NCBI GenBank assembly: GCA_031261485.1
Contig: JAISJO010000021.1
Coordinates: forward strand, 1-37,053
Length of the DNA: 37,053 nt
Reading direction: 5' to 3'
Source: Propionibacteriaceae bacterium
Lineage (GTDB): Bacteria > Actinomycetota > Actinomycetes > Propionibacteriales > Propionibacteriaceae
Shown: positions 1 to 37,053 of the stretch, one piece after another
How the letters are laid out: every line of letters begins with the position of its first letter
Numbering within the stretch: position 1 is the stretch's first letter
Notes under the pieces: model-generated
Database searches by the model: none
What the model was told of the DNA's origin: nothing
Seen by the model: the letters and a program-made list of their open reading frames with translations, nothing else
Translations under genes and position numbers: made by a program

Positions 1-618
1 GACCAGACTCGTTCTGCCGCTGAGGTGTATGGCACCGATGTACACGCTGAGGCTGAGGCTGAGGCTACCCGCATCGTGACCCAGGCACAGCGTGAGGCTG
101 AGGACATCCTGGACCAGGCTGACCGTGAAGCTCAGGCTCGTCGTGAAGAGGCCGAGGCCATCTACGAGAACCAGCGCGCACGCACCGCCGTGGCCGCCGC
201 TGACTTCGAGAAGACCCTCGCCGAGCGCCGCGATGAAGCCGCCAAGGACTTCGCCACACAGATGCAGGCCCAAGATGAGGCTATGCAGCGTGCTGAAGAG
301 GCGTTGGCGTCCATTGAGGAAGAGGCCGAGAGGTACAAGCAGGAAGTCCAAGAGCAGGCCGACGCCACCATCAAGGACGCATCTGCCAAGGCCGCTGACA
401 TCCTCAAGCAGGCGAAGGGCCAGGCTGAGAAGATTCGTCGTGAATCCGACCGTGAGGTTCAGGCCGCATCGGCTCGCCGCGACGCTATCACTCTCCAGTT
501 GTCCAACGTGCGCCAGATGCTCGCCACCATGGGTGTCGCTCCGCAAGGCTTCGAGGAAGAACACGCTGCTCCTGCACCGCAGGCATCGGTTCAAGTCGAC
601 GCAGGGTACGAGGACTGA
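1..618 (+). CDS. DivIVA/Wag31-like coiled-coil protein, 5' end missing
   Basis: The frame is open from the first base, so the N-terminus lies outside the window; 205 codons plus stop are visible. Almost the whole visible part is Glu/Ala/Gln/Arg-rich heptad sequence (for example AEAEATRIVTQAQREAEDIL), a long continuous coiled coil, followed by a short Ala/Pro/Gln-rich tail ending in GYED. This composition matches the C-terminal part of actinobacterial DivIVA-type proteins, which sit at poles and septa and guide wall growth. The diagnostic N-terminal DivIVA lipid-binding segment is not visible, so ATP-synthase-b-like or other coiled-coil proteins remain possible. manC follows after 32 bp on the same strand. 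Confidence 0.6.
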   Translation, partial: DQTRSAAEVYGTDVHAEAEAEATRIVTQAQREAEDILDQADREAQARREEAEAIYENQRARTAVAAADFEKTLAERRDEAAKDFATQMQAQDEAMQRAEEALASIEEEAERYKQEVQEQADATIKDASAKAADILKQAKGQAEKIRRESDREVQAASARRDAITLQLSNVRQMLATMGVAPQGFEEEHAAPAPQASVQVDAGYED

Positions 619-650
619 TCTTCGCGTAGCTCGCCTCGTAGGTCAATGAC

Positions 651-1715
651 ATGGAATACACAGTCATCATGGCCGGAGGCTCCGGCACACGGCTATGGCC
701 GTTGTCGCGCCATGGCATGCCCAAGCAGTTGCTGACCCTCTTTGAGGGTCAGTCGCTGCTGCAAATGGCCTTCGCGCGTGCCGTCACAGTGGTTGACCCG
801 TCCCGTGTTCTCATCTGCGCGGGGCGGTCCTACGTGGACGTTATCGCTGAGCAGTTGCCTGGGGTCAGTCCTCGCAATCTTCTGGGCGAACCCGAAGGGC
901 GAGACTCGTTGGCGGCGGTGGCGTGGTCAGTGGCGACCATCGCTTCCCGAGACCCGGAGGCGGTCGTGGCCGTTCTCAGTGCCGATCACGTCATCGAACC
1001 CGTCGAGTCCTTTTCGAGGGCCTTGCGGAGGGCATTCGACACGGCCGCAGACGATGTTCTGGTCACGTTCGGCGTGACGCCGACGCATCCGCACACCGGA
1101 TTCGGCTATCTGCATGTGGGCGAGCCGGTCCTTGCCCGTGACGCGACGTACCATGTACGTGAGTTCGCGGAGAAGCCCGCGCTCGACGTGGCTGAGCGGT
1201 ACCTCGCTGAGGGTGACTGGCTGTGGAACTCGGGGATGTTCTGCTGGAAGGCGTCGGTCTTCCTCGATGTCCTCAAGTCTTTGTGCCCCGACATGGCTGA
1301 ACCGATTGAGCGTCTCGTCGCCCACCCGGAGCTCTTGGATGAGATATACCCCAGCCTGCCGAAAACTTCGGTGGACTACGCCATCATGGAGCCGCAGTCA
1401 CGAAGCCTGACGGCTCCCGAGATCGTGGCTGTGGAGTTGGACGCCAACTGGGCGGACGTGGGCTCTTTCCCTGCGCTCGCGGACCAGTTGCGCGCAGGCG
1501 CAGACAATGTCGCTGAGGGGGAAACCATACTCCTTGATTCTTCGGGCACTCTCGTCCTCAACCGCACCCCTGGCCATCTCGTGGTGGTCGCGGGGGTTGA
1601 AGATATGATCGTAGTTCATTCCGGCAACGTGACATTGGTGTGTCCAAGTGGGAAAGCCGAATCCATCAAAGAGTTTGTCGAGTTGGCGCGTGAAAGGGGA
1701 GAACAGTATGTCTGA
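651..1715 (+). CDS. manC: Mannose-1-phosphate guanylyltransferase (GDP-mannose pyrophosphorylase)
   Basis: A 354-aa cytoplasmic nucleotidyltransferase that makes GDP-mannose from mannose-1-phosphate and GTP. The signature loop MAGGSGTRLWPLSR is at residues 7-20. The family motifs FGYLHVGE, FAEKP (sugar-phosphate binding) and WNSGMF follow in order. The protein lacks the C-terminal isomerase domain of bifunctional ManC/AlgA, so it is the short type. Together with manB at 8005 it supplies GDP-mannose for glycans such as lipomannan or mannoproteins. No strong ribosome-binding site is seen before the ATG. The 3' end overlaps the next gene by 8 bp. Confidence 0.92.
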   Translation: MEYTVIMAGGSGTRLWPLSRHGMPKQLLTLFEGQSLLQMAFARAVTVVDPSRVLICAGRSYVDVIAEQLPGVSPRNLLGEPEGRDSLAAVAWSVATIASRDPEAVVAVLSADHVIEPVESFSRALRRAFDTAADDVLVTFGVTPTHPHTGFGYLHVGEPVLARDATYHVREFAEKPALDVAERYLAEGDWLWNSGMFCWKASVFLDVLKSLCPDMAEPIERLVAHPELLDEIYPSLPKTSVDYAIMEPQSRSLTAPEIVAVELDANWADVGSFPALADQLRAGADNVAEGETILLDSSGTLVLNRTPGHLVVVAGVEDMIVVHSGNVTLVCPSGKAESIKEFVELARERGEQYV

Positions 1716-2043
1716 CTTGCCCACTTGGGTATTGCCGACCTCAGTCGCGGTGGGCGTCATCATCCTCGCCCTTGTCGTATTTCTCCTTGTCCGAGCCATG
1801 CGTCATCGCAAAACCACCCCCAACGCAACCGACCACCGTGAGGTGGAGGCTCACCTGGTCAGCGACTTCGCCGACTCCGGCGAGGCTGAACCCGTCCACG
1901 AGGAGAGTGCCGGGGCGAGCGCTGACGCCGTCCCGGAGTTGCATGCGCCCACCATTCCCGCGTCCCAGGCGGTGGGTCTTGGCTGGATCAGAGCCGCCGA
2001 CTTGGCCGCCGTCGCCGATTCGGAACCCAACCAAACCGCCTAA
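1708..2043 (+). CDS. Small single-pass membrane protein
   Basis: A 111-aa protein of unknown function. The ATG at 1708 is preceded by AAAGGGGA at a good distance, so it is preferred over an in-frame ATG at 1648 that lies deep in manC. Residues 7-29 form one hydrophobic helix (WVLPTSVAVGVIILALVV) followed by RHRK, which predicts the N-terminus outside and the tail inside. The rest is acidic, Ala/Pro-rich and probably disordered. The 8-bp overlap with manC suggests translational coupling. I recognise no family. Confidence 0.75.
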   Translation: MSDLPTWVLPTSVAVGVIILALVVFLLVRAMRHRKTTPNATDHREVEAHLVSDFADSGEAEPVHEESAGASADAVPELHAPTIPASQAVGLGWIRAADLAAVADSEPNQTA

Positions 2044-2103
2044 GAAACACCGATTTCTGACGCATACCATTTCCCCTAGTCAGCCAAAGACGAAAAACCA
2101 GAG

Positions 2104-2132
2104 TTGACGAACTCGACTCACACTGGTGTAAT
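2104..2132 (+). promoter_or_regulatory. Sigma-70-type promoter of whiB2
   Basis: TTGACG (2104-2109), a 17-base spacer, then TGTAAT (2127-2132). This is a near-consensus housekeeping promoter about 45 bp before the whiB start. It predicts a leader of roughly 38 nt carrying the AGGAAAGGG ribosome-binding site. It is the only conventional -35/-10 pair I could place confidently in the window. Confidence 0.6.
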
Positions 2133-2176
2133 TTTGTCAGTGGTTTGCTTGAGAATCACTGAGAGGAAAGGGTCCG

Positions 2177-2434
2177 ATGCCGAGTTTTCTGACACTGGTC
2201 ATGAGCGTTGAAGACGACGCTGTGGCGTGGCAGGCCTCCGCACTGTGTGCCCAGACCGACCCCGAGGCCTTCTTTCCCGAAAAGGGTGGCTCCACGCGCG
2301 AGGCCAAAGGCGTGTGCAAAAACTGCGAAGTCAAACAAGAATGTCTGGAATATGCGCTCGCTCATGACGAGAGATATGGCATCTGGGGTGGCCTCAGCGA
2401 GCGAGAACGTCGTAAGCTAAAGCGTCGCGCGTAA
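2177..2434 (+). CDS. whiB2: WhiB-family iron-sulfur transcription regulator (WhiB2/WhmD type)
   Basis: An 85-aa Wbl protein. The four cluster-binding cysteines are C24, C47, C50 and C56 in the arrangement C-Xn-CxxCxxxxxC. They are followed by the β-turn GIWGG (68-72) and a basic C-terminal tail (ERERRKLKRRA) that contacts DNA. The segment CAQTDPEAFFPEKGG is typical of the WhiB2/WhmD subgroup, which in actinobacteria controls septation and cell-wall genes and binds SigA with its [4Fe-4S] cluster. The ATG at 2177 has AGGAAAGGG upstream; an internal ATG at 2204 is a weaker alternative. The gene stands just before the wall-glycan cluster, as in mycobacteria, where whiB2 lies close to manB and the Rv3258c/Rv3259 homologues. 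Confidence 0.93.
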   Translation: MPSFLTLVMSVEDDAVAWQASALCAQTDPEAFFPEKGGSTREAKGVCKNCEVKQECLEYALAHDERYGIWGGLSERERRKLKRRA

Positions 2435-2469
2435 CCGCGCGCGATTGAAGGCTAACCTCTTGGGGGCTT

Positions 2470-5400
2470 ATGAACGGCGCAGATGACTGGAGCTGGTTCG
2501 ACGCGCCCGTAACCAGCGATGTTGATCTGAGTAGTCACTCTGTGACTGCCGTTTTGGTGTGCCGTAACGCTGGGTCTTGGCTGAACGCCACCTTGGCGGG
2601 GATCGCGCGCTTGGATCGCCGCCCCGACATGATCATCGCGGTCGACAATAATTCCGACGATGACACCCGCTCCCTGCTCCTCGACGCCGAGGAACGCGGC
2701 ATGATTGATGTCGTCGTCAATGGGCAGTCCTACTGGTCCTTCGGCGAGGGTGTACGTGCGGGACTCGCACATGCGCCTGAGCGCACCGACTGGATATGGC
2801 TGCTCCACGACGATGCTGTGCCTGACCCTGCGGCGCTGACGGAGTTACTCTTCCTGGGCGCGAATAATCCCACCATGGCCATCGGCGTGCCCTTGCTGGT
2901 GCGTCCTTCTCGGCGCAACCACGTCTCCCACACTCTAGAAATCGGCGCGACTATCTCAGGATCGGGGCGACGCGACCTCGGATTGGAGCTCGACGAAGTC
3001 GCACAAGGGCAGTACGACTCGCACGCTGTCCTGGGCGGCTCCACGGCGGGCATGCTCGTCAAGTGGGCTTCCTTCGAGGCCATCGGGACATTCGACAAGG
3101 CCATTGGCTCTTACCGCGACGGAGTGGACCTGGGGTGGCGGGTGCAGTTGATTGACGAATGGGTCATGACCGCGCCCAAGGCCCGTCTCGTCCATCGGCA
3201 AGTGGGGCGATCTGAGATACGCACGGGCACCATCGCGAAACAACACAACCGGTCCGAAGCGGCCTGGGACAGACTCATGGGCCTTCGCTTGGTGTGTGCG
3301 CACTCCCACGGTCTGGGGCGCATCCTCACATGGTTCCGCCTCGTTTTCGCCACCCTTGTCCGCGCTCTCGGCTTCCTCTTGGGCAAAGCGCCCGACCGGG
3401 CCGGAGACGAGATTGTGGCTCTGGGTGATTTCATCTTCGCTTCGCGTCGGCTGATCTCCGGTTTGCGGAAGAAGAACAATAGAATCGCCAAAGGCAAGGA
3501 CAGTCGCACGCGGGTGAGGGCCTTGCGCCCCTCGATTGGTTCGACCTTGGAAGCTGCTGGGCAATCTGTGGCGCACTGGCTCCAGGACTTGTTCGGCTCC
3601 GGCGACGACTCCGACATGACCCTCGACGATCTCTTGGGCGACGAATACTCCCGACGCATCGGCGAAGGGCGCAAGAAGGTCCCTGTGGGCGTGTGGATGG
3701 GGCTTGTCCTCGCCGCCGTCGCACTCATGGCTCGTGGCCTGTTCCGTTCGGGGCAAATCACTGCCCCTGGACTCTTGGGCGCCCCTGCGACATGGCAAGA
3801 TGCCTTATCTCTTGCTCTGGCTGGGTCGAGCCAGGGATACGGTCTCCCCTCACCGTGGCTGCTCATTTGTGCGGTCGCCTCGGTCTTGGCGGTGCATCCG
3901 ACATGGCTGGTCCTCATCGCCATTCTGGTCCTCTTCCCCGCCGCCATGCTCATGGCCGCCTGGTTCGCCAAGTACCGCATCCTCAACACCCGTCTGCGCT
4001 GGCTCGCGGCTGCGGGATATGCCTCTTTGCCCATCGTCATGGGCGGGCTCAACCACGGGGCGATCTGGCTCATGGTTGTCGCGGTCTTGCTGCCCTTCCT
4101 CGCCGAATGGGTTCAGCGGATCGACATGCCATGGTCGGGGGCCCGAAGCATACAAACGATGGCGGGTATCGCTTTCGCCGGAGTCTTCCTCCTGCCGATT
4201 CTGCCTGCGATGTGGATTGTGATCATCGTGGTCTGCATCCTGGTCGCAGCCCTGAGAGGCACTGTGGGAGCTGTCTTTCGCGCTTTCATCGCGGCGGGCC
4301 TGCCGGTCGCGGTGTGGGCCCTGTGGATTCCTTCCTTGGCCCGCAACCCTGTGCGCCTGCTCATGACCCCTGAGGCCTCGCTGACCCCGGCCTCGACAGG
4401 CTGGCAGATGATCGTGGGACGCCCTGGCGCAGCAGAATCCCTGCCACCGCTGTGGGTGTCTATTGTCGTCTTCGCTGTCGTGTGGCTGGCTGCGATCATC
4501 TCTGCCTCGTTCAACCCAGAACACAGGAAACTATTCTTGTCCGGCATGGCGGTGGTGGCCGCAAGTATGTGGCTGTCGCACCTGCACTTCACTCTCTCGT
4601 CGTTCCGCGTGGTCGCCGATCCGTCGCCCTGGCTGCTTATCGGCTTCGCCATCCTCCTTCTCAGTGGAGTCAGATGGATGGACGACACCATGGGCGACCT
4701 GTCCGATTCCGATTTCGGTTTCCGGCAAGCATTGTTGGGGCTTATGTCCTTCCTCATGGCCGCATGCTTCCTCATCGGCGGCGTGTGGTCGGTGTGGGCT
4801 GGGGCCTCTCAAGTCACTCGTGGCGAGGGAGCACAGCTACCGCAGTACCTCTCTCAAACCGAGATTGACAGGGGCGCAGCGACCCTCATCATTGACGCCG
4901 CCGACGGGACCTGGAATGTGCGGGCGAACGGTTCGACGATATGGGGGCAGGGAGATCACCCTGAAGGCGCTCTCCTCTCCACTCAAGCAAGGTCGCGCAC
5001 GGAGTTGTTTGTCGCCTCGGCATTGGCAGGGTTGTCCGACCAGACCGGCGCTGAACACCTAGCCACTCTCGGAGTGTCGTCAGTGGTCGTCACCAACCCC
5101 ACTCCTGGAACGGTGACTGCCCTGGACACGGTGCCAGGCATCCAGCGGCCCACGTCGAGTCCCACCCTCCAGATTTGGAACGTCTTGGGCAACCCGGACC
5201 CCCCGACGAGGATGACTCTGGTGTCCGGGAACGTCTTCTTGATGTATCTCACACCGACACAGGAGATACCGGAGGGAGTGTCGCGCACTCTGCTCCTGGC
5301 CACTGTGCCCGACGACACTCTGCGCGTCTTCGTTGGCGGGGTCGAGGTCGAGCCCGTTCCTGGGCCCGATTGGCGAGCCGCCTACGATGTGGGAACCGCC

Positions 5401-5562
5401 TCAGGGGTGGTGACCACGACTCGTGATGTTTCTCATTCGTGGATGGTATGGGGCCAGTTAGGGGTTTTCGTGCTCCTTTTCATCTTTATCTTCCCGCCCT
5501 TGGGTGACGGGACGGGGGCCTCCTCGCGTCCGCGTCGAGGAGTGAAGGGGGTCGAGGAATGA
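2470..5562 (+). CDS. Large membrane glycosyltransferase, GT2 domain plus polytopic membrane region
   Basis: A 1030-aa protein. Residues 26 to about 250 are a GT-A fold family-2 domain: VTAVLVCRNAG start, IIAVDNNSDDDT nucleotide-binding segment, and the metal-binding LLHDDAVPDP motif. A basic linker (about 330-395) leads to a block of some ten membrane helices from residue 403 to 780. A large extracytoplasmic segment and one last helix near 985-1005 follow. This matches the actinobacterial glycosyltransferase usually found between whiB2 and a DUF5719 gene. It probably uses activated sugars on the inside to modify lipid-linked or wall glycans; the exact substrate cannot be read. The end overlaps the next gene as ATGA. 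Confidence 0.85.
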   Translation: MNGADDWSWFDAPVTSDVDLSSHSVTAVLVCRNAGSWLNATLAGIARLDRRPDMIIAVDNNSDDDTRSLLLDAEERGMIDVVVNGQSYWSFGEGVRAGLAHAPERTDWIWLLHDDAVPDPAALTELLFLGANNPTMAIGVPLLVRPSRRNHVSHTLEIGATISGSGRRDLGLELDEVAQGQYDSHAVLGGSTAGMLVKWASFEAIGTFDKAIGSYRDGVDLGWRVQLIDEWVMTAPKARLVHRQVGRSEIRTGTIAKQHNRSEAAWDRLMGLRLVCAHSHGLGRILTWFRLVFATLVRALGFLLGKAPDRAGDEIVALGDFIFASRRLISGLRKKNNRIAKGKDSRTRVRALRPSIGSTLEAAGQSVAHWLQDLFGSGDDSDMTLDDLLGDEYSRRIGEGRKKVPVGVWMGLVLAAVALMARGLFRSGQITAPGLLGAPATWQDALSLALAGSSQGYGLPSPWLLICAVASVLAVHPTWLVLIAILVLFPAAMLMAAWFAKYRILNTRLRWLAAAGYASLPIVMGGLNHGAIWLMVVAVLLPFLAEWVQRIDMPWSGARSIQTMAGIAFAGVFLLPILPAMWIVIIVVCILVAALRGTVGAVFRAFIAAGLPVAVWALWIPSLARNPVRLLMTPEASLTPASTGWQMIVGRPGAAESLPPLWVSIVVFAVVWLAAIISASFNPEHRKLFLSGMAVVAASMWLSHLHFTLSSFRVVADPSPWLLIGFAILLLSGVRWMDDTMGDLSDSDFGFRQALLGLMSFLMAACFLIGGVWSVWAGASQVTRGEGAQLPQYLSQTEIDRGAATLIIDAADGTWNVRANGSTIWGQGDHPEGALLSTQARSRTELFVASALAGLSDQTGAEHLATLGVSSVVVTNPTPGTVTALDTVPGIQRPTSSPTLQIWNVLGNPDPPTRMTLVSGNVFLMYLTPTQEIPEGVSRTLLLATVPDDTLRVFVGGVEVEPVPGPDWRAAYDVGTASGVVTTTRDVSHSWMVWGQLGVFVLLFIFIFPPLGDGTGASSRPRRGVKGVEE

Positions 5563-6854
5563 AATCGCGTCTGAACCTCTTCCTCACCATACTCACTGGT
5601 CTCGTGCTGATAGCCGCGATGGCTGGTTCTGTCCTTGTGCCCATGCCACCCAGTTCCCGCGAGCAGATCACTTTGGGCGGCACGCGCTCTGTGGTGTGCG
5701 CCGTGGGGCCGTCAGGGGGCGGGAGCACCGTGGGGACGTCGACTGTGCACCTGACTGACGCCAAAGACCTCACCGCCCACCAGGTGGGAGGTGCCGGGCA
5801 TGACCCCGATTCCCTCGTCACCTTCGAGGCTGCGGAAAAGCCTGTCGTCGCAGACGGCACCCCCATGCTTGGCGGTGTGACGATCTACAGCGATTCTGGT
5901 AAAACGGCAATGGTTCCTTGTGTTTCTCCAGCCTCGTATGGCATCTGGAACGGCGTGCCCATCAACCAGTCGGCAACCCTTGTCCTGACCAATGTGGACC
6001 CTGCCCCCGCTGTGGTGGACGTTTTCCTCCTCGGACAGTCCGGTCCGATCCCTGTGCCTGGCCTGCGCGACATCAACATCTCCGCCGGTTCCACAGGCAC
6101 ACTCCTGCTGGATCCCCTGACGTCATCCCCAACTCCGATCACTGTGGTCATGAGGGTGTCCAAGGGTCGCATTGCGGGGACCATCCGCATGGCCGGGGAT
6201 GCTGGTATCGAGTGGATGGCTCCGCAACCGGCCGCCGAGTCCATCTTGGTCATCACAGGTATTCCCGCTGTTGAGGGCAGCCGCGTCCTGACCGTCACGA
6301 ATGCGGGTGACGAGAAAGCCACATTCACTCTGAAGGCACTCACCGAGTCGGGAGACTTCCTGCCTTTGGGAGACACGCCCATCGATGTGTCCGCGCTGGA
6401 CGTTCTCGAAATGGACGTGACTCAGGCCATTGGCACACAGGCCACCACCCTGGTCCTGACCTCGACTGCGCCCATCAGTGCTTCCATAACGGTCAAGGGC
6501 TCGGATATCGCCATCATCTCTGCCCAGGGGCCATTGGGCGCAGGACTGACTTTCCCAGGTGTGGAGTCCGCGACGCTGTGGTTGTCCAATCCGACAGACA
6601 AGAGGGTAATCGTCACTGTGGCGTCAGATGATGGACAGGGCAACCAGGAATCCACTCAATTGGTTTTGCCCCCAGAATCCACTGCCTCCACCCCATACCC
6701 CGAAACGGGCCGCGTCGTGCTCACCGCTGAATCGGAGGCTGCCGTACATGCGGCTCTGGTTGTGACAGGCACTAGCGTGAGTGTCATCCCCTTGACGTCG
6801 GGTTCCTTGGCATCTGTCATGCAGGTCCCAGATTTGGATCCTGGTCTCGGCTAG
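5559..6854 (+). CDS. DUF5719 family secreted/anchored protein
   Basis: A 431-aa protein. Residues 1-30 form a signal anchor (MKSRLNLFLTILTGLVLIAA), so the rest faces outside. The remainder is rich in Val, Thr and Gly, with β-sandwich-like repeats (for example RVLTVTNAGDEKATFTLKAL, ATLWLSNPTDKRVIVTVAS) and few charged residues. Domain and position next to the GT2 membrane enzyme fit DUF5719, known almost only from actinobacteria and without an assigned function. The ATGA overlap with the glycosyltransferase argues for coupled expression and a joint role. Confidence 0.75.
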   Translation: MKSRLNLFLTILTGLVLIAAMAGSVLVPMPPSSREQITLGGTRSVVCAVGPSGGGSTVGTSTVHLTDAKDLTAHQVGGAGHDPDSLVTFEAAEKPVVADGTPMLGGVTIYSDSGKTAMVPCVSPASYGIWNGVPINQSATLVLTNVDPAPAVVDVFLLGQSGPIPVPGLRDINISAGSTGTLLLDPLTSSPTPITVVMRVSKGRIAGTIRMAGDAGIEWMAPQPAAESILVITGIPAVEGSRVLTVTNAGDEKATFTLKALTESGDFLPLGDTPIDVSALDVLEMDVTQAIGTQATTLVLTSTAPISASITVKGSDIAIISAQGPLGAGLTFPGVESATLWLSNPTDKRVIVTVASDDGQGNQESTQLVLPPESTASTPYPETGRVVLTAESEAAVHAALVVTGTSVSVIPLTSGSLASVMQVPDLDPGLG

Positions 6855-6877
6855 GGAAGTGCGGATCGAGTCTCAGT

Positions 6878-6905
6878 GTCATTCTGCGCGAAGTGGCAGA
6901 ACCCC
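6878..6905 (+). repeat. Palindromic element, solo copy between convergent genes
   Basis: GTCATTCTGCGCGAAG followed by TGGCAGAA: one unit of the palindromic family (stem ATTCTGCG/CGCAGAAT) with one stem change. It lies between the ends of DUF5719 and the metallopeptidase-like gene and could serve as a two-way transcription stop, although no U-tract follows. Confidence 0.7.
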
Positions 6906-6911
6906 CGGACC

Positions 6912-7337
6912 CTAGTCCTCGCCGCGCAGATTGTCCGGGTCGAGGGTGTCAAGGGTGTACCCCGTGGCGGAGGCCACTTGTTCGACGAGAGTGGCGAAGA
7001 CGAGATGGCGCAACTCTTCGCGGCTCGGCGCGCGCAATTCAATGGGCCGACGGTACATGATGACTTGCGCGAGTCGATCCTCCTCGGCTTGCACGGCAGA
7101 GGCAAGAGGCATGTGAGAGGTGACGAGTGCGTCGACGTCTGGCACCTCCTCGACCCCGATGTCCAGTTGGGTCAGCGCGTCGGGGACCGCTTCTGAGATG
7201 GCGTCAATGGCGTCGGTGACGCAGGAGAAGAAGAAGGGGCTCGCCAAAGTGGGGTGGCGCAGGCGTATCATCTGCCCAGCCACACAATTGGGAGGAGCGA
7301 GCATTCCTCGCATCCCGCGTCCGTGCCTATCCCGCAT
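6912..7337 (-). CDS. Metallopeptidase-family protein lacking the HExxH site
   Basis: A 141-aa homologue of the small zincin-like family (PF06262 type, Rv3259-like) that in actinobacteria lies next to DUF3499 and manB. The segment ELRHLVFATLVEQVASATG occupies the place where catalytic members carry HExxH, and no such motif is present. Peptidase activity is therefore doubtful, as seems common in actinobacterial members. The ATG at 7337 is supported by a TAGACT hexamer at 7344-7349 ending 6 bases upstream, indicating a leaderless mRNA. The gene is divergent from the DUF3499 gene. Confidence 0.7.
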   Translation of the reverse strand: MRDRHGRGMRGMLAPPNCVAGQMIRLRHPTLASPFFFSCVTDAIDAISEAVPDALTQLDIGVEEVPDVDALVTSHMPLASAVQAEEDRLAQVIMYRRPIELRAPSREELRHLVFATLVEQVASATGYTLDTLDPDNLRGED

Positions 7338-7503
7338 AGCGCCAGTCTATCGCTAGGCACCCGACCCTGATCCCTGGCTCGAAGTCGAGTTGTCAGAAAG
7401 TGTCGCTTTCGCTCGCAGTGTTGTCGGGTAGAGAGAGTCTGTCTTTCGTCACAGTCGTGTCGAACCCCTTACTCGGTCGGCGAATCGACTAATGTGGACC
7501 ATC

Positions 7504-7881
7504 ATGACTCACGCCTGTTCCCGCCCTGGATGTTCCGCCCGCGCAGTCGCGCAGTTGAGCTACGAGTACGCAGCTTCCCGAGTGGAGGTGGGGCCGCTGG
7601 AGGCTGATCTGGAGCCAAATACGTACGCCTTGTGCCAAGCCCACCTCGACAAACTTCGAGTTCCGAAAGGCTGGGCGTTGGTGACGAAGGGTGTGCCTCG
7701 CCCAGTTTCGCTCAACTCCTCCCAACTCGACGCTTTGGCGGCCGCGATCAGACGCGCGGGTGGTGTGGGTGACATGGCCGAAGAATCCACGATTTCCGGC
7801 AGGGAGAACCTCGTGACTCTTGCCCACCGTGCTCATCTGCGCGTCGTCGCCGATTCCGCCCAGTACGCGAGCGCTGGATAG
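7504..7881 (+). CDS. DUF3499 family protein
   Basis: A 125-aa protein starting MTHACSRPGCSARAVAQLSY, with paired cysteines (C5, C10) and a later Cys-His pair (ALCQAHLDKL) that could bind a metal. This is the typical DUF3499 pattern. The family is actinobacterial, lies beside manB and the metallopeptidase-like gene, and has no known function. The ATG at 7504 is preferred over an in-frame ATG at 7492 because family members begin just before the first CxxxxC and a TAATGT hexamer (7490-7495) precedes it by 8 bases. Confidence 0.8.
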   Translation: MTHACSRPGCSARAVAQLSYEYAASRVEVGPLEADLEPNTYALCQAHLDKLRVPKGWALVTKGVPRPVSLNSSQLDALAAAIRRAGGVGDMAEESTISGRENLVTLAHRAHLRVVADSAQYASAG

Positions 7882-7992
7882 GGCCAGAAAGCTCCAAGGT
7901 TCGCACCCGTCGAGCGCGCCTGAGAATCAAGCCAACTGTATTGGCCATTGTTTCGCCAGGCACGGTCAGATATGGAAGACATCGCGACAAGG

Positions 7993-7998
7993 TAGAAT
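7993..7998 (+). promoter_or_regulatory. -10 hexamer of a probable leaderless manB transcript
   Basis: TAGAAT with six bases to the manB ATG at 8005 and no ribosome-binding site between. Transcription would begin at or next to the start codon. No clear -35 is seen. The same layout occurs at thirteen other genes in the window. Confidence 0.55.
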
Positions 7999-8004
7999 GA
8001 AATT

Positions 8005-9363
8005 ATGCTGAACCCTGTCATCTTCAAAGCCAACGACATTCGTGGCATCATCGCCGAGCAATGGGATGGCGAAGGTGCGTACGCGCTGGGCCGAGCCTAT
8101 GCGGAGGTGATGGACGAAGAAAAAGTCGTTGTCAGTCGAGACATGAGGGTCTCTGGCCCGTTCGTTCAAGAAGCGTTCATGCGCGGGGTCCGCGACGGTG
8201 GAGTGTCGGTGGTGGACGCGGGCCTGGCTTCGACCGATGGTCTGTGGTTCGCCTCGGGGTTCCTCGACCTTCCGGGTGTACAAATCACGTCCAGCCACAA
8301 TCCCCCTGAATACAACGGCATGAAGTTTTGTTTGCGACGCGCCCTGCCTGTGACACCGCAGTTCTTGCTCGACCTCGCGGACAAGGCGATGGGTTATGAC
8401 CAAGACGGGTGTCCGCCCCCTGTCAACGCGGGCACCTATGAGCAACGCGATACCCTCCCTGACTACGTGGATTACCTCACTTCGCTGGTGGACCTGAACG
8501 GGATACGCCGCCTGCGAGTCGTCGTGGACGCGGGTAACGGCATGGGCGGCCACACTGCGCCCGCCGTTTTCGCCGGTCTCAACGCTGAGCTCATCGGGCT
8601 GTACCTCGACCTCGATGGGAACTTCCCGAACCATCAACCCAACCCCCTCGAACCTCAGAACTTGGTCGACGCCCAAAAAGCCGTGCGGGAGACCGGGGCC
8701 GACTTGGCTATCGTCTTCGACGGGGATGCGGACCGGGCCTTCATCATTGACGAGCGCGGGGACGTTGTTTCTCCGTCCACCATCACTGCCATGATCGCTG
8801 TGTCCGAGTTAGCCCGCGAACCGGGGGCGACCATCGTGGTCAACACCATCACATCCTCGGGGGTGCGCGAGATTGTCGAAGAGCACGGGGGGCAGGTCGT
8901 CGAGTCGCGGGTGGGCCATACGTACATGAAAGCCCTGATGGCTTCGCGCAATGCCATCTTCGGCGGGGAACATTCCGCCCATTATTACTTCCGCGATTTC
9001 TTTGGCGCTGACACGGGGATGCTGGCCGGACTCCACGTCCTGTCCGCCCTGGGCCATTCGGATCAGCCCTTGTCAGCCCTCACCGCCCAATACAGCCGGT
9101 ACGCCGGGTCTGGCGAAATCAACTCGACGGTACACAACGCCCAAGCCTGCATGGACAAGGTCGCCCGCGAGTTGGCCGCACAAGGCGAGGTGGCCTGGCC
9201 TGATGGTCTCAAAGTGACGGGTCCGAATTGGTGGGCGTCTCTGCGTTCGTCCAACACAGAACCCTTGCTACGCTTGAATGTGGAAGCAGCCACGCCTGCG
9301 CGCGTGGAGGAATTGGTGAGTGTGGTGCTGACACTCATCGGAGAGGAATCAGAGAAATCATGA
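8005..9363 (+). CDS. manB: Phosphomannomutase/phosphoglucomutase
   Basis: A 452-aa α-D-phosphohexomutase that interconverts mannose-6-phosphate and mannose-1-phosphate. All four signatures are present: the phosphoserine loop TSSHNPPEYNGMKF with the catalytic Ser at 97, the Mg-binding loop DGDADR at 239-244, the sugar-specificity loop GGEHSAHYYF, and a C-terminal phosphate-binding segment LRSSNTEPLLRLNVE. The GEHS loop is the phosphomannomutase/phosphoglucomutase version. It feeds manC (651). The gene ends in an ATGA overlap with the Trm112-like gene. Confidence 0.95.
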   Translation: MLNPVIFKANDIRGIIAEQWDGEGAYALGRAYAEVMDEEKVVVSRDMRVSGPFVQEAFMRGVRDGGVSVVDAGLASTDGLWFASGFLDLPGVQITSSHNPPEYNGMKFCLRRALPVTPQFLLDLADKAMGYDQDGCPPPVNAGTYEQRDTLPDYVDYLTSLVDLNGIRRLRVVVDAGNGMGGHTAPAVFAGLNAELIGLYLDLDGNFPNHQPNPLEPQNLVDAQKAVRETGADLAIVFDGDADRAFIIDERGDVVSPSTITAMIAVSELAREPGATIVVNTITSSGVREIVEEHGGQVVESRVGHTYMKALMASRNAIFGGEHSAHYYFRDFFGADTGMLAGLHVLSALGHSDQPLSALTAQYSRYAGSGEINSTVHNAQACMDKVARELAAQGEVAWPDGLKVTGPNWWASLRSSNTEPLLRLNVEAATPARVEELVSVVLTLIGEESEKS

Positions 9364-9554
9364 GTTTGGAACTGGACTCGACGTTGTTGGGCGTTTTGGC
9401 TTGCCCAAACTGTCATGCCAACTTGTCCGTGGACTATGAGGCGGCCGAATTGGTGTGCAACAAGATGACATGCGGACTGGCCTTCCCTATCCGCAACAAC
9501 ATTCCTATCATGCTCATCGACGAGGCGCGCAACACTCGCGTCATCCTCAACTGA
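9360..9554 (+). CDS. Trm112-like zinc-ribbon protein
   Basis: A 64-aa protein with CPNC at residues 15-18 and a second pair at C33 and C38, followed by the conserved core FPIRNNIPIMLIDEAR. This is the Trm112/UPF0434 fold; family members are small zinc proteins, some of which activate methyltransferases. The ATG overlaps the manB stop (ATGA) and its own stop overlaps the next start (TGATG). The conserved actinobacterial position between manB and the SIS gene suggests a role linked to that pair. Confidence 0.88.
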   Translation: MSLELDSTLLGVLACPNCHANLSVDYEAAELVCNKMTCGLAFPIRNNIPIMLIDEARNTRVILN

Positions 9555-10537
9555 TGGGGTTCGACGATTCCGCACTAGACGACCAAGACCGTCTGGACGC
9601 CTACGGCGAGCGTCTGCGGGACTTGGCTTTGTGCGGGGCACGATTGCGCTCGTCGGATCACGCGCGCTGTGGGAACGCGGCAGCACTCATCGACAGGCCG
9701 CGCGCTATCCTCGCCGTGGGTCCGGAGGCGCGACTCTTGAGGGCGGTCGTGGAACCCACCTGTCCTGTGCCCTTTGTGGCGTGGCCGATGCCGAGTCTTC
9801 CCTCCTGGGTGGGCCCGCTCGACCTTGTGGTGGCTCTGGCAGGGGCGGACGACCGTCTGGCGAACCTCATCTCCGATGCTCGAAGGCGTGGCGCACAGGT
9901 ATTACTCGTTGCCCCATCTACTTCCCCTGTCGTCGAGCGGGTCACCCCCGAGCAGACTGTTCTCGTGTCGAGTGAAGATCCCTTCGTTCAGGCGCTCTTG
10001 GCGCTCAAGGTCCTCGATTCGGCGGGCCTTGCCCCTGAGGTGGACCTCGTGGCTGTGGCTGACGCTCTTGACGCAACGGCCGATGACTGCGGGCCAAGGA
10101 GGCCTCTGGGTTCCAACCCGGCGAAAGAACTAGCGTGTGCCCTGGCGGACACGGTGCCGCTGATTTGGGGTAAGTCCGTCCTGGCAGCACGGGCGTCGCG
10201 CCGGATCGCGGAGGCTGTGCGAGAAGCGACTTTTTACCCTGCTCTCGCGGCAGATGACGTGGCCATTGAGCCACTGATCGCCTTCAGCGGTGTGCGTGAC
10301 CTTTTCGAAGACCCTGTGGAGACTCCCTCGAGCTCGATCCGGTATTCCCTTCTTCTGCTCGACGACCGCAATCCAGAGTCGGTTTCGGTGGACTTGGCCT
10401 CTGTGGCCCAGTCACGCGGTGTTCGCGTGGTGACAATCCAGCATAGTGAAGGCTCGCCGGTCGAGAGGTACGCCGTGATACTGTCTCAGGGATTATTCGC
10501 AGCACTTTGGTTGCACGTGGCGAACGCGGGAGGATAG
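9554..10537 (+). CDS. SIS-domain protein, TobH/Rv3256c-like phosphosugar isomerase homologue
   Basis: A 327-aa protein. The ATG at 9554 overlaps the preceding stop. The first half has the layout of a sugar-isomerase (SIS) domain (AILAVGPEARLLRAVVE, LDLVVALAGADDR, GAQVLLVAPSTSP). The second half resembles the C-terminal domain of bifunctional phosphoglucose/phosphomannose isomerases (NPAKELACALADTVPLIWG, FYPALAADDVAIEPL). Catalytic residues cannot be confirmed by eye. Its place directly after manB suggests supply of mannose-6-phosphate, but this is inferred. A separate manA is not seen in the window. Confidence 0.75.
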   Translation: MGFDDSALDDQDRLDAYGERLRDLALCGARLRSSDHARCGNAAALIDRPRAILAVGPEARLLRAVVEPTCPVPFVAWPMPSLPSWVGPLDLVVALAGADDRLANLISDARRRGAQVLLVAPSTSPVVERVTPEQTVLVSSEDPFVQALLALKVLDSAGLAPEVDLVAVADALDATADDCGPRRPLGSNPAKELACALADTVPLIWGKSVLAARASRRIAEAVREATFYPALAADDVAIEPLIAFSGVRDLFEDPVETPSSSIRYSLLLLDDRNPESVSVDLASVAQSRGVRVVTIQHSEGSPVERYAVILSQGLFAALWLHVANAGG

Positions 10538-11497
10538 ATGAGTCAACACAGCGGTATCAAAGCTGTCATCGCTGCGATGAGTGCGAACATTGCCATCGCA
10601 GTCATGAAACTGGTCGCATGGCTGCTCACGGGAGCCGCGTCCATGTTGGCCGAAGCCATCCACTCTTTCGCTGATTCCGCCAACCAGATCCTCATCCTCA
10701 TCGGGGGCAAGGCAGCTTCCAAGAAGGCCGATGACCTGCACCCCTTCGGCTTCGGAAGAGACCGCTACATTGCTGGTTTCATGGTCGCTATCATCCTGTT
10801 CTCGATGGGCGGTTTGTTCGCCTTGTACGAGGCGTATCACAAGTTCAAGGAAGTGCGGGCGGGCCATCCCAACGACCTGCTGGAATCGGTATGGTGGTGG
10901 GTTCCCCTCGTCGTCCTCGCCGGTTCGATCATCGCTGAATCGTTGTCCCTGCGCACCGCAGTCCACGAGTCCAAGCCCCTCAAGGGCAAGCAAGGCTGGT
11001 TCCGCTTCATTCGTACATCCAAGTCTCCCGAACTGCCTGTCATCTTGCTCGAAGACACCGCCGCCTTGTTGGGCCTCGCCTTCGCCCTCATTGGCGTGGG
11101 GATGACCCTCCTGACCGGTGTCGGCTACTGGGACGTGGTCGGTTCGGGCGCCATCGGTATCCTGCTCATCATCGTGGCGGTCATCCTGGCCAGTGAGACC
11201 AAGTCTCTGCTCTTGGGCGAGGCGGCGTCCCCGGAGCACGTCGCCCAAATAGAAAGCGCTATTGCGGGAACTCCTGGCATTGAGAAGGTCATTTACCTCA
11301 AGACTGTCCATTTGGGGCCGGAGGAAATCATGGTGGCGGCGAAGATTGCTGTGCCCCCTGCCCTCCTGGCGGCCGACCTCGCCGACCTCATCAACCTGGC
11401 CGAAGCGGCCGTGCGCGGGACCGTCCCTATGGTCGGGCCCATGTACCTCGAACCCGATGTGTTGCGCGAGAATGAAGCAGCGGTAACGTCGGAGTAG
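10538..11497 (+). CDS. Cation diffusion facilitator family metal exporter
   Basis: A 319-aa polytopic membrane protein. The metal site HSFAD (H42, D46) is in the second helix and a second acidic site, LLEDTAALLGL, in the fifth. The conserved HPFGFGRDRY follows the second helix. The C-terminal cytoplasmic domain (EHVAQIESAIAGTPGIEKV) is the usual ferredoxin-like CDF tail. The long GWFRFIRTSKSPELP insertion before the second site is typical of the ZNT9-like bacterial branch. It should expel Zn, Mn or Fe in exchange for protons; the metal is not predictable. The start follows the SIS stop directly (TAG then ATG). Confidence 0.88.
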   Translation: MSQHSGIKAVIAAMSANIAIAVMKLVAWLLTGAASMLAEAIHSFADSANQILILIGGKAASKKADDLHPFGFGRDRYIAGFMVAIILFSMGGLFALYEAYHKFKEVRAGHPNDLLESVWWWVPLVVLAGSIIAESLSLRTAVHESKPLKGKQGWFRFIRTSKSPELPVILLEDTAALLGLAFALIGVGMTLLTGVGYWDVVGSGAIGILLIIVAVILASETKSLLLGEAASPEHVAQIESAIAGTPGIEKVIYLKTVHLGPEEIMVAAKIAVPPALLAADLADLINLAEAAVRGTVPMVGPMYLEPDVLRENEAAVTSE

Positions 11498-11511
11498 GGC
11501 GATTCCATCCC

Positions 11512-11543
11512 CATCCTTCTGCGCGTCAGTCGCGGAATCCAAG
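11512..11543 (+). repeat. Degenerate palindromic element upstream of aroQ
   Basis: TTCTGCGCGTCAGTCGCGGAA core: the family stem with changes in both arms. It lies between the CDF gene and the -10 region of aroQ. Confidence 0.55.
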
Positions 11544-11576
11544 GTTCGGGCGCAGCCTGAGAGGTAAGGTTGTCCC

Positions 11577-12005
11577 ATGACGAAAGTGCTTGTCCTCAAT
11601 GGTGTCAATCTGGGCCGTCTTGGCGTCCGCGAGCCAGCGGTGTACGGGTCGGTGACCCACGAGGCTCTTGCCGCCCATCTGACAGATGCAGGCGCGGAAC
11701 TGGGCCTGGAGGTCGAGGTGCGTCAAACTGATTCTGAAGCGACCATAGTGGGCTGGCTCCACGAGGCTGCTGACGCTGGCTGGCCCGTCATCATCAATCC
11801 TGGCGCCTGGTCCCATTACTCCTATGCCATCGCCGATGCCGCCCGTGAAGTGAAAACCCTTGTCGAGGTGCATATTTCCAATATCCACGCCCGTGAGGGG
11901 TTCCGCGACCATTCGGTGATATCGCCGGTGGCTGTCGGTGTCATCGCCGGACTCGGCATGGCGGGGTACGATTACGCGCTGGCCCACGTCAGCACCCTTG
12001 CGTGA
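11577..12005 (+). CDS. aroQ: 3-dehydroquinate dehydratase, type II
   Basis: A 142-aa enzyme of the shikimate pathway that dehydrates 3-dehydroquinate. The length and all motifs fit the dodecameric type II family: [17 protein letters not shown] with Arg18 and catalytic Tyr23, RQTDSE, the substrate loop [12 protein letters not shown], and [17 protein letters not shown] with catalytic His99. TAAGGT (11565-11570) ends six bases before the ATG and there is no clear ribosome-binding site, so the mRNA may be leaderless. It is followed by a SprT-like gene after 13 bp, probably co-transcribed. Confidence 0.95.
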
Positions 12006-12018
12006 GGGACGTGTGTAA

Positions 12019-12483
12019 GTGGCTTCCGCTTCGTACACGCTCGCGCGCGGGAAAGAACTCGTGGCGCTTCACCTGACCGGATGGACCTTCGACCTCGACC
12101 ATGCACGAACCCGCGTTGGCTGTTGTCATTACGCTGACAAACGCATCACCATCTCACGGCACCTGATCGCGTACCTTGCCGAAGACGAGGTGGACCAGAC
12201 CATCCTCCATGAAGTCGCACATGCCCTCGTCGGACACGAGGTCGGGCACTCCAAGCCGTGGCAGCGCATGGCCCGCTCACTGGGGTACACCGGCGGGCGC
12301 ACCATCGAGGTGCCCGAAGCGCGTATGGGGGCGCGCTGGAGGGGAGTGTGCAAGGAAGGGCATGAGGTCTTCCGGCATCGCAAACCGTCGCGGAGGGTGT
12401 ACTGCGGGACATGTGCTCAGAAACACCGTCGCAATGTCATCACCTGGGAAGACAGAGGTCTGGGGTTGCTCGGCAGTGGGTAA
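12019..12483 (+). CDS. SprT-like zinc metalloprotease-type protein
   Basis: A 154-aa protein starting with GTG, preceded by GAGGGA within the aroQ end. The zincin site HEVAH is at 64-68 with a third ligand in the following GHEVGHSKPW. A C-terminal zinc ribbon (GVCKEGHEVFRH, then VYCGTC) completes the SprT/Spartan-type layout. Relatives cleave DNA-protein crosslinks in eukaryotes; the role of bacterial SprT is unsettled. It converges with the CPBP gene with 2 bp between them. Confidence 0.85.
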   Translation: MASASYTLARGKELVALHLTGWTFDLDHARTRVGCCHYADKRITISRHLIAYLAEDEVDQTILHEVAHALVGHEVGHSKPWQRMARSLGYTGGRTIEVPEARMGARWRGVCKEGHEVFRHRKPSRRVYCGTCAQKHRRNVITWEDRGLGLLGSG

Positions 12484-12485
12484 TG

Positions 12486-13451
12486 TCAGTCGGTCTTGGT
12501 GCTTCCCTCATCGGTGCTTGCCGCTTGCTTCTTCCTTACCCACATCGGAGCGACGATGTACCCATGCCGAGCCGCCCACACGAGCAAGCCGACGCCCACC
12601 ACACCGCACAGGACGACGGGCAGGATCGACCCTTCCAGCCCGAACGTACCGCCGGTGAGGATATCGGGGCCACTCCACGACGGAACCAGCCATGAGTCGG
12701 ACATGGTGTTGCCGGAGACTGCGGCCCCCCACAGTGGCCCCTCGGTGATATTCCACGCAAAGTGCAGGCCGATGCACCACCACAGCGAGCGTGTCACGAC
12801 GTACACCGCTGCGAGCAGCACCCCGGCCTGAATGGCGATGGCCACCGCCCCCCAGATGGACCCATTGTCGTTGCTCAGGTGCATGAACCCGAAGACGAGT
12901 GCGGAAATACCGACCGCCCCCCAGGTTCCCACCCATTCTTCGACCAGCCGGAAGAGCACTCCTCGGAAGAGGATTTCCTCCGAGATGGCCGCGACGACGC
13001 CCGCCACGAACAGGTCCATCCACGGGTTGTAATTGCCGTGTACTGCGGCGACCCTGTACATCCCCAGCGCGGCCAGGACGCCCACGCACACGCTGATAAG
13101 CACAAACCCCACAACCAAGCCTTTGGGCAGTCCCAGGAGGCGCTTGGGGGCGATCTCATGGGGCCAGACGCGACCTTCCATGAGGAAGGCCAGCAACCCG
13201 TACGCCAGGATTGCCGCGAGGAGCTGCCACAGGGGCGTCGACGACCCATAGATGGCGAAGTTGCCCTGGATGGCGAACTGGATGGAGGAGAACAGCATCA
13301 GGGCGGCGACGAAAGCGGCGAGGAACACCAGCGCTCGCAAAATGACGGAGTATCGGGCCGAGGACGTCAGGCGCAGGGGATGGTCGTCGGTGAGGCCATC
13401 CGAGTCGCGCAGGGTCGGTGCGGGTTCGCCAATCAGTCGGGTCAAGGTCAT
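12486..13451 (-). CDS. CPBP-family intramembrane glutamic protease
   Basis: A 321-aa membrane protein with about eight hydrophobic helices. The three CPBP motifs are present: EEILFRG (catalytic Glu pair near 158-159), FGFMH (His near 191) and LHFAWN. Family members (Rce1/CAAX and MEROPS M79/G5 type) cut within membranes and take part in peptide processing or bacteriocin immunity. The ATG at 13451 is preferred over an in-frame GTG at 13466 because AAGGAG lies four bases before it and overlaps the upstream codon. The substrate is unknown. Confidence 0.88.
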   Translation of the reverse strand: MTLTRLIGEPAPTLRDSDGLTDDHPLRLTSSARYSVILRALVFLAAFVAALMLFSSIQFAIQGNFAIYGSSTPLWQLLAAILAYGLLAFLMEGRVWPHEIAPKRLLGLPKGLVVGFVLISVCVGVLAALGMYRVAAVHGNYNPWMDLFVAGVVAAISEEILFRGVLFRLVEEWVGTWGAVGISALVFGFMHLSNDNGSIWGAVAIAIQAGVLLAAVYVVTRSLWWCIGLHFAWNITEGPLWGAAVSGNTMSDSWLVPSWSGPDILTGGTFGLEGSILPVVLCGVVGVGLLVWAARHGYIVAPMWVRKKQAASTDEGSTKTD

Positions 13452-13492
13452 GAGACTCCTTTTCACAGCATTCAGAGTACAGGGCAGGGCTG

Positions 13493-13629
13493 ACTCTGGC
13501 CTTCTCCGCCCGATTTTGGCTGGTCGGGTCGATGTTGGATCAAAGTCAGCCCGAAATCGGCCTCAGAATGGACGAAGTTTGGTCCTACTTCGAAAGCGAC
13601 CTCGGAAAACTGCCGGAAGTGGCCAAAGT
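13493..13629 (+). repeat. 137-bp repeat, copy A
   Basis: First of three ungapped copies of a 137-bp sequence, bounded by ACTCTGGCC and GGCCAAAGT (one mismatch from complementary ends). The shared interior includes ATCAAAGTCAG and GAAATCGGCCTCAGAAT. It occupies most of the intergenic space before the lipoprotein gene. No open reading frame with coding character is seen in it. Confidence 0.8.
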
Positions 13630-13687
13630 TGGAGTAAGGAAAGGCTGACTCACGCCTATCGTCATTCGTCGCCCTCCCTCGCAGAAC

Positions 13688-13770
13688 GTCATTCTGCGCG
13701 AAGTCGCGGGATCTGCAATTCGTGGGCAGTGTGTTGTCGATGGATTCGGTGATATCGCGCAGAATGACGA
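13688..13770 (+). repeat. Palindromic elements facing each other
   Basis: One unit (13688-13712: GTCATTCTGCGCGAAGTCGC) and a second in reverse orientation (about 13741-13770, ending CGCGCAGAATGACG), about 30 bp apart. Their outer ends pair with each other, so the pair can form one long hairpin or two short ones. It lies between the divergent CPBP and lipoprotein genes. Confidence 0.75.
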
Positions 13771-13827
13771 AGTGGGTTGCTCAGCGGTTCCCGAGTCGTC
13801 ACTTGCAGTGACGGTAGGCTGTTCCTT

Positions 13828-14244
13828 GTGAAATTCGGGGTACGCGCGCTCGCCGCAGTGGTCGTGTGCCTGCTGGCGGTCACCGGGTGCTCTTCGAGTA
13901 GCGCCTGGCCAGAGCCGACCTCGACTCCGACTCCCACTATCACCTATCCAGCGACGGGCGCTCCGCTGGCCAGTGCGGGGTACACCAATCCCGTGGCTGC
14001 CGACATCTGGGTACCGTACTCGACTGTCCTGACGTACACCGCCGACCAACCGAACCTGGTCATCGCGGTGGGCAAGCTGGACCAAGCCCAGGCAGTCGAG
14101 AAATACCTCCAAGAGAACCTGCCCACCCTAGGCTGGACGATCACCGGACAAGCCGAAGGCGCCCTCACCTTCACTCGCGGCGAATGGCGGGGAGGGTACG
14201 CCCAAGGTCCCGATGAATGGGCCCTGACTGTGCGAAACGACTAG
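13828..14244 (+). CDS. Small lipoprotein
   Basis: A 138-aa protein beginning VKFGVRALAAVVVCLLAVTGC: a signal peptide with lipobox LAVTGC, cysteine 21 being the lipid-modified residue. A Ser/Pro/Thr stretch (SSSSAWPEPTSTPTPT) tethers a domain of about 100 residues with GKLDQAQAVEKYLQENLPTLGW. That domain resembles small actinobacterial lipoproteins of unknown function. The GTG at 13828 is chosen because the signal peptide starts here and TAGGCT (13815-13820) ends 7 bases before it. The upstream ATG at 13777 lies in repeat-derived sequence. Confidence 0.78.
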   Translation: MKFGVRALAAVVVCLLAVTGCSSSSAWPEPTSTPTPTITYPATGAPLASAGYTNPVAADIWVPYSTVLTYTADQPNLVIAVGKLDQAQAVEKYLQENLPTLGWTITGQAEGALTFTRGEWRGGYAQGPDEWALTVRND

Positions 14245-14351
14245 CCAGCGAGGACTTAGTACCAAGAACGTGTCTCCGCCAGCGATTTTGCTACCGAGTT
14301 TGATACAGAAGTCGGCGACGACCAAGTGACACCGAAGTCGGTGGACACCCT

Positions 14352-14957
14352 TCAGGGGGACTTTGTCCACAGGTCGGTCCAGCGTATTCCCAAGTCAGCA
14401 AGCATCATGCGCACAAGGGGCAGCGACAGGCCCACGACATTGTGGGGGTCGCCTTCGATGCCGGTGATGAAGGGGCCGCCCAATCCATCGATGGTGAATC
14501 CGCCCGCGACGTGCTCGGGCTCGCCGGTCGCCACGTACGCCTCAATCTCCTCGTCGGTCAGGTCTGCGACATGGATGATCGTCTTGCCGACGCGGGTGGC
14601 CTCGTCAACCTCGCCCCTCGACACGATGACATGATGACCCGTGACAAGGACGCCTGTTTGACTTCTGGTGCGCTTGAGCAGGGTGATCGCCGCTTGTCGG
14701 CTGCCGGGTTTGCCCACAGGGACTCCGTGGAAGTCCAGAATGGAGTCGCATCCGATGACAATGGTGTTGTCTGGGTAATCAAGGGCGGCGAAGACGGACT
14801 CGGCCTTGATGCGGGCGAGGATGGCGGCCAACTCGGCGGGAGTGGATTCGTGGTACACCGACTCGTCCACAGAGGAGACGAAGACCTCAGGTTCGAGCCC
14901 GGCGGCACGCAGTGTGGCGAGCCGTGCGGGGGACGCGGAAGCGAGAATGAGCCTCAT
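14352..14957 (-). CDS. maf: Maf-type nucleotide pyrophosphatase
   Basis: A 201-aa protein with the family N-terminus MRLILASASPARLATLRAAG and the motifs SVDES, SILDFHGVPVGKP and GGFTIDGLGGPFI. Maf proteins hydrolyse non-canonical or modified nucleoside triphosphates to monophosphates, protecting nucleotide pools, and affect septation in some species. The ATG at 14957 matches the conserved start; a longer frame running to 15233 reads through the birA side and repeat sequence and is unlikely. TACGGT (14964-14969, minus strand) ends 6 bases before the ATG. The gene is divergent from birA. Confidence 0.9.
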   Translation of the reverse strand: MRLILASASPARLATLRAAGLEPEVFVSSVDESVYHESTPAELAAILARIKAESVFAALDYPDNTIVIGCDSILDFHGVPVGKPGSRQAAITLLKRTRSQTGVLVTGHHVIVSRGEVDEATRVGKTIIHVADLTDEEIEAYVATGEPEHVAGGFTIDGLGGPFITGIEGDPHNVVGLSLPLVRMMLADLGIRWTDLWTKSP

Positions 14958-14962
14958 TCCTG

Positions 14963-14969
14963 TACCGTA
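14963..14969. promoter_or_regulatory. Overlapping back-to-back -10 hexamers for maf and birA
   Basis: On the plus strand TACCGT (14963-14968) lies 7 bases before a GTG for birA at 14976. On the minus strand TACGGT (14969-14964) lies 6 bases before the maf ATG at 14957. The two hexamers overlap almost completely, so RNA polymerase could serve only one gene at a time. Confidence 0.4.
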
Positions 14970-14975
14970 CCAGTC

Positions 14976-15932
14976 GTGGATGATACATTCGAGTCTTTCT
15001 GCGCCGACTTGGCAGAGTCGTTGTCCGAGCGGCCCCCCGAGCAGGACACTGCTGTTGTTGAAGAGGTAAGAGCTTCGCTCGTGTCCCCCCGTCATTCTGC
15101 GCACTGCGACTTCGCGCAGCACAGGCTCCGTCGCAGAATCCATGAAACGACCGGCGACTGTGCCGTTCGTCCAGGGCAGGTCGAGACAACAGGGGACGGT
15201 CCTTTTTGTCTCCCCGTTATTCGTACATGGCAAGTCGAGGTCGTCGAACGCACCGGCTCGACCAATGCCGACCTCATGGCGCGACTCCGAAAAGGCGACA
15301 ATGTCACAGGTGTGGCACTGATCGCACTGGAACAGGAGGCGGGGCGCGGGCGGCTGACACGCTCATGGGAATCCCCGGCGGGGGAGTCTGTGGCCGTGTC
15401 GGTGGGGGTGCCCATGGGGGCTGACTCCGAGCAATGGGGGCTCATCCCCCTCATGGCAGGCCTGGCCGTGGCGCGCGCAGTCAAGGACCTCGGCGGGCAG
15501 GCCAGTTTGAAATGGCCCAATGATGTGCTGTTGTCTGGGCGGAAAGTGTGCGGCATCCTTGCTGAGTCAGTCGTGCCCACAGCGGTGGTGGGCATTGGTG
15601 TGAACGTGGGGCAGTCCGAGGCCACAATCGGCTTCCCACAAGGTATTTCTCTGGTAATGGCCGGGGTGGATGTGTCCAGAGCCGAGGTGGCGGCAGCACT
15701 CCTGGCCCGATTGGGCGAGGTGTTCGGCGAGGATGAGCCTCGTCACACCTTACACTTGAAAGACTATAAGCAATGGTGCGCAACCATCGGGGAGCCCGTG
15801 CGGGTGCATCTGGATGCGACGACCATCGTGGAAGGCATTGCTGTCGATGTGGCCGACGACGGGCGACTCGTGGTGTCCTCTGGAGGTCGCACGACGGCGT
15901 ACTCGTCGGGAGATGTGTACCACCTGCGGTAG
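14976..15932 (+). CDS. birA: Biotin--[acetyl-CoA-carboxylase] ligase, no DNA-binding domain
   Basis: A 318-aa protein if started at GTG 14976. The catalytic core begins near residue 84 (WQVEVVERTGSTNADL). It contains the ATP/biotin loop AGRGRLTRSWESPAG (near 122-136), KWPNDVLLSGRKVCGIL (near 178) and VVGIGVNVG. It attaches biotin to carboxylase carrier proteins through biotinyl-AMP. No helix-turn-helix precedes the core. The first 80 residues instead hold an acidic segment and a stretch (about residues 39-58) encoded by a palindromic repeat. The exact start is uncertain because the same frame is open far upstream; the GTG is preferred for its TACCGT hexamer and because it clears maf. Confidence 0.82.
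   Translation: MDDTFESFCADLAESLSERPPEQDTAVVEEVRASLVSPRHSAHCDFAQHRLRRRIHETTGDCAVRPGQVETTGDGPFCLPVIRTWQVEVVERTGSTNADLMARLRKGDNVTGVALIALEQEAGRGRLTRSWESPAGESVAVSVGVPMGADSEQWGLIPLMAGLAVARAVKDLGGQASLKWPNDVLLSGRKVCGILAESVVPTAVVGIGVNVGQSEATIGFPQGISLVMAGVDVSRAEVAAALLARLGEVFGEDEPRHTLHLKDYKQWCATIGEPVRVHLDATTIVEGIAVDVADDGRLVVSSGGRTTAYSSGDVYHLR
15091..15148 (+). repeat. Compound palindromic element within the birA 5' region
   Basis: GTCATTCTGCGC, then an internal unit in reverse orientation (CTGCGACTTCGCGCAG), then GTCGCAGAATCCATG. One element thus seems to have been inserted into the loop of another. Read in the birA frame it gives RHSAHCDFAQH, without stop codons. Confidence 0.7.
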
Positions 15933-15953
15933 GGGTTGATGCGATGCGGGTCC

Positions 15954-16080
15954 GTCACTGTGCGCGCCCGTCGCAGAGCCTATCCACTGAGGAAGTGCCG
16001 ACCAACGCGTCTCGTCATTCTGCGCGAAGTCGCAGAATCCATCTGACAAGCATAGATCCTGCGACTACGCGCAGGATGAC
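15954..16080 (+). repeat. Palindromic element cluster between birA and feoA
   Basis: A degenerate unit (15954-15985) is followed by a well-preserved facing pair at 16014-16080. The left arm has stem ATTCTGCG/CGCAGAAT; the right arm has stem ATCCTGCG/CGCAGGAT, a paired substitution that keeps base pairing. The outer ends GTCATTCTGCGCG and CGCGCAGGATGAC are also complementary. This accounts for about 40% of the 326-bp gap between birA and feoA; in the rest (16081-16239) I see only the approach to the feo promoter. Confidence 0.82.
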
Positions 16081-16239
16081 ATGGGCAACGCAGGCTGCGC
16101 CCCATGGGCGACGGCACCGAATAAAACCCATCCCGCAAGGCAAAATACCGCCGCGATACATCCATCCACAAACTGGAATCAATCCAACATACGGAAAACC
16201 GTCCAATTTCGCAACTCTCTCCTTGTGTAACCCGCGAAG

Positions 16240-16258
16240 TTAGGTTAGCCTAACCTAC
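16240..16258 (+). promoter_or_regulatory. DtxR/IdeR iron box upstream of feoA
   Basis: TTAGGTTAGCCTAACCTAC matches the 19-bp DtxR/IdeR palindrome consensus at 18 positions (last base C instead of A). It covers a TAGCCT hexamer at 16246-16251 that ends 7 bases before the feoA GTG. Fe(II)-loaded repressor would therefore block the promoter directly, so the operon should be on when iron is scarce. Confidence 0.88.
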
Positions 16259-16522
16259 GTGAATACGGGACCCAACGTGACGCTTACGATGCCTCTCATC
16301 AAGGCACCTGTGGGCGTGCCGCTTATCGTGGAGACAACAGCCGCCGATGCCGAGGTGGCCCATCGTTTGGCGACTCTCGGCTGGAGACCCGGCTCTCAGA
16401 CCCGTCTTCTCAAGCATGCCGTGGGCGGCGCACAGGTCGTCGAGGTCGCGGGTGCCCGGGTCGCCCTTGCCAAGAAACTATGCACGCAGTTACAGGTCTA
16501 TGTCGAGAACGGAGTGCAGTGA
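16259..16522 (+). CDS. feoA: FeoA ferrous-iron transport protein
   Basis: An 87-aa small SH3-like protein (PLIVETTAADAEVAHRLATLGWRPGSQTRLLKHA, then VEVAGARVALAKKLC at the end), a standard FeoA that supports FeoB. The GTG at 16259 touches the iron box, which only works if the mRNA is leaderless. In-frame GTG 16277 and ATG 16289 are alternatives. The gene overlaps feoB-N by TGATG. Confidence 0.85.
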   Translation: MNTGPNVTLTMPLIKAPVGVPLIVETTAADAEVAHRLATLGWRPGSQTRLLKHAVGGAQVVEVAGARVALAKKLCTQLQVYVENGVQ

Positions 16523-17214
16523 TGCCTACGCGAATGCTATCTATCGTCCCTATCGGGGTCAAGGAATGTTGCCACACGACGACCAATGACTCGGCGGTCG
16601 CTGGTTCCCCTACCATTGCTTTGGTCGGCGCCCCGAACGTGGGCAAGTCCACGCTCTTCAACGCGCTGACTGGTGCGCGGGTGACCATGGGCAACTGGCC
16701 GGGCACGACCGTGGAGGTTTCGCGCGGTGTGTGGAGGTACAAGGTCGATTCCACGACCTGCCACTGCGAGGAATGCACGTGCGAGCCGATCTCGGGACGC
16801 GAGGCAACGGTCATTGACCTTCCCGGCGCGTACTCCCTGGATTCCCACTCGCCCGATGAGGAGTTCACCCGCCAATTGATTCTGGAGTCGAAGCAACCTC
16901 CCGATCTCATCGTCGCTGTGGTGGATGCCGCCCATCTGGCGCGGAGCCTGTACCTCGTGGCCGAACTGAGGGAGACCTCCCGGCGGATGGTTGTGGCTCT
17001 GACAATGGGTGATGTGGCACACCGTCATGGAGTCGAGGTGGACACTTATGCGCTCAGTGAAGCCATCGGGGTGCCTGTCGTCGCGGTGGATCCTCGCCGC
17101 AGACTCGGACTCAACAACCTGACCAGGGCGTTTGTGGAGACTCTGACGGCCAGGCCTCCGTCTCCTCGCCCCGTCTTGGGCCCCGTGGCCGAAGTTGGGG
17201 TGGTCAATGCCTGA
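16522..17214 (+). CDS. feoB: FeoB G-domain half (split FeoB, N-terminal polypeptide)
   Basis: A 230-aa cytosolic GTPase part of the Fe(II) transporter. G1 is GAPNVGKS (36-43), G2 WPGTTVE, G3 DLPGAYSL. The place of G4 reads ALTMGDVA, so the usual Asn of NxxD is Thr. VDPRRRLG follows near G5. A cysteine group CHCEECTC (C80, C82, C85, C87) sits between G2 and G3 and could bind metal. The protein stops before the membrane part, which is encoded by the next gene in another frame with an 8-bp overlap (ATG before TGA). The clean overlap and the intact second start argue for a genuine two-gene FeoB, not a sequencing frameshift. Confidence 0.85.
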   Translation: MPTRMLSIVPIGVKECCHTTTNDSAVAGSPTIALVGAPNVGKSTLFNALTGARVTMGNWPGTTVEVSRGVWRYKVDSTTCHCEECTCEPISGREATVIDLPGAYSLDSHSPDEEFTRQLILESKQPPDLIVAVVDAAHLARSLYLVAELRETSRRMVVALTMGDVAHRHGVEVDTYALSEAIGVPVVAVDPRRRLGLNNLTRAFVETLTARPPSPRPVLGPVAEVGVVNA

Positions 17215-18589
17215 CGCAGACAAGTCTCCTGAGACGATACTGGACGCTGAAGAGCCACTGGAGTCGATTTTGGACGCTGAAGAAGAGCGTTTCGCGTGGA
17301 TCGCCGAGGTCACCGAGATGGGGACCACCCGCGATGGCATACCCCGTCAAAGGTTCTCTGACAAGGTGGATCGCGTCGTCCTCGCCCCCGTTCTGGGGCC
17401 GCTCATCTTCCTCGTGGTCATGTGGGCCGTCTTTGAGATAACGACTGTCGTTGCCGCCCCGCTCCAGGACCTGCTCGACTCCTTCTTCTCTGGGCCTCTC
17501 TCCTCTGGAGCCTCTTGGTTGCTCGGCCTGATTGGGCTGGGGGACACATGGGTTGAAGGACTCATTGTCGATGGGCTCATCGGTGGGGTCGGTATGTTGC
17601 TGACCTTCGCGCCCCTGATGACGCTGATGTTCATCTTGCTCGCTCTGCTGGAGGACTCCGGGTACCTCGCGCGTGCGGCGGTGCTGACGGACCGATTCAT
17701 GTCGGCCATGGGTCTGCCAGGACGGGCCTTCCTTCCGCTGGTCGTGGGGTTTGGCTGCAATGTGCCCGCCATCGCGTCCACACGCATCTTGTCAACCCCG
17801 AAACAGCGGTTGTTGACCATTATGCTCATACCCTTTACCGCCTGCACGGCCCGGCTGACGGTTTTCGTCATGCTAGCGACAGTGTTCTTTGATTCGTGGG
17901 CGGGCACTGCCGTCTTCATCATGTACATCGCGTCCATCCTTCTTGTCATCCTGGGCGGGCTCTTGCTGAGAAAGACCTTGTGGCGGACCATGGGCTCAGA
18001 ACCATTGGTCATTGACCTCCCTCCCTACCAAGTCCCCACCCTGCGTCTGACGGCCCAAGTGACCTGGGTCAGACTCAAGGGCTTCCTCCAAACGGCATCT
18101 GGTATTATTGTCGGTTGCGTCATCCTGGTCTGGATATTCCAGGCGATCCCCATGGGAGGCGCGGGCACTTTCGGGCACATCGACGTCGAGGATTCGTTGT
18201 ACGCCTGGGCCGCTCGTGGAGTCGCGCCCCTGTTCTCTCCTGCGGGGTTCGGGACGTGGCAGACGGTCTCGGCGCTCGTGGTCGGGTTCGTTGCCAAAGA
18301 AGCGGTCATTTCCTCTTGGGGCCAGACGTACGCGGTGGCAAGCGGCGACGTTGTGGGCCTCGGCGAGCATATTCGCCTCGCGTTCGAAGCGTCTTCGGGT
18401 GGGCACCCCATGGCTGCGGTCGCGGCATTCATGGTGTTCCTGCTGGCGTACACCCCGTGCGTGGCCACCTTGGCCGCCCAGAAGAGGGAGGTCGGCTGGA
18501 AGTGGACCGGGTTCGGTATCGCGTTCCAACTGCTTGTGGCATCGGTGATGTCCATTGTCGTGTTCCAGGTGGGAAGGTTGATCTGGTGA
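17207..18589 (+). CDS. feoB: FeoB membrane half (split FeoB, C-terminal polypeptide)
   Basis: A 460-aa polytopic permease for Fe(II). An acidic N-terminal segment of about 50 residues contains the repeat ILDAEEPLES/ILDAEEERF. The FeoB channel region follows: LGPLIFLVVMWAVFE, two Gate/nucleoside-recognition domains with LEDSGYLARAAVLTDRFM, the conserved VVGFGCNVPAIASTRI and PFTACTARLTVFVM, and later LLAYTPCVATLAAQKRE. The Cys residues of GFGCNVPA and AYTPCVA are the family pore/gate cysteines. The ATG at 17207 lies within the G-domain gene's end. A GTGA overlap leads into feoC. Confidence 0.88.
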   Translation: MPDADKSPETILDAEEPLESILDAEEERFAWIAEVTEMGTTRDGIPRQRFSDKVDRVVLAPVLGPLIFLVVMWAVFEITTVVAAPLQDLLDSFFSGPLSSGASWLLGLIGLGDTWVEGLIVDGLIGGVGMLLTFAPLMTLMFILLALLEDSGYLARAAVLTDRFMSAMGLPGRAFLPLVVGFGCNVPAIASTRILSTPKQRLLTIMLIPFTACTARLTVFVMLATVFFDSWAGTAVFIMYIASILLVILGGLLLRKTLWRTMGSEPLVIDLPPYQVPTLRLTAQVTWVRLKGFLQTASGIIVGCVILVWIFQAIPMGGAGTFGHIDVEDSLYAWAARGVAPLFSPAGFGTWQTVSALVVGFVAKEAVISSWGQTYAVASGDVVGLGEHIRLAFEASSGGHPMAAVAAFMVFLLAYTPCVATLAAQKREVGWKWTGFGIAFQLLVASVMSIVVFQVGRLIW

Positions 18590-18879
18590 CAACTGCAACG
18601 ATGGAGCGCGCCCGGGTGGAGACGACTCATTCGCGCCCAAATCCTCTGCGCGAGGTTCGCAATTGCGTAATGGACAATGTACGCACAACCCCCGAGATAG
18701 CGCGTCGCACGGGCCTCGACCCCTCAGTAGTGAAAGCCGCCCTCGACCACCTGGCACGAGCCGGGTTAGTACAGGCCGCCCCCCTCACCACCGGCTGTCC
18801 CGCCGACGCCTGTGGCTCCTGCGCCCTGCTCAAACTGGGTTGTTCTTCGGGCGCCCGAAAGTCCCGGGGCCTACTCTAA
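18586..18879 (+). CDS. feoC: FeoC-like winged-helix iron-sulfur protein
   Basis: A 97-aa protein with GTG start inside the feoB stop. Residues 20-65 form a short winged helix (PEIARRTGLDPSVVKAALDHLARAGLV). Four cysteines follow (C71, C76, C79, C86; CPADACGSC then LGC), the arrangement of the FeoC [Fe-S] loop. It probably senses iron or oxygen and tunes FeoB stability or feo expression. Its last 9 bp overlap the end of murD2 on the other strand. Confidence 0.75.
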   Translation: MTTATMERARVETTHSRPNPLREVRNCVMDNVRTTPEIARRTGLDPSVVKAALDHLARAGLVQAAPLTTGCPADACGSCALLKLGCSSGARKSRGLL

Positions 18880-20334
18880 CTCGGTGACGAGGCGGATGTA
18901 TTCGGCTGACTTCTGTTCGAAATTGGCGTACAAGTCATAGCTCGGCGCGCCGGGGGACAGGAGAACGACTGACCCGCTCGGGGCCCGATCTGCGATGAGA
19001 CGTACAGCGTCAGACAATGAGGAAGCGTGCTGCACGCGACTCCCATCAGCGAAAGAAGCAATGACCTCAGGCCCATTACTCGGAATGGTGACGACCAGGG
19101 GCAAACGGCCAGCAGGCAAGGTCGTGAGAAAGCGACCTAGGTTGTTGTAATCCACTCCGCGACTCTGTCCGCCGGCGATGAGCACAACCGCCCGCTCAGG
19201 GAAGGAATCCAGAGCGGCAATGACTGATTCTGGAGCGGTCGACAAGGTGTCATCGTACCAATCGAGTCCGCCGACGTGCCCCACGAAGGCCAATCGATGG
19301 GGAAGAGACTCGAAGGTGGAGATGACATCAACCAAGATGTCTTCTGATACCTCGACGCCCCACGCTTGTGCCGCACATACCGCAAGGGTCAAGTTGTGAG
19401 CGCCGGGACCGGACGCGAACAGTCGCGGGAGCGATTCTGAAGGGACACTGGCAATGGCGCGTGCGACCAAGGTGCGGGTTTCCTCGGTCGGCGTGACGAC
19501 TCGCAAGGTGCCCCCGTCATTGCGCCTGTTCCCCCCGTCACAACCGTCGTCGGGGTCACACCCGCTGTCCGCGCCACACCCGCCGTCCCCGTCATTCTGC
19601 GCGGAGTCGCAGAATCCTAGGCCGAGCCTGTACCCCGACCCCTCCCGTACAAGGACCCCCAGCACCACGATGACGTCCAAAGTCTCACAGTCAGCGACAA
19701 GGACATCTGCCCCCTGTGTGAAGATACGGCACTTGTCCCGCCAGTACTCTTCGAGTCCTCCATGCCATGTCAGATGTTCTTGGTACAGATTGACGATGAC
19801 ACTGACTCGAGGGGACACGGTGAGCGAATGGCATTGGTAGCTGGACAACTCCACAACCGTCGTGCCGTCGTATTCCGGCAGGCCCAGCAGAGGCGTTCCG
19901 ATATTCCCCGCAGTGCGCGTTGGCAACCCACAACGGTTCAGTATCGCGGTGATGAGAGAAGATGTTGTGGACTTGCCTTTTGTTCCAGTCACTCCAATGG
20001 CTTGGTCGCGGTGACCCTGCATCCACAGGTCTGTACCCGAAGTGAGGGGGATACCTGCTTCTGACAAGGCACGACGAAACGGATGTACACCCGGGACGCC
20101 CGGAGAAAGGATGACACGGGAAGCGTCGAGAAGATGGGGGAGTGCTTCGGGCCCGGCGAAGAAGGAGGCACCGGGCGGGAAACCCTCGGCACTCGCACCT
20201 GCGTTCTCGTCGGCAATGATCATGGCGACGGAAGAGCCTGGGGGCGAAGAATGTGACATTCCGTGTGGCCCGCTTGAGTCGAGATAATCGGCAGCGGCGT
20301 GCCCTTCTCGGCCCGAGCCCCAGATACCATCCAT
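18871..20334 (-). CDS. murD2: Mur ligase of MurD2 type (UDP-MurNAc-L-Ala--L-glutamate ligase)
   Basis: A 487-aa Mur ligase. ATP loop VTGTKGKSTTSSL (P-loop near 117-123), GNIGTPLLGL, ELSSYQ, and the C-terminal LIAGGQSRGVDYNNL, SPGAPSYD and FEQKSAEYI are MurD-like. However, the central motif reads NLYQEHLTWHGGLEEY instead of the common NxxxDHLDRHG form, which I associate with the MurD2 branch that adds L-Glu. The MurL-like gene at 23305 supports this. Residues 240-276 (GFCDSAQNDG, then a Gly/Asp/Cys-rich run) are extra and partly encoded by a palindromic repeat. TAGGAT (20341-20346) ends 6 bases before the ATG. Ordinary MurD is the alternative. Confidence 0.75.
   Translation of the reverse strand: MDGIWGSGREGHAAADYLDSSGPHGMSHSSPPGSSVAMIIADENAGASAEGFPPGASFFAGPEALPHLLDASRVILSPGVPGVHPFRRALSEAGIPLTSGTDLWMQGHRDQAIGVTGTKGKSTTSSLITAILNRCGLPTRTAGNIGTPLLGLPEYDGTTVVELSSYQCHSLTVSPRVSVIVNLYQEHLTWHGGLEEYWRDKCRIFTQGADVLVADCETLDVIVVLGVLVREGSGYRLGLGFCDSAQNDGDGGCGADSGCDPDDGCDGGNRRNDGGTLRVVTPTEETRTLVARAIASVPSESLPRLFASGPGAHNLTLAVCAAQAWGVEVSEDILVDVISTFESLPHRLAFVGHVGGLDWYDDTLSTAPESVIAALDSFPERAVVLIAGGQSRGVDYNNLGRFLTTLPAGRLPLVVTIPSNGPEVIASFADGSRVQHASSLSDAVRLIADRAPSGSVVLLSPGAPSYDLYANFEQKSAEYIRLVTELE
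19591..19617 (-). repeat. Palindromic element inside murD2
   Basis: GTCATTCTGCGCGGAGTCGC plus AGAATCC on the plus strand: a complete unit with perfect 8-bp stem. It is read in frame on the minus strand as FCDSAQNDG. The flanking 60 bp toward 19510 are simple CCGTC/CACCC-like repeats that extend the extra peptide. Confidence 0.85.
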
Positions 20335-20445
20335 ACGTCCATCCTAATGTGCCGCACCATCTGTTCATGTGTTCTACCCCTATTGCGTAGTAATGTGTGA
20401 GGCAACCTCAGTCGCACATGCTGCGCCGTTCACTGAAAGTAAACT

Positions 20446-21588
20446 ATGAGTCTTCACGATGACGAGAGAGCCCCTCGACGAGCCATTGAAAGGCGCCCAC
20501 CTGCCTGGGTGAAGTGGACGATTATTGGTGTTGTCGTGGCACTCGTGCTTGCTGGCGGCGTCCTCGGGGCCTATTTCCTCGGATGGCTGAAGTTTGGCGA
20601 GCCCGAGTCCAAGCCGACCCTGACCATGGCTTACACTCCCCGTCCGAGCGAGGCCCCAGTATGGACGCCCACGCCTGGGCCGCCTCTGAAGCCTCAATGG
20701 CCGCTGTCGGGTGTGCGCGGTGACATCGCCGAGCATCCCGCCCTTGTCGTCAAGGTCGAGAACGCTCCGGAATCCCGTCCCCAAGATGGCCTGGAATATG
20801 CCGACATTGTGTTCGAAGAAATGGTCGAGGGTGGAATCAGCCGTCTCGTTGCCGTTTTCCATTCCACCGTCCCGGCCCAGATTGCGCCCATTCGCTCCAT
20901 CCGTCCGATGGATGGCCCCATTGCTGCTTGGACACGGGGTCTGATGATTTTCTCGGGAGGTCAGTATCCGTATGTCGCTCGGGCCGAGAACGACGGGCTG
21001 CAAATCATCTCCATGGACTATGGCGCGGATGGTTTCTCTAGAGTTGATGGCCGCCCCTCGCCGCACGACGTGGCTGGAGACACTGCGGCTTTCTTCGCTC
21101 AGGCTGATGGTGACCACCAGGTGTCCCCACCCGCCTTTGCGGTCTTTGTCGAGCAGGGCGGTGCCGGCACGGCCCAGATTCAGGGCACGGTGACGACGCA
21201 GGTATCGACCCAATTCTCGTACATGGCGCTGCCCAGTTGGACCTGGGATTCCGCTTCGGCGACTTGGTTGCGTTTCGAGGACGGCGAGCCAGCCATGACC
21301 TACGCCGGGCCCCAGATATCCGCGAAGAATGTCATCGTCCTAACGGTCAGTGTGGTGTACACGTCGCAAGCTGACGCGGCTGGTAGCTCCGTTCCTGAAA
21401 GTATCGTTGTCGGAGAAGGCACAGGAGTCGTAGCGAGCGGGCCCATGACAGCGGCCATCACGTGGAGGCATGACTCCGAGACCGCGCCCTGGCAGTTCTT
21501 CGGTCCCAACGGCGCACCCCTCGAGTTGCTCCCAGGCAACACGTGGGTGGAACTCGTGCCCGACTCGGGATCGTGGTCTGTCTCCTGA
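20446..21588 (+). CDS. DUF3048 domain membrane-anchored protein
   Basis: A 380-aa protein. A basic N-terminus and one helix (WTIIGVVVALVLAGGVLGAYF, about 21-43) anchor it, and a Pro/Thr-rich linker leads to an outer domain. PALVVKVENAPESRPQDGLEYADIVFEEMVEGGISRLVAVFHS is the hallmark start of DUF3048 (YerB-like); RSIRPMDGPI and the C-terminal TWVELVPDSGSWSVS complete it. The function is unknown, presumably at the cell wall. The last 28 bases, including the stop codon, recur in diverged form after the following vapBC module. Confidence 0.85.
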   Translation: MSLHDDERAPRRAIERRPPAWVKWTIIGVVVALVLAGGVLGAYFLGWLKFGEPESKPTLTMAYTPRPSEAPVWTPTPGPPLKPQWPLSGVRGDIAEHPALVVKVENAPESRPQDGLEYADIVFEEMVEGGISRLVAVFHSTVPAQIAPIRSIRPMDGPIAAWTRGLMIFSGGQYPYVARAENDGLQIISMDYGADGFSRVDGRPSPHDVAGDTAAFFAQADGDHQVSPPAFAVFVEQGGAGTAQIQGTVTTQVSTQFSYMALPSWTWDSASATWLRFEDGEPAMTYAGPQISAKNVIVLTVSVVYTSQADAAGSSVPESIVVGEGTGVVASGPMTAAITWRHDSETAPWQFFGPNGAPLELLPGNTWVELVPDSGSWSVS

Positions 21589-21591
21589 CAG
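21561..21591 (+). repeat. Direct repeat, left copy (3' end of DUF3048 gene)
   Basis: 31 bp matching 22347-22377 at 24 positions, with 15 identical bases in a row (TGGTCTGTCTCCTGA). This copy is the natural end of the DUF3048 gene and holds its stop codon. Confidence 0.75.
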
Positions 21592-21632
21592 CCACACAGA
21601 GCCAGACCGGCAAGAACCTCACGGCCCAACTG

Positions 21633-21667
21633 TCTTACATAGTAGAGAGTGCACCAAAGATGTAAGA
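21633..21667 (+). promoter_or_regulatory. Inverted repeat, probable vapBC operator
   Basis: TCTTACAT (21633-21640) and ATGTAAGA (21660-21667) are perfect complements whose starts are 27 bp apart. They lie just before the strong AAGGAGG ribosome-binding site of the antitoxin. This is the expected layout for a site bound by an AbrB-type antitoxin with its toxin. Confidence 0.6.
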
Positions 21668-21688
21668 TAGGGGGAAGGAGGTAAGAAT

Positions 21689-21943
21689 ATGGTCACAGCC
21701 ACAACGAAGCTGTCGTCTAAGGGGCAGATTGTCATCCCCGCCGAACTGCGACACCGCCTGGACTGGCGAACAGGCGACTCCATCGTCGTCGAGTTCGACC
21801 CTGAGAGCCAATCAGTGCAGATGCGAAAAAAGGAGACATTGCGTCAGATGGCCGAGCGCTTCTCGAAGCACATCAGGCCCGGCACCCCTCTCCTGGAGAG
21901 CGCATCGGACTTCTACAGCACACGCGAACCGAGGACCGTGTGA
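21689..21943 (+). CDS. vapB: AbrB/VapB-type antitoxin
   Basis: An 84-aa protein whose first 45 residues are a SpoVT/AbrB swapped-hairpin DNA-binding domain (TTKLSSKGQIVIPAELRHRL, then GDSIVVEF). The C-terminal half would wrap the toxin. AAGGAGG precedes the ATG. The stop overlaps the PIN toxin start as GTGA. It should neutralise the toxin and repress its own operon through the inverted repeat upstream. Confidence 0.88.
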   Translation: MVTATTKLSSKGQIVIPAELRHRLDWRTGDSIVVEFDPESQSVQMRKKETLRQMAERFSKHIRPGTPLLESASDFYSTREPRTV

Positions 21944-22353
21944 ATATCGCATCGGTTGACACCAATGTCTTGTTGCGTGCGACTCTGGTTCAGGACGACA
22001 GACAATCTGAAGCTGCGATTGAGTTGTTGACAACGCCAAACATGGTCTTCCATGTCAGTGACACAGCAATCATTGAGTATGTGTTCGTGCTGGCTCACCA
22101 TTATGGCTTTGGTCGGGCGGTGATTGCGGACATGGTCCATGGCCTGGAGACTATCGAGTCATTGTCGTGGCATCGAGAGCAAGCATGCGCTGCGGTGGAT
22201 TTCTTCGCCAATCGCCCGAAGTTGTCCTTTGAGGACTGTCTCATGGCTGAGCAGGCCAGGGCATTAGACGCATTGCCTCTCTACACTTTCGACAAGAAAC
22301 TCGCCGCCCAGCATGACGCCGCCGAATTGGTGGCAGTGCCGGTCGCCGACTGA
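21940..22353 (+). CDS. vapC: VapC-type PIN ribonuclease toxin
   Basis: A 137-aa PIN-domain protein starting with GTG within the vapB stop. The acidic site is intact: D7 (SVDTNVLLR), E46 (AIIEYV), D99 (FEDCLMAEQA) and D118 (YTFDKKL). VapC toxins cut tRNA or rRNA when released from VapB; the RNA target is not predictable. The gene is followed within 10 bp by the right copy of the direct repeat. Confidence 0.9.
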   Translation: MNIASVDTNVLLRATLVQDDRQSEAAIELLTTPNMVFHVSDTAIIEYVFVLAHHYGFGRAVIADMVHGLETIESLSWHREQACAAVDFFANRPKLSFEDCLMAEQARALDALPLYTFDKKLAAQHDAAELVAVPVAD

Positions 22354-22377
22354 GGGAACTGGTCTGTCTCCTGATAG
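22347..22377 (+). repeat. Direct repeat, right copy after vapBC
   Basis: A diverged duplicate of the DUF3048 gene end. In the corresponding frame it still reads GNWSVS-stop compared with GSWSVS-stop, although an extra stop has arisen upstream. With 21561-21591 it brackets the vapBC module. Confidence 0.7.
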
Positions 22378-22391
22378 GTAAGCCGTGGCGG

Positions 22392-22528
22392 ACTTTGGCC
22401 ACCTCCGTGCGTTTTCAGGACATGATGTCGAAGTAGGATCAAAGTCAGTCGGAAATCGGCCTCAGAATCGGCGAACTTCCGCCCCACTCCGAACAGAACC
22501 CCGGAAACACTGCGGTTGTGGCCAAAGT
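22392..22528 (+). repeat. 137-bp repeat, copy B
   Basis: Second copy, bounded by perfect 11-bp complementary ends ACTTTGGCCAC and GTGGCCAAAGT. It is in the same orientation as copy A with no gaps and shares ATCAAAGTCAG and GAAATCGGCCTCAGAAT. It fills the gap between the two PIN toxin modules. Confidence 0.85.
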
Positions 22529-22579
22529 TGGACAGGCCCTAGTGACCAGCAAAGAAGTCAGCCCTTCGGCCGCTCGAGT

Positions 22580-22595
22580 GTAGACATATATCTAC
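22580..22595 (+). promoter_or_regulatory. Small palindrome before the Phd-type antitoxin
   Basis: GTAGA-CATATA-TCTAC, with another half site GTAGA at 22604-22608 that overlaps the TAGAGT hexamer (22605-22610). The hexamer ends six bases before the ATG. This would be a suitable autoregulatory site for a Phd/YefM antitoxin. Confidence 0.5.
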
Positions 22596-22616
22596 CCCTT
22601 GCCGTAGAGTGGTTCC

Positions 22617-22895
22617 ATGAGCGCAGAACCAGTCGACAATCTCCCGAGTATTACGGTCGGTGCCCTACGCCAAAACCCCACAAGCATGATTCACGATGTT
22701 CGCGCTGGGCAGTCATATGTGTTGACGGACCGTGGCGTGCCGACTGCTCGCATCATCCCTTTCCGGCGTTCTCGCTGGATACCTGCTAGCCAGGTGCGTT
22801 CCCTCCTCCAGACCGACTCCTTCCCGCAATGGGCTGCCGACATTGCCGATGTGCGCCAGGCTGAGTCTGACCGAGACCCTTGGGAATCCCGATGA
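22617..22895 (+). CDS. Phd/YefM-type antitoxin
   Basis: A 92-aa protein. The N-terminal half has the Phd/YefM DNA-binding fold: ITVGALRQNPTSMIHDVRAGQSYVLTDRGVPTARIIPF. The rest (LLQTDSFPQWAADIADVRQAES) is the toxin-binding tail. It lacks a good ribosome-binding site and probably starts leaderless from TAGAGT. The stop overlaps the PIN gene start (ATGA). Confidence 0.85.
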   Translation: MSAEPVDNLPSITVGALRQNPTSMIHDVRAGQSYVLTDRGVPTARIIPFRRSRWIPASQVRSLLQTDSFPQWAADIADVRQAESDRDPWESR

Positions 22896-23299
22896 AAGCG
22901 GTCTTGGATACCAATGTCCTGATTTCGGGCCAATTCGCCCTGGGCGACAACTACGAAGTCGCAGTAACCTCCCTCTCCTGGGCTGAGCTTCGCTTCGGTG
23001 CCTCCCGGCCAGGAATCTCCGCGCAGGAGCGCGCTCTACGCCTCAGTAGGCTACAACAACTAATACTTGCCTTTGGAGACGGGCTTCCCTTTGACGACAA
23101 TGCTGCGACAAGTTATGCAGTTGTGACCGAACTCGTCCTTCGCGCGGGCAGGCAGGTGCGCGGCCGAGCGGTCGATCTCCTCATTGCGTCAATCGCCCAC
23201 AGTCACGGTGCGGCTCTCGTCACGGCCAACCAGGATGATTTTGCTCCCCTGGCGCCACTGATGCCGATTATCTCTCCCGAGCCAGTCGCCCATGCCTGA
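22892..23299 (+). CDS. vapC: PIN-domain toxin (VapC/FitB-like)
   Basis: A 135-aa PIN protein starting at ATG 22892 (MKAVLDTNVLIS), coupled to the antitoxin stop. An in-frame start at 22880 is less likely. Active-site residues D6, E32 (SWAELRFG), D95 (RAVDLLIASIAH) and an acidic pair at 115-116 in TANQDDF are in place. Its partner is Phd-like, whereas the first PIN toxin has an AbrB-like partner, so the two modules are of independent origin. murL ends 5 bp beyond on the other strand. Confidence 0.88.
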   Translation: MKAVLDTNVLISGQFALGDNYEVAVTSLSWAELRFGASRPGISAQERALRLSRLQQLILAFGDGLPFDDNAATSYAVVTELVLRAGRQVRGRAVDLLIASIAHSHGAALVTANQDDFAPLAPLMPIISPEPVAHA

Positions 23300-23304
23300 C
23301 ATTG

Positions 23305-24729
23305 TCACCCTAGTGCAGCGCGGTACTTCGCCGGGATATTGGCACTGAGGTCGTCGCCTCTGAAAGGGTCACGGTCGCGGAACTCGCCCAAACGCTCAGA
23401 CAAGACGTTGACGAGCAAGGACGCATGCCACTCGTCGCGGGCGGCAATCATACGTAACCCTTGGCGGGCTTCGGCGTAATCACCCACACACTCGAAGGGC
23501 TTGTGGCCGCAGTAACCGAGTATTTCCTCGTATGCGGTGAGGTGGCGTTCTTGGTCGAGAATGTCTTGGCCGAAAATGGGCACAAGGGTGGAGGGCGGCA
23601 ACCAGGCCGCCAAGATGAGGTACACGAACAAGCATTTCGGGCACTCACAACACCAGTGCGTCGCTCTCTTCTCCAGGTCCAGCGCAAAAGAGCGGTTGCA
23701 GGACGTGAAGGCAGGGAAGTACTGCGGGTACTCGCAGAATCGCCCGGCGATCTCCAACTCGGTCAGCGGTCGCAGAAGGGAGAAGTAAGGCGGCCGCTCG
23801 TGGCCGAGCGCTCCGCGCAGGAGATTCTCGAACTCCAGCGACTTGGACCATTGGTGGTTGATGTCATGTCCCTGCCAGAAGACATTGCCATAGCTCGCTG
23901 AGTACTCATTGCTCATGATGACCGGTCCGAGACCGAGAGCCTGCGAGGTCAGGATTCCGATGAGCGAGTTGATGGCGGTCACTGGTACATGTCCGTTGTG
24001 CGCGCCCTCCTTGTTGATGTCGAACAGCAGGGGATCAATCCGCCTGGTCGGGGAGACGTATTCGCATCCGCTCACAGCGACGCAACGGTCAATGGCGGCG
24101 TACCGATTGACGGAGTACAAGACGGGGTCGAGCCCAGCCGCCTTGCACGTTTCGATACTGACCACTGAATCCTTGCCGCCGCCAACGGCGATGAGAGGAC
24201 GTTGGGAAGGGGCGGAGGGCGCAGAGGGCGAGGAGGGCGCGGAAGAGGCAATGGTCCCACGCTTGTTCGAGGGTTGGGGACCCATCGGTTGGGCCAGCGC
24301 GGGTTGAGAAGCCACGGGTTGGGAGGCTGTGGGTTGGTCAAGCCGAAGCGCTTCAGCGTCCAGGCGCTCGGCTTCGATGCGGGGGTGTAAAGAATCGGGC
24401 AAGTTGTTTCGGTAAGCGAACTCTCCGAGCCCGCCTCGGATGAGATGAGTCAAGAAGTCGTGCTCCACGTCGGTCAACCCAAAACCCACGCTGACTAGGG
24501 GAGGGACTGCCGCCTTGTAGTAGCTCAGCCCTTGGGCAAGGGCGAGGAGTCGTGTAGGCACGCGGGCGTCTGCAGCGTCGCGGATGGGCGAGGGGAGGCG
24601 TACCTCTTCGGCAAAGGACCGACTCTCACGCCCGACGAGGGTGAAATGGCTTGTCACAACCTCAGAGCCCGCGTCGAGGTCGTACCCGTCGTAGCGGAAC
24701 TCGCTGAAGTCAGCGGGAACAAAAACCAT
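23305..24729 (-). CDS. murL: MurL-like UDP-MurNAc-L-Ala-L-Glu epimerase
   Basis: A 474-aa protein. The core carries an ATP PP-loop-like motif [15 protein letters not shown] (GGGKDS at 183-188), then [27 protein letters not shown] and a cysteine-rich [15 protein letters not shown], which fit MurL. That enzyme converts the terminal L-Glu of UDP-MurNAc-L-Ala-L-Glu to D-Glu with ATP, replacing glutamate racemase MurI. The MurD2-type ligase at 18871 is its logical partner. Residues 131-178 are an extra Gln/Pro/Ser-rich linker from tandem DNA repeats. The gene stands before rph-rdgB, a position often held by murI in actinobacteria. TACGAT (24736-24741) ends 6 bases before the ATG. Confidence 0.75.
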
Positions 24730-24761
24730 GTGTACATCGTACCTTCTGACCTCCAGTCATC

Positions 24762-24793
24762 CGTCATGCTGCGCGTCAGTCGCAGCATCCATG
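24762..24793 (+). repeat. Palindromic element with paired stem changes
   Basis: GTCATGCTGCGCGTCAGTCGC plus AGCATCC without interruption: both stem arms differ from the common form at the same paired position (ATGCTGCG/CGCAGCAT), so pairing is kept. It lies between the divergent murL and rph starts. Confidence 0.8.
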
Positions 24794-24835
24794 TCAACGC
24801 CTAAGAACCTCCAACCTCTCGGTAGACTGATGAGC

Positions 24836-25549
24836 ATGAGAAATGATGGAAGACTGGTCGACCAACTGCGTGACGTGAAGATAGCGCGCAACTGGATCGA
24901 CGCCGCCGAGGGGTCGGCACTGATTGAGTTCGGCAAGACGCGGGTCCTGGTGGCCGCGTCGGTGAGCCCGGGGGTGCCGCGTTGGCGCAAAGGTTCGGGT
25001 TTGGGCTGGGTGACGGCGGAGTACGCGATGTTGCCGAGGGCAACCTCAGAGCGAAACGACCGGGAGTCCATCAAGGGTCGCGTCGGTGGCCGCACTCACG
25101 AGATCTCCCGCCTCATCGGGCGTTCGCTGCGCGCTGTCATCGACTACAAGGCGTTGGGGGAGAACACCATACAGATTGACTGTGATGTGCTCCAGGCGGA
25201 CGGCGGGACGCGGACAGCTTCCATTACGGGCGCTTATGTCGCTCTGGTTGATGCCGTGTCGTGGTTGCGGGATCGGAAACTGCTTGTCAGCGAACCATTG
25301 ACGGGTTCGGTTGCGGCGGTAAGTGTGGGCATCATCGACGGCGTACCCATGCTCGACCTACCCTACGAGGAGGACTCCAGGGCACAAGTGGACCTCAACA
25401 TTGTCGCCACTGGCTCGGGGGACCTGATCGAAGTACAGGGAACGGCCGAGGGCAAGCCCTTCACTCGCGCCGACTTGGATGTCTTGCTGGATTTGGGGCT
25501 GGCCGGGTGTGCGCAGTTGACCCAGATTCAGGAGCTGGCGCTAGCGTGA
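24836..25549 (+). CDS. rph: Ribonuclease PH
   Basis: A 237-aa phosphorolytic 3'-to-5' exoribonuclease that trims tRNA 3' ends. [16 protein letters not shown] start, [36 protein letters not shown], and the phosphate/active-site block [21 protein letters not shown] are all typical, and the length fits. ATG 24836 is chosen over 24830 because TAGACT (24823-24828) lies seven bases before it. A longer frame reaching 24728 includes repeat sequence and is unlikely. Confidence 0.95.
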
Positions 25550-25594
25550 CCGGTTCGCAGTTTCCTCATCCTGGGCTGTCGCTCTCCCCGGGCC

Positions 25595-25717
25595 GCCATT
25601 CTGCGTGCACCGTCCAGCACCGTCATTCTGCGCGTAATTGCAGAATCCATGGGCAGTCAGGGGTGTAGCGTGACCGATTCGTCCTTTCGTCATTCTGCGC
25701 GGAGTCGCAGAATCCAT
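25595..25717 (+). repeat. Palindromic elements in a tandem duplication, rph-rdgB gap
   Basis: A fragment (about 25595-25608), a unit at 25622-25650 (loop CGTAATT, one stem change) and a perfect unit at 25689-25717. The two units and their right flanks (GTCAGGGGTG then GTGAC) form an imperfect duplication of about 67 bp. The segment fills the 184-bp gap before rdgB. Confidence 0.8.
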
Positions 25718-25733
25718 TCGTCAGGGGTGCGGT

Positions 25734-26375
25734 GTGACTGACACTTCCCCCAAACTCCTTCTGGCAAGCTCTTCCGCTCACAAGGTCGCGGAGATTTCTC
25801 GCATGCTTGCCAGTTCCGGCGTGGACGTCGAGGTACTGGGACTGGCCGACGTGGCTCCTTACCCTGAACCCGACGAGAACGGCCGCGATTTCGAGGACAA
25901 CGCCTTGATCAAGGCGCGGGCTGGCCACGAGGCGAGTGGACTTCCGACTTTGGCCGACGATTCGGGCCTTGAGGTGGACGTCCTCAATCGCATGCCTGGC
26001 GTACGTTCCGCCCGCTGGGCAGGGGTCGGAGCGGGTGACCACGAGAATCTGGACTTGCTGATTCGCCAACTCGATGATGTGGAGCCAGCTCGGCGAACGG
26101 CCCGCTTCGTGTGTGCGATGGCCCTTGTCAGCGAAGGTATTGAGCAGGTCGTGCGTGGAACGGTCGAGGGAGTGCTCATCTCGGACAAGCGGGGGAGCAA
26201 TGGGTTCGGTTACGACCCCATCTTCCTTCCCGAGGGGTCGTCTCGCACAACCGCCGAGTTGAGCGCCGATGAGAAGGACGCCATCTCCCATCGCGGTCGG
26301 GCCTTGCGGGCGATGGTCGGCCCCATCGCGGACCTTTTTGGGGCGCATCATCAGACGGGACAGGAGAACGCATGA
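25734..26375 (+). CDS. rdgB: Non-canonical purine NTP pyrophosphatase (RdgB/HAM1)
   Basis: A 213-aa cytosolic house-cleaning enzyme that hydrolyses ITP, dITP and XTP. Motifs: [67 protein letters not shown] and [11 protein letters not shown]. The GTG at 25734 directly follows AGGGGTGCGGT, where AGGGG can serve as ribosome-binding site. It follows rph as in most actinobacteria and overlaps thyA by ATGA. Confidence 0.93.
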
Positions 26376-27166
26376 AGCAATACATTGACCTTCTGAAGCG
26401 CATTCTCGACGAGGGAGTGGAGAAGTCCGACAGGACGGGCACGGGGACGCGCTCGATCTTCGGCCATCAAATGCGCTTCCACCTCGAAGAAGGATTCCCC
26501 CTTCTGACAACGAAAAAGGTACACACCCGTTCCGTCTTTGGTGAACTTCTGTGGTTCCTGCGCGGTGACACGAATATTGCCTGGCTGCATGAGAACAACA
26601 TCTCTATCTGGGATGAGTGGGCGGACGAGAACGGCGACCTCGGCCCGATTTACGGGTATCAGTGGCGGTCGTGGCCGACCCCCGATGGTCGCCATGTCGA
26701 TCAAATCGCCCAGGTCATCAAGCAAATACGCGCCAAGCCCGACTCGCGGCGCCACATCGTTTCCGCGTGGAATGTGGCCGATGTGGAGGATATGGCCCTT
26801 CCGCCGTGCCACACCATGTTCCAGTTCTATGTGGCGGACGGGAAGCTCTCGACCCAGTTGTACCAGCGCAGTGCCGATGTGTTCTTGGGAGTGCCATTCA
26901 ACATTGCGTCGTACGCATTGCTCACTCATCTGGTTGCGCAGGTCACTGGACTGGGCGTGGGGGACTTCGTACACACCCTGGGCGACGCCCATATTTACAG
27001 TAATCACATGGACCAGGTGGCTCTTCAGTTGACGCGAGAGCCGCGAGCATTGCCTACTGTGCGACTCAATCCTGCCGTGACGGACATTGACGCTTTCGAG
27101 TTGTCGGATATCGAGGTGGACGGCTATGACCCTTGGCCCGCCATCAAGGCCCCCATCGCGGTATGA
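26372..27166 (+). CDS. thyA: Thymidylate synthase
   Basis: A 264-aa enzyme, the same length as the E. coli protein, that methylates dUMP using methylene-tetrahydrofolate. [28 protein letters not shown], the active-site PPCHTMFQF with nucleophile Cys146, [19 protein letters not shown] and [12 protein letters not shown] are intact. CAGGAG lies before the ATG inside the end of rdgB. folA follows after 9 bp and regenerates tetrahydrofolate. Confidence 0.97.
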
Positions 27167-27175
27167 GGATGTGCC

Positions 27176-28084
27176 ATGCCGAATACGCCATCACTGACTG
27201 ACCCACCGTTCGATTCTGAGGTGTCGGGCGTTCCTGGCGTTTTCCTCCTGCCCATCGTGCCGGTAACGGCCATTGCCGCTGTCGCTCGCAATGGAGTCAT
27301 CGGTAACCATGGCGAGATTCCCTGGCACATCCCCGAGGACTTTCGACGCTTCAAGAAGGTAACAATGGGCGGCGCCCTCATCATGGGCCGGACAACCTTC
27401 GAGTCCATCGGCAAACCCTTGCCTGGGAGGATAACAATTGTTGTGTCCCGCAGTACGGCGCCCGCCGGTCGTCATGTTGCGCAGGATGACGCGAGTGTCG
27501 GACCGGATGGCGTGGGGTTCGCACCCACCCTCCGTCATTCTGCGTGTGAGTCGCAGAATCTAGTTGGTCAGACGCGGCCCGGATACTGCGACTTCGCGCA
27601 GGATGACGGAGGCCCTCCGCCCAACCCGACCACACCTGACCAGGTCCAGTGGGCGTCCTCGGTTCCCGCCGCCCTCGACCTTGCCGCCACCCTGGCATTG
27701 CCCGTTTTCGTCGCTGGAGGTGCGCAGATATACCGTGCGGCTTGGCCCTATCTCACCCACCTCGACATCACTGAGGTGGACCTCGAACCCGACGGTGACG
27801 CGCTTTTCCCGCCCATTGATTCAAGGTGGGCGGAGTCGTCGCGCGAGCCTCACGACGGGTACGCCTTCGTACAATACGAACGGGCAGCCTCCGAGCGAAG
27901 GCCCGAAGAAAATGGTTCAATGTGTCATTCTGCGACATCATCCTGCGCGCAAGTCGCAGAGCAAAGAACCCACTCCATCGGCTCAGATCCTGCGACTCCG
28001 CTTCGCTCTGCGCCGGATGACGAGGACGACCCCAACGACAATCGTCCTCTTTCTCAATCCCTGGCGACGACTGACGATGCGTGA
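27176..28084 (+). CDS. folA: Dihydrofolate reductase with repeat-encoded insertion and tail
   Basis: A 302-aa protein, against 160-180 for typical bacterial DHFR. The catalytic parts are all present: IAAVARNGVIGNHGEIPWHIPEDFRRFK (34-60), GGALIMGRTTFESIGKPLPGR, VFVAGGAQIYRAAWP, THLDITEVDLEPDGDALFPPI and YAFVQYER (229-236). Residues about 96-156 are extra and lie in the loop after the IVVSR strand; residues 237-302 form an added tail. Both are largely encoded by palindromic elements. The tail overlaps the start of dinB by 8 bp. GAGG before ATG 27176 supports this start, giving a 28-residue leader before the core. It reduces dihydrofolate made by the adjacent ThyA. Confidence 0.88.
   Translation: MPNTPSLTDPPFDSEVSGVPGVFLLPIVPVTAIAAVARNGVIGNHGEIPWHIPEDFRRFKKVTMGGALIMGRTTFESIGKPLPGRITIVVSRSTAPAGRHVAQDDASVGPDGVGFAPTLRHSACESQNLVGQTRPGYCDFAQDDGGPPPNPTTPDQVQWASSVPAALDLAATLALPVFVAGGAQIYRAAWPYLTHLDITEVDLEPDGDALFPPIDSRWAESSREPHDGYAFVQYERAASERRPEENGSMCHSATSSCAQVAEQRTHSIGSDPATPLRSAPDDEDDPNDNRPLSQSLATTDDA
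27470..27607 (+). repeat. Palindromic elements inside folA (internal loop)
   Basis: Three arms: a fragment (27470-27490, GTCATGTTGCGCAGGATGAC), a full unit (27532-27560, stem ATTCTGCG/CGCAGAAT) and a reverse-oriented unit (about 27580-27607 ending CGCGCAGGATGAC). In frame they read RHVAQDD, RHSACESQN and GYCDFAQDDG, with no stop codons. Confidence 0.85.
27925..28022 (+). repeat. Palindromic elements at the folA 3' end
   Basis: A left arm starting GTCATTCTGCG with an inserted CATCATCCTGCGCG, and a reverse right arm starting GATCCTGCGACTCCG and ending CGCCGGATGAC, together about 98 bp. The ends are complementary. They encode most of the added DHFR tail and end 55 bp before the dinB start. Confidence 0.8.
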
Positions 28085-29444
28085 CACCGCTTCCATCCTC
28101 CACCTGGACCTCGACGCTTTCTTCGCGGCCGTCGAGCAAAGGGACAAGCCGAGTTTGAGGGGTAAGCCGGTCATCGTGGGTGGCATATCCGGGCGTGGGG
28201 TCGTCTCGACGTGCAGCTACGAGGCGCGGGTCTTTGGTGTACATTCGGCAATGCCCATGCACGAGGCGCGTCGCCTGTGCCCCAACGCCGCCTTTCTGTC
28301 CGGGCGCTTTGGCGCTTACCGAATCGCCTCCCGACAGGTCATGACCATTTTGCGCTCACTGAGTCCAGATGTGGAACCGCTGAGCTTGGACGAAGCCTTT
28401 GTGGATCTCGTGTCGGGCGGGGTCACGGATTATTCGATGGAAGCCCTGACTGAACTGGGCGAGGGCGTGCGGGCACAAGTCCACGAAGTCACGGGTGGGC
28501 TGACGGCTTCCGTGGGCATCGGGTCGAGCAAGTTCATGGCCAAACTGGGTTCCGAGGCCGCCAAGCCGAACGGCCTTGTCATCATTCCGCCCGGCACGGA
28601 GGCCGACCGCATCGCCGACCTGCCCGTGTCGGCCATCCCAGGCGTGGGTCCGGCGACCACAGAGCGCCTCAACCGACTAGGACTGAGGTCTATTGCTGAC
28701 CTTCGCAGAGCCACACCCACCGAGCTTCGCCACGAGTTGGGGCAAGCGACAGCCACCTGGCTCCAAGACATTGCTTATGCACGCGACGATAGGACGGTGT
28801 CGGCACTGCGAGAGGTCAAGTCCATCTCGGTGGAGGACACATTCGAGACTGACTACACCAAGGTTGAAGACTTGATGCCGATGGCCGCTCGGGATGCCGT
28901 CCTCGTGGCTCGCCGATTGCGCAAAGCGGGATGGTTCGCGCGCACTATTACTCTGAAACTCAAACTAGCCGACTTCACCACGCACGCCCGCTCACGGACC
29001 CTCCTGGGAGCCGTGGACTCCGACGAAACCATCGCCGAGGTGGCATTGTCGCTACTCAATGAACAGCGACACTTGCTCTCAGCGGGAATACGGTTACTGG
29101 GAGTGGGAGTGTCAGGCTTCACAAGGGAAGCGCAGGAGGCGTTGTTCGAAGTCTCAGCCGCGAGGTCCGACGAGTCCCGCGTCGAGATTCCCTCCATGGT
29201 TGCCCGCCGTTCTCACACGATGTACCGCCCCGGCGACGACGTTCATCACGATGTCTTTGGCCTGGGGTGGGTGTGGGGAACTGGCCTCGGTCGGGTGACG
29301 GTTCGTTTCGAGACCGCCACCACAGGCCCCGGCAAGATTCATACCTTCGCCCTGGACGACCCCGACCTCAAACCAGCCCCCGTCGTCCCTCCGGGTGGCG
29401 ACGAGGACGGCATCGAGGAGACGTACGACGACGCCGACGAGTAA
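28077..29444 (+). CDS. dinB: DNA polymerase IV (Y-family translesion polymerase)
   Basis: A 455-aa polymerase. ATG 28077 gives MRDTASILHLDLDAFFAAVEQ with the first metal-binding Asp residues. GRGVVSTCSYEARVFGVHSAMP, SLDEAFVDL (catalytic Asp/Glu) and SVGIGSSKFMAKLGSEAAKP follow. Helix-hairpin-helix VSAIPGVGPATTERLNRLG and a little-finger domain come next. The acidic end lacks an obvious β-clamp pentapeptide. The upstream open frame is the other frame of folA and is not coding for dinB. Translation may be coupled to folA through the 8-bp overlap. Confidence 0.93.
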   Translation: MRDTASILHLDLDAFFAAVEQRDKPSLRGKPVIVGGISGRGVVSTCSYEARVFGVHSAMPMHEARRLCPNAAFLSGRFGAYRIASRQVMTILRSLSPDVEPLSLDEAFVDLVSGGVTDYSMEALTELGEGVRAQVHEVTGGLTASVGIGSSKFMAKLGSEAAKPNGLVIIPPGTEADRIADLPVSAIPGVGPATTERLNRLGLRSIADLRRATPTELRHELGQATATWLQDIAYARDDRTVSALREVKSISVEDTFETDYTKVEDLMPMAARDAVLVARRLRKAGWFARTITLKLKLADFTTHARSRTLLGAVDSDETIAEVALSLLNEQRHLLSAGIRLLGVGVSGFTREAQEALFEVSAARSDESRVEIPSMVARRSHTMYRPGDDVHHDVFGLGWVWGTGLGRVTVRFETATTGPGKIHTFALDDPDLKPAPVVPPGGDEDGIEETYDDADE

Positions 29445-29453
29445 GCGCGCCGG

Positions 29454-29490
29454 TCATGTATTCAGGGCCAAGTGCACTCTCACCGCCTCA
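29454..29490 (-). pseudogene. Remnant of a mazF 3' end / direct repeat of 30601-30630
   Basis: 29461-29490 matches 30601-30630 (the end of the intact mazF) at 27 of 30 bases. On the minus strand it reads EAVRVHLALNT-stop compared with EALKVHLALNA-stop. The mostly conservative changes and the kept stop suggest it was once coding. It adjoins the 3' end of rhuM, whose stop codon lies in its last three bases. Confidence 0.75.
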
Positions 29491-30498
29491 CCCATTTCGC
29501 CTGTTTTCCAGGTTCTTCTGGGTAGTGCGGAGATAGGCGAGATAGTCGTTTTCGACTGTGGTGAGTTCTTCGAGTTCCCTCGAGCGGTACCTGGAATACT
29601 CAGCCTGAGCTTTGGCAGCGGCCTGGTCATGGCTGATGGTGCCAGGGCCTTCTAGCACACCTTCGCCGAGACGTCGGGCGAAATCGTCCAGTTCAACAAG
29701 CCAATCCTTCATGTGCATCGGCTCATGCCTGACAGCATGCAGTTCTGCCTGATCGAAGAATAGTGACACGAGACGATTCAGCATCTCCAGCTCGTTCTGG
29801 GTCAGGTAGTTCTTGGCGACCATGACCTCAGCTTTGGTGGGGCGGAAGCCATCGAAAGATGTCAAGCCCATAAACGGCTGGTCCGCGTCGGCTCGGCTCA
29901 CAATGATCTCGGCGGCAGTGTGTCCGTGGGCGGCGTAGTGCATCTTGTTTTGCACAATCTTGAAGTACAGCATTGACTCGTCGGCTGTCGGGTCGTAGTC
30001 GACGCTCGTTGCGAACAAATCGAGCAGCTGGCGGTAGAAGACTTTCTCAGAGGAACGTATGTCGCGAATGCGAGCCAACAATTCGCGCCAGTAGCTGCCG
30101 CCACCCTCCTGTTTGAGTAGGGCATCGTTCATGGCGAAACCTTTGCGCAGGTATTCCTTGAGCACGCCAGTGGCCCAGATGCGGAAGTGAGTGGCGAGGC
30201 CGCTGCGGACACGATAGCCGACCGCGAGCACCATATCCAGGTTGTAGTGGGCTACCATGTACGACTTGCCATCTGAGGCAGTTGTTCGGAATTTCCGAAC
30301 AACTGAATCCTCAGCCAGTTCCCGGTCCTCAAAGATATGTTTGATGTGCTCGGAGACATTTGCCTTGGAGGTTTGGAACAAGTCGACAATCTGCGCCTGC
30401 GTTAGCCACACCGTCTCGTCAATGAACCGGGTCTCAATGCGGGTCAGGCCGTCGTCGGTGCGATAAATGACGATCTCTCCGACTGGCTGCTCCTGCAT
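29488..30498 (-). CDS. rhuM: RhuM-family protein
   Basis: A 336-aa protein of the virulence-RhuM family: GEIVIYRTDDGLTRIETRFIDETVWLTQAQIVDLF, a helix-turn-helix-like start also seen in phage Bro/KilA-N-type proteins. VVRKFRTTASDGKSYMVAHYNLDMVLAVGYRVRS and FRIWATGVLKEYL follow, and FDGFRPTKAEVMVAKNYLTQNELEMLNRLV toward the end. The family is common in islands and near restriction or toxin genes; its biochemical role is unknown. GGGAGG precedes the ATG. A palindrome CTCATG-C-CATGAG (30550-30562) lies upstream and may be an operator. It is bracketed by mazF end duplicates. Confidence 0.88.
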   Translation of the reverse strand: MQEQPVGEIVIYRTDDGLTRIETRFIDETVWLTQAQIVDLFQTSKANVSEHIKHIFEDRELAEDSVVRKFRTTASDGKSYMVAHYNLDMVLAVGYRVRSGLATHFRIWATGVLKEYLRKGFAMNDALLKQEGGGSYWRELLARIRDIRSSEKVFYRQLLDLFATSVDYDPTADESMLYFKIVQNKMHYAAHGHTAAEIIVSRADADQPFMGLTSFDGFRPTKAEVMVAKNYLTQNELEMLNRLVSLFFDQAELHAVRHEPMHMKDWLVELDDFARRLGEGVLEGPGTISHDQAAAKAQAEYSRYRSRELEELTTVENDYLAYLRTTQKNLENRRNG

Positions 30499-30593
30499 GG
30501 GCTAAACCTCCCAACTGCTCACGTGTTGTTTTTCAGGTGTTCTTCACGCCTCATGCCATGAGTCTACTGAGTAGGTCCGACATTTCCGACAGC

Positions 30594-30983
30594 CTATGCG
30601 TTCAGGGCCAAGTGCACCTTCAGCGCCTCATCGACTCGGGCCATCGCCTCGAAGTTGAGATGTCCGATGACACGGACAACACGGCGAACTGACACGGAAC
30701 GTACCTGCTCGGCCTGAGCTGTGGACTGTACGCTGAGGCCAGATTCTTCAGGCAGGATGACCGTCTGGTAGGGGCGATCACGCCCAGTGGTATTGAGTGT
30801 ACGAGTCAAGGGGACGACAGTGAGCATTGTGTTGCCCGTACGAGCGGCGGCGGCGTTCGCACCGTCGTTGCTGACGATGATGCAGGGGCGGGTCTTGTTT
30901 TGTTCTGGGTCGACAGCGGGGTCGAGTTCGACCAGGACGACGTGACCCCGGCGGGGTGGTATGTCCCAGAGCGGAACACTCAT
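30594..30983 (-). CDS. mazF: MazF/PemK-type endoribonuclease toxin
   Basis: A 129-aa protein with the MazF fold: RRGHVVLVELDPAVDPEQNKTRPCIIVSND, TVVPLTRT, the conserved QAEQVRSVSVRRV and the ending GHLNFEAMARVDEALKVHLAL. It probably cuts single-stranded mRNA at short motifs. Its ATG overlaps the antitoxin stop (ATGA). Its last 30 codon-bases are duplicated beyond rhuM. Confidence 0.88.
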   Translation of the reverse strand: MSVPLWDIPPRRGHVVLVELDPAVDPEQNKTRPCIIVSNDGANAAAARTGNTMLTVVPLTRTLNTTGRDRPYQTVILPEESGLSVQSTAQAEQVRSVSVRRVVRVIGHLNFEAMARVDEALKVHLALNA

Positions 30984-31315
30984 CCTTCGACGCTCCGACC
31001 ACGAGACCCCGAAACACTGGAGGAATGGTTGGAGGAACCGCCAAAGGAACCGCCGGAGGAATCCCTCGAGTGATCACTGGAGGAATGACCGGACGAATCA
31101 CCCCATCCGTCCGCCTGGACCGTGTCCCAAAGGGCGCCCTCGCCACTTGCCGCCCACTCGTCGAATGCTTCGACATAGGAGTCAGTCAGTTCCCGTTGGC
31201 GCATGGCCTGGATAGCGGCAGCCACGACAGCGGAACGACTCGGATACAGCCCGCGCGCCGCCTGGTCGTCCAGAAACCCCACATCGTCCCGAGGGATGCT
31301 CACACTCACTTTCAT
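30980..31315 (-). CDS. mazE: Ribbon-helix-helix antitoxin (MazE-like) with Ser/His/Gly tail
   Basis: A 111-aa protein. Residues 1-45 form a ribbon-helix-helix DNA-binding unit (MKVSVSIPRDDVGFLDDQAA, SRSAVVAAAIQAMRQREL). The toxin-binding segment SYVEAFDEWAASGEGALWD follows. The last 40 residues are low complexity (Ser, His, Gly, Asp), encoded by short tandem repeats of GGAGGAA/CCGGAGGAA type. TAGGAT (31322-31327) ends 6 bases before the ATG with GGAG in between. Confidence 0.82.
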   Translation of the reverse strand: MKVSVSIPRDDVGFLDDQAARGLYPSRSAVVAAAIQAMRQRELTDSYVEAFDEWAASGEGALWDTVQADGWGDSSGHSSSDHSRDSSGGSFGGSSNHSSSVSGSRGRSVEG

Positions 31316-31322
31316 ACTCCAA

Positions 31323-31338
31323 TCCTACCCCGGTAGGA
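31323..31338 (-). promoter_or_regulatory. Palindromic operator over the mazEF -10 region
   Basis: TCCTACC-CC-GGTAGGA, a perfect 7-bp inverted repeat with a two-base centre, covering the TAGGAT hexamer of the mazEF promoter. It is the expected site for autorepression by the ribbon-helix-helix antitoxin. Confidence 0.6.
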
Positions 31339-31379
31339 ACAGCGTTACTACCCTAGCCCGAACCATACGTTTTCCCACG

Positions 31380-31775
31380 TCAGACGGCCAGCGTCACTCC
31401 TTGGCGCTGGGCTGCCGAGCGCAATCGGTCATCGAAAGTGGCCAGACCAGCGGACATGGCAAGGGCAGTGGCCAAGACGATAGCTTCAGGCATTTTCAGT
31501 CCACTCGTGGAGCGCGCACGAGCCATCGCCGCAGCATCCACAACATCGGGTGGGGCCGAGGACACTCCGGCACTCTCCAAGTCTGACAGCAAGGACTCTT
31601 CCTGATGTGCGGGAACCACTCCGACGAGTACCTCTGCGAGAGTCACTGGGTGGACTGCAACATGATGGTTGCTTTGTGCCAAGTAGGCGACCGCCGAGCC
31701 ATGATGGGTCTCGGCGGGATTCAGAAGCGCGATGAGGAAACTTGCGTCCGCGACGACCCTTGCGACGACTGTCAT
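31380..31775 (-). CDS. vapC: VapC-type PIN ribonuclease toxin
   Basis: A 131-aa PIN protein. ATG 31775 overlaps the antitoxin stop (ATGA) and is preferred over an in-frame ATG at 31784. D10 (VVADASFLIAL), E48 (TLAEVLVG) and D115 (ATFDDRL) are present. The third acidic position is Glu97 (MPEAIVLATAL) where many relatives have Asp, so activity is likely but not certain. Confidence 0.85.
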   Translation of the reverse strand: MTVVARVVADASFLIALLNPAETHHGSAVAYLAQSNHHVAVHPVTLAEVLVGVVPAHQEESLLSDLESAGVSSAPPDVVDAAAMARARSTSGLKMPEAIVLATALAMSAGLATFDDRLRSAAQRQGVTLAV

Positions 31776-32032
31776 GCGTCCCACTCGGCCCTCAGTCGGT
31801 CAAGGTACCCAGCCGGATAGGCGTCCGAATACCCAGACAGTCGAGCAACTGCCTCCTGACGCCGCTGCTCCTCGGGTGCGAGCGACTCAGCCACCTGTCT
31901 GGCCCCCATTGTGATGAGCCTGACGAGCGCCTGCGACTTGGCCAGTCCTGGCCAAACCTTCTCAGCGATCAAGAGAGCCTCACCCACTCCGCCTGTGTCC
32001 GTCACCATATAGCGAGGAAGTGTTGTACTCAT
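31772..32032 (-). CDS. vapB: VapB-like antitoxin
   Basis: An 86-aa protein (MSTTLPRYMVTDTGGVGEALLIAEKVW start), partner of the PIN toxin by overlap. SQALVRLITMGARQVAESLAPEEQRRQEAVARL resembles the helix of ribbon-helix-helix antitoxins. ATG 32032 is preferred over 32038 because TACACT (32039-32044) ends 6 bases before it. The fold assignment is tentative; the pairing with the toxin is firm. Confidence 0.75.
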   Translation of the reverse strand: MSTTLPRYMVTDTGGVGEALLIAEKVWPGLAKSQALVRLITMGARQVAESLAPEEQRRQEAVARLSGYSDAYPAGYLDRLRAEWDA

Positions 32033-32173
32033 ACTCATAGTGTAACACCAGTCCTATTCTCCTTTCTCCAGTGCGGTCGCCTCGGGTGCAAGTGACTCAC
32101 TGGCTGCCTACAGGGACAATAGGAGATTGTGGGACCGCCGAGAACGCCCGAAGCCAATCTGTGGATAACTAGT

Positions 32174-32196
32174 GTCCACAGGCAGGGCCTGTGGAC
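32174..32196. repeat. Hairpin between TA modules
   Basis: GTCCACAGGC-AGG-GCCTGTGGAC, a perfect 10-bp stem with a three-base loop. It lies downstream of the broken YafQ-like toxin and upstream of the vapBC promoter. No U-run follows on either strand, so a terminator role is uncertain. Confidence 0.55.
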
Positions 32197-32233
32197 AACT
32201 CCCGCGTTTGCCCGAACAGCGACATCTCTTCGC

Positions 32234-32518
32234 TCATCCATACACCTCATCATGCGTGCCGGTGGCGACAAAGAAGACCTCGTCGTCAACGACTTGGTAG
32301 AGCATGACCCAGTTGCTGTTGCGGCCCTCCAGATGAAGTGCCCGGTACCCCTTCCATTCGCCTGTCAACGGGTGGTCGTTGAACGATGCTGGAATGGGCT
32401 TCTCACCTGAGAAGAGGACCGCCAGAACCGCAGCGTTCAGGACATCTTGGCTTCAGTGCTTCTTCTTGCAGCGTTTCAGGTCGCGTGGCCAGGAGGTTGA
32501 GAAGTCAGCCCGCAGCAT
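32234..32518 (-). pseudogene. YafQ/RelE-type toxin interrupted by one TGA codon
   Basis: Starting at ATG 32518, inside the antitoxin end, the frame reads MLRADFSTSWPRDLKRCKKKH and then TGA (32453-32455). The same frame continues without further change as SQDVLNAAVLAVLF, then FNDHPLTGEWKGYRALHLEG and NWVMLYQVVDDEVFFVATGTHDEVYG to a proper stop at 32234. The pattern DHPLTGEWKGYR...H-x-L/E...W-x-x-L/M-Y is the YafQ/RelE mRNA-interferase signature, and the full length (94 codons) is normal. Relatives usually have Trp or another residue at the stop position, so a single base change probably inactivated the toxin. Confidence 0.85.
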
Positions 32519-32777
32519 CAGCGCTCGCCCACATTGCCGCAATCAGGTCTTCCGCGTTGTCGAACCGAGCGTGGCCATGCATGGTTTCAACCTCTCGCAT
32601 CGCAGCGAGGGTGCGTTCGTTGGGGATTTCCGCCCAATCGCCTGCGTCCACGGGCGTGATTTGCACCCAGGGGCGGCTGTGCTTGAACACGGTCACCGGC
32701 TGTCCGGTCGCAACGACCGTGTCAGCGATCCTCGAGAATTGTGCCCGGGCGTCGGCTGTGGTCACTGTGATTGGCAT
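32505..32777 (-). CDS. Phd/YefM-type antitoxin, partner toxin broken
   Basis: A 90-aa protein: ITVTTADARAQFSRIADTVVATGQPVTVFKHSRPWVQITPV is the Phd/YefM domain, followed by an acidic tail (ERTLAAMREVETMHGHARFDNAEDLIAAMWASA). ATG 32777 has AAGGAG six bases upstream; an ATG at 32792 overlaps that site and is less likely. The antitoxin frame is intact although its toxin has a nonsense codon, as expected since losing the antitoxin first would be harmful. Confidence 0.85.
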   Translation of the reverse strand: MPITVTTADARAQFSRIADTVVATGQPVTVFKHSRPWVQITPVDAGDWAEIPNERTLAAMREVETMHGHARFDNAEDLIAAMWASADAAG

Positions 32778-33043
32778 GGCATGCTCCTTCATCTGTGTAG
32801 GCGTTTATTCTAGCGTGTTTTCGCGCTATTTTTGGTGGGCCAGGCTCGACTCTCCTTGTGCTCCGTCTCATCGGGGCGTAGAAGCATGCCGCGATTGAAC
32901 CCACCGGACTAGACTTCAACTTTCATTTCTTCACTGTATTGAGACTGAGTCCTTCCATTTCAGTTGTCCACAGGCATGTGTCTGGTCCACAAGACCGACC
33001 GGTCACATTATCCATCCGTGTGATTCAAGAGGTAAGGAGACTG

Positions 33044-33198
33044 CGCGGGCCAACTTTGGCCGAAACCGTGCAACTTCCGAGGGGCGCTTCGGAGTAGGTG
33101 CAAAGCACGCCCGTTTCAGGCCAGGAACTGGGCCATCTTTGAGCCAACACCGTGTGGAGCCGCCGAATACACCCGGAGTAGGCCAAAGTTGGCCCGCG
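33044..33198 (-). repeat. 137-bp repeat, copy C, with extended terminal inverted repeats
   Basis: The reverse-oriented copy. The 137-bp core is 33053-33189; around it the ends extend to a perfect 18-bp inverted repeat, CGCGGGCCAACTTTGGCC at 33044-33061 and its complement at 33181-33198. It aligns with copies A and B without gaps when reversed, though the interior is more diverged. Confidence 0.85.
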
Positions 33199-33260
33199 TC
33201 GATAGGGGAGAGTCAGTTTGGCGCACTGTATATATAGGGAGCGGACCTCATCTAGGTACT

Positions 33261-33325
33261 GGACCCGGCGACCTCGCGCAGGGTGACAACACATCCCGTC
33301 ATTCTGCGCGTAGTCGCAGAATCCA
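33261..33325 (+). repeat. Palindromic elements in tail-to-tail order
   Basis: A reverse unit (33261-33287, ending CGCGCAGGGTGAC) followed by a forward unit (33298-33325, GTCATTCTGCGCGTAGTCGC and AGAATCC). The order is opposite to that of the pairs at 13688 and 16014. Confidence 0.75.
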
Positions 33326-34003
33326 CACACCAAGCACGGCCCGTTGTCCCCGGCTCTTTTCGCACAGTGTGACCTTCGGTGAGTAGGTAATGGGCCAGGC
33401 GTCAGTATTTCCGCGGAACTACACCCTCGGTCATAGAAATCACGGCCCTGACACGCGCTGGACGGCTCAAAATCGACCACAATTCGGCAGTTGCAGGGGG
33501 TTGTCGAGTGATTCCAGAATGGCCATCTCACCTATGTTTTTCGGTGTCAGCCGGGCCGAATCTGTGTTAGGCTGTGAAACAGATTCGGGCAGTGTGGCCC
33601 GACAAGCCCACGGTACTACGTTTCCACGGCAACTTTAGGAAACTTGGCATAAATGAGTTGTGGATATCCCCCCAAAGAACTAGCGTTCATCAAGAGTACA
33701 CAGATTCTCTTTTTGAGTACGCAGTTTTTGTCTGTGGGTACGTAGAAAGGGTCTGTTCTCACCGTGGGTCGCTACCACACAATTTCATAAGGTGCGCCGC
33801 CGGGGCGCATGAACGTCATGTATCGGGGAGGTCATTGATGACACAGCCACTGGGTTTGTGTAGACATTATGCTGCGGAAGGAGGGGTGCCTCCGACATTG
33901 CTATGTCTAGGGGAAACACTCTTCTACAGTCCACATAACCAAAGTCCAAGCCGCGCGCTCACCGAACAACAATCTTCAAATAACCAACAACGAGGGGGAT
34001 CCC
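33326..34003. other. Non-coding upstream region of the surface protein gene
   Basis: About 680 bp, less GC-rich than its surroundings, with no convincing gene. An open frame at 33574-34011 has no recognisable protein character and runs into the next start. An inverted repeat CCGAATCTGT / ACAGATTCGG (33555-33564, 33578-33587; 13-base loop) is the main structure. A long leader or upstream promoters for the surface gene are plausible. GAGGGGG at 33992-33998 is the ribosome-binding site for the ATG at 34004. The rest of the gap after 32777 (32778-33043) shows nothing recognisable. Confidence 0.5.
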
Positions 34004-37000
34004 ATGTCTAATACGGAACGTCACGCAACGTCAGCGAAGACGTCGAAAACACCAGCATGGAGGCGAGCCTTGGCGGGCATCGCCTCTGGTGCGCTTGCCA
34101 TCGGAGGGCTGAGTCTGTCCCCGTTATTCTCAGACATCGCTGTTCCTGAGGCCGAGGCCGCAGTGCCTGTGAGCCACAATTTTACGCCCGGAGCGGCGAC
34201 CTGGACCAAGGTTGTGGGGTTCGAGGCCGTGTGGCCGGCGGACACGGACGGGACCAGTGGCCTGATCGAAGACGCCATCTATTGGGCTGGCTCCCAGTCC
34301 GTTTCCTCCAGCACGACCAACGGCGGCGCGACGAGCGATATCTTGGGTATGAGTTACGACTTCTCCGATGACTTGGGGACCTACCGGACTCGCACCGTGT
34401 TGCAGATCCATCGGATACCCGGTGTGTCGACGAGTGACTCCTTCGACTCTGCGGTGTTCCGCACGCAGGCCATGGCTCGCATTGGTGGCACGAACGCCGC
34501 TCCTGTTGCGTCATCCGACCCAGCGGAGGTCCGTGGTCCCGCTGCTCCGTTGACGGTGTATTTCTGGAACAACGCTCGAACTCCAGCCTCCAGCCCTGGA
34601 CCAACGTGCGGATCTCAAGCCAACAAGATCGTGCGTATCACATCAGGCGACACGGGCATTTATTGGAGCTGCATCCCGACTGGAGCCGGTGGAGGCTGGA
34701 ACCCCGGTCTGGGCGGTAACTCGACTGGTGGCGAGGCCGATCAGGCCACAGGCGCCATCTACGTTGTCAGGTCCGTCTCTGGTGAAGTCGACAACCAGTC
34801 CAGCACTTCGACGGCTGCCAACACCGAGGACGCATTCACCTTCACGGTCTGGGATCCCCTAACAGGCAAGTACTCTTTGTCGGGTTCAGTTCAACCCGGC
34901 GACTGGTACCAGGGCATGACGACTGTGCCGCGGGCAAGAGTCAACCTCCGGGCCAACGTGAACGGGACAGGGAACGCCACCCCAGCCTCGCCTGCTGACT
35001 TCGCTTTGGACGCAGACGGCAAGATCTATGCCTATACCGGTGGTTCAGTGTCCACGGCCTATCCCATCAACAACAACGCATCAATCGTGCGTGTGGAGCC
35101 AGCCCGTGACGGGAATGGGGACATTGTTGACGGGACAGTGAGCAATCCGTGGCGCTACTATGTGGTGACGAAGATCCAGAAGGACCCGGCGTTCCCGGGT
35201 GTGTCGTGGGATTCAGCTGCTTCGATTTATGGCAACGCCTTCCTTAATGGCCAGTTGTTCAATGGTGCCTCCACGAGCGTGGGTGGAACCTACACCTCCC
35301 CCGGCAGGGTGACGGGCGGAGGCGCTGGTTTGGGCGTAATGATCAAGATTGATCCCCTGGAAGCGCTGGCCAGGCCCTCTTGGACAATCGAGAACAAGAA
35401 CCCCTCCAATCTCCCCACGATCACAGACAATGCCTCGCCACAGCAGGCTGCGGTCATCCGCGGCACGCTCTTCAACGACGCTGATGGCGATGGCGTCATC
35501 ACTCGCGGTGAGAGCGTTCTCATTGGCCAGAAGGTTGCGCTCTACGATTCAGAGTACAACTTGCGTGCTGTTTTCACGACCGACTCTGTTGGCAACTACT
35601 CCTTCATCGTGCCTTGGAAGCTAGGGTCGGTATATTACGTCAGGCCTGTCCAAATCCAGGCTCCTCTGGCTGGTACCTCGACTTTGGCTAATGCCGCCCA
35701 GACATGGGGCGCAGGCTCGACCGAGTATGGTTATGCCTCCAATGGGGCGGTACTGACCAACACAGCGACAGTCCAGTGCACAAACGGCAATAGCTCGTTG
35801 GAAGCTGGCAAGGCGTGCTATGGCGCGAAACTTCCTGGAAATCCGGATCCGGCTTTGGGAGCTATCAAGTCAACAAGTGACCCCGCTGACTGGCTGACCT
35901 ATGCGAAAGTCGAAATCAATACCTCTCAGGTTGTCCCGTCCGCTGACTTCGCTTTCACGACCGTGGGTTCCTACGGTGACGCGGGTGCAGGACCGGCAGC
36001 GACCGCTGCCAACATTCCTGGCCACGTCAATCAGCCAGCCGCAACTGCCTACTTGGGCAACACTGTCGGCTCGTACACCGGACCTGCAACTGACAATGCG
36101 GCTCACAATGGTACAGACAATGGCGTGTACGTGAACTCCTACGCCGGCCCGATCGAGCTGCAGGGAACCATCCTGGCTTCGACCAAGGAATACCAGTTGG
36201 CGGCCAGAGTCTCCGCCACTGCGCCTGCCACTTCCACCATCCATGGGTGGAACACCACTGCTGGTGGTACCGCATGGTCGGCTGCGCCCACGTGGTCGCC
36301 GACGATCAGTGGCACCTCTGCCGCTGGCCCCTACAAGTTCCAGACCGGTGGGACAATCACGGGCACTCCGGTTGTGCAATTCAGGGCCGACATCTCTGCC
36401 AATGCTTCTCCGACCCTGGCGACCAATGCTAATGGGGAGTACTCTGCCCTCGCATCGGGCACACCGGCTTGGACAACTCTTGGTGAAATCGAAGACTATA
36501 CGTTCCAGGTCGCAGATTCGGTCTATCGACCCGCTGTCAAGACGACGTCTGGCTCGGGCACGTTCACGGTGGACGGTGTGACTTTCACCGCTGACAACGT
36601 TGGCTTTACCGTTGGCGATGCCAAGGCCGCTCCGGCTGGCACCGAAAAGAAGGTGACAGCCATTGCTCCCAACGCCCAATGGACTGCTACGTCCATGATC
36701 GTCAAGGATGTGGAGACTGGAGCTGTCCTGTACACCCCCACCCCATTCCCGGATGGTCTCAACAGCACAAGTATCACATGGACCCCAGCTCTGGGCGACG
36801 ACGTGATTGTGGAAGTCATCTTCTCTAGGAACCCCGATGTCACGAAGTCGACTTTGACCCTTGACAAAGAGTCCACGACGGTCCACACGAATATCACCGC
36901 CACGGCGACGATCATCGACTCCGACAACAATCCGCTGGAGAATGTGATCGTCAACTGGGCCAATAACTCGGCTCCGGTGACGACCATTACCACCGATCCA

Positions 37001-37053
37001 ACTCCCCCTAACACCTGCACGACCGGTGCCGATGGCAAGTGCTCCATCACGAT
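34004..37053 (+). CDS. Large secreted surface protein with SdrD-B-like, GEVED-like and Ig-like domains, 3' end missing
   Basis: The frame is open from ATG 34004 to the window end, 1016 codons, with no stop. Residues 1-53 are a long signal peptide (basic start, GIASGALAIGGLSLSPLF, cleavage near EAEAA). Residues 54 to about 480 form a β-rich head with WSCIPTGAGGGWNPGLGGN. At 484-548, IRGTLFNDADGDGVITRGE...GNYSF is an SdrD B/CNA-B-like fold with a calcium-type DADGDG loop. Residues 651-835 run from SYGDAGAG to LGEIEDYTFQV, a GEVED-type domain. From 947 on, LTLDKESTTVHTNITATATI resembles bacterial Ig-like group 1. It is probably a wall-anchored adhesin or fimbrial-type stalk; an LPxTG signal would lie beyond the window. 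Confidence 0.85.
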   Translation, partial: MSNTERHATSAKTSKTPAWRRALAGIASGALAIGGLSLSPLFSDIAVPEAEAAVPVSHNFTPGAATWTKVVGFEAVWPADTDGTSGLIEDAIYWAGSQSVSSSTTNGGATSDILGMSYDFSDDLGTYRTRTVLQIHRIPGVSTSDSFDSAVFRTQAMARIGGTNAAPVASSDPAEVRGPAAPLTVYFWNNARTPASSPGPTCGSQANKIVRITSGDTGIYWSCIPTGAGGGWNPGLGGNSTGGEADQATGAIYVVRSVSGEVDNQSSTSTAANTEDAFTFTVWDPLTGKYSLSGSVQPGDWYQGMTTVPRARVNLRANVNGTGNATPASPADFALDADGKIYAYTGGSVSTAYPINNNASIVRVEPARDGNGDIVDGTVSNPWRYYVVTKIQKDPAFPGVSWDSAASIYGNAFLNGQLFNGASTSVGGTYTSPGRVTGGGAGLGVMIKIDPLEALARPSWTIENKNPSNLPTITDNASPQQAAVIRGTLFNDADGDGVITRGESVLIGQKVALYDSEYNLRAVFTTDSVGNYSFIVPWKLGSVYYVRPVQIQAPLAGTSTLANAAQTWGAGSTEYGYASNGAVLTNTATVQCTNGNSSLEAGKACYGAKLPGNPDPALGAIKSTSDPADWLTYAKVEINTSQVVPSADFAFTTVGSYGDAGAGPAATAANIPGHVNQPAATAYLGNTVGSYTGPATDNAAHNGTDNGVYVNSYAGPIELQGTILASTKEYQLAARVSATAPATSTIHGWNTTAGGTAWSAAPTWSPTISGTSAAGPYKFQTGGTITGTPVVQFRADISANASPTLATNANGEYSALASGTPAWTTLGEIEDYTFQVADSVYRPAVKTTSGSGTFTVDGVTFTADNVGFTVGDAKAAPAGTEKKVTAIAPNAQWTATSMIVKDVETGAVLYTPTPFPDGLNSTSITWTPALGDDVIVEVIFSRNPDVTKSTLTLDKESTTVHTNITATATIIDSDNNPLENVIVNWANNSAPVTTITTDPTPPNTCTTGADGKCSIT

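Follow-up and report, generated by a model that had tools for sequence, protein, structure and literature searches.

How did a repeated palindrome come to lie, in frame, within a gene of peptidoglycan synthesis, and what becomes of the enzyme that carries it? The question is raised by a Propionibacteriaceae bacterium (GenBank assembly GCA_031261485.1, hereafter the host genome), in which the window, the whole stretch of 37,053 nucleotides analysed here (contig JAISJO010000021.1), contains a murD gene with a REP unit in its reading frame. The host genome comprises 2.8 Mb and is available as a draft in 112 contigs, which is estimated to be 98% complete. The features at the locus are as follows (window coordinates):

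18871–20334, minus strand: murD2 ORF of 487 aa (TIGR01087, 252 bits, over the cut-off)
19510–19641, minus strand: lineage-specific in-frame insert of 44 residues (232–275; 132 nt), delimited by alignment with six MurD2 relatives and by composition
19515–19524, minus strand: CGCAATGACG, possibly the remnant of another unit head, as judged from its ATGAC stretch
19534–19587, minus strand: three degenerate 18-nt repeats, DGGCGA-DSGCDP-DDGCDG, recognized by sequence and self-match
19591–19617, plus strand: complete REP unit, GTCATTCTGCGCGGAGTCGCAGAATCC, consisting of GTC, an 8-bp stem, a 6-nt loop, and a CC tail

The preliminary description of this DNA had held that ordinary Mur ligases lack the segment and that its presence in close relatives of all lineages would speak against an insertion; in the alignment with MurD2 relatives, the segment is missing from all six other proteins (G015, G046, G080, G081, G094, and G098). 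The insert is rich in Gly (14), Asp (9), and Cys (4 of its 44 residues), and its G+C content (0.70) is higher than that of its flanks (0.59 and 0.60). The Gly/Asp/Cys-rich run is therefore present as described; its span, given as residues 240–276, is slightly longer (232–275). Even the closest of the six insert-free proteins, that of G015, reaches an identity of only 64% in one half and 53% in the other, so the age of the insert, its exact borders, and the direction of change are not fixed by this comparison. Because the alignment with E. coli MurD (query 218 = E. coli 214; query 311 = E. coli 265) brackets the insert ahead of the GAHN motif (residue 311), we place it within the central ATPase domain and not at the junction with the C-terminal domain, where the preliminary description had put it. 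Its tolerance and the precedent of other elements suggest a loop that is presumably exposed at the surface.

The unit fits the pattern of the REP family with zero mismatches. The murD2 ORF runs through it on the minus strand and translates it as G-FCDSAQND-G (residues 240–249), which includes the peptide FCDSAQNDG (241–249) already recognized in the preliminary description. The window contains nine matches at up to three mismatches, versus none across 100 dinucleotide shuffles; at up to two mismatches, the host genome contains 94 (42 forward and 52 reverse), versus none for the reversed control. As RNA, the stem of the unit alone is predicted to fold with −11.3 kcal/mol (z −2.31), and a 141-nt stretch spanning the insert displays no excess structure (z −0.72). 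No TIR is seen by eye at the murD2 copy, which we therefore take to be a solo unit.

The family has the consensus CGTC-ATTCTGCG-CGNAGT-CGCAGAAT-CCA. Its features were scored in a set of 126 units with up to four mismatches, drawn from the window and from 70 stretches around the 94 matches (one unit is counted twice because L171 and L218 overlap). Of these units, 72% have a C and 26% a T ahead of GTC, which yields a CGTC or TGTC head, and an A follows in 87%, which yields a CCA tail. The first stem pair is A-T in 117 units, the second is T-A in 122, and the third co-varies with compensation (T-A in 84, C-G in 25, and G-C in 4). The loop comprises 6 nt, most commonly CGAAGT (74 of 126); a variant with a 7-nt loop accounts for 15 matches at up to two mismatches. 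Inverted dimers are formed by 20 pairs of opposite orientation, with a start spacing of 40 nt and the heads directed outward, as in the following feature of the window:

16014–16080, no strand assigned: REP dimer of two opposed units, start spacing 40 nt (−42.2 kcal/mol, z −9.13)

No gene of a known family was identified over this dimer. The window also contains a 106-nt direct repeat (13528–13633 and 22427–22532; 77% identical); a gap of 55 nt separates the end of the first copy from a REP unit, whereas the second copy has no unit closer than 2.8 kb. Among 198 genomes of the family, 5 contain the exact 27-mer, and among 19 genomes of the genus, 4 contain a relaxed form of the REP, the host genome included in each case. 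Neither form is present in G015, the nearest owner of a MurD2, and no exact match to the 28-mer was found among viral contigs.

The function of the interrupted gene can be predicted from its surroundings. In an alternative pathway of peptidoglycan synthesis known from Micromonospora, Salinispora, and other actinobacteria, MurD2 adds L-Glu, which is then epimerised by MurL; the specificity is set by Glu197 and Arg358 of the Xanthomonas enzyme, which correspond to Asp182 and Lys348 of E. coli (PMC8788868). The latter two positions align with Glu186 and Arg392 of the MurD2 in the window, which also contains a candidate for the second enzyme:

23305–24729, minus strand: murL homologue (NF041275, 327 bits, E 1.6e-97, below the cut-off of 700)

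NF041275 is a model for Xanthomonadales, and its 700-bit cut-off is not reached by the homologue in the window. The gene is located about 3 kb from murD2; a homologue with 56% identity adjoins murD2 in G015, and MurL homologues adjoin murD2 at all six other MurD2 loci. A search for MurI in 12 genomes yielded matches over the cut-off in seven and a weak match in G046 (26 bits); none was found in the host genome, G015, G080, and G081. All seven other members of the genus searched for MurI possess both MurI and a full-length MurD over the cut-off. Since a murL homologue is nearby, the Glu186/Arg392 signature is present, and MurI was not found, the murD in the window is most likely the MurD2 of the MurD2-MurL pathway, with a predicted L-Glu ligase activity. 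In the host genome, G015, G080, and G081, the presence of MurD2 and a neighbouring MurL homologue coincides with a MurI that was not found.

A second, uninterrupted murD, which would have spoken for a dispensable or decayed gene, was looked for in the host genome, and no complete one was found: the window murD2 is the sole MurD over the family cut-off in the search of the genus, and apart from this REP-bearing gene, the assembly yielded no complete MurD. Because the draft is estimated at 98% completeness, a murD or murI may have been missed. An initial scan of the contigs with the MurD2 protein as query retrieved no relative. The dcw cluster of the host genome (C21, L061:8387–9403) contains an open MurD-like ORF of 338 aa, which matches the model with 44 bits over positions 1–183 only and has GPESAQA where the P-loop is expected; its neighbours appear by eye to be mraY and ftsW. 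A similar open ORF in G015 (C20, L062:4581–6192, minus strand; MurD match 5–195), with GDDDVDA in place of the P-loop, precedes a gene that we take to be ftsW-like. In both genomes, these MurD-like ORFs without P-loop or C-terminal domain have stayed open, and the only complete MurD found is MurD2. Their sequences suggest that they possibly encode a MurD pseudoenzyme.

The copy in murD2 has many counterparts. A genome-wide count of copies inside genes, as envisaged in the preliminary description, started from the 94 copies of the host genome; of the 126 units (with one duplicate, as noted above), it places 27 in frame, across 19 ORFs. These were retained from 21 that had been chosen for family searches among 78 candidates, a selection that may bias the count. 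For all but one of the 19 ORFs, a family was matched in Pfam or NCBIfam, although the match of the TadE-like ORF barely passes (23.4 bits, cut-off 22.9). The hosts are MurD2, DHFR, HutH, a TIGR03936 protein, LacZ, an aminotransferase, LarE-LarB (in the linker), an FtrD-like membrane protein, PyrC, UppS (in an N-terminal extension that may precede the true start), GH115, an FAD-binding protein, a polyprenyl synthase (three units), an S9 peptidase, FolP (in the C-terminal tail), KsgA, Lhr, the TadE-like ORF (in an N-terminal extension), and a membrane ORF without Pfam match. Several of these enzymes are generally essential. Insertion was assessed against aligned relatives for MurD2 and PyrC only; the PyrC insert of 39–40 residues is absent from the 11 relatives aligned (18 had a match). 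In HutH, KsgA, and TIGR03936/DUF2344, the unit lies within a single family match. The folA and birA examples of the preliminary description hold as well, the BirA stretch lying ahead of the catalytic domain:

27176–28084, plus strand: DHFR with a REP unit in frame (27581–27607) and a 7-nt-loop variant (27534–27560); PF00186 matches in two stretches
14442–15932, plus strand: ORF of biotin-protein ligase (BirA; start codon uncertain) with REP-derived residues 217–236 and catalytic domain 265–494

The other two of the 21 ORFs, both in the window, have no Pfam match and were dropped (25623–26510, antisense, with a unit at 25689–25715; and 33025–33531). The RNase PH ORF (24728–25549), whose family match begins at residue 38, has an N-terminal extension that overlaps a 7-nt-loop variant (24763–24789), and its true start is probably located downstream. 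In the polyprenyl synthase (L205:1173–2525), the three REP units, together with a repeated spacer, occupy an apparent insert of about 120 residues; perhaps an array is growing within the gene.

The consensus unit is free of stop codons in five of six frames. Two of these five, which yield the RHSARSRRIH/MDSATSRRMT register, account for 20 of the 27 in-frame units (binomial p 0.0003) or, counted by ORF, for 14 of 19 (p 0.003), values to be read in the light of the selection of ORFs and the non-independence of units in the same gene. The GFCDFAQND frame is used by four units, including that of MurD2, and the hydrophobic VILREVAES frame by none of the 27. Under a single rule (up to two mismatches, an ORF no shorter than 200 aa, and 30 aa to either side of the unit), 22 of the 94 units of the host genome fall inside ORFs, at least three of which (L177, L179, and L196) look spurious; the corresponding count for 80 listed loci of other records (see below) is 5 of 107 units, two of them with Pfam support. 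By a codon-usage score, the MurD frame comes first on the left of the unit but second on the right, and only 13 of the 78 candidate ORFs passed on both sides. For this reason, the coding status of the ORFs rests on the family matches.

The explanation that we consider quite probable is that a CGTC-type REP entered murD2 of this lineage in frame, as non-autonomous DNA that is tolerated by an enzyme presumably translated and active with its insert. The 27-nt unit would multiply in the genome through some agent; insertions that break a gene would be lost, and because the consensus is open in five of six frames, copies that keep the frame in tolerant loops would survive selection. Motifs that we take to be catalytic occur both ahead of and behind the MurD2 insert, and by analogy with a precedent described below, the protein would be made and function. 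Against this reading count the second rank of the MurD frame by codon usage to the right of the unit and the transposase searches described below, which tied no transposase to the repeat. The REP in MurD2 is most likely selfish DNA, presumably neutral, that is tolerated in a loop presumed to be exposed.

A variant of this explanation that differs only in the order of events has a substantial, if less than even, chance of being correct. It assumes that slippage first created a low-complexity Gly/Asp/Cys loop, into which the REP landed later. The REP makes up only 27 of the 132 nt of the insert, and the remainder may represent older or unrelated low-complexity DNA; the self-match of the insert, 0.49 at lag 18 (0.45 at lag 36), points to slippage, even if Tandem Repeats Finder reported no array within the insert. 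In LarE-LarB, moreover, a low-complexity linker precedes the REP. By contrast, the PyrC insert consists of a REP and terminal-repeat-like sequence with little low complexity (as judged by eye), and the MurD2 insert contains two ATGAC (versus two in the remaining murD2 ORF), as do the extended regions of RPE-4 (PMC3767692); both observations count against this order.

The insert might also have been co-opted, e.g., for metal or redox sensing via its cysteines or for the regulation of MurD2. With four Cys and nine Asp among its 44 residues, and with the frame preserved in the only complete MurD found, the insert would be in line with such a role, which we nevertheless regard as very unlikely: the segment is present in only one of the seven MurD2 aligned, and the occurrence of the repeat in different frames and in unrelated enzymes favours a general tolerance over co-option. 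Even less probable is a decay of murD2 with the insertion as an early step. Although the domain hit by the insertion is conserved and the enzyme normally compact, the ORF is open over 487 codons with its catalytic motifs present, and the genome has yielded a MurL homologue but no other complete MurD and no MurI. There is hardly any reason to suspect that the assembly joined fragments at a repeated 27-mer, as might happen in a draft of 112 contigs with a unit repeated more than 90 times, because both sides of the unit match the same MurD2 co-linearly in one frame, as is also the case in PyrC, and single family matches cross the unit in HutH, KsgA, and TIGR03936/DUF2344.

If tolerated insertion is the preferred reading, the agent that moves the REP becomes the next question. 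The view of the preliminary description that a mobile palindrome gives peptide to enzymes stands with respect to the peptide; mobility is suggested by copy number and lineage-specific presence, and the transposase searches described below yielded no mobilising enzyme. TIR-like matches (GGGAASCACTGA, up to two mismatches) number 117 in 271,542 bases, of which 45 are located within 60 nt of a REP unit. Five loci (L160, L163, L173, L206, and L211) contain an element that is bounded by two TIRs, measures exactly 121 bp, and encloses one or two REP units; the remaining TIR pairs with units span 82, 89, 120, 131, and 197 bp. Fused TIR halves form a 28-bp palindrome without REP at L242:1234–1261 and L246:1435–1462. 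At five other loci (L244, L245, L247, L250, and L251), the same TIR is followed by an ATCATG-containing stretch, with no REP unit within 100 nt, and perhaps represents another element with the same ends.

A search of the host genome for RAYT (PF01797, Y1_Tnp) gave no matches, and one for PF01609 (DDE_Tnp_1) gave a single ORF; these two types represent the transposases covered. The PF01609 ORF shows no convincing link to the REPs: near it there is a single TIR-like match (two mismatches, 148 nt outside, on one side), about as many as the background would yield. The one well-matched TIR pair, 1.5 kb apart on contig C76, was considered as an IS and discarded, because the gene between its members looks by eye like that of an ABC-transporter ATPase and the pair itself is made up of two separate fused-TIR palindromes.

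The palindrome is not confined to the host genome. The exact 29-mer occurs in at least 95 stretches, 80 of which are listed; among the matches listed (L064–L143) are Oscillospiraceae, Burkholderiales, Helicobacteraceae, Endomicrobium, Coriobacteriia, Leucobacter, and others, representing several phyla. Many of the records among these matches carry the sample codes Nt197, Lab288, Emb289, Cu122, and Co191, which denote the guts of higher termites (PMC7024585). The G+C content of the 80 listed loci ranges from 0.32 to 0.69; it is fairly even within most MAGs, which makes mis-binning less likely without excluding it, and varies from 0.51 to 0.65 within one MAG of Betaproteobacteria. It is conceivable, if rather unlikely, that a palindrome near-identical across gut phyla spreads in a TIR-bounded 121-bp composite moved in trans by a DDE-type transposase and seeds inserts in core enzymes, including the only MurD2. 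On this view, CGTC REPs would travel as the cargo of mobile MITEs between phyla that share a habitat and would give rise to new protein loops.

The repeat can be compared with several known systems. REPINs are inverted REP pairs that behave as a unit; they are of the GTAG type and are mobilised by RAYT transposases. The repeat in the window shares the inverted pairs with REPINs but not the GTAG type, and a Y1_Tnp domain was not found in the host genome. The superfamily of CGTC-tagged REPs spans five phyla, and in several species some of its copies lie within genes (Di Nocera et al. 2013, PMC3733652). In-gene palindromes are therefore known from bacteria other than Rickettsia, the one group that the preliminary description had named. 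The repeat shares with this superfamily the CGTC head, the 8-bp stem starting with A-T and T-A, the CCA tail, the inverted dimers, the intragenic copies, and the fact that no RAYT was found. It differs from it in the loop of 6 nt (in some units 7) instead of 4–5 nt, in its actinobacterial host, and in the location of some units within a 121-bp TIR-bounded element. A few families with loops of lengths other than 4–5 nt are named in that source, and the string 'actinobacteri' does not occur in its main text (PMC3733652). Because head, stem, tail, and dimers fit but a 4–5-nt loop does not, we file the repeat as a putative variant of the CGTC-tagged REP superfamily, to which RPE-4 and RPE-6 also belong (PMC3733652).

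The host gene likewise has known counterparts. With the MurD2-MurL pathway described previously, it shares the Glu/Arg signature, the MurL homologue, and the MurI that was not found (PMC8788868); unlike in that pathway, the MurD2 in the window has a REP insert, and the dcw cluster retains a MurD-like remnant. The guanylate kinase (gmk) of Rickettsia that contains an RPE is translated and active, with a changed substrate affinity (PMC2229807); there, the evidence comes from the protein and concerns a different element, whereas the MurD2 discussed here is known from its sequence.

The closest parallel, by analogy, appears to be the inserts of RPE-4, -6, and -7 in genes of Rickettsia japonica, which have ATGAC-rich extended regions and occupy solvent-exposed places (PMC3767692). 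In both cases, in-frame inserts are found in conserved genes (84–192 bp in the R. japonica table rows considered), ATGAC is present in the repeat and in extended regions, and a biotin ligase is among the targets (PMC3767692). The present case differs in its phylum and non-rickettsial host, in the enzymes hit (MurD2, PyrC, DHFR, KsgA, and HutH), and in the mixed frames. No actinobacterial case of in-frame palindromic insertion was found in searches of open-access literature; such insertions, known from Rickettsia and a few other bacteria, are here extended to an actinobacterium with a genome of 2.8 Mb. The insert-bearing gene is one for which no back-up was found, as it is the only complete MurD and MurI was not found, and the parallel cases in one genome (PyrC, DHFR, KsgA, HutH, LacZ, and others) offer an opportunity to test how proteins absorb new segments. 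What is new compared with the known systems is the actinobacterial host, the heavy intragenic load, and the 121-bp TIR-bounded composite, which provides a concrete lead on how CGTC REPs, for which no dedicated transposase is said to exist, might move.
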